DNA of 40,430 nt from Sulfurovum sp. (GCF_015493435.1 NZ_WGDD01000031.1:1-40430); one strand, 5' to 3'; numbered from the stretch's first letter, positions 1 to 40,430 are shown. The notes: generated by a model from the letters alone, not told the origin. Made by a program: numbers and translations.

Positions 1-188
1 ATATTAAACTTCCTTGTTTATTGACCAATTATATATGTTATAATATTAAAATTATCTTACAAAGTTATGTTTATTCAAAAAAATATAACTTTTTTTAATT
101 ATTTATCATATAAATAGACATGTGGGAAGTATTTTAAACAGATATTTTGTCTTTTGTCCAGGCAATTGGCCGCCACTGCACAAAAATG
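1..188. other. AT-rich non-coding stretch downstream of era
   Basis: No convincing gene is seen here. The sequence is very AT-rich. It holds a weak inverted repeat, AAAGTTAT (61-68) and ATAACTTT (85-92), with a 16-nt loop followed by T residues on the plus strand. This could be a poor terminator for a plus-strand gene left of the window. An open frame starting near 122 has no ribosome binding site and runs antisense into era, so it was not called. Confidence 0.5.
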
Positions 189-1103
189 TTAAACAATATA
201 GCCAAATTCTTCCAGGCTTTCCCTGTTTTTGCTCCATCCTTTTTTTACAGAGACATGGAGGTCCAAAAATATTTTTTTCCCTGAAAAAAATTCCATTTGC
301 TCACGGGCCATCTTGCCTACGCGTTTGATACCTACACCTTTTTGTCCAACGATCATACCCTTTTGTGTCTCTTTTTCTACCACGATCGTTGCGTATACTC
401 TGTCCAGGGTATCACTTTCTTCTATCTTTTCTATGGTCACATCACTTTCGTAGGGGATTTCATCGCTGAGATTTTCAAAAATAGATTCACGAATCAGCTC
501 TTTATAGATATCCCGGATATTGTCAGTCGTCAATATCTCCGTGTCATAGAGATACGGTGAATAGGATAAATGTTTGACAATTTCATCCAGTAGCTGTTTT
601 TTGCCTACTTTCCGGTTGACGGAAAAAGGAATAATAGCTTCAAATCTGTCCTGATATTTCTGGTACTCTCCAAGCTTTTTAAGAATATCCCCCTGCTTGA
701 CATGGTCCATTTTGGTAAGCACAACGATATGTTTGGTGTGTTTGCTTTCATTCAGTGCCAGGAATTTTTCATATTCAGTCAGTTTGTCTGTCACCGGTGC
801 CAAAAAAACAATAAGATCGGCATCTCCCATCGCTCTGAGCGCTTCATCGAGCATGAACCTGTTCAACAGTCTTTCTTTTTCATGAATACCGGGTGTATCT
901 ACAAAAATGATCTGGGCATTCTCATGCATCACAATAATATTCATCCGCTTTCGGGTTGCCTGTGCTTTTTTGGAGACCATTGCCAGTTTTTCCCCTACCA
1001 CATAGTTAAGCAGTGTACTCTTCCCTGCATTGGGTCTTCCGACTACTGCGACAAATCCCGCTTTTGTATTTTCCTGTCCGTTGTTAAACATTGTTTTTCC
1101 CAT
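189..1103 (-). CDS. era: GTPase Era, ribosome assembly factor
   Basis: Era binds the 3' end of 16S rRNA through a KH domain and acts as a GTP-driven checkpoint in 30S maturation. The protein (304 aa) shows the G1 loop GRPNAGKST (22-30), G3 DTPG (69-72) and G4 TKMD (130-133). The C-terminal KH domain carries GQKG in the usual GxxG position near residues 250-256. The length is normal for Era. It is the last gene of rplI-hslV-hslU-era and starts 8 nt after the hslU stop. The ATG at 1103 has AGGA touching it, which is too close to act as a ribosome binding site. The in-frame ATG at 1091 (MFNNGQ), with GGGA six bases upstream, may be the real start and still leaves the whole G domain intact. Confidence 0.97.
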   Translation of the reverse strand: MGKTMFNNGQENTKAGFVAVVGRPNAGKSTLLNYVVGEKLAMVSKKAQATRKRMNIIVMHENAQIIFVDTPGIHEKERLLNRFMLDEALRAMGDADLIVFLAPVTDKLTEYEKFLALNESKHTKHIVVLTKMDHVKQGDILKKLGEYQKYQDRFEAIIPFSVNRKVGKKQLLDEIVKHLSYSPYLYDTEILTTDNIRDIYKELIRESIFENLSDEIPYESDVTIEKIEESDTLDRVYATIVVEKETQKGMIVGQKGVGIKRVGKMAREQMEFFSGKKIFLDLHVSVKKGWSKNRESLEEFGYIV

Positions 1104-1111
1104 TCCTGATT

Positions 1112-2440
1112 TTACAGAATATATCTGGTTGTATCTTCATCTTCAACTACCTTGCCGATCTTTTCTTTGACCAGTGCTTCATCGATAACAACAGTCTCTC
1201 CGGCATGTTCATCCGCTGAAAAGCTGATCGCTTCGAGTATTTTTTCCATGACCGTATGCAAACGCCTGGCACCGATATCTTCCGTTTTTTCATTTGCCAT
1301 GAGTGAAAAGTGTGCTATGGCATGCAGTGCCGCATCTTCAAACTCAAGATCTACCTTTTCTACTTTCATCAGCGCCTGATACTGTTTAATAAGTGAATTT
1401 TTCGGCTCGGTCAAAATTCGATAAAGCGTTTCTTCATTCAAAGAATCGAGCTCGACCCTCAGAGGGAAACGCCCCTGCAGTTCGGGAATGAGATCACTCG
1501 GTTTGCTCAAGTGGAAGGCACCTGCTGCAATAAAAAGAATATGATCTGTCTTGACCGGCCCGAGTTTGGTAGGCACGGTAGAACCTTCTACAATAGGAAG
1601 CAAGTCCCTCTGTACCCCTTCTTTACTTGGATCCTGTCTGCCCTGGGAATTGGAAGGTACTGCGATCTTATCTACTTCATCAAGAAAGACAATGCCGCCT
1701 TTCTCTACTTTTTCCAGTGCCATTTCCTTCAACTGTTCTTCATCCAGCAGGGTATCACTCGCTTCCTGTGAGAGGATCTTTTTAGCCTCTTTGACCGTAA
1801 CTTCTTTTTCGGGTCCCTTCTTCCCCATACCGCCAAGTACTTTGACGATCGATTCCTGTACCTGTATCATCTGGGGAGGCAGGCCCTCTTCGGGAAGCTG
1901 CGGATTATTCGGCATGATCACTTTAATTTTGAGATGGTCCAGTTCGCCTCTGGAAAATTTTTCCTGCATTCTGACAAATGAAGCATCATACTCTGCCTGT
2001 TTCTGTTCGCTCGCACCGGCAGGAAGAGGAGGAAGCAGTTTTTCAATGATCTTGTTCTCTATATAATTTTCTATCTTTTCTTTATTCTTCTCATTCTCAT
2101 CTTCACGTACGATCCCCATGGCTGTCGCAGCAAGGTCCCGTATCATCGATTCCACATCACGTCCGACAAATCCGACTTCGGTGTATTTGCTTGCTTCAAC
2201 TTTGATGAAGGGTAAATGCATCATTTTAGCCAATCGTCGGGCGATCTCCGTTTTTCCCACACCGGTACTTCCTATCATCAAAATATTCTTCGGTGTGACA
2301 TCCTGCTGCATCTCTTCATCCAGCTGCATACGTCTGTAGCGGTTTCTCAGTGCAACTGCTATGGTCTTTTTCGCATCATCCTGTCCAATAACGTAATTGT
2401 CAAGATGTAAAACGATCTCTTTTGGTGTCAAGTTATCCAA
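1112..2440 (-). CDS. hslU: HslU, ATPase subunit of the HslVU protease
   Basis: HslU is the hexameric AAA+ unfoldase that feeds proteins into the HslV peptidase. The protein (442 aa) has Walker A GSTGVGKT (57-64), Walker B VFLDE (251-255), an I domain with charged helices between them, and the C-terminal tail ending RYIL. In this family that tail docks into HslV. The start is the unusual codon TTG (2438-2440): AAGGA lies eight bases upstream and no in-frame ATG fits. The order hslV-hslU-era matches other Campylobacterota as I know them. The 51-nt gap after hslV is the only sizeable spacer in the operon. Confidence 0.97.
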   Translation of the reverse strand: MDNLTPKEIVLHLDNYVIGQDDAKKTIAVALRNRYRRMQLDEEMQQDVTPKNILMIGSTGVGKTEIARRLAKMMHLPFIKVEASKYTEVGFVGRDVESMIRDLAATAMGIVREDENEKNKEKIENYIENKIIEKLLPPLPAGASEQKQAEYDASFVRMQEKFSRGELDHLKIKVIMPNNPQLPEEGLPPQMIQVQESIVKVLGGMGKKGPEKEVTVKEAKKILSQEASDTLLDEEQLKEMALEKVEKGGIVFLDEVDKIAVPSNSQGRQDPSKEGVQRDLLPIVEGSTVPTKLGPVKTDHILFIAAGAFHLSKPSDLIPELQGRFPLRVELDSLNEETLYRILTEPKNSLIKQYQALMKVEKVDLEFEDAALHAIAHFSLMANEKTEDIGARRLHTVMEKILEAISFSADEHAGETVVIDEALVKEKIGKVVEDEDTTRYIL

Positions 2441-2491
2441 TTCAAAATTCCTTTTTTCTTCTTCGCAAAGCGGACAGTCATCTGCCCTGCC

Positions 2492-3022
2492 CTATAACTC
2501 TAATATTTTTATATTTTTGTTTGTGTAGATACAGAGATCACCGGCTACCTCAAGTGATTCCTGTACCAGGACCCTGGGTTCAAGATCGGTATGCTTTTCC
2601 AAAGCTCTTGCTGCTGAAATAGCATAATTCCCTCCGGAACCTATCGCTGCGATCTTTCCGTCCTGCGGCTCCACCACATCTCCTGTACCCGAAAGAATAA
2701 AAATATGTTCTGTATTCAGTACAATCATCATTGCTTCAAGCTGTCGCAAATGTTTGTCTTTCCGCCACATTTTTGAAAACCCGATGACCGATTTGAAAAG
2801 ATCTCCGCGTTTTTCCGCAAGGATCCCCTCGAACATATCGAACAAATTAAAAGCATCCGCTGTACTGCCGGCAAATCCTGCCAGGATCTTTCCTTCATAA
2901 AGGGTACGTATCTTGGTAGCATTGCTTTTAAGTACCGTATTCCCGAAAGTTACCTGTCCATCTCCCCCGATCACTGCTTTGCCATCCGCTTTGTACCCCA
3001 GTATCGTTGTCGCGTCAAACAT
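2492..3022 (-). CDS. hslV: HslV, proteasome-like peptidase subunit
   Basis: HslV is the dodecameric threonine peptidase of the HslVU complex, related to proteasome beta subunits. The protein (176 aa) starts [10 protein letters not shown] and contains [12 protein letters not shown] and GSGGNYA, both family hallmarks. Alignment by eye with E. coli HslV (which begins MTTIVSV) puts the catalytic threonine at Thr5, behind a four-residue Met-Phe-Asp-Ala leader. The usual family leader is just Met. As I recall, Helicobacter HslV starts MFEATT, so the leader looks like a group trait and not a wrong start call. The ATG at 3022 begins 2 nt after the rplI stop, with AGGTG eight bases upstream. Confidence 0.96.
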
Positions 3023-3024
3023 AC

Positions 3025-3468
3025 TTAGACACCTACTACTTCCACTTTCAGTTTCGCATGGATCGCATGGCCGAGTTTGGCATCTACTTCATGGATACCT
3101 GTAGATTTCAGTGCTTTTTTCAGATTGATGTGTTTTTTATCCAAGTCGATACCCAGTTGCTCCTTGATCGCCGCAGAGATATCGGCATTGCCGACTGACC
3201 CCTTGATCCCTACCGGTGCAGACTGTTTTTCAATGCGAATGGTCGCCGTCTCAAGCACTTTTTTTTCTGACTCAAGACGTGCAACCTCTTCTTTGAGCTC
3301 TTTTTCCATTCTTGCCTGCTCCGCTTTCCAATTCTCTATTACTTCGGCAGTTGCCAGTTTTGCCAGCCCTTTGTTGATAAGAAAATTCTGTCCGTAACCG
3401 TCCTTCACCTCTTTGATCTCACCGGCTTTTCCAAGTGATTTTACCTCTTTTATCAATAAAACTTTCAT
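3025..3468 (-). CDS. rplI: 50S ribosomal protein L9
   Basis: L9 binds 23S rRNA near the L1 stalk of the large subunit and helps hold the reading frame. The protein (147 aa) has the N-terminal domain signature [18 protein letters not shown] followed by a glycine-rich segment at 23-34. A long charged helix (about 45-75) then leads to the C-terminal domain. The length is normal. It is the first gene of the minus-strand set rplI-hslV-hslU-era. AAAGGA lies about nine bases before the ATG. Its promoter should lie in the 113-nt divergent region shared with the M3 peptidase, which carries unusual palindromes. Confidence 0.97.
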
Positions 3469-3511
3469 TCTGTCATATCCTTTGTGATAATAATGATATA
3501 TTTTATCTAAA

Positions 3512-3568
3512 GTTTGTTAATACTATTAACACGTGATGTGATACAATCACACAAATTTATTAACAAAC
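3512..3568. promoter_or_regulatory. Nested palindromes in the rplI / M3 peptidase divergent promoter
   Basis: Three inverted repeats overlap in this short spacer. GTTAATA-C-TATTAAC (3516-3530) is a perfect palindrome with a one-base centre. TGTGAT-aca-ATCACA (3537-3551) is perfect with a three-base centre and overlaps a possible plus-strand -10 box TACAAT (3542-3547). GTTTGTTAAT (3512-3521) and ATTAACAAAC (3559-3568) form a perfect 10-bp inverted repeat that encloses the rest. The half-site GTTAAT therefore occurs three times. This arrangement looks like an operator for a dimeric regulator, but no regulator can be named. Confidence 0.45.
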
Positions 3569-3581
3569 GGATACTTAAACA

Positions 3582-5543
3582 ATGTTTCAAACCTTTCATA
3601 TAGAGAGTCTGGATACTTTTCCAAAAGAACTCGAAACACTTCTTGACAGACAAAGAAGCACCATAGAAACGATCACAAAAAGCAGAAAAACAGACTATGC
3701 AGAGATACTTAAACCCCTGCAGGACATGGACGAAGAACTGGCACTTTTTTTTACCCCGCTCTCCCATCTCAATGCGGTTATGAATTCTGATGCTACACAG
3801 AAAGCCTATGAAGCTTCCATCCCCCTGCTCTCAAAATTCTCTTCTGAGATCGCACAGAATGAAGCCCTTTTTCACAAAATGGAAAAGATCATTGCCACAG
3901 AAGAAGAGGCTCAAACTGTTGTCCGGAACGAAGTAAGAGATTTTGTACTCTCCGGCGTCAAACTTCCGCACGACCAAAAAAAACGGATGGAAGAAATAAG
4001 TCTTCAACTCTCAGAACTTTCCAACAGCTTTTCACAGAATCTGCTTGATGCCACCAATGCCTATGAGCTTATTATTGAAGATGACAAAGATGTAGAAGGC
4101 ATGCCGCAGAGTGATATAGATGCAGCCAGAGAAGAGAAAGAGGGAAAAACCGTCTACAGATTTACACTTCAGCTCCCCAGTTATCTTGCCTATATGACTT
4201 ATGGCCCGAACAGAACATACAGAGAGGAACTCTCCAAGGCATACAGTACCCGTGCACCCCAAAATGCAGACGTCATAGACCATATCCTTGTTCTCAAACA
4301 GGAAAAAGCCAAAATGCTCGGTTTTGACAATTATGCCCAGTATGCACTTGAGACACGTGATGCCGACTCCCAGGAAGAAGTACTCTCTTTTCTCAACGAT
4401 CTGGCAGATGCGGCACTTTCTCAGGCAAAAGAAGAGATTTCAGCATTAAAATCCTATGCCAAAGAAACCGATGATATCGATGATTTCAGTACGTATGACA
4501 TGGCTTACTACAGCGAAAAGCTCAAAAAAGAAAAATTTGATTTTGACGATACCATGACAAAACCCTATTTTGAACAGGAAAAAGTACTGCGTGGTATGCT
4601 TGATATTGTTTCTGAGCTCTTTTCTGTTACATTCACACCTGCTGATGTACCGACATGGCATCATTGTGTCAAACCCTTTGATATTTACGAGAACGGTATG
4701 CTCTCCGGCCGTATCTACTTCGATCTTGAAGCACGCAAAGAAAAACGCGGCGGGGCATGGATGAATGACTGGGAGACACATTTTACCGATAGCAGGAAAA
4801 AAAGTCATCTTCCTTCTGCTTTCGTAGTCTGTAATTTCGCACCACCGTCAAACACTTCACCTTCTCTCCTTCGCCATGATGATGTTGTCACCCTTTTTCA
4901 TGAAATGGGACATGCTATCCACCATCTTTTCGGAAAATGCCATGAACGATCTGTTTCCGGCATTAATGGAGTAGCTTGGGATGTAGTCGAATTTCCTTCC
5001 CAGTTTTTGGAAAACTTTGCGTATGAAGCAGCCATACTCAAACGTTTCGGATTTCATTATGAAACAGGCGAAAGTATTTCCGAAGAGCTTCTCTCAAAGA
5101 TCAAAGAGACCAAGAATTTTCAGGCTGCACTGGGCATACTCAGACAGGTTGAATTTTCCCTTTTCGACTTTCAGCTGCATCAAAAGCTCTATCAGGGTGA
5201 GGAAGTACAGGCACTGCTTGACCGCATCAGAGAAAAAACTTCTCTCCTGAAAACACCGGCTTATAACAAATTCCAGCATGGCTTTGCACATATTTTTGCC
5301 GGAGGATATGCTGCGGGGTATTACAGCTATAAGTGGGCAGAAGTTCTCTCCGCAGACGCTTTTTTTGCGTGTCTTGACCAAAAAGAAGGCTTCAACAAAG
5401 AACGTGCCAAAGGCTACAAGGAGTATATTCTTGCCAAAGGAGGCTCAAAGGAGATGCGTGAACTTTACCGGGAATGGCTCGGACGCAAAGCAGAAGTGCA
5501 GAGCCTCCTGAGACTTTACGAGATCGGTTCTCAGGAGAAATAA
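3582..5543 (+). CDS. prlC: M3 family zinc oligopeptidase (oligopeptidase A type)
   Basis: This is a cytosolic metallopeptidase that degrades oligopeptides, including signal-peptide fragments in related enzymes. The protein (653 aa) has the zinc motif HEMGH (440-444). The third zinc ligand is probably Glu470 in the segment DVVEFPSQFLENF, which closely matches E. coli oligopeptidase A. A Gly/Tyr-rich substrate loop GGYAAGYYSYKWAE lies near the C-terminus (about 570). There is no signal peptide. The length is near the family's usual 650-680. The ATG at 3582 has only a poor GGAT-like binding site. The next gene starts directly after its stop. The symbol rests on the family motif, not on a proven orthology. 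Confidence 0.93.
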   Translation: MFQTFHIESLDTFPKELETLLDRQRSTIETITKSRKTDYAEILKPLQDMDEELALFFTPLSHLNAVMNSDATQKAYEASIPLLSKFSSEIAQNEALFHKMEKIIATEEEAQTVVRNEVRDFVLSGVKLPHDQKKRMEEISLQLSELSNSFSQNLLDATNAYELIIEDDKDVEGMPQSDIDAAREEKEGKTVYRFTLQLPSYLAYMTYGPNRTYREELSKAYSTRAPQNADVIDHILVLKQEKAKMLGFDNYAQYALETRDADSQEEVLSFLNDLADAALSQAKEEISALKSYAKETDDIDDFSTYDMAYYSEKLKKEKFDFDDTMTKPYFEQEKVLRGMLDIVSELFSVTFTPADVPTWHHCVKPFDIYENGMLSGRIYFDLEARKEKRGGAWMNDWETHFTDSRKKSHLPSAFVVCNFAPPSNTSPSLLRHDDVVTLFHEMGHAIHHLFGKCHERSVSGINGVAWDVVEFPSQFLENFAYEAAILKRFGFHYETGESISEELLSKIKETKNFQAALGILRQVEFSLFDFQLHQKLYQGEEVQALLDRIREKTSLLKTPAYNKFQHGFAHIFAGGYAAGYYSYKWAEVLSADAFFACLDQKEGFNKERAKGYKEYILAKGGSKEMRELYREWLGRKAEVQSLLRLYEIGSQEK

Positions 5544-6062
5544 ATGAAAGAGTACAGTTACCTGATCGTCATTATTGTTGCTATTTTTGCCATCACGCTT
5601 GCCGGTGCCTATTTCAGCCCTACTTTTGAAGAAGAGAAAAGCTTCATGGAACTTTTCTTTCTGTTGGGGAGTTTACTGTTTATCTTCTCGGCCCTTGTCA
5701 TTTTCGCGACGATCGGCTTTGGTTCTTTTGCCATTTATGCAGCGATCTTCCTGGCTGCTGTCATGGGTATGTACGGTGTAGAAGGTGCCACGCTTGTCAC
5801 AGGCGTGACCTATGTTACCTGGGGTTCCATCTTTGCCATGCAGGTGCTGCTTTTCTACCACCATCTCAGAAGTGCGACAGACTGGTTCAAAAAACGCTAT
5901 ACCTTCAAAGCATTCAAAAAAGAATACATCGCCTTCTATCCGATGTTATGGATTGCATATTTTTTTCTGGAATTCATTCCAAGTATTGTGTACAGAGAAG
6001 ATTTTTTGAAGTTCATACCCTCAAAAGCCTTTGAGGATATGAAGGAGGTTTTGGACAGATAA
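5544..6062 (+). CDS. Conserved membrane protein of unknown function, about five TM segments
   Basis: This 172-aa protein is hydrophobic, with likely membrane segments at about 6-24, 36-57, 60-76, 84-105 and 128-147. A basic stretch WFKKRYTFKAFKKEY (114-128) should lie on the cytoplasmic side between the fourth and fifth segments. No family was recognised. The ATG follows the M3 peptidase stop with no gap, and its binding site AGGAG sits in the last codons of that gene, so the two are very likely co-transcribed and translationally coupled. It ends one base before the convergent argG stop, leaving no room for a terminator. Confidence 0.8.
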   Translation: MKEYSYLIVIIVAIFAITLAGAYFSPTFEEEKSFMELFFLLGSLLFIFSALVIFATIGFGSFAIYAAIFLAAVMGMYGVEGATLVTGVTYVTWGSIFAMQVLLFYHHLRSATDWFKKRYTFKAFKKEYIAFYPMLWIAYFFLEFIPSIVYREDFLKFIPSKAFEDMKEVLDR

Positions 6063-6063
6063 A

Positions 6064-7422
6064 CTATTTGCCCTTTGACTCGTTTTTAGGTGTTTTGGTA
6101 TTGCCAAACCCGAAGAAACGCTTGATTCGCTCACAAATCGTCATGGAACCGGTTTCTATTCTGCATACTTCAACTTCATCGTACCCACCGATAAGCGACT
6201 TAATGCGCTCTGGCTGCTTTTTACCTTCAATAATAAACCTAAGTGCATTCAGGCGGATAAAACCTTCTGCATCTTTCTGGTTGTATACCTCATCGGCTTC
6301 AAAAGTAGAATGCTCTTCAGAATAGAGAGAAAGATCCGACTTCCTTCCTACCACGATCACATTTCCTTTGTACAGTTTCAGTTTCACTGTGCCCTCTACG
6401 TTTTCCTGTGTGGCATCGATCGCAGCCTGGAGCATTCTGCGTTCTGCCGACCACCACAGTCCGTTATAGATAAGTTTGGCATATTTCGGCATCAATTCAT
6501 CTTTCATATGTGCCTCTTCTCTGTCAAGTGTGATCGATTCGATGGCTCTGTGTGCCTTAAGCATGATCGTACCACCCGGTGTTTCATAACATCCGCGTGC
6601 CTTCATTCCCACCATACGGTTCTCAACGATATCGATACGTCCGATCCCATGTTTTTTACCGTAGGTGTTAAGCGTTTCAAGAATTTCTGCCGGACTCATC
6701 TCTTCACGGTTAACCGCAACAGGATCACCTTTTTTGTACTCAATGGTAATATACTCCGGTTCATTCGGTGCCTTCTCCGGACTGACAGACCAAAGCCACA
6801 TATCCTCCTCGGGTTCCGCATAAGGATTTTCAAGATGTTCACCTTCATAGGAGATATGCAGCAGATTGGCATCCATAGAGTATGGTTTAGCCTGTCCTTT
6901 TCCGTCGATATCTATGCCGTGTTCTTTCGCATAGGCCAAAAGTTTTGTACGCGAATTAAGATCCCATTCTCTCCATGGGGCGATCACAGTGATATCAGGA
7001 TCGAGTGCAAGGTAACCGAGCTCAAAACGTACCTGGTCGTTTCCTTTTCCTGTCGCTCCGTGAGATACAGCATCAGCACCGGTCTGATGTGCAATCTCAA
7101 TCTGCTTTTTGGAGATAAGCGGACGGGCGATGGAAGTACCAAGCAGATATTCGCCTTCATAAATGGCATTGGCTCTGAACATCGGGAAAACAAAATCTTT
7201 CACAAACTCTTCTTTGAGATCCAATATAAAGATATTCTCGGGTTTAATACCCATATCAAGTGCTTTCTGGCGTGCCGGCTCCACCTCTTCACCCTGCCCG
7301 AGATCAGCAGTGAATGTCACTACTTCACACTCATATTCATCCTGCAGCCATTTTAGGATAATGCTTGTATCAAGTCCACCGCTATATGCCAGTACTGCTT
7401 TGTTGATCTTTCTTTTTGCCAT
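6064..7422 (-). CDS. argG: Argininosuccinate synthase with a C-terminal extension
   Basis: ArgG joins citrulline and aspartate using ATP, the seventh step of arginine synthesis. The PP-loop AYSGGLDTS is at 12-20. Further ArgG signatures include [14 protein letters not shown] and the C-terminal [12 protein letters not shown]. This is the bacterial type of about 400 residues, not the longer E. coli type. The core ends near residue 402, yet the frame continues for 50 residues (6067-6216). That tail contains two cysteines, an aromatic basic patch (RIKRFFGFG) and a Lys-rich end. AAAGG precedes the ATG. A thioredoxin-like gene lies 54 nt upstream on the same strand. Confidence 0.96.
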
Positions 7423-7444
7423 GCTATCAGCCTTTAAAATAAAA

Positions 7445-7458
7445 TTATCGCGATTTTA
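7445..7458 (-). promoter_or_regulatory. Putative argG promoter core
   Basis: On the minus strand the gap before argG reads TAAAATCGCGATAA, with the -10 box TAAAAT at 7458-7453, about 30 nt before the ATG. The same CGCGA discriminator follows the -10 boxes of leuD and bpt. No good -35 box is seen. argG may also be read through from the thioredoxin-like gene. Confidence 0.4.
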
Positions 7459-7476
7459 GCGTAATATTGGTTAATA

Positions 7477-7815
7477 CTACACAAAACCGTATTTTTTCAA
7501 AATGATATCGAGTACCGGTTTTTTGTAGGCTCCTGTATGGCGGAATACTTCATGGCCTGCAGCATCGAAGAAAATCTGTGTCGGCATTTCTTTCAGCCTG
7601 TAGATATCCCGGCTGACCTGGCGTTCTTTCTGCCCATCAATCGCATATATCTGGTATTTTACATGTTCTTTCAGCACTTCTGCGAAGACTTTTGACATGG
7701 CAATGCAACTGTAGCAGTGACTCATTCCAAAGGCCAGGATAGTCGGTTTTCCGTTGCCGATATTGTGTTTAATATCAGCATACTGACTAACCGGAAGCGG
7801 TTTTTTTTCTGACAT
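7477..7815 (-). CDS. Thioredoxin-fold protein with a CYSC active site
   Basis: This small protein (112 aa) is probably a cytoplasmic thiol-disulfide oxidoreductase. The redox pair is Cys34-Tyr-Ser-Cys37 in the segment SHCYSC, and the conserved cis-proline loop is MPTQIFFD. There is no signal peptide. The open frame extends to a GTG at 7833, but the ATG at 7815 (MSEKKPLP) has GGAG five to six bases upstream and is the better start. It lies upstream of argG on the same strand and diverges from pdxJ. A minus-strand TATAAT is at 7849-7844. The CYSC pair is not the classical CGPC, so its partner and redox potential are unknown. Confidence 0.8.
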   Translation of the reverse strand: MSEKKPLPVSQYADIKHNIGNGKPTILAFGMSHCYSCIAMSKVFAEVLKEHVKYQIYAIDGQKERQVSRDIYRLKEMPTQIFFDAAGHEVFRHTGAYKKPVLDIILKKYGFV

Positions 7816-7871
7816 TTTCACTCCAAAAAACACTATTTTCCCGATTATACAAATCCTATCTTAAAAACTTT

Positions 7872-7880
7872 TGCTATAAT
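7872..7880 (+). promoter_or_regulatory. pdxJ promoter, extended -10 box
   Basis: TGCTATAAT at 7872-7880 is a perfect extended -10 element (TGn plus TATAAT) on the plus strand, followed by CGAACGC. It lies about 50 nt before the pdxJ ATG. No clear -35 hexamer is present, as is common with extended -10 promoters. Confidence 0.65.
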
Positions 7881-7929
7881 CGAACGCATACATCAGTCAA
7901 ACTCAGAATGACGAACAAAGGAAACTGCC

Positions 7930-8712
7930 ATGTTATTGGGTGTCAACATCGACCATATCGCTGTCCTCAGAGAGGCCAGAAAAATTGCCGATCCCGATCC
8001 GCTGGATGCACTGGGCATTTGCAAACGTGCCGGTGCGGATCAGATCACCATTCATCTGCGTGAAGACAGACGTCATATGCAGGACAGTGATGCCAAAAAC
8101 ATCATCACACTCTCAGCCCTGCCGGTAAACCTGGAATGCGCTATTGATCCGGGCATGATCGATATTGCCTGTAAGCTCAGACCCCACCGTGTGACCCTTG
8201 TACCGGAGAAACGTGAAGAAGTCACCACGGAAGGCGGTCTGGCTGTCACAGGAGAACAACCCAAACTGAAAGAAGCTATCAAGCGTCTCAAAAAAGCAGA
8301 AATAGAAATTTCACTTTTCATAGACCCTACCCTCGATGCGGTTAGAGCCTCTGTCGATCTTGGGGTGGAATGGATCGAGTTCCATACCGGCAAATATGCC
8401 AATATTTATGCCATGCTTTACAGCAATTTAGGCAAAACCCACCACAGTATCCCAGAACTCGAACTTTCCCGAAACATACTCAAACAAATGCTCGATGACG
8501 AATTGCGAAATCTGCGCCTGCTCAGCTGTGATGCCAGAGAACTGGGCCTTCGTGTCGCTGCCGGGCACGGACTCAATATGCAAAACGCTAAAGAAATCGT
8601 CGAGATAGAGACTATTGAAGAGTTGAATATAGGCCAAAGCATCATCGCACGTTCCGTCTATGTCGGACTGGAACAATCCATCCTGGACATGAAAGCTCTG
8701 ATGATAAGATAA
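7930..8712 (+). CDS. pdxJ: Pyridoxine 5'-phosphate synthase
   Basis: PdxJ condenses 1-deoxy-D-xylulose 5-phosphate with 3-amino-1-hydroxyacetone phosphate to give pyridoxine 5'-phosphate. The protein (260 aa, usual length about 240-260) begins MLLGVNIDHIAVLREAR, the family's N-terminal signature. It also shows QITIHLREDRRH, EFHTGKYA and the C-terminal NIGQSIIARSVYVGLE, all features of this TIM-barrel family. AAAGGA lies seven bases before the ATG. It is followed 93 nt later by pdxA, which makes the substrate precursor, so the two form a vitamin B6 unit. Confidence 0.97.
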   Translation: MLLGVNIDHIAVLREARKIADPDPLDALGICKRAGADQITIHLREDRRHMQDSDAKNIITLSALPVNLECAIDPGMIDIACKLRPHRVTLVPEKREEVTTEGGLAVTGEQPKLKEAIKRLKKAEIEISLFIDPTLDAVRASVDLGVEWIEFHTGKYANIYAMLYSNLGKTHHSIPELELSRNILKQMLDDELRNLRLLSCDARELGLRVAAGHGLNMQNAKEIVEIETIEELNIGQSIIARSVYVGLEQSILDMKALMIR

Positions 8713-8764
8713 CAGTGTGCAGGATACTGTCCCCTGACGGTACCTTTCATATGAAAAACAAGAT

Positions 8765-8788
8765 GGGTGCTGTGGGGACACAGCACCC
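8765..8788. repeat. Perfect 10-bp hairpin between pdxJ and pdxA
   Basis: GGGTGCTGTG (8765-8774), loop GGGA (8775-8778) and CACAGCACCC (8779-8788) form a perfect hairpin. No T run follows, so it is not a standard terminator. It ends 17 nt before the pdxA start and could affect pdxA translation or mRNA stability. Its outer GGGTGC/GCACCC resembles the REP-like palindromes elsewhere in the window, but the centre differs. Confidence 0.6.
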
Positions 8789-8805
8789 GATAACAAGGCA
8801 GAAAA

Positions 8806-9729
8806 ATGAAGAAAGTTGCCATCAGCATCGGTGACCTCAACGGCATCGGTATTCAACTTGCTCTGGAGAACCACCACGCCGTCTCCGAACTCGTCGAACC
8901 GGTCTACTGTATTGACAGAGAAATGCTCCTGCAGGCATCCGAAAAACTGGGCCTGCCTGTCCCAAAAGATTTCCAAACCATAAAAAGCGTCGCCCCGGCC
9001 TTTGAAATCGAAGCGGGAAAGATCAGTGCAGAAAGCGGCAGATATGCCTATGAATCTTTCAACAAAGCAGTCATCATGGCGGATATCAAAAAGGTTGATG
9101 CCGTCTGCACCCTGCCCATTCATAAAAAAGCCTGGGAACTTGCAGGCCTGCGATACAAAGGCCATACGGATGCGCTGCGGGATTTTTTTAATGCCGAAGC
9201 GATCATGATGCTGGGCTGTCCCCAAATGTATGTAGCACTTTTTACAGAACATATTCCGCTGAAAGAAGTGGCTCCAAGCATCAAAGAAAAAGAATTGACG
9301 CGTTTTCTTATTGATTTTTACCAAACGGCGAAGCCGGAAAAAACCGTTGCCGTTCTGGGCTTGAATCCCCATGCCGGTGATGACGGCGTACTGGGGGATG
9401 AAGAGAAGATCATTCAAAAAGCTGTTGATACAGCAAACAGCCATTGCCAAGGAGGGAACATCCCGGCCTACTCGAATCCTTTAGTACCTGATGTCGCGTT
9501 TACACCCAACACAAGAAAGCATTATACACACTATGTTGCCATGTATCATGACCAGGGACTGGCACCATTGAAAGCACTCCATTTTGATGAGGGGATCAAT
9601 GTTTCTTTAAATCTGCCTATCCTGCGTACTTCAGTAGATCACGGAACAGCATTTAACATCGCTTACAAAGGAATGGAATTAAACAGCCTGAGCTATTTGA
9701 ATGCGATTCAATATATTGTAGAAACGTAG
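8806..9729 (+). CDS. pdxA: 4-hydroxythreonine-4-phosphate dehydrogenase
   Basis: PdxA oxidises 4-phosphohydroxy-L-threonine with NAD(P); the product decarboxylates to the PdxJ substrate. The protein (307 aa) carries the three metal-binding histidines of the family: His149 in TEHIPLK, His189 in NPHAGDDG and His248 in YHDQG. It also has the substrate loop KGHTD (118-122). The length is slightly short of the E. coli enzyme (about 330) but all sites are present. AAGG lies seven bases before the ATG. The stop codon TAG (9727-9729) lies inside the left arm of a REP-like palindrome, which may have reset the C-terminus. Confidence 0.96.
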   Translation: MKKVAISIGDLNGIGIQLALENHHAVSELVEPVYCIDREMLLQASEKLGLPVPKDFQTIKSVAPAFEIEAGKISAESGRYAYESFNKAVIMADIKKVDAVCTLPIHKKAWELAGLRYKGHTDALRDFFNAEAIMMLGCPQMYVALFTEHIPLKEVAPSIKEKELTRFLIDFYQTAKPEKTVAVLGLNPHAGDDGVLGDEEKIIQKAVDTANSHCQGGNIPAYSNPLVPDVAFTPNTRKHYTHYVAMYHDQGLAPLKALHFDEGINVSLNLPILRTSVDHGTAFNIAYKGMELNSLSYLNAIQYIVET

Positions 9730-9752
9730 GGTGCGTGTTTACGCACCCTACG
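9725..9752. repeat. REP-like palindrome, copy A, at the pdxA stop
   Basis: CGTAGGGTGCGT (9725-9736), loop GTTT (9737-9740) and ACGCACCCTACG (9741-9752) form a perfect 12-bp stem. The pdxA stop codon lies in the left arm. No T run follows. Copies B (24726-24747) and C (26298-26323) share the same arms. Confidence 0.8.
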
Positions 9753-9762
9753 CGGGAACCCA

Positions 9763-9990
9763 TCAACAGAAAAGACTCGGCTCAGCCTCATCATACACGA
9801 TCTCGCATGCTTCATTCATCATCGCACAAAGCTTTTCCTGGCAGCAATGGCATAAAAAACGGTAGTTCTGCATATCATAATGAATGGTATCTCCCTCATG
9901 CAGATCAGCATAGCACTCGCCGCAGACATTGGTCACACGAAGCAAAATTTCTCTGCTTGCTTCCTGAGTTACAAAACAGGCACTGCTCAT
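9763..9990 (-). CDS. Small Cys-rich protein, possible zinc ribbon
   Basis: This 75-aa protein of unknown family has a CxxC pair at Cys23/Cys26 (CGEC) and a second at Cys47/Cys50 (CHCC), 20 residues apart, with an extra Cys49 and Cys55. This spacing suggests a single structural zinc site. No signal peptide or membrane segment is present. Its start codon overlaps the stop of the upstream TPR gene as ATGA (9987-9990), so the two are translationally coupled and probably work together. The gene runs toward pdxA and ends ten bases from the REP-like palindrome. Confidence 0.7.
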   Translation of the reverse strand: MSSACFVTQEASREILLRVTNVCGECYADLHEGDTIHYDMQNYRFLCHCCQEKLCAMMNEACEIVYDEAEPSLFC

Positions 9991-10628
9991 TTTTCTCCCT
10001 CCAGTTCATTCATCATCTTTTTAGCTTCAGACAGGCTGCTGTCAAGTTCATACGCTTTGGTATAATTCTCCAGGGCTTCTTCCTTTTTTCCCATGTCATA
10101 CAGAGTGTTGGCATAGTTGAAATAATGCGGTGCATACTTCGGGTCAAGAGCAATAGCTTTTTGATGATGGATAACCGCATTTTCATCATCGCCCAGTTTA
10201 TGCAGGACATTGGCCAGTGAATCTTCTGCCAGATCATCATTTGCATCCAGTGAAAGAATCTTTTCATAACTTTCTCTGGCTTCATTGAAGTTTTCAAATT
10301 CGATCTGAAGATATCCGTTCCGTCTTAACGCTTCAATATTGTCCGCATCGATGATCAATGCAGACTGGATCGCTTTGCGTGCTTCAAGCATATCACCTTG
10401 CTTCACAGCATCATCTGCCATATGCAACAGTTCTTCCATACGTGTCGGCCGGCTTTCCGGTGTTGAAAATATTTTGTCCGGACGGTTGACTCCTCCTATC
10501 TGTTCATTGGGGAGTTTGGCTTCAAAATCAACCCCTCTTTTCGGATAGGAACCTGAAAAAAGCTGTTTGAAAAAGAAGTAAAATACTCCCCCGGCAACAA
10601 TAAGAAGAAAGAGTTGAAAGGTTGTCAT
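9987..10628 (-). CDS. Membrane-anchored TPR protein
   Basis: The protein (213 aa) has one N-terminal membrane segment (about 4-20, FQLFLLIVAGGVFYFFF), a linker to residue 60, then tetratricopeptide repeats from about 65 to 210. Clear TPR consensus occurs in ARESYEKILSLD, AVIHHQKAIALDPKY and ALENYTKAYELD. The repeats probably face the cytoplasm, since few positive residues precede the segment and a KR-rich stretch follows it, but topology is uncertain. The specific role is unknown; such proteins usually scaffold complexes. GGGAG lies five bases before the ATG. It is coupled to the small Cys-rich gene. Confidence 0.8.
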   Translation of the reverse strand: MTTFQLFLLIVAGGVFYFFFKQLFSGSYPKRGVDFEAKLPNEQIGGVNRPDKIFSTPESRPTRMEELLHMADDAVKQGDMLEARKAIQSALIIDADNIEALRRNGYLQIEFENFNEARESYEKILSLDANDDLAEDSLANVLHKLGDDENAVIHHQKAIALDPKYAPHYFNYANTLYDMGKKEEALENYTKAYELDSSLSEAKKMMNELEGEK

Positions 10629-10688
10629 AAAATCTCCCTCAATAGATAATGAATCATATGATAATCTAACTTAAAAGCAAAGATATTC

Positions 10689-10697
10689 TGCTATGAT
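10689..10697 (+). promoter_or_regulatory. msrB promoter, extended -10 box
   Basis: TGCTATGAT (10689-10697) is an extended -10 element with one mismatch to TATAAT. It lies 27 nt before the msrB ATG, and AAAGGA sits in the short leader about six bases before the start codon. No strong -35 box is visible. Confidence 0.55.
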
Positions 10698-10724
10698 ACT
10701 GCCAAAAGCAACAAAGGATCATCA

Positions 10725-11120
10725 ATGCCATACAGGATCAAACTCAACAGAGAAGCACTCAAAGAAACACTTACGCCTCTGGAGTACAGCGTTTGTCTGA
10801 ACCACGGTACCGAAGCTCCTTTTCAAAATGAATTCTGGAATCATAAGACAGAAGGTATTTATCACTGCAAATGCTGCGATACACCGCTTTTCAGCTCTGA
10901 AACCAAATTTGACTCAGGTACCGGGTGGCCAAGCTATTTCAAACCGGTCAGTGATGATGCCGTCGAGGAGATAGAAGATGCATCTTTGGGAATGGTACGT
11001 ACTGAAGTCCGATGTGCAGCCTGCGGTTCCCATCTCGGCCATGTTTTCCCTGACGGCCCTGCACCGACCCATCTTCGATACTGTATCAACTCTGCTTCTT
11101 TGAATTTCGAACCAAAGTAA
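10725..11120 (+). CDS. msrB: Peptide-methionine (R)-S-oxide reductase MsrB
   Basis: MsrB repairs oxidised methionine in proteins by reducing the R-sulfoxide. The protein (131 aa) has zinc ligands Cys48, Cys51, Cys97 and Cys100. The substrate motif GTGWPSY is at 65-71 and the catalytic Cys120 lies in RYCINSASL. There is no signal peptide, so it should act in the cytoplasm, and no MsrA domain is fused. The gene is single, with its own extended -10 promoter. It converges on the repeat-protein gene 42 nt downstream. Confidence 0.96.
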
Positions 11121-11162
11121 ATATGAGAGAGTCAGGGCATGCAGGTGTCCTTTTCTATACGC

Positions 11163-11969
11163 TTACCATCCCTCCGCCATATCTGTCAGTTCATAGCCTG
11201 CCTGCCGGCGTTTTTCAAATATTTTTTGGAAATTTTCAATATTTTCTGCTGTTTCAAATCCCTGCTTTTTCTCATTTCGGTATTTTGAAAAAACTGCCAT
11301 CCAGCGCCCGAGTGTAAATTCAATATTGGAGATACGATATCCTTTTTCCCAGTACTGTCTGATCATCTTTGCCATCATATACCAGCTGGAACGTATGGTC
11401 AAAGCCTGCCCTTTGTACTTTCCGCCTTTGGCAAAAATACCCGTATAGCGCCCTTCTCCATATTCGATATCTATCAGATCATATCCCATTTTCCAACGTT
11501 TATTTACTGCCGAAACAAAAGCATCAAGGGTTTTTCGTCTTTCATAGGCCTGATTGGTAAAAGGAGTGTTCTTTTCGAAAACCACCAGCCATTTGGCCAG
11601 ACCGTGTTCTATATTCGTTATATAATACCCCTCTTTCCAATATGCATTGAGAATATTGTCAATGGCTTCCCATCGCCCTGCTACCACATACGTCTGATGA
11701 CTTTGGAGGGATGCTTTGTCAAACACAGCGATCCAGTGGCCGTTACCGTATTTGATCTCGTCAATATCATATCCTTTTTGCCACTCTGTCCGGATGATCT
11801 TTCTCATCACATTGAGATACATCGTTGTTTTTATGACCTGTGCCGATCTTCCCTGATCAAACACCCCGATATATTTATACTCCGATGCAGCATATCTCGC
11901 ATCTTTAGCCTGTACCATACCTGTTGCTGCCAGGATGATCAGGATGATCAGTTTCAGTCTACGTTTCAT
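11163..11969 (-). CDS. Secreted protein of 48-residue W-GY-RW repeats (DUF7477-like)
   Basis: A signal peptide (1-21, cleaved after MVQA) points to the periplasm or outside. The rest is built from a strict repeat in the pattern W..GY.I..IE.G..RW.AVF.K. It starts at Trp63, Trp111, Trp159 and Trp207, an exact 48-residue period. There is a partial unit before (residues 31-38) and a truncated one at the C-terminus (255-268). The pattern resembles the repeats I know as DUF7477, found for example at the end of some plant casein-kinase-like proteins; this link is from memory. No enzyme motif is seen. A carbohydrate- or protein-binding role is only a guess. The gene starts two bases after the stop of the upstream small gene. 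Confidence 0.75.
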   Translation of the reverse strand: MKRRLKLIILIILAATGMVQAKDARYAASEYKYIGVFDQGRSAQVIKTTMYLNVMRKIIRTEWQKGYDIDEIKYGNGHWIAVFDKASLQSHQTYVVAGRWEAIDNILNAYWKEGYYITNIEHGLAKWLVVFEKNTPFTNQAYERRKTLDAFVSAVNKRWKMGYDLIDIEYGEGRYTGIFAKGGKYKGQALTIRSSWYMMAKMIRQYWEKGYRISNIEFTLGRWMAVFSKYRNEKKQGFETAENIENFQKIFEKRRQAGYELTDMAEGW

Positions 11970-11971
11970 TA

Positions 11972-12247
11972 TTACCTCTTTCCCTGCTGTAACTGGGCAG
12001 CGACCCTGCCGATCTCTTTATCCATTTCTTCTCTGGTATCAAAAATGAAACTGTATTTCTCCTCATCCCCAAGATAGAGAAAGATACCAAATCCCACTAT
12101 CTCCACTTTCCCTTTCGACTCTGTATCGAGCCATTCAAGACTCACCTGTGTTGTTTCATCTTCATAGCCTGTCCTGATCACCCCTGCCGGATAGAGCTGT
12201 GTGATCTTTTTTGTGTCAAACTGTTTCTCTTGTATCGTAATTATCAT
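11972..12247 (-). CDS. Small conserved protein of unknown function
   Basis: This 91-aa acidic protein (MIITIQEKQFDTKK...) has no signal peptide, membrane segment or known motif. The open frame extends to an ATG at 12272-12270, but the minus-strand -10 box TATAAT (12259-12254) lies inside that extension. The ATG at 12247 is therefore the likely start. It falls about seven bases after the -10 box and has no ribosome binding site, which suggests a leaderless mRNA. It is followed two bases later by the secreted repeat protein, and the two probably share a transcript. Confidence 0.7.
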   Translation of the reverse strand: MIITIQEKQFDTKKITQLYPAGVIRTGYEDETTQVSLEWLDTESKGKVEIVGFGIFLYLGDEEKYSFIFDTREEMDKEIGRVAAQLQQGKR

Positions 12248-12253
12248 ACAAAG

Positions 12254-12266
12254 ATTATAGTATAAT
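12254..12266. promoter_or_regulatory. Symmetric divergent promoter with two perfect -10 boxes
   Basis: ATTATA-G-TATAAT (12254-12266) is a perfect palindrome around one base. It gives TATAAT on the plus strand (12261-12266) toward the yqeY-like gene and TATAAT on the minus strand (12259-12254) toward the 91-aa protein. The boxes are one base apart, so RNA polymerase should open the same DNA in either direction. Confidence 0.65.
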
Positions 12267-12294
12267 TGCATTAAATATAATGCAGGAGAATAGA

Positions 12295-12738
12295 ATGAGT
12301 TTAAAAGAAAGAATTAAAAATGATATAAAAGAGGCAATGCGTGCCAAAGATACAGCCAAAAGAGATACGCTGCGAAATATTCAGGCTGCTGTCAAGCAAA
12401 TTGAAGTTGATGAGAGAAGAGAACTGAGCGATGCGGATGTCGAAGCGATACTCATGAAATATCTTAAACAGCGAGAAGATGCCAAAACACAGTTTGCAGA
12501 TGCCGGACGTGACGATCTTGTCAGCAAAGAAGAAGCGGAGATCATCCTTGTCAAAACCTACCTTCCCGAACCGATGAACGACGAAGAGCTCGAAGCCATC
12601 CTGAAAGAGATTATTGCCAAAACCGGTGCCCGGAGCATGAAAGATATGGGGAAGGTGATGGGTGCTGCAAAAGCTGAAATAGGCAGCCGTGCAGACGGCG
12701 GACGGATCAATGTTATCGTTAAGAAAATACTTTCTTAA
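12295..12738 (+). CDS. GatB/YqeY domain protein
   Basis: The protein (147 aa, MSLKERIKNDIKEAMRAKD) is a standalone YqeY-type protein, related to the C-terminal tRNA-binding region of GatB. The segments AKRDTLRNIQAAVKQIEVDERREL and MGKVMGAAK near the C-terminus are typical. Its exact role is unsettled; RNA binding in translation is likely from the family. An upstream in-frame ATG at 12280 exists, but AGGAG six bases before the ATG at 12295 makes that the start. A strong intrinsic terminator follows four bases after the stop. Confidence 0.92.
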   Translation: MSLKERIKNDIKEAMRAKDTAKRDTLRNIQAAVKQIEVDERRELSDADVEAILMKYLKQREDAKTQFADAGRDDLVSKEEAEIILVKTYLPEPMNDEELEAILKEIIAKTGARSMKDMGKVMGAAKAEIGSRADGGRINVIVKKILS

Positions 12739-12742
12739 GTAA

Positions 12743-12784
12743 ATACCCGGATATATCCTGCTTATATCCGGGTATGCAATTTTT
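12743..12784 (+). terminator. Intrinsic terminator after the yqeY-like gene
   Basis: ATACCCGGATATA (12743-12755) and TATATCCGGGTAT (12763-12775) form a perfect 13-bp stem with a 7-base loop. GCAA and a run of five T (12780-12784) follow. It terminates the plus-strand gene. It also marks the border of the accessory block, which ends 42 nt further on. Confidence 0.85.
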
Positions 12785-12825
12785 CAGCCGGCTTATAGCG
12801 TTTATATACTCCAGGGCGCTCTTCT

Positions 12826-15800
12826 TTATGGTACTGGCGGTATCCAGACACTGAGAGTTGGTTCATTGTCTTCGGTAGTCTCATAGTTTAGCGCATACAC
12901 ACGTCTCCAGTAGTCCACTTTTATTTTAGCCGTACTGAAACCTTTGGTTGTGACAAGCGGTTCATTCGGTGTAGCAGAATGAGGATCATAAATATCCAGA
13001 AAATAGTTTTCACTGTTGGTCGGATCCGATCCCAACTGTTTCAGCACATAAATGAACCCTTTGGATTCTACATTGATATCGAGATAGCTGACACTTAATG
13101 TTTCACTTTTTAAATGAAATACACCTGTACCGTTATTAAAGCCCGGAAAATCCAGATAGACCGCACCGAACTGATTGAATGCCCTCAACCTTACAGTTCC
13201 AGAACTGGTATATTCCAGTATTACAATATCACCCCCTGGCGACATCGTAAGCAATAGAGGATCATACAAATATTGTGTTTTTGGATCTAATGCTCCCGCA
13301 CCGGTAACGGTATGGGTTTTAGGCATACTGTGTGCATTGATATACCGATTCGTATCGCTGTCATCACGCGGTGCATCCAAATGGCGAAGTATATGCAGCA
13401 CACCTGCGTTTGTATCCAGCCCTGCCAATATTTTTTTCTGGGGGCAATAGGCAAACTGTGTGATCGTGTCTGTAATAAATATTCCGATATTGGTTGCAAA
13501 ATCAATATTAAAGTCATTGGACTGTGAATCAATATCTACATTTCTTACATAGGTCAGTCCCTCTTTTGCTTCAAATACCATGTGCCCGGCCAGTGCATCT
13601 GATGTTGTAAGGTCATAGGAAAGCTGCATCATATTTGAACCTGCAAACGATTTTTTTCCCTGATCTGCCGTTGCAAGTACGGCAGAAATATTTTTAATAT
13701 GATATTGACCCGTACTTAACTCTTTATAGGCGTAGCCTATAGCACCTATCGGATCATTGACTGAAATTTTCAGTAATTCATTTGCTTTTAAATCAGTATC
13801 ACTGACAGTAGGTGAAGGCAGTAACGCATCTTTTTGTTTCACGTTCCATACATAGTTTCCTGCTGATTTTTCGAGTTGCGCATAATGCTGATAGATACTG
13901 TTGCCTCCGATAGGAATCAGATTTTCTATGATTTCGACAATTTGGACACTATCCTCAAAGTTGTTGATTTCTTTTTCCTGGTGCGCCGCAATCCAGTCAC
14001 CGATCTTTAACTGTACAGCAATATGAATATAGCCTCCGGCCGGTACATCCTTCAAACTAATATCATACGTACTGTATGTGCCTTTGTCCTTTACAGAATG
14101 TGAAATACTTTTATTTTTATCCCATGCCAAAGTATAGGGACTGCCTTTGACACTTGTATTGGAAGAAAATGTCAAACGAATCACAATACTGTCTACATTA
14201 AGAGGGAAATCGTTGTCTTTGGGATCACTTTTAAGCTGTATTTTCAATGTATGGGTACGGGTGACATCCACACTGTTGACCGCATTGCTGATACGGGCAG
14301 CAGAGATTGCATCACTCAGATTCGCCATACCGACTTCTGTAGCCATGGCACGAAAAACAGAACCGACAACAGGCAAAGAATCTTCCAGTACGGCCTCATC
14401 AATAGCTTCAAGAAGTATGGTCGTCAATTTTTTACTTCCGCTGAGAAGCAGTGTCGTGGCTATCCCTTTTAAAACACTCACAAGCGCTTCCTCTCCTTTC
14501 AAATCCGGATGCCCCAAAAAAGGCTTTGCGGTATTGATAGCAAACTTTGCACCGAGAAGGAGGAGAAGATTCTCGAACGATGCATTACGGTTTATAGTGG
14601 CGCCCCACAGAATAAGCAATGAGGGCAATGCCATTTCAAAAGAAATCGTATAGGCTTCTGCATCCGTCAGAATTCTCTGCATATTGCGTTTTTTCTGCGC
14701 CTCGTCAATAGCACCGGTTGAATCCTTGTAAAGGTTGGCATAATGTCCATTGTTGAAACTCAATGCGCCCAAAACAAAACGGACCGTATGCACCTTGGAA
14801 GTGAGTTTTATCGTAAATTGCTTTTTATAATCCGATACGGGTATCGCCATCAGGGCAAACCGGGGAGAAAGGATCCCTACATTTCTGAAGGCTTTGGTAT
14901 CGGGAAAAATTTCATTCTCCTGACCGGAATAAATCACATTGTTTTCATTGTCCAGAAAGATGGCATAGAGGCCGACATGCCTGTTGAACGCATTGCTTGC
15001 AGTGATATGCAAATTATTTCCGTCCACACTGTTAATGACAATATCCATTCCCTCCGATTTTAAACTTGATGTATCGATGGAGTACTGGATACCCTCATAT
15101 GATGCAGATTTGCTGGCCAGTGCCTGTGTCCATACTTTTGCCCTTTGCTGGGCAGTATTTAAAACCGGCTGGATAGGCAGCAGTTTGGAAGAAAGCCTTT
15201 TATCTGCTGAAAAATACTGAATCACATGATTGATGTCTTGCTGAAGATACACACCAAGGTTCTGACGTAAGGGAAATGTGTAGACAGGATCACCGATATT
15301 GTGTATGGTATTCCCGTTTGAGTCAACACTTTTCGTTGTTCGAAGCACAGGGTTTCCGTCAGGGTCTCTGTAAACCTGGTAATAGTACCATCTGCTGTTT
15401 CCCAAATGGTTCATCACCAGTTCCAGATTGGTTTCAACAGGTATGGTTTTTCCCTGGCGGGTCCTCCCTGTAAAAATATCATCAAATTTTGATACGGCAT
15501 AATACATATCGTCACGGGAAAAATGCTTGAACGTCGGTGCACTGAAAATGAGTGCTTTCACTGTTTCACGGGAAGTATCTGAAAACGTAATCGTCTCTTC
15601 ATTGCTTGTACCGTCAGGCACTATCAGTGCCAATGCCGCCAAGGAATATTGAGGAGGACTTCCTGGTATGATATCGTCTTCATCCAAAGCTTCATACTTG
15701 GTTTTCTTATAAAACATATGCATCGCATAATTGTCCTTGGCCGTAGTGGTTTCATAACTGTAGCTAACGCTACCCGAAGAAGATTGTTGGGAGATAGTAT

Positions 15801-16125
15801 TATCTTTGAGAAGCTTGGAAGCCCCGGTATGATTCACAACAAAAAATGTATCGCTCTCTGTGTTATACGGTATGGATGATGGTGTAAAATCTGGAAAATT
15901 TTTATCCAGAAATGCCTGTTGATCAGGAGTCAGTCCGGCATAATGGCTTTGTGGGTTTTCCAATAATTTAAACTCAAAAACGATTTTCAGTGTTTTAACA
16001 GATATCCCATCACCGACATTGCTCTGTTCGAAATTGTCCGAAGAATTACAGCCCGTAAGCTGTGTTGAAAGGGTTGCGCCTAAACTTAAAGCTATACCGT
16101 TTTTTAAAAAATGACGTCGTTTCAT
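12826..16125 (-). CDS. Giant Tat-exported lipoprotein of unknown family
   Basis: The protein (1,099 aa) starts MKRRHFLKNG, a twin-arginine motif, and has the lipobox LTGC with Cys26. Asn at the next position favours the outer membrane by the E. coli sorting rule. Beta-rich segments make up about 40-460. A helical, hydrophobic stretch at about 490-615 (for example LLLLLGAKFAI and LPVVGSVFRAMA) could be a membrane-active or packing region. Beta-rich domains resume at 620-870. The C-terminus (about 880-1099) resembles blades of a propeller (MSPGGDIVILEY, then RVYALNYE). No enzyme motif was found. AAGGA lies six bases before the ATG. It starts 14 nt after the upstream lipoprotein stop and is clearly in the same operon. 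Tat export suggests folding, perhaps with a cofactor, before transport. Confidence 0.8.
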   Translation of the reverse strand: MKRRHFLKNGIALSLGATLSTQLTGCNSSDNFEQSNVGDGISVKTLKIVFEFKLLENPQSHYAGLTPDQQAFLDKNFPDFTPSSIPYNTESDTFFVVNHTGASKLLKDNTISQQSSSGSVSYSYETTTAKDNYAMHMFYKKTKYEALDEDDIIPGSPPQYSLAALALIVPDGTSNEETITFSDTSRETVKALIFSAPTFKHFSRDDMYYAVSKFDDIFTGRTRQGKTIPVETNLELVMNHLGNSRWYYYQVYRDPDGNPVLRTTKSVDSNGNTIHNIGDPVYTFPLRQNLGVYLQQDINHVIQYFSADKRLSSKLLPIQPVLNTAQQRAKVWTQALASKSASYEGIQYSIDTSSLKSEGMDIVINSVDGNNLHITASNAFNRHVGLYAIFLDNENNVIYSGQENEIFPDTKAFRNVGILSPRFALMAIPVSDYKKQFTIKLTSKVHTVRFVLGALSFNNGHYANLYKDSTGAIDEAQKKRNMQRILTDAEAYTISFEMALPSLLILWGATINRNASFENLLLLLGAKFAINTAKPFLGHPDLKGEEALVSVLKGIATTLLLSGSKKLTTILLEAIDEAVLEDSLPVVGSVFRAMATEVGMANLSDAISAARISNAVNSVDVTRTHTLKIQLKSDPKDNDFPLNVDSIVIRLTFSSNTSVKGSPYTLAWDKNKSISHSVKDKGTYSTYDISLKDVPAGGYIHIAVQLKIGDWIAAHQEKEINNFEDSVQIVEIIENLIPIGGNSIYQHYAQLEKSAGNYVWNVKQKDALLPSPTVSDTDLKANELLKISVNDPIGAIGYAYKELSTGQYHIKNISAVLATADQGKKSFAGSNMMQLSYDLTTSDALAGHMVFEAKEGLTYVRNVDIDSQSNDFNIDFATNIGIFITDTITQFAYCPQKKILAGLDTNAGVLHILRHLDAPRDDSDTNRYINAHSMPKTHTVTGAGALDPKTQYLYDPLLLTMSPGGDIVILEYTSSGTVRLRAFNQFGAVYLDFPGFNNGTGVFHLKSETLSVSYLDINVESKGFIYVLKQLGSDPTNSENYFLDIYDPHSATPNEPLVTTKGFSTAKIKVDYWRRVYALNYETTEDNEPTLSVWIPPVP

Positions 16126-16139
16126 GTCGTTTCCTTATT

Positions 16140-19100
16140 TTATAGTTCACATGATTGATTCGGCTTATTACCGTCTGGACACGTCGTGTCACTGCCTGTT
16201 TTTGGAGGGGTGTTGTATCCTGGACAGGTTGCATCGCTATATGGGGATAGAGAAACTTTTGTAGGGTTGGGTGCAAAGAAAGTAAAGTTGAATGTAGCAC
16301 CGCTTAAGTCACTGCTGTCAAAAGTCACATGGCTAAAATTAATACCATCCATACTTGCCTGATGAAAATCAGCCTGTATCTTCACAACAGGGGATGAAAA
16401 ATCTGCACCCCGCAAATCGGCATCGGTAAAAACAGCCCCGGTAAAATCCACGCCACTCATATTGCTGCAGCCAAGCAGAGCTCCTGTAAATATCGACTGT
16501 GTCAAAGTAGTATCAGAAAGGTTTGTGTCAACAATATCTGTTTCATAATACGGATACATATCGACATTGTTAAACGTACTGCCTGTTAAATCAATACCGG
16601 AAAAATCTGCACCCCGCAATATTGAATTGTTGAATGCAGTATGGTCTACCCGGCTTTGTTCTCCCTTGACACTCAAGAGAGAAAGGCTACTGTTTTGAAA
16701 CTGTGCATAAGAAGCATCCGTATCGATCCATTGGCTTTCTATGAAACTGCTGTTACTATCAAAATGTGCCTGATAAAGGGTACTATTTCTAAACACTGTA
16801 TGATTAAAGTTGCCATGAGTACACGTAACATATGACAGGTTGGCATCTTCCCAGACTGACCCGCTGGCATCAATACCTGAGAGATCTGCCCCTCTTTTTT
16901 GGCTGACACCACCAAATTTCGAGCCAGACATATTGGCATCTCTAAAATCAAGGCTGTAAAAACTGTCTGAAAAACTGGCAGAGCTAAAATCATAAGGGAC
17001 TAAAAATTCGCTGCTCATATTTTCGACACTGTTGCTTGATGCTATCAGCTCGACAGGCACATTGACAGCTTCTCTGAAACTTGCAGGAGCACAGCCATCC
17101 TGAGAAAAAAACTGATTGGAATGAGAAACGATCGGCTTCTCTCCAAAGGTAACATCATCAAACCTGACACAGTACGAAGTATTGTTGGTCCAGGTCAATC
17201 CGTTAATGTAACTGCCGCTAAAGTCGGTATGGAAGAGTATAACAGGATTTGTATTCTGGCTCAAAGTAAGATTGACCAACGTAGCGTTTTTAAACGCAAC
17301 ATTATCAAATCCTGCTGCGTGATCGAACGTTACGTTGTCAAGCGTGATTTTATTAAATTTACTGTTGCTTAAATTTACTTCCGTATAAAATGTTCCATGC
17401 TGAATATTGCTGTTTATCACAATATTATTTTGACCGGTAGGACTTAAATTTACATTTTTAAGATAGCTCTCTTTTAATGTATTGTTGTTAAAATAAAAAG
17501 GATAGGTGGGACTGTCATGAGGGCCTAAGATCAATGCCTCCCAATTCCCGGAACCGTCTGCATTTTTACTATACAGTTTGCCATCACCCGACAGAACGAC
17601 CACACGGAAAGGATGACTTCCACTGACTGATGTACCACCGCCGATAGAAGGAGATGATATGACACCATTTTGGGGATGCCCCAGATTGGTTAAAGCATTT
17701 TCAGAAGCATTGGTAAGACTTCCGGCATACACATCCTCATGATACACAAAAGAAAAATCGGTGAAGACCGCATTCAGATCCACACGTGATCCCACCATAA
17801 TATCGGTTGACCGTAAATCATTGTTCCTATAATTGATATAGGCTAGTTTGTTGTCTTTGACAAATACAAGCAGGTCATCCCTGTTAATAGATATTTCCGA
17901 ATCTGTTTTTTGTATGGGATAGCTTGCATGTCCCCAGTCATGGATATAGTTTGGAGCATTCCCATAACGCGAATCACGTGCTTTGTTATATTTATTGTAA
18001 AAATAACGTGTCCAGGTATGCAGTGTCCCTTTCATATCCTGACAGGCTACCGTTACATATAGTTCATTGCTCGAAGAGGATCCTCCATGATTTTTGTAAG
18101 TGGCATCCGGATTGCTTTCACATACCTGAGTGCCTTCGATTCTATACCATGTTTCTTTGACTTTTGCAGGTCCTTTAATGTCAGCACCATGCTTCAAGTA
18201 TTCATAAACATATCCATCACTTGCTTTGACAAACACTGAAAACCCGGCGACAAAATTATTGGGTACAACACTCGGAGGGGAAACAATCTTCAGACCGTTT
18301 GGAAGAAATGGCTGCACGCCATAGGCATAAGGGTCTTTATGACTGTTAAACAGTACCAATCTGTTATTATTATCGACCGCAGCAGTTAAATCATAATCAT
18401 AATTGCTTTTTTCACCGAACAGATTGGTAATGGAAGGTTGGGAGACAATCACGGGACTGAATGTCAGTGCGCTGCCGAATTCTCCCGTATAGAATACCGT
18501 ACGTGTCATATCTGCATAGTTAAAATTAGCCCCTTTAAAGGTACATTTCCAAAAAACGGTATGGGAAAGATTTGCATCTATAAAACTGACCCCGTCGAAA
18601 TTGGTATTTTCAAAGACAGAATAACTCAGGTCAGACGCATCAAGATTTGCCAATTCCATATTCAACGGTGGTTTATTTTCATTTCCGAATTCATCACGAT
18701 CCTGGTTTTGTATTTTAAAGAAATCGCTTTGTGTTATATCAAGTTTTTTCAAATACGATTCTTCCAGGCGCAACGAAATCTCACTGTCTACAAACGTATT
18801 TGAAAAAGCAAGATGAGACAAGTTCAGACCGAATAAATTGCACCCTTTGCAGATATCGAAAGATATCACTGTTTTTTTTGCTAATATTCTATTCTGCAAC
18901 CCGCCAGAAGTATTTTGGGGTGTTACTGGTGTTGCCAATGATGAAGTTTCTTCTTTAGGATAGAAAAATACTGTATGAGATTTACCGCTGCCGTTACGGA
19001 GCGTATATCTGTAAATACCCTGTTTCAGATTCACAGTATGACAGCCTTGTGTCATATCCAAATAGCGTGTTTCATTTTTGTCTGCAATGATCAAATCATA

Positions 19101-19409
19101 TCCAGCACCCAAATCATTTTCAAAACAGTAGGTATGTAAAGACTCTCTGTCAATATACACATCAAAAGCATCTGCACCTATCGGAGGAATGTCATTTTTA
19201 TGACTCTTCTGTGACTCGAGGTTTAACACAATTTTATTTGATGAAGTTACGGTATACCTGGCTAAATCTCCGCTGCTTTCCGTAATGATACCCGCTGGAG
19301 CGATTTCTTTTTCAGCTGGAACCACTTTTTCAGGAGCATTTGTATTGCTGTTACAGGCCAGCAGTATAAAAGTACTGTACAACATAATAATTATTTTATA
19401 TTTATTCAT
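16140..19409 (-). CDS. Giant lipoprotein with pentapeptide repeats interrupted by a lectin-like propeller
   Basis: The protein (1,089 aa) has a lipoprotein signal peptide (LLAC, Cys19, then Asn, so probably outer membrane). Residues 40-180 form an N-terminal beta domain. Pentapeptide repeats (pattern A/S-N/D-L/F-x-x) occupy about 191-310, 640-750 and 805-1045, for example GADFSGIDLTGSTF. Between blocks one and two, residues 320-630 look like a lectin-type propeller with recurring units such as LLVFVKDNKLAYINY and VVVLSGDGKLYSKNADGSGNW. The C-terminal 40 residues are Cys- and Pro-containing. AAGGA lies six bases before the ATG. It follows the response regulator by 76 nt and precedes the Tat lipoprotein. 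Function is unknown; binding of surface glycans is a reasonable guess from the propeller. Confidence 0.82.
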   Translation of the reverse strand: MNKYKIIIMLYSTFILLACNSNTNAPEKVVPAEKEIAPAGIITESSGDLARYTVTSSNKIVLNLESQKSHKNDIPPIGADAFDVYIDRESLHTYCFENDLGAGYDLIIADKNETRYLDMTQGCHTVNLKQGIYRYTLRNGSGKSHTVFFYPKEETSSLATPVTPQNTSGGLQNRILAKKTVISFDICKGCNLFGLNLSHLAFSNTFVDSEISLRLEESYLKKLDITQSDFFKIQNQDRDEFGNENKPPLNMELANLDASDLSYSVFENTNFDGVSFIDANLSHTVFWKCTFKGANFNYADMTRTVFYTGEFGSALTFSPVIVSQPSITNLFGEKSNYDYDLTAAVDNNNRLVLFNSHKDPYAYGVQPFLPNGLKIVSPPSVVPNNFVAGFSVFVKASDGYVYEYLKHGADIKGPAKVKETWYRIEGTQVCESNPDATYKNHGGSSSSNELYVTVACQDMKGTLHTWTRYFYNKYNKARDSRYGNAPNYIHDWGHASYPIQKTDSEISINRDDLLVFVKDNKLAYINYRNNDLRSTDIMVGSRVDLNAVFTDFSFVYHEDVYAGSLTNASENALTNLGHPQNGVISSPSIGGGTSVSGSHPFRVVVLSGDGKLYSKNADGSGNWEALILGPHDSPTYPFYFNNNTLKESYLKNVNLSPTGQNNIVINSNIQHGTFYTEVNLSNSKFNKITLDNVTFDHAAGFDNVAFKNATLVNLTLSQNTNPVILFHTDFSGSYINGLTWTNNTSYCVRFDDVTFGEKPIVSHSNQFFSQDGCAPASFREAVNVPVELIASSNSVENMSSEFLVPYDFSSASFSDSFYSLDFRDANMSGSKFGGVSQKRGADLSGIDASGSVWEDANLSYVTCTHGNFNHTVFRNSTLYQAHFDSNSSFIESQWIDTDASYAQFQNSSLSLLSVKGEQSRVDHTAFNNSILRGADFSGIDLTGSTFNNVDMYPYYETDIVDTNLSDTTLTQSIFTGALLGCSNMSGVDFTGAVFTDADLRGADFSSPVVKIQADFHQASMDGINFSHVTFDSSDLSGATFNFTFFAPNPTKVSLSPYSDATCPGYNTPPKTGSDTTCPDGNKPNQSCEL

Positions 19410-19437
19410 AAATAATCCTTTTTTATCTTAATAAAAA

Positions 19438-19484
19438 AGTATAACCTATAAGAATTAGATTGAAATTAGAATACTGGATATTCT
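19438..19484 (-). promoter_or_regulatory. Possible promoter and inverted repeat before the lipoprotein genes
   Basis: The 76-nt gap between the response regulator and the lipoprotein genes holds a minus-strand -10-like TATACT (19443-19438), with TTTCAA about 16 bases upstream. It also holds an inverted repeat AGAATA-ctgga-TATTCT (19468-19484, plus-strand reading). The repeat could be a regulator site or a weak terminator. The response regulator encoded upstream is the obvious candidate to act here. Confidence 0.35.
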
Positions 19485-19485
19485 C

Positions 19486-20166
19486 TTAGACTGATGACTC
19501 GCATAAAAGGATATATCCGACGTTGGGGATATTGTTAATATGAATATGAGGAACTTTTTTTCTTAACCGATAGGTCAGTTCGCGAAGCGAAGATATGTGT
19601 TCATGCCCATCCCCCCAAATCATTTCAATCAGCTGTTCCACGCTGATATGCGCATTTTTATACCGTATCAAAGCATCAAAGCATAACTGCTCTTTCTGAC
19701 TCAAAACAATATAGTTGTCCTTGTAGTACAGATCTTTTGTTTCAATGTTATAGGTATATCCGTTGCAGTATATCGTGTCAGGTGCTATCGTTCGTTCAGG
19801 AGACATTTGACTTTCGCTTACCATCAAAATCGCTTCTATATCACTCTCTACAACAGGTTTTATAATGTATCCCAAAGGTTTGACAAACAGTGCCTGCCGT
19901 ATGGTGTGACTGTCTTTAAAAGAGGTTAAAAAAATAAAACCGACATGTGCATATTTGGCATGTATTCTTTCTGCCAACTGCAAACCGTCAATTGAACCGT
20001 TGATCTGAATATCCATGAAAACAAGGTCTACTGACTGGTGTTGAACACATTCCAATGTATCTTCGGCATTGTCAAAAATCCCTACAACGGTATGTCCGAA
20101 ATCACTAATGGTTTCCTGTAAAAAAAGTGCCGTAATACCTTCATCTTCCACAATAACGATTTTCAT
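19486..20166 (-). CDS. OmpR-family response regulator
   Basis: The protein (226 aa) has an N-terminal receiver domain with acidic residues Glu7/Asp8, phospho-acceptor Asp52 (FMDIQ), Thr81 and Lys103 (IIKPV). Residues 133-226 form a winged helix of the PhoB/OmpR type, ending LRELTYRLRKKVP and NNIPNVGYIL. It is therefore a DNA-binding transcription factor. The ATG overlaps the stop of the upstream kinase by 4 nt (20163-20166), so the two form one two-component pair. Its likely targets are the two lipoprotein genes directly downstream; this is inferred from position only. Confidence 0.93.
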   Translation of the reverse strand: MKIVIVEDEGITALFLQETISDFGHTVVGIFDNAEDTLECVQHQSVDLVFMDIQINGSIDGLQLAERIHAKYAHVGFIFLTSFKDSHTIRQALFVKPLGYIIKPVVESDIEAILMVSESQMSPERTIAPDTIYCNGYTYNIETKDLYYKDNYIVLSQKEQLCFDALIRYKNAHISVEQLIEMIWGDGHEHISSLRELTYRLRKKVPHIHINNIPNVGYILLCESSV

Positions 20167-22013
20167 AACAATATACTTCCGGGAAATGTGATTTTATGGT
20201 GCAGGCCCTGGCTGTTGTATGTCTCTATATCTCCCTTGAGCTGATATCCTGCCAGTGATTGAACCAGCTTGAAACCAAATCCTTCTTTTGCCTTCTCCAA
20301 TTTTACTCCTTTACCATTATCATACACTTCAAGTATGACTGCATCATGCTTTACAGTATACATCTTAATAGCAATATTTTTACTGCTTTGGTGCGCAGGA
20401 AAAGCATATTTTACAGCATTGGTGACCAGTTCATTGATAATAAGCCCCATGGGAACAGCTGTTTCAAGCGTCAGTCGGATCTTTTCACACTGAATCATAA
20501 AAAGAATATCATTATATTCCAGACTATGCTGTAATTCTTCTACCAGATCATGTGTATATTCCTGCATATTTACGGCAGTCAGATCATCTGACTGGTAGAG
20601 TTTTTCATGGATCATGGCCATAGATTTAATACGCTGGTTGGTATCGGCTAAAATATCTTTTGATTCTTTTTGGATGACACGTCTGATCTGCAGTGACAAC
20701 AAGCCCGAAATAATTTGCAGATTATTCTTTACCCGGTGATACAATTCACGAAAAAGTATATTTTTATTATTGATTTCAATAAAAAGTTCTTTATTTTTTT
20801 CATCCAGGTCGAAGGTACGTTCCCTCACTTTGTCTTCCAGATGTACATTGAGTTCTCTTAGCTCGCCTTCTGTACAGGTTAATTTTGAAAATACTTCATT
20901 ATAACGATATGCCAGGGCAAAAGACAAAAGTGCCAACTCAAAGAAAGCACCTATCTGCGGTGCATAAAGAGAAAACCGATTCATATGAATCAATCCCATA
21001 TTCTGCATTTCCCCCGAGAGTCCCCCTATGAGCAGAAAACTCCATGCCGAGACAAAAAATTTCGATGCCATCGTTCTGTATCTGTATAAAATATAGATAC
21101 TGATCAAAAACAAAAGCACAATATTGAGCATGGAAAGAATGGTAATAAGGATAATACTTACATTATAGGAAAGAAAGAATATGGATATCATCGTAAAGAG
21201 GAAAAGGTATTTGAATCGATTCAACATTAACGCCAATACAGCATTATACCGTTCCAGTTCGAGGAACAATACCGTAAATTGAATGGAATAATAATTCGTT
21301 AAACTAAATACAATAGGAATAAAATAGTGATTTATCGCAGGATAGTGCGGATAAAAATATTCAAATGCCAGACCGTTCAGACCCAACTGAAGTGCCAGAT
21401 GGAACATATGGAAAACAACATAATACAGATAAACCCATTCTTTAATCATTAAAAACAAAATAAAATTATACATAAGCATAATCAATACAGCCCCATAATA
21501 AAGTCCCAAAAAAAGCCCGTTCTGAGATACATTGCTGTAGTACTCTTTCAGGGAAAAATGCCGTATACCAATATTCAGGGATGAGTTGGAACTGAATTTA
21601 AACAGTATTTCTTTTTTTTCAAAAGCCTTTAACGTATAAGGTATGACAAAATCATTTGTTTTTATCTTCCTTGTATCAAAAGGAGTGAGATCTCCTGTCA
21701 TGTACTCTTTTTCAAAATGACCGTTTTTATGTACATACACAGTAATATAGTCATGTAGAGGATAGGGGAACTCCAACATTTCAGATATATTTTTGTTCGC
21801 CAAATTCTGTACATTGACATAAATCCATACATTGCCTTCGGTAAATCCCAAAGTTGCATTTTTTTGTGTCAATACACTAAACCTGTTTCTATTGTGGTAA
21901 GCCTCTTCAACAGACCAGTGATGTGATTTATCAACATAGTAGCGTGCCACTAATTTTGTATTTTGCCCGAACAGATAAAATGTAAACATAAAAAATAGCA
22001 ATGCATATTTCAT
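20163..22013 (-). CDS. 7TMR-DISM sensor histidine kinase, HisKA_2 type
   Basis: The protein (616 aa) has a signal peptide (1-16) and a periplasmic beta-sandwich sensor (about 20-155, 7TMR-DISMED2-like). Seven membrane helices follow at about 165-370, then a coiled coil (375-420). The HisKA_2 dimerisation segment has His426 in LYHRVKNNLQ, and the ATPase domain has the N box INELVTNAVKYAF, YDNGKG and GFGFKLV. In this family the outer domain is thought to bind small ligands, often carbohydrates. AAGGGG lies four bases before the ATG. Two minus-strand TATAAT boxes (22040-22035 and 22030-22025) lie just upstream. It appears more AT-rich than the flanking genes. Confidence 0.93.
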   Translation of the reverse strand: MKYALLFFMFTFYLFGQNTKLVARYYVDKSHHWSVEEAYHNRNRFSVLTQKNATLGFTEGNVWIYVNVQNLANKNISEMLEFPYPLHDYITVYVHKNGHFEKEYMTGDLTPFDTRKIKTNDFVIPYTLKAFEKKEILFKFSSNSSLNIGIRHFSLKEYYSNVSQNGLFLGLYYGAVLIMLMYNFILFLMIKEWVYLYYVVFHMFHLALQLGLNGLAFEYFYPHYPAINHYFIPIVFSLTNYYSIQFTVLFLELERYNAVLALMLNRFKYLFLFTMISIFFLSYNVSIILITILSMLNIVLLFLISIYILYRYRTMASKFFVSAWSFLLIGGLSGEMQNMGLIHMNRFSLYAPQIGAFFELALLSFALAYRYNEVFSKLTCTEGELRELNVHLEDKVRERTFDLDEKNKELFIEINNKNILFRELYHRVKNNLQIISGLLSLQIRRVIQKESKDILADTNQRIKSMAMIHEKLYQSDDLTAVNMQEYTHDLVEELQHSLEYNDILFMIQCEKIRLTLETAVPMGLIINELVTNAVKYAFPAHQSSKNIAIKMYTVKHDAVILEVYDNGKGVKLEKAKEGFGFKLVQSLAGYQLKGDIETYNSQGLHHKITFPGSILL

Positions 22014-22214
22014 ACTGCCCCTTAATTATATTTTATTATAATATATTTAAATAAAATATCTCAATATAATTTTTAATTCATTGATTTTTCAAAAAAATAT
22101 AGCTAAGGGCTTGGAAGATAACAATAATTTGAAACAAACAGTAGATTATTTGCTAAAAAAGAAGAGGGACAAACACATCACAGCGCTGTCGGGAGACAAC
22201 ACCCTGTGCGAAAC
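22014..22214. other. Intergenic region between trpC and the sensor kinase
   Basis: No gene is supported here. The half next to the kinase is extremely AT-rich and holds two TATAAT boxes that could start the kinase transcript. Near trpC, on the minus strand, a weak stem (GTTGTC-tccc-GACAGC, about 22184-22204, with wobble pairs outward) could be a poor terminator, but no T run follows. Confidence 0.5.
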
Positions 22215-23009
22215 TTATTTTCCGTATTTTACAGATCTGATAGCAGCGGTAATATCATCCTGTCGCATAAAATGCTCTCCTACAAGAAAAGCATCCGCAC
22301 CCATTTTGGAAATTTCTACAACTGTTTCATGGTCATTGATACCGCTTTCCGCCACAATGATCTTGTTATTCGGAATAAGAGGAATAAGTTTTTCAGTCAG
22401 TCGCATATCCATCTCGAAAGTTTCAAGATTTCGGTGGTTGATGCCGATGATGGTCGCGCCGGCGAACATTGCTTTGATAAGATCGCTCTTGTCATGTATC
22501 TCTACCAGAACTTCCAGTCCAAGGTGCAGTGCATATTCGTAAAGTGTTTTAAGCTCTTTACGGGAAAGGGCTTTGGCAATAAGCAATATATAGTCCGCAC
22601 CGAAAGCCAGTGCCTCGACGATCTGGTATTTGTCTACGATGAAATCTTTCCTGAGCAGAGGAATACTGACATAGCGGCGTACCATTCCAAGGTATTCTTT
22701 GTCACCCTGAAAGAAATGCGGTTCGGTTAAAATGGAAAGAGAATCTGCACCGCCTTTTTCATATGCCTGTGCAATGACCATCGGGTCAAAATCTTCACGG
22801 ATAACCCCCTTGCTCGGGCTTGCTTTTTTTACTTCAGCAATGATACGGTAGGGATTCTCTTCTGTTGAACGCAGTGCTGTCTGCACATCTTTTGGTACAA
22901 AAGGATTAAAGGCAAGAGAACGCCCCAGCCATTCTACCGGATAGTCTACTTTTCTCTTTGCAAGATCTTCTTTTGTCTTTTTGATAATTTCATCTAAAAT
23001 CTGAGCCAT
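22215..23009 (-). CDS. trpC: Indole-3-glycerol-phosphate synthase
   Basis: TrpC closes the indole ring in tryptophan synthesis. The protein (264 aa) is a TIM barrel with the signatures [36 protein letters not shown] and VAESGI, all typical of the single-function enzyme. The length is normal. No other trp gene is in the window, so the pathway is dispersed. The minus-strand -10 TATAAT lies at 23041-23036, about 27 nt before the ATG. The ribosome binding site is weak (GTGAG). Confidence 0.97.
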
Positions 23010-23035
23010 AATTTTCTCACTAAAATTTTTGCCGT

Positions 23036-23041
23036 ATTATA
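23036..23041 (-). promoter_or_regulatory. trpC -10 box
   Basis: The minus strand reads GGGTATAATACGG, with TATAAT at 23041-23036, about 27 nt upstream of the trpC ATG. No matching -35 hexamer is clear. No tryptophan leader peptide or attenuator was seen in the 64-nt gap. Confidence 0.5.
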
Positions 23042-23073
23042 CCCCAACACGTACTCGCTAACGCTGAACGTTT

Positions 23074-24336
23074 TTACTTGCATTCCTGTATTTTCTTCCA
23101 GTGTTCTGCAATTTCCGGTTCTTTCAGTCCTTCCTCATCAACCACTTTCTTCATAAGAGCCTGTGCTTCCCGGCACCGTTTTTCTTTGTAATATCCCCAG
23201 GCAAGCGAATCAAGATAATACGTATTGTCAGGCTGCTGCACCAGAGCATCTTCAATGACTTTGATCCCTTTCTTCACATCAATTTCCTTATCGATGAGGG
23301 TATATCCGTAATAATTCAGGTAGATACTGTCATCCTCTCCCATCTGTATGGCTTTTTCAAAATAGGAAAGTACATTTTTGATCATTTTTTTGTCATTTTT
23401 GTTTTTTGATTTTTCAAACAGCAATATACCTTTTTCGGCAAGCCATCTAGGATCTTTCTGCTCTGCATAAAGCTTGTCTGTCAGCAAAAAAGCTTTATTG
23501 AAAAGTTTTTTCCGTTTATAGAGTTCATAGAGAATATAATCGGCTTTTTCATCTTTCACTTTTTCAAGATAAGCAATTGCCCCGTCAAGATCTCCTTTAA
23601 AAGCATAGGCATCGATCGCTTTTTTAAGATATTTTTCCTTTTTGTCTTTTTCATACAGTGCTTTATAGGTGCTGATAACACCGTCCACATCATTCTCTTT
23701 GACATAAAGATCCAAAAGCTTTAAATACACTGCATCAGAAGTAAGCACATTCATACGCCGATGTGTTTCAAGCATCTGTATCGCTTTCTTTCGCTCGCCT
23801 GTGTATTCGTCCATAATACTGCTCAGACGCAACAGTACACGTTCATTGGAAGTTTTACTGTATACCTTTTCCAGAAGCATTGCTGCCTTTTTAAAATTTC
23901 CGCTGTAAAGATAGGGATTGGAAGCCAAATCGATATCTTCCGGTTTACTGGAGCGTTTTAGAAGAATTTCGGCTTCACTTTTGGCATCCTGCACCCTTTT
24001 TGCAGTAAGATACAGAGGGATCAGCAGCCGTCTGACTTCAAGTGTATCAGGATGTGCCTCATCCCATGTTTTCAATTGTTTGATAGTCTCATTGATGTAA
24101 ATATTTCCCATCAGTGAAGAGGCAGCTTCTCTAAACAGGTATTCTTTGTCACCTGTCCTGGTATAGAGTGTTTTAAAGACTTCATAACTGAGGTCGTATG
24201 CTTTATATTCTTCGAACAAAAGTCCCTGGATAATAAGTGTATCATTGCTGACAACATTCAGCTCTTTAGCCTGCCCTGTACCTGTCAATAGGAGTACAGC
24301 CATAACAATAGATTGTATTATACGATTCCCGGACAC
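23074..24336 (-). CDS. Secreted TPR-repeat protein
   Basis: The protein (420 aa) has a signal peptide (1-23, ending GTGQA) and then helical repeats throughout. Clear TPR units include DLDGAIAYLEKVKD, VLSYFEKAIQMGEDDSIYLNYYGYTLID and KKGIKVIEDALVQQPDNTYYLDSLAWGYYKE. It should act in the periplasm as a scaffold; no specific role is known. The start is a GTG at 24336 that overlaps the upstream YkgJ-type gene by 19 nt. The next in-frame ATG would leave too short a signal peptide, so GTG is preferred. The overlap shows co-transcription with the YkgJ-type gene. Confidence 0.82.
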   Translation of the reverse strand: MSGNRIIQSIVMAVLLLTGTGQAKELNVVSNDTLIIQGLLFEEYKAYDLSYEVFKTLYTRTGDKEYLFREAASSLMGNIYINETIKQLKTWDEAHPDTLEVRRLLIPLYLTAKRVQDAKSEAEILLKRSSKPEDIDLASNPYLYSGNFKKAAMLLEKVYSKTSNERVLLRLSSIMDEYTGERKKAIQMLETHRRMNVLTSDAVYLKLLDLYVKENDVDGVISTYKALYEKDKKEKYLKKAIDAYAFKGDLDGAIAYLEKVKDEKADYILYELYKRKKLFNKAFLLTDKLYAEQKDPRWLAEKGILLFEKSKNKNDKKMIKNVLSYFEKAIQMGEDDSIYLNYYGYTLIDKEIDVKKGIKVIEDALVQQPDNTYYLDSLAWGYYKEKRCREAQALMKKVVDEEGLKEPEIAEHWKKIQECK

Positions 24337-24698
24337 TCTTTTTTCACCTCTTTTTCATCATGTTTAAACTGTTCCCAAAAGGGAAAAGTGCGACATTGCA
24401 ACGGTCGCACAGGATAGATAGAACACCGTTCTTTCGTTTCATCGAAAAAGATACAGGCATAATTGTCTTCTGCCAGTTTCTTTTCGACCAGCGAATAACG
24501 GTGTTTCACTTTTTTCAGATACATTGTAGCGAATTCCGCTACCGAAAGGTTAACAAACGCTGCCATATTCACGATCTCATCATACTTTGCCCAGATATAA
24601 CCGCTCTCTCCCGTACAGCAATGCCCGCCGCATTCTTCACATGCCGAGGGATCGAACTTGTAGTTGTATCCTTCTTTTTCCATCAGCTTGTCATTCAT
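24318..24698 (-). CDS. YkgJ-family Cys-cluster protein
   Basis: The protein (126 aa) has the metal-binding cluster Cys20-x2-Cys23-x3-Cys27-Cys28 near the N-terminus. Later cysteines (ACIFF, RCSIYPVRPLQCRTFPFW) are typical of the zinc/iron-chelating YkgJ-type family. The segment CSIYPVRPLQCR is the most diagnostic. The substrate and role of the family are not settled. There is no signal peptide. A second Met at residue 6 is a possible alternative start. It precedes the secreted TPR gene with a 19-nt overlap and follows the methyltransferase across a short gap that holds a REP-like palindrome. Confidence 0.85.
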   Translation of the reverse strand: MNDKLMEKEGYNYKFDPSACEECGGHCCTGESGYIWAKYDEIVNMAAFVNLSVAEFATMYLKKVKHRYSLVEKKLAEDNYACIFFDETKERCSIYPVRPLQCRTFPFWEQFKHDEKEVKKECPGIV

Positions 24699-24725
24699 AT
24701 TTGTTTTTCCGTTTACTCTTTAATT

Positions 24726-24747
24726 GGTGCATGGTTACGCACCCTAC
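24726..24747. repeat. REP-like palindrome, copy B (degenerate left arm)
   Basis: GGTGCAT (24726-24732), loop GGTT and ACGCACCCTAC (24737-24747). The right arm is identical to copies A and C; the left arm has lost GTAG and carries one mismatch. It lies 30 nt downstream of the methyltransferase stop and 27 nt before the YkgJ-type start. Confidence 0.65.
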
Positions 24748-24776
24748 ATTATCAATCTTCCATTTTCGATCTTTCA

Positions 24777-25475
24777 TCAGCCAAATTCTCCTTTGATACT
24801 GTGTGTATCGGCTTTTTCGAATGCCTTCATCGCTTGGGGGGTATAGTCATTGTTCTCATCAAAAACCACCAACGGAGGCAGGATCTGCGTCATAGACTTC
24901 GAATTGTTCCTGGCCGCGATGAAAACCAGTTTTGACTCTCTGTCCATCTTGGAATGTACGAACTGTATCTTCTCAGGGTTTATAGCATTTATTTTCAAAT
25001 GATGCAAGAGCAGATCGATCTGCTTGGCATCATAACAGAAAATAAACCAGCCTTTCGGCTTCAGGAAAGTTTTGACCCGTCTGACAAAAGCTTCAATGGG
25101 AAGGTGGTGCGCATAACGGGCAATATTGAGGTGGCTGTTCTCACTCTGTGTGACCCTCGGGTCATAAAAAGGCGGATTGGAAACAATGTAGTCGAAACGG
25201 TCTTCTGTTTCCAGCCCGGTAAAATCTCCCAAATGGCTTTTTGCGGTTAACCCGTTGAGAACAAAATTGTGCCTGGCATAGTTCAACATGTTTTCCTGTT
25301 TGTCGATAATGCTCGTCTCAATCTTGAAATCACGGGTCAACAACAGAGAAATGATCCCCACTCCACAGCCGACATCCAGCAAAGAACCCTTCGGAGTGAA
25401 AGAATAAATGAAATCATAGAGAAAAATGGAGTCGCTGTTGTAACAGTAACCCGATGTCGGCTGGTAAAGAAACAC
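24777..25475 (-). CDS. TrmN6-like tRNA (adenine-N6) methyltransferase
   Basis: The protein (232 aa) has a Rossmann methyltransferase fold with the SAM loop LLDVGCGVGI near residue 32-41 and the N6-adenine catalytic motif SNPPFYDP. The N-terminal QPTSGYCYNSDSIFLYDFI resembles the TrmN6 family, which in E. coli methylates A37 of tRNA-Val. Substrate identity is therefore likely but not proven. The frame extends to a TTG at 25487, but GTG at 25475 (MFLYQ) has GGGAG five bases upstream and fits the family N-terminus better. It diverges from bpt. Confidence 0.85.
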   Translation of the reverse strand: MFLYQPTSGYCYNSDSIFLYDFIYSFTPKGSLLDVGCGVGIISLLLTRDFKIETSIIDKQENMLNYARHNFVLNGLTAKSHLGDFTGLETEDRFDYIVSNPPFYDPRVTQSENSHLNIARYAHHLPIEAFVRRVKTFLKPKGWFIFCYDAKQIDLLLHHLKINAINPEKIQFVHSKMDRESKLVFIAARNNSKSMTQILPPLVVFDENNDYTPQAMKAFEKADTHSIKGEFG

Positions 25476-25532
25476 AAAGACTCCCAAAAAAATATATGCA
25501 TTGAAAATATATGAATTTTACAACAATTTGAG

Positions 25533-25543
25533 TATAATCGCGA
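25533..25543 (+). promoter_or_regulatory. bpt promoter core, probably leaderless
   Basis: TATAATCGCGA at 25533-25543, with the -10 hexamer at 25533-25538, lies 7 bases before the bpt ATG at 25546. The transcript should begin at or within two bases of the start codon. No Shine-Dalgarno sequence is present between them. Confidence 0.6.
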
Positions 25544-25545
25544 TT

Positions 25546-26301
25546 ATGAATGAAGAACTTGACTTACTCAACCCGCCATCGACAGATTTTTCCATGCTGG
25601 ACTATGACTGTGCCTACATTCCGGGCAATCAGGTTCGTATGCATTACAAATATGTCGACCGGGCCAATAAAAAATTTGCCACCGCTGTGATCCAACGGGG
25701 ATGGAGACGTTTCGGAAAATACTATTTTCATCCTGTTTGCAACGGATGCAATGAATGCAAGAGTCTCCGTATCAATGCCACTAACTATCATTACAGCAAA
25801 TCACAGCGGCGTACGATCAAAAAGAACAAAGAAACAAAAATTATCGTTCAGAAACCGACGCTCACGGTTGCCCATCTTGATCTTTACAACAAATACCATG
25901 CCTACAAACATAAAAAAGACGGCTGGAGCTACCGCAATATCTCACAAAGGGAATACAATGAAAATTTTGTTGAGGGAGCACAGGATTTTGGCAAGGAAGT
26001 GCTTTACATTGTCGATGACAAACTTGTAGGTGTTGACCTCATTGATATCCTCGAAGACGGCATCAGCGCTATCTATTTCTATTACGACCCGGACTATGCG
26101 CATCTCTCACTGGGGACTTTCTCTCTGCTTTACCAGATCAAACTAGCCAAGATACTGGAACTTCCCTGGATCTATCTGGGTTACTGGGTAGAAGGCTGCA
26201 AAGCTTTTGCCTACAAACCGAAGTTCCAGCCGCAGGAAATACTGGATGGGTTTCCGCACATCTCGCAAATACCCGAATGGGAACCGTGGAACCAAGTGTA
26301 G
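25546..26301 (+). CDS. bpt: Aspartate/glutamate leucyltransferase (Bpt/ATE family)
   Basis: This enzyme moves leucine from Leu-tRNA to the N-terminus of proteins starting with Asp or Glu, creating an N-degron for ClpS/ClpAP. The protein (251 aa) has the N-terminal cysteine cluster Cys65-x2-Cys68-x2-Cys71 (CNGCNEC) and the ATE C-terminal domain with YHAYKHKKDGW, FYYDPDYAHLSLG and YLGYWVEGC. The open frame extends to a TTG at 25501, but that region contains the -10 box, so the ATG at 25546 is the start. It has no ribosome binding site. The TAG stop lies in the left arm of a REP-like palindrome. Leucyl versus arginyl specificity is inferred from the bacterial family. Confidence 0.9.
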   Translation: MNEELDLLNPPSTDFSMLDYDCAYIPGNQVRMHYKYVDRANKKFATAVIQRGWRRFGKYYFHPVCNGCNECKSLRINATNYHYSKSQRRTIKKNKETKIIVQKPTLTVAHLDLYNKYHAYKHKKDGWSYRNISQREYNENFVEGAQDFGKEVLYIVDDKLVGVDLIDILEDGISAIYFYYDPDYAHLSLGTFSLLYQIKLAKILELPWIYLGYWVEGCKAFAYKPKFQPQEILDGFPHISQIPEWEPWNQV

Positions 26302-26323
26302 GGCGCGTAACCACGCACCCTAC
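26298..26323. repeat. REP-like palindrome, copy C, holding two stop codons
   Basis: GTAGGGCGCGT (26298-26308), loop AACC and ACGCACCCTAC (26313-26323), with one C-A mismatch in an 11-bp stem. The left arm carries the bpt stop TAG (26299-26301) and the right arm carries the TAG stop of the convergent oxidoreductase (26322-26320, minus strand). Confidence 0.8.
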
Positions 26324-27441
26324 AGTTTTCTGCACCACTTTAAAAAGAGTCTATCCGGATTCACCCTCGGGTCTATCTCTTTCCCCTCAACAATCATCTC
26401 AGCCAACCACTCTGCCATCAGTGGGGCGAAGACAAATCCCCTTCCTCCGAGACCGTTGCAGATATAAAGATTTTTCACATGTTTCAACGGGGGTTTTGCC
26501 CCTCGAAGTACTGCCGGACAGCTCTCGAACATATAGGGTACATCGATCACTTTTCCGGCCAGGGGAAAGTAGTCTTTGGAACCCGAACGCATCCCGCAAA
26601 AAGTTTCTTTGAGCTTGAAGTCAGAAGTATCGACCATTTCTGCTGCTTTCTCTTCCAGGACCTGAAGCGGTTTTCCGTTACAAACGATACAGGGTTCTTT
26701 GGCCTTGACATGCGTCGCCCCTATTTTGATGATGCCGTTGACATTGGCGGAAACAGAAATGCTTTTATGCATACTGACTTTCAGGTCAAGCTCGCTTTCA
26801 TAGTCACCGCGGCTTCCCCAGGTGCCTCTGACCCCCATATAGCGCATGTCGAAGAGTGTGTTTTGGTAACCGGTGGAAAGTATTATATTCTTGGTACTGA
26901 GTGTTGCACCTTGAGCATTGAGGATCGTCCAGTGAGCATTCTCATAAATGAGTTGATTGACATCGAACTGTTGAAAAGATATCTGTGCAACAATGGCATT
27001 GCAGAGTTCAGGTGCATCGCATACACCTGCCTCCTCAAAAAGAAAACTGTCCTGGGCATTGTGAATACCGAGTGCTTCCAATGCTTCTTTGCTGACCCAC
27101 CTGTAGTGTGATTCATTAAATGCCTCATACAGAGAGAACTTCCCGGCATCCTCCGCATCTTTGGGAATACGTATTACACCTGTCTGATGAAAGTAATCCG
27201 GAAAATACTCAAGGTAGAACGCTTGGGAAAAATGAAAGGCTTCATTGGTGAGTTTCTGAAGCGGAGACCCCTTGCCGATCTTGGGAGAAACAAACGCACC
27301 CGCCGCACCGGAACCCCCGCTGGCCGCCATACTGCTCCGGTCGACTAAAAGGACTTTCTGTCCTTTTCGCTGTAAAACAAATGCGGCACAACACCCCGCA
27401 ATACCCGCTCCGATCACGATGGTGTCATAAACTTGAGACAT
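26320..27441 (-). CDS. FAD-dependent oxidoreductase, MnmC2-like
   Basis: The protein (373 aa) begins with an FAD-binding Rossmann fold (GAGIAG at 11-16) of the D-amino-acid-oxidase type. ASGGSGAAGAFVSPKIGKGS (about 41-60) and the C-terminal GLGGRGFVFAPLMAEWLA match the oxidase half of E. coli MnmC. That half converts cmnm5 to nm5 at the tRNA wobble uridine. No methyltransferase half is fused here. The tRNA role is an inference; a generic amine oxidase is possible. It follows glyS by 35 nt on the same strand and probably ends that operon. Confidence 0.82.
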   Translation of the reverse strand: MSQVYDTIVIGAGIAGCCAAFVLQRKGQKVLLVDRSSMAASGGSGAAGAFVSPKIGKGSPLQKLTNEAFHFSQAFYLEYFPDYFHQTGVIRIPKDAEDAGKFSLYEAFNESHYRWVSKEALEALGIHNAQDSFLFEEAGVCDAPELCNAIVAQISFQQFDVNQLIYENAHWTILNAQGATLSTKNIILSTGYQNTLFDMRYMGVRGTWGSRGDYESELDLKVSMHKSISVSANVNGIIKIGATHVKAKEPCIVCNGKPLQVLEEKAAEMVDTSDFKLKETFCGMRSGSKDYFPLAGKVIDVPYMFESCPAVLRGAKPPLKHVKNLYICNGLGGRGFVFAPLMAEWLAEMIVEGKEIDPRVNPDRLFLKWCRKL

Positions 27442-27476
27442 ATTATCTCACTCACTTTATTGAATTTGTCACTTTG

Positions 27477-29525
27477 CTAAACAGAGATCTCTTTAATATC
27501 CGCGATATTCTTGAAAGTTTTATAGATAGACCCGATCGTATGCAGTCTGTTGGTTTTCAGTGCCTCGTCCTCCGTATTGACCATAACATCGTCAAAATAG
27601 GTATCAAGTTCACGTTTCAAGCCGAAAAGTGCTTCAAGACGTGTTCTGTAATCAGGAAAATTCTGGTGTATCACTTTTTCATAGGCTGTATAAAGAGCTA
27701 CTTCCGCTTCTTCTTTGAAAAGTGACACATCAATTTTCAGATCACCATCGAGGTCCACATCTTTGGAAATGTTCGCCACACGTTTGAAGGTAGAGAATTG
27801 TTCTTTGAAGGTATCTGCAGAAACGATCTCGTTAAGTGCCGCTACTTTTTTGGCGATCTCGTTAATATCGAGTTCACCGCTTGCCAGTACCGCAGCGATG
27901 ACTGACGGATTGGCATCGAGTGATTTGTTGATACGCTCAATGATGAAGGCTTTGAGTTCATTTGTATCGAATACTTCATACTCCGATTTGAGCAGTTCAA
28001 TGCTGTCATCAATATTGAACGTAATATCATTGTCTGTCACAATACGGACGATACCGTTCACCGCACGTCTCAGCGCGAAAGGGTCTTTAGAACCGGTCGG
28101 AATCTTGCCGACGGAGAAAAGTCCGAAGAGGGTATCGAGTTTGATGCTCATGGCCACGATGGAAGCGAAAAGTGACGATGGAAGTTCGGCACCCTCGCCC
28201 ACGGGCATGTACTGTTCCCTGATCGCATTGTAGACCAGGGGGTCTTCACCCAATGCTTTGGCATAATAATAGCCCATCAGTCCCTGAAGTTCAGTGAACT
28301 CGTAAACCATTTCGCTCATGAGGTCCGCTTTGGCCAGCTCAACAGCTCTGTCCATCAGTTTTTCAAGTTCTGCGGAACTTTTACCGGTCTGGGCTTCAAG
28401 TCTATCCATGTAGAGCGCAAGCAGTCTGACCGCAATACTTTTTTCTCTTTTGATCTTGTCGGCAAGAGAACCAAGCCCGTCAATGAACTGTACTTTTTCA
28501 AGACCGTCCGTAGAGAGTCCGTTCCTGAGGTCATTTTTGTAAAAGAAAAGTCCGTCTGCAAGTCGGGGCCTGAGTACCCTCTCATTCCCGGCAATCACTT
28601 TGGAGTAGTCATCGGTATAGGCATTGCTGACCACTACGAATCTGTTGGTGATCTTCCCGTGTTCAAATACCGGGAAATAACGCTGATGCTCTTTCATGGA
28701 AGTGATGATCACTTCAGGCGGCAGCTCAAGAAAAAGTTCATCGAAACTTCCTACCAGTGCTTTGGGATTTTCCGTAATGGCAACGACCTCGGCAAGCAGA
28801 GACCTGTCTCTTTCGATGAGAATGCCGTATTCTGCTTCCAGGGCATCGAATTCCGTCAGGATGACCGCTTCTCTCTCTTTGGGATGCAGGAGTACCGCAC
28901 CCTCTGCCAATATCGTTTCATAAGCCTCTATACTCGGCACTTCCACTGCATCGTAACTGACCATACGGTGTACATAAGTCTTCGTACCGGACTGTACCCC
29001 GAAAAGTTCTACAGGAATGGAATCTTCGCCCATGCGTACCTGAAGCCATCTGACGGGTCGGATGAATTCATCACTTCTGCTTCCCCAGCGCATCATTTTT
29101 CCAAAGGACATGGATGCGATCCACTTCTCCAGCATTTCCTGAAGCAACGCAGCTGTCTGGGCACCTTTCTCCTCTTTTTTGAAGTAAAGTACTTCTCTGC
29201 CATTGTTGTCGGCACGCCCGAGTGCTTCAAAACCCACACCGCATTTTCTGGCAAATCCTTCAGCCGCCTTGGTCGGAACACCGTCTTTGATGGCGGCCGC
29301 GACCGGAGGTCCCATCAGTTCAATGGTCTGATCTTCCTGTTTTTCAGGCATGTCGGCATGCTTGAGTACCAGACGTCTCGGAGTATAGATAAATTCAAAG
29401 TCATTGTCGAGTTTGTAGTTTTCAAGGATCTTTTTCCAGGATTTTTCAATGTTGGATACGATCTTGAGCAGTGGGATGGCGGGAAGTTCTTCTACGCCGA
29501 TCTCGATAAGTAGTGGTTGTGTCAT
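27477..29525 (-). CDS. glyS: Glycine-tRNA ligase beta subunit
   Basis: GlyS is the large subunit of the alpha2beta2 bacterial glycyl-tRNA synthetase and carries the tRNA-binding parts. The protein (682 aa, normal length) begins MTQPLLIEIGVEELPA, the family signature, and contains SMSFGKMMRWG, HQRYFPVFE, RVLRPRLADGLFFYKNDL and KDPFALRRAVNGIVRI. The frame extends to a TTG at 29543, but the ATG at 29525 with AGGA eight bases upstream is right. The alpha subunit gene is not in the window. Confidence 0.96.
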   Translation of the reverse strand: MTQPLLIEIGVEELPAIPLLKIVSNIEKSWKKILENYKLDNDFEFIYTPRRLVLKHADMPEKQEDQTIELMGPPVAAAIKDGVPTKAAEGFARKCGVGFEALGRADNNGREVLYFKKEEKGAQTAALLQEMLEKWIASMSFGKMMRWGSRSDEFIRPVRWLQVRMGEDSIPVELFGVQSGTKTYVHRMVSYDAVEVPSIEAYETILAEGAVLLHPKEREAVILTEFDALEAEYGILIERDRSLLAEVVAITENPKALVGSFDELFLELPPEVIITSMKEHQRYFPVFEHGKITNRFVVVSNAYTDDYSKVIAGNERVLRPRLADGLFFYKNDLRNGLSTDGLEKVQFIDGLGSLADKIKREKSIAVRLLALYMDRLEAQTGKSSAELEKLMDRAVELAKADLMSEMVYEFTELQGLMGYYYAKALGEDPLVYNAIREQYMPVGEGAELPSSLFASIVAMSIKLDTLFGLFSVGKIPTGSKDPFALRRAVNGIVRIVTDNDITFNIDDSIELLKSEYEVFDTNELKAFIIERINKSLDANPSVIAAVLASGELDINEIAKKVAALNEIVSADTFKEQFSTFKRVANISKDVDLDGDLKIDVSLFKEEAEVALYTAYEKVIHQNFPDYRTRLEALFGLKRELDTYFDDVMVNTEDEALKTNRLHTIGSIYKTFKNIADIKEISV

Positions 29526-29584
29526 ATGGAAAGTCCTATACAAATAATAACATTTATTCTATCGAAATGTTGGTAAATAGGGGG

Positions 29585-29764
29585 TTAGTCCTCTTTGGAC
29601 TCCGGCTGTTTGTCCACGATGTAATCCTCTTCATATTCGTCCGCCAGATCTTTGCGTCGTTCCTGCGCATCAAATTTGGACCTGAAATTGTTTCTGATAA
29701 TGACAAACGTCATGTAGGCAAAAAGAATGACAGCAACAATATAGACATAATCTCCAAAAGACAT
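29585..29764 (-). CDS. Small single-pass membrane protein
   Basis: This 59-aa protein has one membrane segment (about 7-24, YVYIVAVILFAYMTFVII), then a basic stretch (RNNFRSKFDAQERRKD) and a very acidic tail. The basic side suggests the C-terminus is cytoplasmic. No family was recognised. The ATG at 29764 shares its A with the TGA stop of trmL, and AAGGA is six bases upstream, so it is translationally coupled to trmL. It sits 59 nt before glyS in the same run of genes. Confidence 0.75.
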   Translation of the reverse strand: MSFGDYVYIVAVILFAYMTFVIIRNNFRSKFDAQERRKDLADEYEEDYIVDKQPESKED

Positions 29765-30258
29765 CAACCTTCCTTTAAACTGTTTTGAATCGTGATTTTT
29801 TCAAAACCTTCATAGTTTTTGCGCAGTGCATCATACATAACCACGCCTACACTTACGCCGAGGTTCAAACTTCTGCCTTTGCCTCCCATGGGAATGGTAA
29901 TACATTGCTCCGGATGTGCCAAAAGTACTTTTTCATCTATTCCTTTTGTTTCTGAACCAAAGAGAATGTAATCCCCTTTTTGAAACGGCGCATCAAAATA
30001 CAGGTTGTCCGTTTTAGTGGTTGCCATATAGGAATGCATACCAATCGGGTGTGCAGTCAGAAAATCGTCAAAATTTTCCCAGACAACAAGATCAAGATGT
30101 TTCCAATAATCCAGCCCTGCCCGTTTGACTGCTTTATCGTCAATATCGAAACCAAGCGGCTTGACAAGATGCAGCGTTGCGCCCAGATTGACACATAAAC
30201 GTCCAATGGTACCTGTGTTTTGCGGTATTTTCGGTTCTACAAGGACAATATTGAACAT
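29764..30258 (-). CDS. trmL: tRNA (cytidine/uridine-34 2'-O)-methyltransferase
   Basis: TrmL methylates the ribose of wobble base 34 in certain leucine tRNAs. The protein (164 aa) is a minimal SPOUT enzyme with the three family motifs: NTGTIGRLC (14-22), the SAM-binding segment ILFGSETKGID, and the trefoil-knot motif RSLNLGVSVGVVMYDALR. The length is normal. The ATG follows the purU stop by three bases and has no visible ribosome binding site, so it probably relies on coupling. Confidence 0.93.
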   Translation of the reverse strand: MFNIVLVEPKIPQNTGTIGRLCVNLGATLHLVKPLGFDIDDKAVKRAGLDYWKHLDLVVWENFDDFLTAHPIGMHSYMATTKTDNLYFDAPFQKGDYILFGSETKGIDEKVLLAHPEQCITIPMGGKGRSLNLGVSVGVVMYDALRKNYEGFEKITIQNSLKEG

Positions 30259-30261
30259 ATT

Positions 30262-31098
30262 TTAAAAAATAACCGTTTTGTTTCCGTTGACAAAGACTCT
30301 GTCATGAAGCACCAGAGCCAATGCCCTGGAGAGAACGATCTTTTCTACATCCCGTCCGGCTTTTTGCATATCTTTCCACTCAAAACGGTGGTTTACCGGT
30401 ATGACATCCTGTGCAATGATCGGCCCTTCATCAAGATCGTTGGTCACAAAATGCGCTGTAGCACCGATGATCTTTACCCCTCTCTCATAAGCCTGTTTGT
30501 AAGGATTGGCTCCGATAAAAGCCGGGAGGAAGGAATGGTGAATATTGACTATCTTTTTCTCATAGGCTTCTACGAATGCAGGCGTGAGTATCCGCATATA
30601 TTTGGCAAGCACCATATAGTCAAACTTGAACTGGTCGATACACGCCATCACCTTTGACTCATGTTCTTCTCTGCTGAGTCCTTCCGCAGAAATATAGAAA
30701 AAAGGGATATCAAAACGTTTCACAAGCGTTTCGAGCGTATTATGGTTGGCAATAACGCACTCAATGGTCGCATCAAGCTCACCGTCCGCATGCCGGACCA
30801 AAATATCTCCAAGCGCATGAGACTCTTTCGTAGCAAGCAGAATGATCTTTTTGTCACTTGGCTCGATGACACGGATACGGGCATCAGCCGGAACCACGGA
30901 TGCCAGTTCATCATGAAGTTCCTCAACATCAAAATGCCCCGAAACCACCGTCCTCATAAAGAAACGTTTGTACTCTTTGTCGACAAATTCCCGGTTGTTG
31001 TCAATGTTCAGGCCCCTGTCATAAAAGACTTTGGAAATTTGGTAGACCAGACCTTTGGCATCTTCACAGTCTATCAGAACCCTTGCGCGTTTTTCCAT
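30262..31098 (-). CDS. purU: Formyltetrahydrofolate deformylase
   Basis: PurU hydrolyses 10-formyl-THF to formate and THF, balancing one-carbon pools. The protein (278 aa) has an N-terminal ACT domain (about 5-80) and a formyltransferase domain with the catalytic region NIHHSFLPAFIGANPYKQAYERG and ATAHFVTNDLDEGPIIAQD. The frame extends to a TTG at 31107, but the ATG at 31098 (MEKRARV) is more likely, with AGG upstream in the leuB stop region. It lies just after leuB and just before trmL. Confidence 0.94.
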   Translation of the reverse strand: MEKRARVLIDCEDAKGLVYQISKVFYDRGLNIDNNREFVDKEYKRFFMRTVVSGHFDVEELHDELASVVPADARIRVIEPSDKKIILLATKESHALGDILVRHADGELDATIECVIANHNTLETLVKRFDIPFFYISAEGLSREEHESKVMACIDQFKFDYMVLAKYMRILTPAFVEAYEKKIVNIHHSFLPAFIGANPYKQAYERGVKIIGATAHFVTNDLDEGPIIAQDVIPVNHRFEWKDMQKAGRDVEKIVLSRALALVLHDRVFVNGNKTVIF

Positions 31099-31110
31099 AC
31101 TATGCAATAC

Positions 31111-32178
31111 CTATTTGGAGACATAATTGGCGATAATATCGCCCATCTCTGTACAGCTGCAGATCTCTTTGGCATCATAATCACCGATATCACCGGTTCT
31201 GTAGCCTTCTGCAAGTGCTTTCCTGATCGCTTCGTCGATCTTGTCTGCCGCTTCACTTTCACCCAGTGCATAGCGCAGCATCATACTTGCACTCGAGATC
31301 GTTGCAAGCGGATTGGCGATACCCTGCCCTGCGATATCCGGTGCCGAACCGTGTATCGGTTCAAAAAGTCCTACTCCTTTGCCCGTACTCGCACTCGGAA
31401 GAAGACCAATAGAACCTGAGAGCATGGAAGCTGCATCGGAAAGAATGTCACCAAAAATGTTCCCTGTCAAGATCACATCGAACTGTTTTGGGTCACGAAT
31501 GAGCTGCATGGCCGCATTGTCGACATACATATGCGACAGCTCCACTTCCGGGTAGTCTTTCGCAACTTCTTCAACGATCTCCCTCCAGAACTGGCTGACT
31601 TCAAGTACATTCGCTTTGTCTACGGAACAGATACGTTTGTTTCGTTTCATAGCGATATCAAATGCCACGACCGCGATACGTTTTACCTCTTCTCTTGTAT
31701 AGATCATTGTATTGAACGCTTTGTCTGCATGAAGTTCTCTGGGCTGGCCGAAGTAGATACCGCCTGTCAGCTCACGTACCACCATAATATCCACACCCTG
31801 GATCACTGCAGGCTTGAGACTTGAAGCATTTACCAGTTCGTCATAGACCATTGCCGGTCTAAGATTGGCAAAGGTTCCCATCTCTTTACGCAGCCCCAGC
31901 AGTCCGGTCTCAGGTCTGAGATGACGCTCCAGGTTGTCCCATTTCGGCCCGCCTATGGCACCAAAGAGTACCGCATCACACTTTTTAACACCCTGAATGG
32001 TCTCATCAGGAAGCGGCACACCCGTCGCATCGATCGCAGCACCGCCCAGCAACATCTCTTCATATTTGAGGTTGAACCCCTGGGAAACAGAAACAGAATC
32101 AAGTACCTTGATTGCTTCATCGACAATTTCAGGGCCTATTCCGTCACCTTTGATCACACCAATTCTATATGTTTTCAT
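31111..32178 (-). CDS. leuB: 3-isopropylmalate dehydrogenase
   Basis: LeuB oxidatively decarboxylates 3-isopropylmalate with NAD in leucine synthesis. The protein (355 aa, normal length) shows [12 protein letters not shown] near the N-terminus, [10 protein letters not shown], the metal and substrate region DNAAMQLI and the NAD-binding region [22 protein letters not shown]. Its ATG shares one base with the leuD stop, so the two are coupled. leuA and leuC are not in the window. Confidence 0.97.
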
Positions 32179-32672
32179 TATTTTGCTCCTGCTTCTATCT
32201 CTTTTTTTGCGAATTCTATTAGTCCGCCCGTATTGACAAGTTCCTGCATAAATTCAGGGATCGGAGTAAACTTGTACGTCTTAGCCTGTGTGACATTGAT
32301 GATTTCACCCGAATTCATATCGATTCTGACGACATCACCCTCTTCTATTTCTCCTGCTTCCGGCAGTTCAAAAATAGGCAGCCCCATATTGAAGGCATTC
32401 CGGTAAAAAATACGTGCGAATGTTGGTGCAATCACTGCATTGATTCCCGCTGCCTTGAGTGCAATGGGAGCATGTTCACGGCTTGATCCGCATCCGAAAT
32501 TCTCACCCGCCACAATGATGTCACCTTCGTCCATTTTGGCAACGAACTCCGGATCGGCATCTTCCATAACATGTTTCGCCAGTTCTGAAGGCTCACTTGT
32601 ATTCAAATATCTTGCTGCGATGATCAGATCCGTATCGACATTATCACCAAATTTCCAAACTTTACCTTGCAA
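32178..32672 (-). CDS. leuD: 3-isopropylmalate dehydratase small subunit
   Basis: LeuD pairs with the iron-sulfur subunit LeuC to isomerise isopropylmalate. The protein (164 aa) is of the short type. It contains [16 protein letters not shown] near the N-terminus and the swivel-domain signature [14 protein letters not shown] with [11 protein letters not shown]. The start is TTG at 32672: AAAGGA lies seven bases upstream and no ATG fits. It heads the seven-gene run that ends with the MnmC2-like gene. Its minus-strand promoter is likely at 32723. Confidence 0.95.
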
Positions 32673-32712
32673 AGTTGTATCCTTTATTCAGGGTATAAAC
32701 CCGTAAAAATTT

Positions 32713-32723
32713 TCGCGATTATA
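32713..32723 (-). promoter_or_regulatory. leuD operon promoter core
   Basis: The minus strand reads GGCTATAATCGCGAAAA, with the -10 box TATAAT at 32723-32718 and the discriminator CGCGA after it. It is the same 11-base core as at the bpt promoter. It lies about 45 nt before the TTG start of leuD. Confidence 0.55.
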
Positions 32724-32776
32724 GCCAAAAAACTGAAATTAAACAAATTTAATAGTAAAAACGAAGAAAATTTCGG

Positions 32777-32782
32777 TATAAT
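32777..32782 (+). promoter_or_regulatory. rpoD promoter -10 box
   Basis: TATAAT at 32777-32782 on the plus strand gives a leader of about 43 nt before the rpoD ATG. The leader holds a small stem TGAGG (32799-32803) and CCTCA (32811-32815). AAGGA lies five bases before the ATG. No good -35 box is seen. Confidence 0.55.
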
Positions 32783-32831
32783 CCACCTTAAACAATTCTG
32801 AGGCACTTCACCTCAAACATCAAGGACAAGA

Positions 32832-34673
32832 ATGGCAGCAAAAGACAGCATGAAAAACATAGAAGCGTTATTTAAGTCTAAGAAAAAAGGTGATGTAGTT
32901 ACCTTTGAAAATATCGCAAAAGAGTTCGGCAAACAGGTCACTGCTGCCCAGGCCAAAAAGATACAAAAACTCTCTACTGACAATAAAGTCGACATCATTT
33001 CCGCTTCGGAGTATGCCGGATATCTGATCGAAAAAGAAAGAAAGAGAAGAGAAGACGCACGAAAAAGAGGTGTTGCGGGAGAGGGAGAAGACGAGTTTGA
33101 CCTGCATAAAGAAAAGGAACTTCTTGAATGGAGCCGTTCCGATTCGCCTGTCAGAATGTATCTGCGGGAGATGGGGAAAATTCCTCTTTTGACCAAAGAA
33201 GAGGAAGTTGATCTCTCCAAACGTATTGAAGAGGGTGAAGATATCATCATTGACGCTATCTGCTCCGTACCTTACCTCATAGGGTATATTCTTAATTACA
33301 AAGAACCGCTTCTTAACCGTGAGAGGCGTGTAAAAGAACTCTTTAAAAGTTTTGAAGACGATAAAAGCGATGACACAGCCGAAGGTGAAGAAACGGAAGG
33401 CGAAAAAGGCGTACCTAAAAATGACAAAAGGGTCAAACAGGTTGTAGAAAGCTTTAAAAAGCTCGAAAAAGCAAAAAAAGAGTGGATGAAAGCAAGAGAA
33501 GACCTTGACAGTTTCCTGAAAACGGAAACTGATCCTGTGAAGATCGTTCATGAAAGACTCAAGATCGCCTATAAAAAAGAACAGCTCAAAGCAGCACTTC
33601 TTGACCTCGGACCGACATCAAAACTGATCAATGAACTGGTTAAAGCAATGGAAACGGCACTGAAAAGCGATGACAGTTTTGAAAAAGAGCTCAAACGTCT
33701 CGAATACAAACTTCCGCTTTTCAACGATACGCTCAGGGCCAATCACCAGAAGATCCTCGAAAATATCATCAATATGGATAAAGATGACATTATCGATTCC
33801 GTACCTGAAACCACGATGGTAAGTACGTATGTGGAGATCAAAAAACTCTTTGAGACGAGAGAAGCGAGCAAAGGCGGATTTGACCTCTCCGAGGAAAAAC
33901 TCCAGGCGATCCTCGAACAGATCCGTCAGGGAAAAGCCAAAAGTGAAGTGGCTAAAACACGTATGGCAAAATCAAACCTCAGACTGGTGGTTTCCATTGC
34001 CAAACGCTACACCAACAGAGGACTGCCTTTCCTTGACCTCATCCAGGAGGGGAATATCGGTCTGATGAAGGCGGTCGACAAGTTCGAATACGAAAAAGGA
34101 TACAAATTTTCTACCTATGCAACCTGGTGGATCCGTCAGGCCATCAGCCGTGCCATTGCTGACCAGGCTCGAACCATCCGCATACCGATCCATATGATAG
34201 AAACGATCAACCGTATCAACAAGATCATCAGAAAACATCTTCAGGAAACCGGTAAAGAGCCCGATCTTGAAACCATAGCCAAAGAGGTAGGTTTGACCGT
34301 GGACAAGGTAAAAAATGTCATCAAGATCACCAAAGAGCCGGTCTCTCTTGAAACACCTGTAGGTGACGAGGACGACGGAAGGTTTGGTGACTTCATCGAA
34401 GACAAAACCACACTCAGCCCGACAGATGTAGTACTCAAAGACGACCTCAACAACCAGATAGACGAAGTACTCGACCAGCTTAACGAAAGAGAAAAGGCTG
34501 TCATCCGTATGCGTTTTGGCTTGCTTGAAGATGAAAGTGACAGAACCCTCGAAGAGATTGGAAAAGAGCTTAACGTGACCCGTGAACGTGTCAGACAAAT
34601 AGAATCTTCAGCGATCAAAAAGTTAAAACATCCCAAGGTTGGCAGGAAGCTTAAGAACTATATCGAGGAATAA
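32832..34673 (+). CDS. rpoD: RNA polymerase primary sigma factor (sigma-70)
   Basis: RpoD directs RNA polymerase to housekeeping promoters. The protein (613 aa) has region 1.1 (about 1-80) and region 1.2 ([23 protein letters not shown]). A charged non-conserved insert lies at about 170-330. Region 2 ([43 protein letters not shown]) and region 3 follow, then region 4 with the helix-turn-helix [21 protein letters not shown]. The length is normal for a full group 1 sigma factor. It diverges from the leu genes. Confidence 0.97.
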
Positions 34674-34795
34674 TTCAGAAGGACACCTGCAAGGTATGCT
34701 TCTACAATAAAACATGAGAGATGGAGTGGTATTCCTTGCGATACCTCACCTCTATACAGAATATCCAACCTCCAAAATCAGGAGAATGATCCAAT

Positions 34796-35545
34796 ATGGC
34801 ACATCCAAACTTTTTCACCCTCATTATCGGTACTGAGATCCTCAACCGCAGACGTCAGGATAAACATTTTGACTTTGTTACCAAAGCTCTGGCAGAAAAA
34901 GGTGCAAAGCTCACTGGCTCTTTTATCATAGAAGATGATCCTGCACTTATCATCCAGACTATCAAATTTATCGCTTCTCAACCCAACCCTGTACTCTTTG
35001 CTTTCGGGGGCATAGGTTCTACACCTGATGACTATACACGAAAGTGTGCCGCTGTTGCACTTAAAGACGGGAAATTGTATGTACAGGCCCAGGCCAAAAA
35101 GATCATTGAAGAAAAACTGGGAGAAGAGGCTTATCCCTACCCGATAAAAATGGCAGAACTTCCGAAAGGAGCCCAGCTTCTTGACAATCCGGTAAACAAA
35201 ATGCCGGCTTTTTCACTGGATGAACGCTATTTCTTTATGCCCGGTTTCCCGGAGATGAGTCATCCCATGGTAAAAGAAATTTTAAAAAAACTGCTTCGGG
35301 AACCACGCACCTACTACCGCTATACCCTCACTGCTCTATGCAAAGAAAACGAACTGATAGAAGTGATGGAACAGATGCCCAAAGAGGTAGAATTCTCTTC
35401 TCTGCCAAAATGCTACAGTGACGGATGGCGTGTAACCATTTCAGTAGCCTCCCATAATAAAGCCAAAGCAGAGAAAGCCTTTCAACTGTATATCGATCTG
35501 CTTGAAAAGAAACAGATACCTTACGGTCTTAACGATGACATATAA
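34796..35545 (+). CDS. MoCF-biosynthesis (CinA N-terminal type) domain protein
   Basis: The protein (249 aa) resembles the molybdopterin-binding domain family shared by MoaB/MogA and CinA. The diagnostic segment is FAFGGIGSTPDDYTRKCAA, and FTLIIGTEIL at the N-terminus is the usual first strand. The C-terminal 80 residues have no recognised motif. Without a linked molybdenum gene, a role in cofactor synthesis is uncertain. AGGAG lies eleven bases before the ATG, rather far, but an in-frame TGA nine bases upstream rules out a longer start. It begins 122 nt after rpoD. Confidence 0.85.
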   Translation: MAHPNFFTLIIGTEILNRRRQDKHFDFVTKALAEKGAKLTGSFIIEDDPALIIQTIKFIASQPNPVLFAFGGIGSTPDDYTRKCAAVALKDGKLYVQAQAKKIIEEKLGEEAYPYPIKMAELPKGAQLLDNPVNKMPAFSLDERYFFMPGFPEMSHPMVKEILKKLLREPRTYYRYTLTALCKENELIEVMEQMPKEVEFSSLPKCYSDGWRVTISVASHNKAKAEKAFQLYIDLLEKKQIPYGLNDDI

Positions 35546-35553
35546 ACGCATCT

Positions 35554-36738
35554 ATGACCTATAGAGAAACACTTAAGCACCCTGTTGTGGCAAGGCTGTC
35601 ACTGATACAGCTTATTTCCTACTTTGGAACCTGGTTTTCCCAGGTGGCGATCTTTTCCATGATCGTCTCTTTCGGTGCCGATGAAATGACCATTGCTCTC
35701 ACTGCAGCTATGGCAATGCTTCCCGCAGTTATACTCGCACCGATCATCGGTATTGTCATTGACAGGATAGACTTTAAGAAAATGATGCTCGTGCTGCTTC
35801 TTGTTGAAATCAGTGCCACCATCGGTTTTATCTTTATCAATTCTCTTGCCTTTGTCTGGATACTCATGCTGTTGATCTTCATACGGTCTGCAGCGGCTTC
35901 TATGCTTTTTTCCGCAGAAATGGCACTTTTTCCGAAACTGATCAAAGGCAAAATGCTTAAAAATACCAACGAGATCCATTCCATCATCTGGTCATTTACC
36001 TATGCCTCCGGTATGGCGGTAGGCGGTTTTGTCACATACAAGATCGGCTTTGACACTGCCTTTATGCTCGATGCGCTTCTCTACACCATTGCTGTTCTGC
36101 TGCTGCTCGGACTAAAACTGACTATTGAGCAACATACATTTGTCGCTTCAAACTGGCAGCTGTTCAGGGAGGGGTTTTCGTATTTGAAGTCTCACAAAAA
36201 GCTGCTGCATCTCATTTTGCTGCATGCATCACTTGGGCTGACCAGTTTCGATGCACTTATTACACTGCTCGCCGACCACCATTACAAAGAACTTATTGCC
36301 GTACCTCTTTCGATCGGGATTATGAATGCTACCCGTGCTGTCGGACTGATGATCGGCCCTTTTTTCATAGGCAGGATCATACACAAAGAAAATTTGCACT
36401 GGTTTTTTCTGCTGCAGGGAAGCGCTATCATCCTCTGGTCACAGTTTGAATACAGTTTTTACCTTGCCCTTGTCTCTCTTTTTGTTACGGGCTTTTTCAT
36501 TACCACACTCTGGTCTTACACCTATCTGCTGATACAGGAAGAGACAGAAAAAAAATATATGGGGAGGGTCATTTCATACAATGATATGTTCTTTATGCTT
36601 TCCAATGTTCTCACCGCCCTTTTCATTGGCTACGCCGCAAAACAGGCACTATCTCTTGAAGCTATCACGGCTGCTCTGGGCATCGGTTTTCTCCTTGTTG
36701 CACTCTATTATACCTGGTTCAAACAACACTACCTGTAA
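35554..36738 (+). CDS. MFS transporter
   Basis: The protein (394 aa) has about 10-12 membrane helices in two bundles. A short cytoplasmic signature VIDRIDFKKMM between helices 2 and 3 is typical of the major facilitator superfamily. The N-terminus (RLSLIQLISYFGTWFSQVAIFSMIV) resembles the MFS_3 / enterobactin-exporter-like branch. The substrate cannot be told from sequence. It starts 8 nt after the MoCF-domain gene, with no clear ribosome binding site, so it may depend on coupling. It ends two bases before the convergent YtfJ-like gene. Confidence 0.9.
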   Translation: MTYRETLKHPVVARLSLIQLISYFGTWFSQVAIFSMIVSFGADEMTIALTAAMAMLPAVILAPIIGIVIDRIDFKKMMLVLLLVEISATIGFIFINSLAFVWILMLLIFIRSAAASMLFSAEMALFPKLIKGKMLKNTNEIHSIIWSFTYASGMAVGGFVTYKIGFDTAFMLDALLYTIAVLLLLGLKLTIEQHTFVASNWQLFREGFSYLKSHKKLLHLILLHASLGLTSFDALITLLADHHYKELIAVPLSIGIMNATRAVGLMIGPFFIGRIIHKENLHWFFLLQGSAIILWSQFEYSFYLALVSLFVTGFFITTLWSYTYLLIQEETEKKYMGRVISYNDMFFMLSNVLTALFIGYAAKQALSLEAITAALGIGFLLVALYYTWFKQHYL

Positions 36739-36740
36739 AA

Positions 36741-37253
36741 TCAGAGGTGTTTGTCAATCAGTGTCAAAAGTGTCTTGATCTCCCTGTTCGACAGTTTACC
36801 GTACTTCTGGTAGATCAGTTTCCCGTTTTTGTCAAAAAGAAGGATATCTGAATTGTCATCAGCAAGATTCCATTTTTTCAGCACGATCTTCTCCTTGTCT
36901 TTAACATAGATCGTATCGGGGAACTCTTTCTGTTTGGCTTTGAGTTTGGCTTCCAGAACGGCATTGGGGAGCCAGCTGGCAGCCAGATTTATGACGGCAA
37001 CCGATCCGTATTTTTTTCTGTCAAAGTGCCGTTTTTTCAGCGCTTCTGTCAGTGGCTCATTCAGTTTTCGCTCATCCGGATCGACATAGAACATGATATG
37101 TACTTTGCCTTTAAGCATCGATGAATTCCATGCTGTTCCGTCAACCCTGCCTCCGTCCTTCCCGCTTAAAACAACATTTGGCGGTACCTTTCCGACTTCT
37201 ATAGCCGATGCACTTCCAAAAACCAGCAATATTCCCAATAGAATTTTCTTCAT
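36741..37253 (-). CDS. ytfJ: YtfJ-like secreted thioredoxin-fold protein
   Basis: The protein (170 aa) has a signal peptide (1-17, ending SASA) and matches the YtfJ family in YGSVAVINLAASWLPNAVLEAKLKAKQK and FPDTIYVKDKEKIVLKKWNLADD. The fold is thioredoxin-like, but there is no CxxC pair in the mature part, so it is not a normal thiol oxidoreductase. It should be periplasmic. AAGGA lies seven bases before the ATG. It follows the two amidase genes on the same strand after a 69-nt gap that may hold its own promoter (TATCAT). Confidence 0.85.
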   Translation of the reverse strand: MKKILLGILLVFGSASAIEVGKVPPNVVLSGKDGGRVDGTAWNSSMLKGKVHIMFYVDPDERKLNEPLTEALKKRHFDRKKYGSVAVINLAASWLPNAVLEAKLKAKQKEFPDTIYVKDKEKIVLKKWNLADDNSDILLFDKNGKLIYQKYGKLSNREIKTLLTLIDKHL

Positions 37254-37322
37254 GCGACTTTCCTTTTTACCTTTATTCTTTCAAAATGATACCATCATTA
37301 GATGAATAATTTATGAACCCGG

Positions 37323-38096
37323 TTAAACCCCCAAATCTCTCTTCCTGTTATCAAGGTATCTGCTGACCCCTTCAACAATACCCTTGGCAATACGTGTCTG
37401 ATAGTCTGAAGAGAAAAGTCTTTCTCTTTCTTTGGTATTGGTGATATAACCCACTTCAACAAGAATCGAAGGCCTGCTTGCCCCGACAAGAACATAGAAC
37501 GGTGCAGGTTTCACTCCGCCGTTTCTTGCATCCCGGTATTTCTTGTGTACTTCCTTCATAATGCCGTTCTGTACATCGATAGCCAGTTTGTTCGACTCTA
37601 CGATCTTTGGTCCGTTCAGTACAGAATCAATAATCACATCCTTGCTCAAGGCATCCGCGCCCTGCAGTACAGCAGCATTTTCCCGGGTAGCTACACGCTG
37701 CGATCGTGCATCCCGTGTTTTTTGCAGAAAATAAGTCTCAACACCCTGAACTGCTTCAAAACGTCCTTTGTCTGCGATGGCATTGGCATGAATGGAAATA
37801 AACACTTTGGCATCCATCTTGTCGGCAATACGTGTTCGTTCTCCCAGCTTGAGGAACTTGTCCTTGCCCCTGGTAAGATACACCTTGTAGCCTTTGCTTT
37901 TAAATGCTTTCTTCAGTTTTTTTGTAATTTGGAGCACAAGGTCTTTTTCCTGTTTGCCTCCGCACAACGCACCACAGTCATGACCTCCGTGTCCCGCATC
38001 TATGACAATGAGTGCATCGGAACGGCTTGGACCGCCGCAGCCCGTGATCAGAAACAGGACTCCAAATCCTATCAACACATATTTGATATATCGCAT
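37323..38096 (-). CDS. N-acetylmuramoyl-L-alanine amidase, lipoprotein form
   Basis: This is a zinc amidase (Amidase_3) that cuts the peptide from MurNAc in peptidoglycan, usually at septum splitting. The protein (257 aa) has a lipoprotein signal (LITGC, Cys20, then Gly). The catalytic domain starts almost at once, with zinc ligands His36, Glu50 and His103 and catalytic Glu214 (VEVGY). There is no AMIN domain. It lies 12 nt after a longer paralogue with the same core, so the pair arose by tandem duplication. AAAGGAG precedes the ATG. Confidence 0.93.
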   Translation of the reverse strand: MRYIKYVLIGFGVLFLITGCGGPSRSDALIVIDAGHGGHDCGALCGGKQEKDLVLQITKKLKKAFKSKGYKVYLTRGKDKFLKLGERTRIADKMDAKVFISIHANAIADKGRFEAVQGVETYFLQKTRDARSQRVATRENAAVLQGADALSKDVIIDSVLNGPKIVESNKLAIDVQNGIMKEVHKKYRDARNGGVKPAPFYVLVGASRPSILVEVGYITNTKERERLFSSDYQTRIAKGIVEGVSRYLDNRKRDLGV

Positions 38097-38108
38097 TATT
38101 TCTCTCCT

Positions 38109-39359
38109 TTAGTCAAAATCTATCTCTTTTCTTCGGTTGTTCAGATAATTATTGATTCCCTCGGCAATCCCCTTGGCTATGAGTTCCTGGTATTTGGGAC
38201 TGAACAGCCTCTTACGTTCCCTCGGATGGGAAATATAGCCTACTTCTACCAGTATGGAAGGTCTGCTTGCTCCTACAAGTACCCAAAAAGGGGCATACCG
38301 GACTCCGCCGTCTCTTACCCCGCTGTAATGCATACGCAAGTTGGTAATAATCCGTCTTTGCACATCAATGGCCAGCTTGTTGGATTGTACTATTTTTGGG
38401 CCGTTAAGTACTGAATCTACAATGACTTTTTTACTCAGCCTGTTTCCTGCACCCTTGAGTACCGCTTTGTTTTCACGTGCGGCAATTCTTTGGGATTTGG
38501 CATCTCTTGTTGTCTGCAAGAAGAATGTTTCAACCCCCTGTACTTTGTTTCTTTTTTTCTTCGGAACGGAATTGGCATGAATGGATACAAACACTTTTGC
38601 ACCCTTTCTGTCTGCGATCTTCGTACGCTGGGGAAGTTTCAGAAAACGGTCGGTATGCCGGGTCATATAGACACGATAGCCCTTTTTTTTCAGCTGTCTT
38701 TCCACTCTTTTTGCAATTTGAAGTACCAGATCTTTTTCCCGCTTTCCTCCGGCAATGGCACCGGTATCATGTCCTCCATGCCCCGCATCTATCACAATAA
38801 GTTCTTTGTGATGCACCCTGTTGGAAACTTTTCTGACAGGTTTTCTGGAGAAAGATTCCGGCGGATGTCTGTAGATCGATGTGACTTTGCTCGATGTATC
38901 TTTGATGTACTGTGCTATTTTCTTTTTGATATTATTCTGGTTTTGGTGTTTAGATTTGCCTGACACCCTGAACTTGGGCAAGGGGATATTGTAACTGCTA
39001 AAAGAAAAAAGAGGCTGATAGGGAGTACAGATATAGTGTTTCCCTGTTTCAATTACAATACGTACCGTACTTTTCTTATATTGTGAAATCCGAATAGACC
39101 GGCAATGTTTTGACGAAAGAGAATGGCCGACTTTTTTACCCGACAGACGTACCTTTCTGAGATCGAATACTTCTCTATAGGGCTTTTTAAGTACAAAATG
39201 CCTGATATTGCTTTTGTTATAGGCTTGATTGAAAATGAGATGCAGTTCGCCTTTTTGCAGTGTAGCTTCCTGAAGCAGTGCTGCCGACGAAAAGAGCAGA
39301 ACGGGGAAGAGAAGAACAGCAAAAATAAATCGCAGATGCTTCACGCTATTTGTCTTCAC
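38109..39359 (-). CDS. N-acetylmuramoyl-L-alanine amidase with AMIN-like N-terminal domain
   Basis: The protein (416 aa) has a signal peptide (about 1-26) and a beta-rich AMIN-like targeting domain (27-115). A basic linker (130-185) leads to an Amidase_3 domain with zinc ligands His194, Glu208 and His261 and catalytic Glu372. It should bind the cell wall and split septal peptidoglycan. The GTG start (39359) overlaps the end of the upstream flavoprotein gene by 14 nt and lacks a clear ribosome binding site; a second GTG at codon 6 is an alternative. The shorter lipoprotein paralogue follows. Confidence 0.92.
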   Translation of the reverse strand: MKTNSVKHLRFIFAVLLFPVLLFSSAALLQEATLQKGELHLIFNQAYNKSNIRHFVLKKPYREVFDLRKVRLSGKKVGHSLSSKHCRSIRISQYKKSTVRIVIETGKHYICTPYQPLFSFSSYNIPLPKFRVSGKSKHQNQNNIKKKIAQYIKDTSSKVTSIYRHPPESFSRKPVRKVSNRVHHKELIVIDAGHGGHDTGAIAGGKREKDLVLQIAKRVERQLKKKGYRVYMTRHTDRFLKLPQRTKIADRKGAKVFVSIHANSVPKKKRNKVQGVETFFLQTTRDAKSQRIAARENKAVLKGAGNRLSKKVIVDSVLNGPKIVQSNKLAIDVQRRIITNLRMHYSGVRDGGVRYAPFWVLVGASRPSILVEVGYISHPRERKRLFSPKYQELIAKGIAEGINNYLNNRRKEIDFD

Positions 39360-40430
39360 CGTTCATCAGTTTGTCTATCAGTTCTTTGACCGTGATGATT
39401 TCATTCAGTCTGTAGCCGTTTGAACCGGTAAAAAAGAGCCCTGTCTCGGCAATACCGTCATAGGCATCGGTCAGTCTGTCAGCAATGCAGTAACCAACCA
39501 CTTTTGCCTCTTTACCCCGCTCACAGGGTGCAACACAGTTGGATATACAGGCAACCTTCGGAGCGGTTCCCTCTTCTATGCGCCGATGCAGTTCTGTTTT
39601 GACACCCCGTGCAGGATATCCTACCGGTGACTTGAAAAGTTTGATATCTTCTTCTTTCGCACCGATGATGATCTTTTTCATCACATCACTGGCATCACAC
39701 TCCACTGTTCCGATAAAACGTGTTCCAAGCTGCACGCCGCTGGCACCCAGTTCCATCATTTTCACAATATCATCATGGTCCCAAATACCCCCGGCAGCGA
39801 TCACCGGAATATTACCCCATTCTTTTGCCTCTTCCACCACAGGAGGAAGGATCAGTTCAAGCTGATTTTCAGGGAGGAAACACTCCTCATATTTAAACCC
39901 CTGGTGTCCGCCGCTCAGCGGTCCTTCCACAACGACCGCATCAGGCAGTCTGTTATGCGTTTTTTTCCATCTTTTACAAAGGATCCTGAGTGCTTTGGCG
40001 GTGGACACGATGGGTACAAGTGCGACATCAGGATAGTTTTTGGCTGCTTCTGGCATGGTCAGAGGCAGGCCTGCACCGGTAATAATAATATCCGCACCTG
40101 CTTTACAGGCATCTTCAACGACACGGTTGTATTCACTCTGTGCATACAGAATGTTGGCTGCAAGAGGTTTGTTTCCGCAGATTTCCCTTGCATTGTCAAA
40201 AATATGCTGCAGAGCAGAATACGAATAAAAATTGATCGCCTCGAGCGGCCGGTGTTCCTTGCCTACCATTTCATTGTTGTGAAGGTATTTCCTATTCTTG
40301 TATACACCCGTGCCCACAGCGGAAACAACACCCAGCCCGCCTTCTTTCGAAACAGTTCCTGCCAGCTGGTCCCAGGATATACCTACACCCATACCACCCT
40401 GGATAATAGGTTTTTCTATCACATACTTCC
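39346..40430 (-). CDS. Nitronate monooxygenase-like flavoprotein (5' end outside the window)
   Basis: This is an FMN-dependent TIM-barrel enzyme of the 2-nitropropane dioxygenase family. Visible signatures are KPIIQGGMGVGISWDQLAGT, the catalytic-His region GGHQGFKYEE, IAAGGIWDHDDI and GASGVQLGTRF. The cysteines in ISNCVAPCERG are a common feature of one subfamily. The first GTG (40422) looks like an internal valine, because the frame reads Lys-Tyr-Val-Ile-Glu-Lys-Pro up to the window edge. Homologues, as I recall them, carry GKYTIEKP at about residue 8-15, so roughly 10 residues lie outside. Substrate is uncertain; a fatty-acid or nitronate role cannot be told apart. It overlaps the amidase gene by 14 nt. 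Confidence 0.9.
   Translation of the reverse strand, partial: KYVIEKPIIQGGMGVGISWDQLAGTVSKEGGLGVVSAVGTGVYKNRKYLHNNEMVGKEHRPLEAINFYSYSALQHIFDNAREICGNKPLAANILYAQSEYNRVVEDACKAGADIIITGAGLPLTMPEAAKNYPDVALVPIVSTAKALRILCKRWKKTHNRLPDAVVVEGPLSGGHQGFKYEECFLPENQLELILPPVVEEAKEWGNIPVIAAGGIWDHDDIVKMMELGASGVQLGTRFIGTVECDASDVMKKIIIGAKEEDIKLFKSPVGYPARGVKTELHRRIEEGTAPKVACISNCVAPCERGKEAKVVGYCIADRLTDAYDGIAETGLFFTGSNGYRLNEIITVKELIDKLMNGEDK

Follow-up and report, generated by a model that had tools for sequence, protein, structure and literature searches.

A far-travelled pair of giant propeller and pentapeptide-repeat proteins, with predicted lipoprotein signals, beside a sensor pair in Sulfurovum

The four-gene block at positions 12826-22013 of the window (the whole 40,430-nt stretch of Sulfurovum sp. 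DNA analysed here) is accessory cargo that joins a locally common sensor pair to a far-travelled pair of giant proteins. Judging from genome comparisons, the conserved unit is the two giant proteins, and the sensor pair is not part of it elsewhere. That the two proteins form an envelope complex under local sensor control in this genome appears to us about evenly balanced on the sequences at hand. More broadly, the pair might represent an undescribed two-protein machine that moves horizontally and spans at least six phyla, intracellular or released in most hosts and here lipid-anchored by two routes and given a dedicated sensor, a reading that we put forward tentatively and consider somewhat short of probable. 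A large family for which Pfam and NCBIfam offer no full-length model is linked here to a giant pentapeptide partner, and their pairing over at least six phyla predicts a joint function of the two protein types and offers a defined pair to co-purify.

Gene organization and base composition of the block

ORF calls and Pfam searches place four ORFs in the block, all on the minus strand: a sensor kinase (20163-22013, 616 aa), a response regulator (19486-20166, 226 aa), lipoprotein 1 (16140-19409, 1,089 aa) and lipoprotein 2 (12826-16125, 1,099 aa). The kinase and regulator ORFs overlap by 4 nt, the regulator is separated from lipoprotein 1 by 76 nt and the two lipoprotein ORFs stand 14 nt apart. 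The block is flanked by trpC (22215-23009) and a YqeY-like gene (12280-12738). The original prediction had described these four genes with their domains, overlap and lipoprotein spacing, and every coordinate checked agreed with it. It had also proposed that the block is richer in AT than its flanks, and GC computation bears this out relative to most flanking genes, as a gradient in which the kinase has the lowest GC (35.2%), followed by the regulator (38.3%) and the lipoproteins (40.0% and 41.8%), with other window genes at about 39-49%. The codon-usage half of the same check gave no outlier among the block genes when compared with the other window genes.

Among 12 same-genus stretches that contain both trpC and yqeY, the two genes either abut or are split by other cargo, and the block is present in none. 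By sequence reading, this cargo includes a glycerophosphodiester-phosphodiesterase-like gene, an ATPase with a small membrane protein, and an unrelated lipoprotein. Because the junction is empty or differently filled in relatives, we regard it as a site where genes come and go.

Three other readings of the block were tried and set aside. Its two edges share no matching 10-mers and no integrase or tRNA caught the eye at them, which does not fit a mobile element; PADLOC gave no match for the window proteins, either lipoprotein included, that would indicate a known defence system; and PHROGs gave no match for the window proteins that would indicate a viral origin. Differing cargo at the trpC-yqeY junction, which lies between two convergent housekeeping genes, was seen in L065 (8162-8851), L069 (6013-7860) and L076 (8370-9219).

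A propeller-protein family paired with giant pentapeptide-repeat proteins

Lipoprotein 2 returned nothing convincing from Pfam, NCBIfam, PDB or phages, and single-sequence searches of genome contigs, viral contigs and phages gave no match. In 397 Campylobacterota genomes it matched itself and, weakly, one other sequence (E 0.006). By tblastn, it is similar to a Xenorhabdus bovienii megaplasmid protein (22% identity over 77%, E 1e-7; 2e-16 in pairwise BLASTP), and single-sequence phmmer, which is independent of the profile, matches most members of the same un-named family, down to 8e-30. The three methods together give full-length similarity, making lipoprotein 2 a divergent member of this family, which comprises proteins of 840-1,500 residues with a C-terminal NHL-type propeller.

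Alignment of the C-terminal fragment, in which the partner gene was not used, recovered 26 loci from Spirosoma, Taibaiella, Paenibacillus, Tumebacillus, Bradyrhizobium, Mycobacterium, Hormoscilla, Photorhabdus, Xenorhabdus and Pectobacterium. The family thus extends over Bacteroidota, Bacillota, Pseudomonadota, Actinomycetota and Cyanobacteriota, or six phyla with that of the window. Profile searches found it in 5 of 200 genomes from the family of Spirosoma, 11 of 199 from that of Paenibacillus and 1 of 194 from the cyanobacterial class; the 397 Campylobacterota genomes held one real carrier, the window genome, and short propeller-repeat matches in one other.

We then considered intact loci outside the window, all of them found without reference to the partner gene; duplicate loci were not counted, nor were the fragmentary L112, L139 and L148. 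In 37 of these 38 loci the same strand encodes a giant pentapeptide protein no more than 5 kb away, and the exception, from Hormoscilla, is truncated on its upstream side by a contig end. Many of the paired genes overlap or stand at most 60 nt apart; in X. bovienii, the pentapeptide-repeat protein stands two short genes after the family protein. A TTCP[DNS]G-like C-terminal motif occurs in 33 of 40 partner ORFs (one of doubtful frame, L091, included) versus none of 14 control pentapeptide ORFs, and in 0.5% of shuffles. Lipoprotein 1 has the form TTCPDG 15 residues before its C-terminus, as do other partners.

The original prediction had proposed that all four genes form one conserved surface system, with linkage of the two-component genes to the lipoproteins. 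The layout in the window genome is indeed operon-like, but in all 38 other intact loci the 4 kb around the pair are free of kinase and regulator homologues, so that the expected linkage does not hold and such a system is very unlikely. The unusual make-up that had been noted did stand. We found no paper on the pair in open-access text, and the pair appears to be un-named in Pfam, NCBIfam and open-access papers, its component parts being known.

The family tree departs from the species tree, for example in placing Hormoscilla beside Photorhabdus and Xenorhabdus, a mismatch that fits horizontal transfer. Lipoprotein 2 has the longest branch of the tree (3.99, placement unreliable), so its function may have shifted.

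In its simplest form the pair consists of two genes alone, and some pairs are accompanied by Gly-rich proteins and a type I polyketide synthase (PKS). The X. bovienii megaplasmid cluster XBW1_RS22195-RS22175 (WP_046338262.1 with WP_038201898.1) resembles the window in having family and giant pentapeptide proteins in one same-strand run, but its proteins lack signal peptides, Gly-rich proteins lie between the partners, a type I PKS follows and there are no two-component genes. A locus from the family of Spirosoma (L147, genome G524) likewise places its pentapeptide genes immediately before the gene of the propeller family. Unlike the window, it has no kinase, its propeller-family protein has no signal, and of its two pentapeptide partners one ends in a Gly-rich stretch and the other has LRRs.

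Other variations in content were observed around the pair. Several copies of Gly-rich (GGNGG) proteins surround it in Photorhabdus and Pectobacterium (L098, L099, L103, L104, L106, L108, L109), and the signal-bearing partner with the Gly-rich C-terminus in L147 (11490-13472) looks as if it had been fused to the Gly-rich proteins that stand alone in other clusters. L148 shares its neighbors with the intact L147 and retains the family gene as a truncated relic (316-666), suggesting recent loss. In Paenibacillus and Tumebacillus, another family member, shorter at 844-858 aa, sits between the pentapeptide gene and the type I PKS (L092, L093, L095, L096, L110; about 15.8-18.5 kb). In the Spirosoma locus L087, the family gene and its pentapeptide partner flank a TULIP/BPI-like protein (3464-5224; PF02886, 1.2e-6), a hint that the ligands may be lipids or otherwise hydrophobic.

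Export signals of the two lipoproteins

Lipoprotein 1 begins with a Sec lipoprotein signal (MNKYKIIIM...LLAC followed by N, Cys at residue 19), and lipoprotein 2 with a Tat motif, RRxFLK, and a lipobox (MKRRHFLK...LTGC followed by N, Cys at residue 26). The assignment of one protein to Sec and the other to Tat, each with Asn after the lipobox, is therefore confirmed in the sequence, and the window genome encodes TatC. Since both proteins bear lipoprotein signals, they should be lipid-anchored outside the cytoplasm, and we infer that Sec and Tat bring them to the cell envelope, where they are held. Tat export would be apt for lipoprotein 2, since its relatives seem to be folded in the cytoplasm.

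Signal peptides are absent from most family members, which may therefore act inside the cell in other hosts. Lipoprotein signals on both partners are new in the window and would place their action outside the cytoplasm. In L147, which has the same gene order as the window, both pentapeptide partners have Sec-type N-termini.

Predicted structure of lipoprotein 2

The AF2 model of lipoprotein 2 (mean pLDDT 60, uncertain outside the propeller) runs from a low-confidence N-terminal part through beta domains and a central helical domain (residues 475-612, 14290-14703, minus strand; low confidence at 506-598) to a C-terminal six-bladed NHL-type beta-propeller (residues 740-1099, 12829-13908, minus strand). 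The predicted propeller aligned to the NHL domain 7nyq with a VIA-align Z of 19.8 (rmsd 3.3, 254 residues aligned) and also to teneurin-like proteins. In keeping with this, an NHL-type NCBIfam model gives weak matches to 15 of 22 family members. The NHL propellers of Brat, Mei-P26, the PknD sensor domain and teneurin share the six-bladed fold with lipoprotein 2 (Z 18-20), but their identity to it is about 10-14% and the remaining domains differ.

The hydropathy peak of the central domain is 1.45 in lipoprotein 2 versus a transmembrane-like 1.9-2.8 in most signal-less members; it is low in a few signal-less members too. The lowered value is as expected for a protein that must cross a membrane.

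These features could also belong to a secreted antagonism or toxin-like complex, in which target binding falls to the propeller and beta-helix and membrane insertion to the helical domain, the signal-less members being freed by lysis and the lipoprotein form displayed on the surface. The transmembrane-like hydropathy of this domain in most members, the alignment of the propeller to teneurin-like proteins and the wide occurrence of the pair in Photorhabdus and Xenorhabdus species are consistent with such a role. Nevertheless, no toxin or enzyme domain was found in the pair, no immunity gene was seen, the transmembrane-like character is reduced in the window protein itself, and the family is present also in Spirosoma, Taibaiella and Mycobacterium. 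We therefore consider a toxin-like complex unlikely.

The pentapeptide-repeat partner

Lipoprotein 1 is a giant pentapeptide-repeat protein (Pfam Pentapeptide, 2.5e-38), an identity absent from the original prediction. Its C-terminal pentapeptide beta-helix (residues about 841-1045, 16275-16889, minus strand) is modeled at pLDDT mostly 80-90, except at residues 881-917 and 947-954, and has PDB pentapeptide matches. Between the pentapeptide regions lies an insert (residues about 320-645, 17475-18452, minus strand) for which there is no Pfam match and for which the weak PDB matches are solely to designed Cake propellers (E 0.02). By eye the insert is blade-like and a candidate propeller, which stays an impression because only the C-terminal helix of the lipoprotein 1 model is usable. 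A further pentapeptide-repeat ORF, a small one, is present in the window's own genome (L078, G000:C14:42690-43088).

The repeats are predicted to form a beta-helix as in the pentapeptide-repeat proteins Qnr, MfpA and HetL, but the models of those proteins span about 180-220 positions, whereas lipoprotein 1 has 1,089 aa, an export signal and a 320-aa insert. A gyrase-protecting partner that confers self-resistance linked to a natural-product cluster might be suggested by the pairs that adjoin a type I PKS, and there is a precedent in the Photorhabdus speirobactin cluster, where self-resistance is the role proposed for a 251-aa pentapeptide protein (PMC12406682). In the window, no PKS is adjacent, the lipoprotein signal would hold the protein away from gyrase, and lipoprotein 1 scores 42 bits on the Qnr family model, whose cut-off is 240, and 36 bits on the MfpA model, whose cut-off is 360. 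Gyrase protection is thus most improbable.

The sensor pair and candidate control elements

The kinase consists of a signal peptide followed by 7TMR-DISMED2, 7TMR-DISM_7TM, HisKA_2 and HATPase_c domains, all four of which exceed their Pfam cut-offs. The regulator is of the OmpR/PhoB type, with Response_reg and Trans_reg_C domains (Pfam 4e-19 and 2.2e-7; 31.3 bits versus a cut-off of 26.2 for Trans_reg_C).

A sigma-70-like promoter (TTGAGA-18-TATAAT, 11/12; 22035-22064, minus strand) lies upstream of the kinase, in a window whose total count of sigma-70-like sites is not above that of shuffles. The 76-nt gap before lipoprotein 1 contains a candidate regulator box, TCTAATT-TCAA-TCTAATT, with an 11-bp period (19453-19470, minus strand) and, 9 nt downstream, a TATACT -10-like box (19438-19443, minus strand). 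Such repeat-plus--10 spacing is the layout of PhoB-type boxes. The arrangement, found post hoc, was matched in 1.7% of dinucleotide shuffles (P 0.017), and the candidate box occurs as a single copy in the window even when 2 mismatches are allowed. No terminator-like site was found in this gap; a 13-bp hairpin where lipoprotein 2 and yqeY converge (12743-12775) is a candidate shared terminator.

Given the operon layout and the 11-bp repeat with its -10-like box before lipoprotein 1, control of the lipoprotein pair by the local kinase and regulator is plausible, and the sensor could serve to switch the pair on. The kinase would sense an outside small ligand, the regulator, bound at the 11-bp repeat, would raise transcription of the pair, and the two lipoproteins would jointly form a single binding or scaffold complex located in the envelope. 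Outside small molecules can elicit a response from kinases of this sensor type, as described for SagS and glucose-6-phosphate (PMC8544897).

Regulators of this type are common in the genus, occurring in 46 of 78 genomes (E <= 1e-22) without the propeller/pentapeptide pair. The nearest two-component relative in the genus (regulator 48% identical, kinase 42-49% identical, its kinase reading frame broken) adjoins a lysyl-tRNA-synthetase-like gene and has no lipoprotein beside it. Alternatively, then, the two halves of the block might be independent cargo sharing a permissive site, with the kinase and regulator controlling distant genes and the lipoprotein pair using its own promoter. The solitary state of this closest relative, the pairs elsewhere that have no two-component homologue nearby and the unrelated cargo accepted at the junction in relatives all agree with that account, but the four genes are co-directional and the 76-nt gap holds a regulator-type repeat and lacks a terminator-like site. 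We regard independent cargo as possible but rather doubtful, and continue to favor local control.

Kinase/regulator pairs across the genus have 7TMR-DISM HisKA_2 and OmpR-type domains identical in kind to those of the block, but most sampled copies lie among other genes, and the surface proteins that neighbor them (hemopexin, clostripain and NHL types) are unrelated to the block's pair. Unrelated genes surround most of the 20 regulator neighborhoods inspected. A few regulators are near other large secreted proteins or lipoproteins, namely hemopexin (G030 C23, the site of the second-closest regulator), clostripain (G030 C6) and NHL (G027) proteins, and another (G012) is near a 1,373-aa secreted protein, so proximity of sensor and surface protein recurs with changing cargo, a point in favor of local control in the block. 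The second-closest regulator relative (L192, 6990-12253), beside which no adjoining kinase homologue was found, directly follows genes for a HEAT-like protein and a 930-aa hemopexin-repeat lipoprotein.
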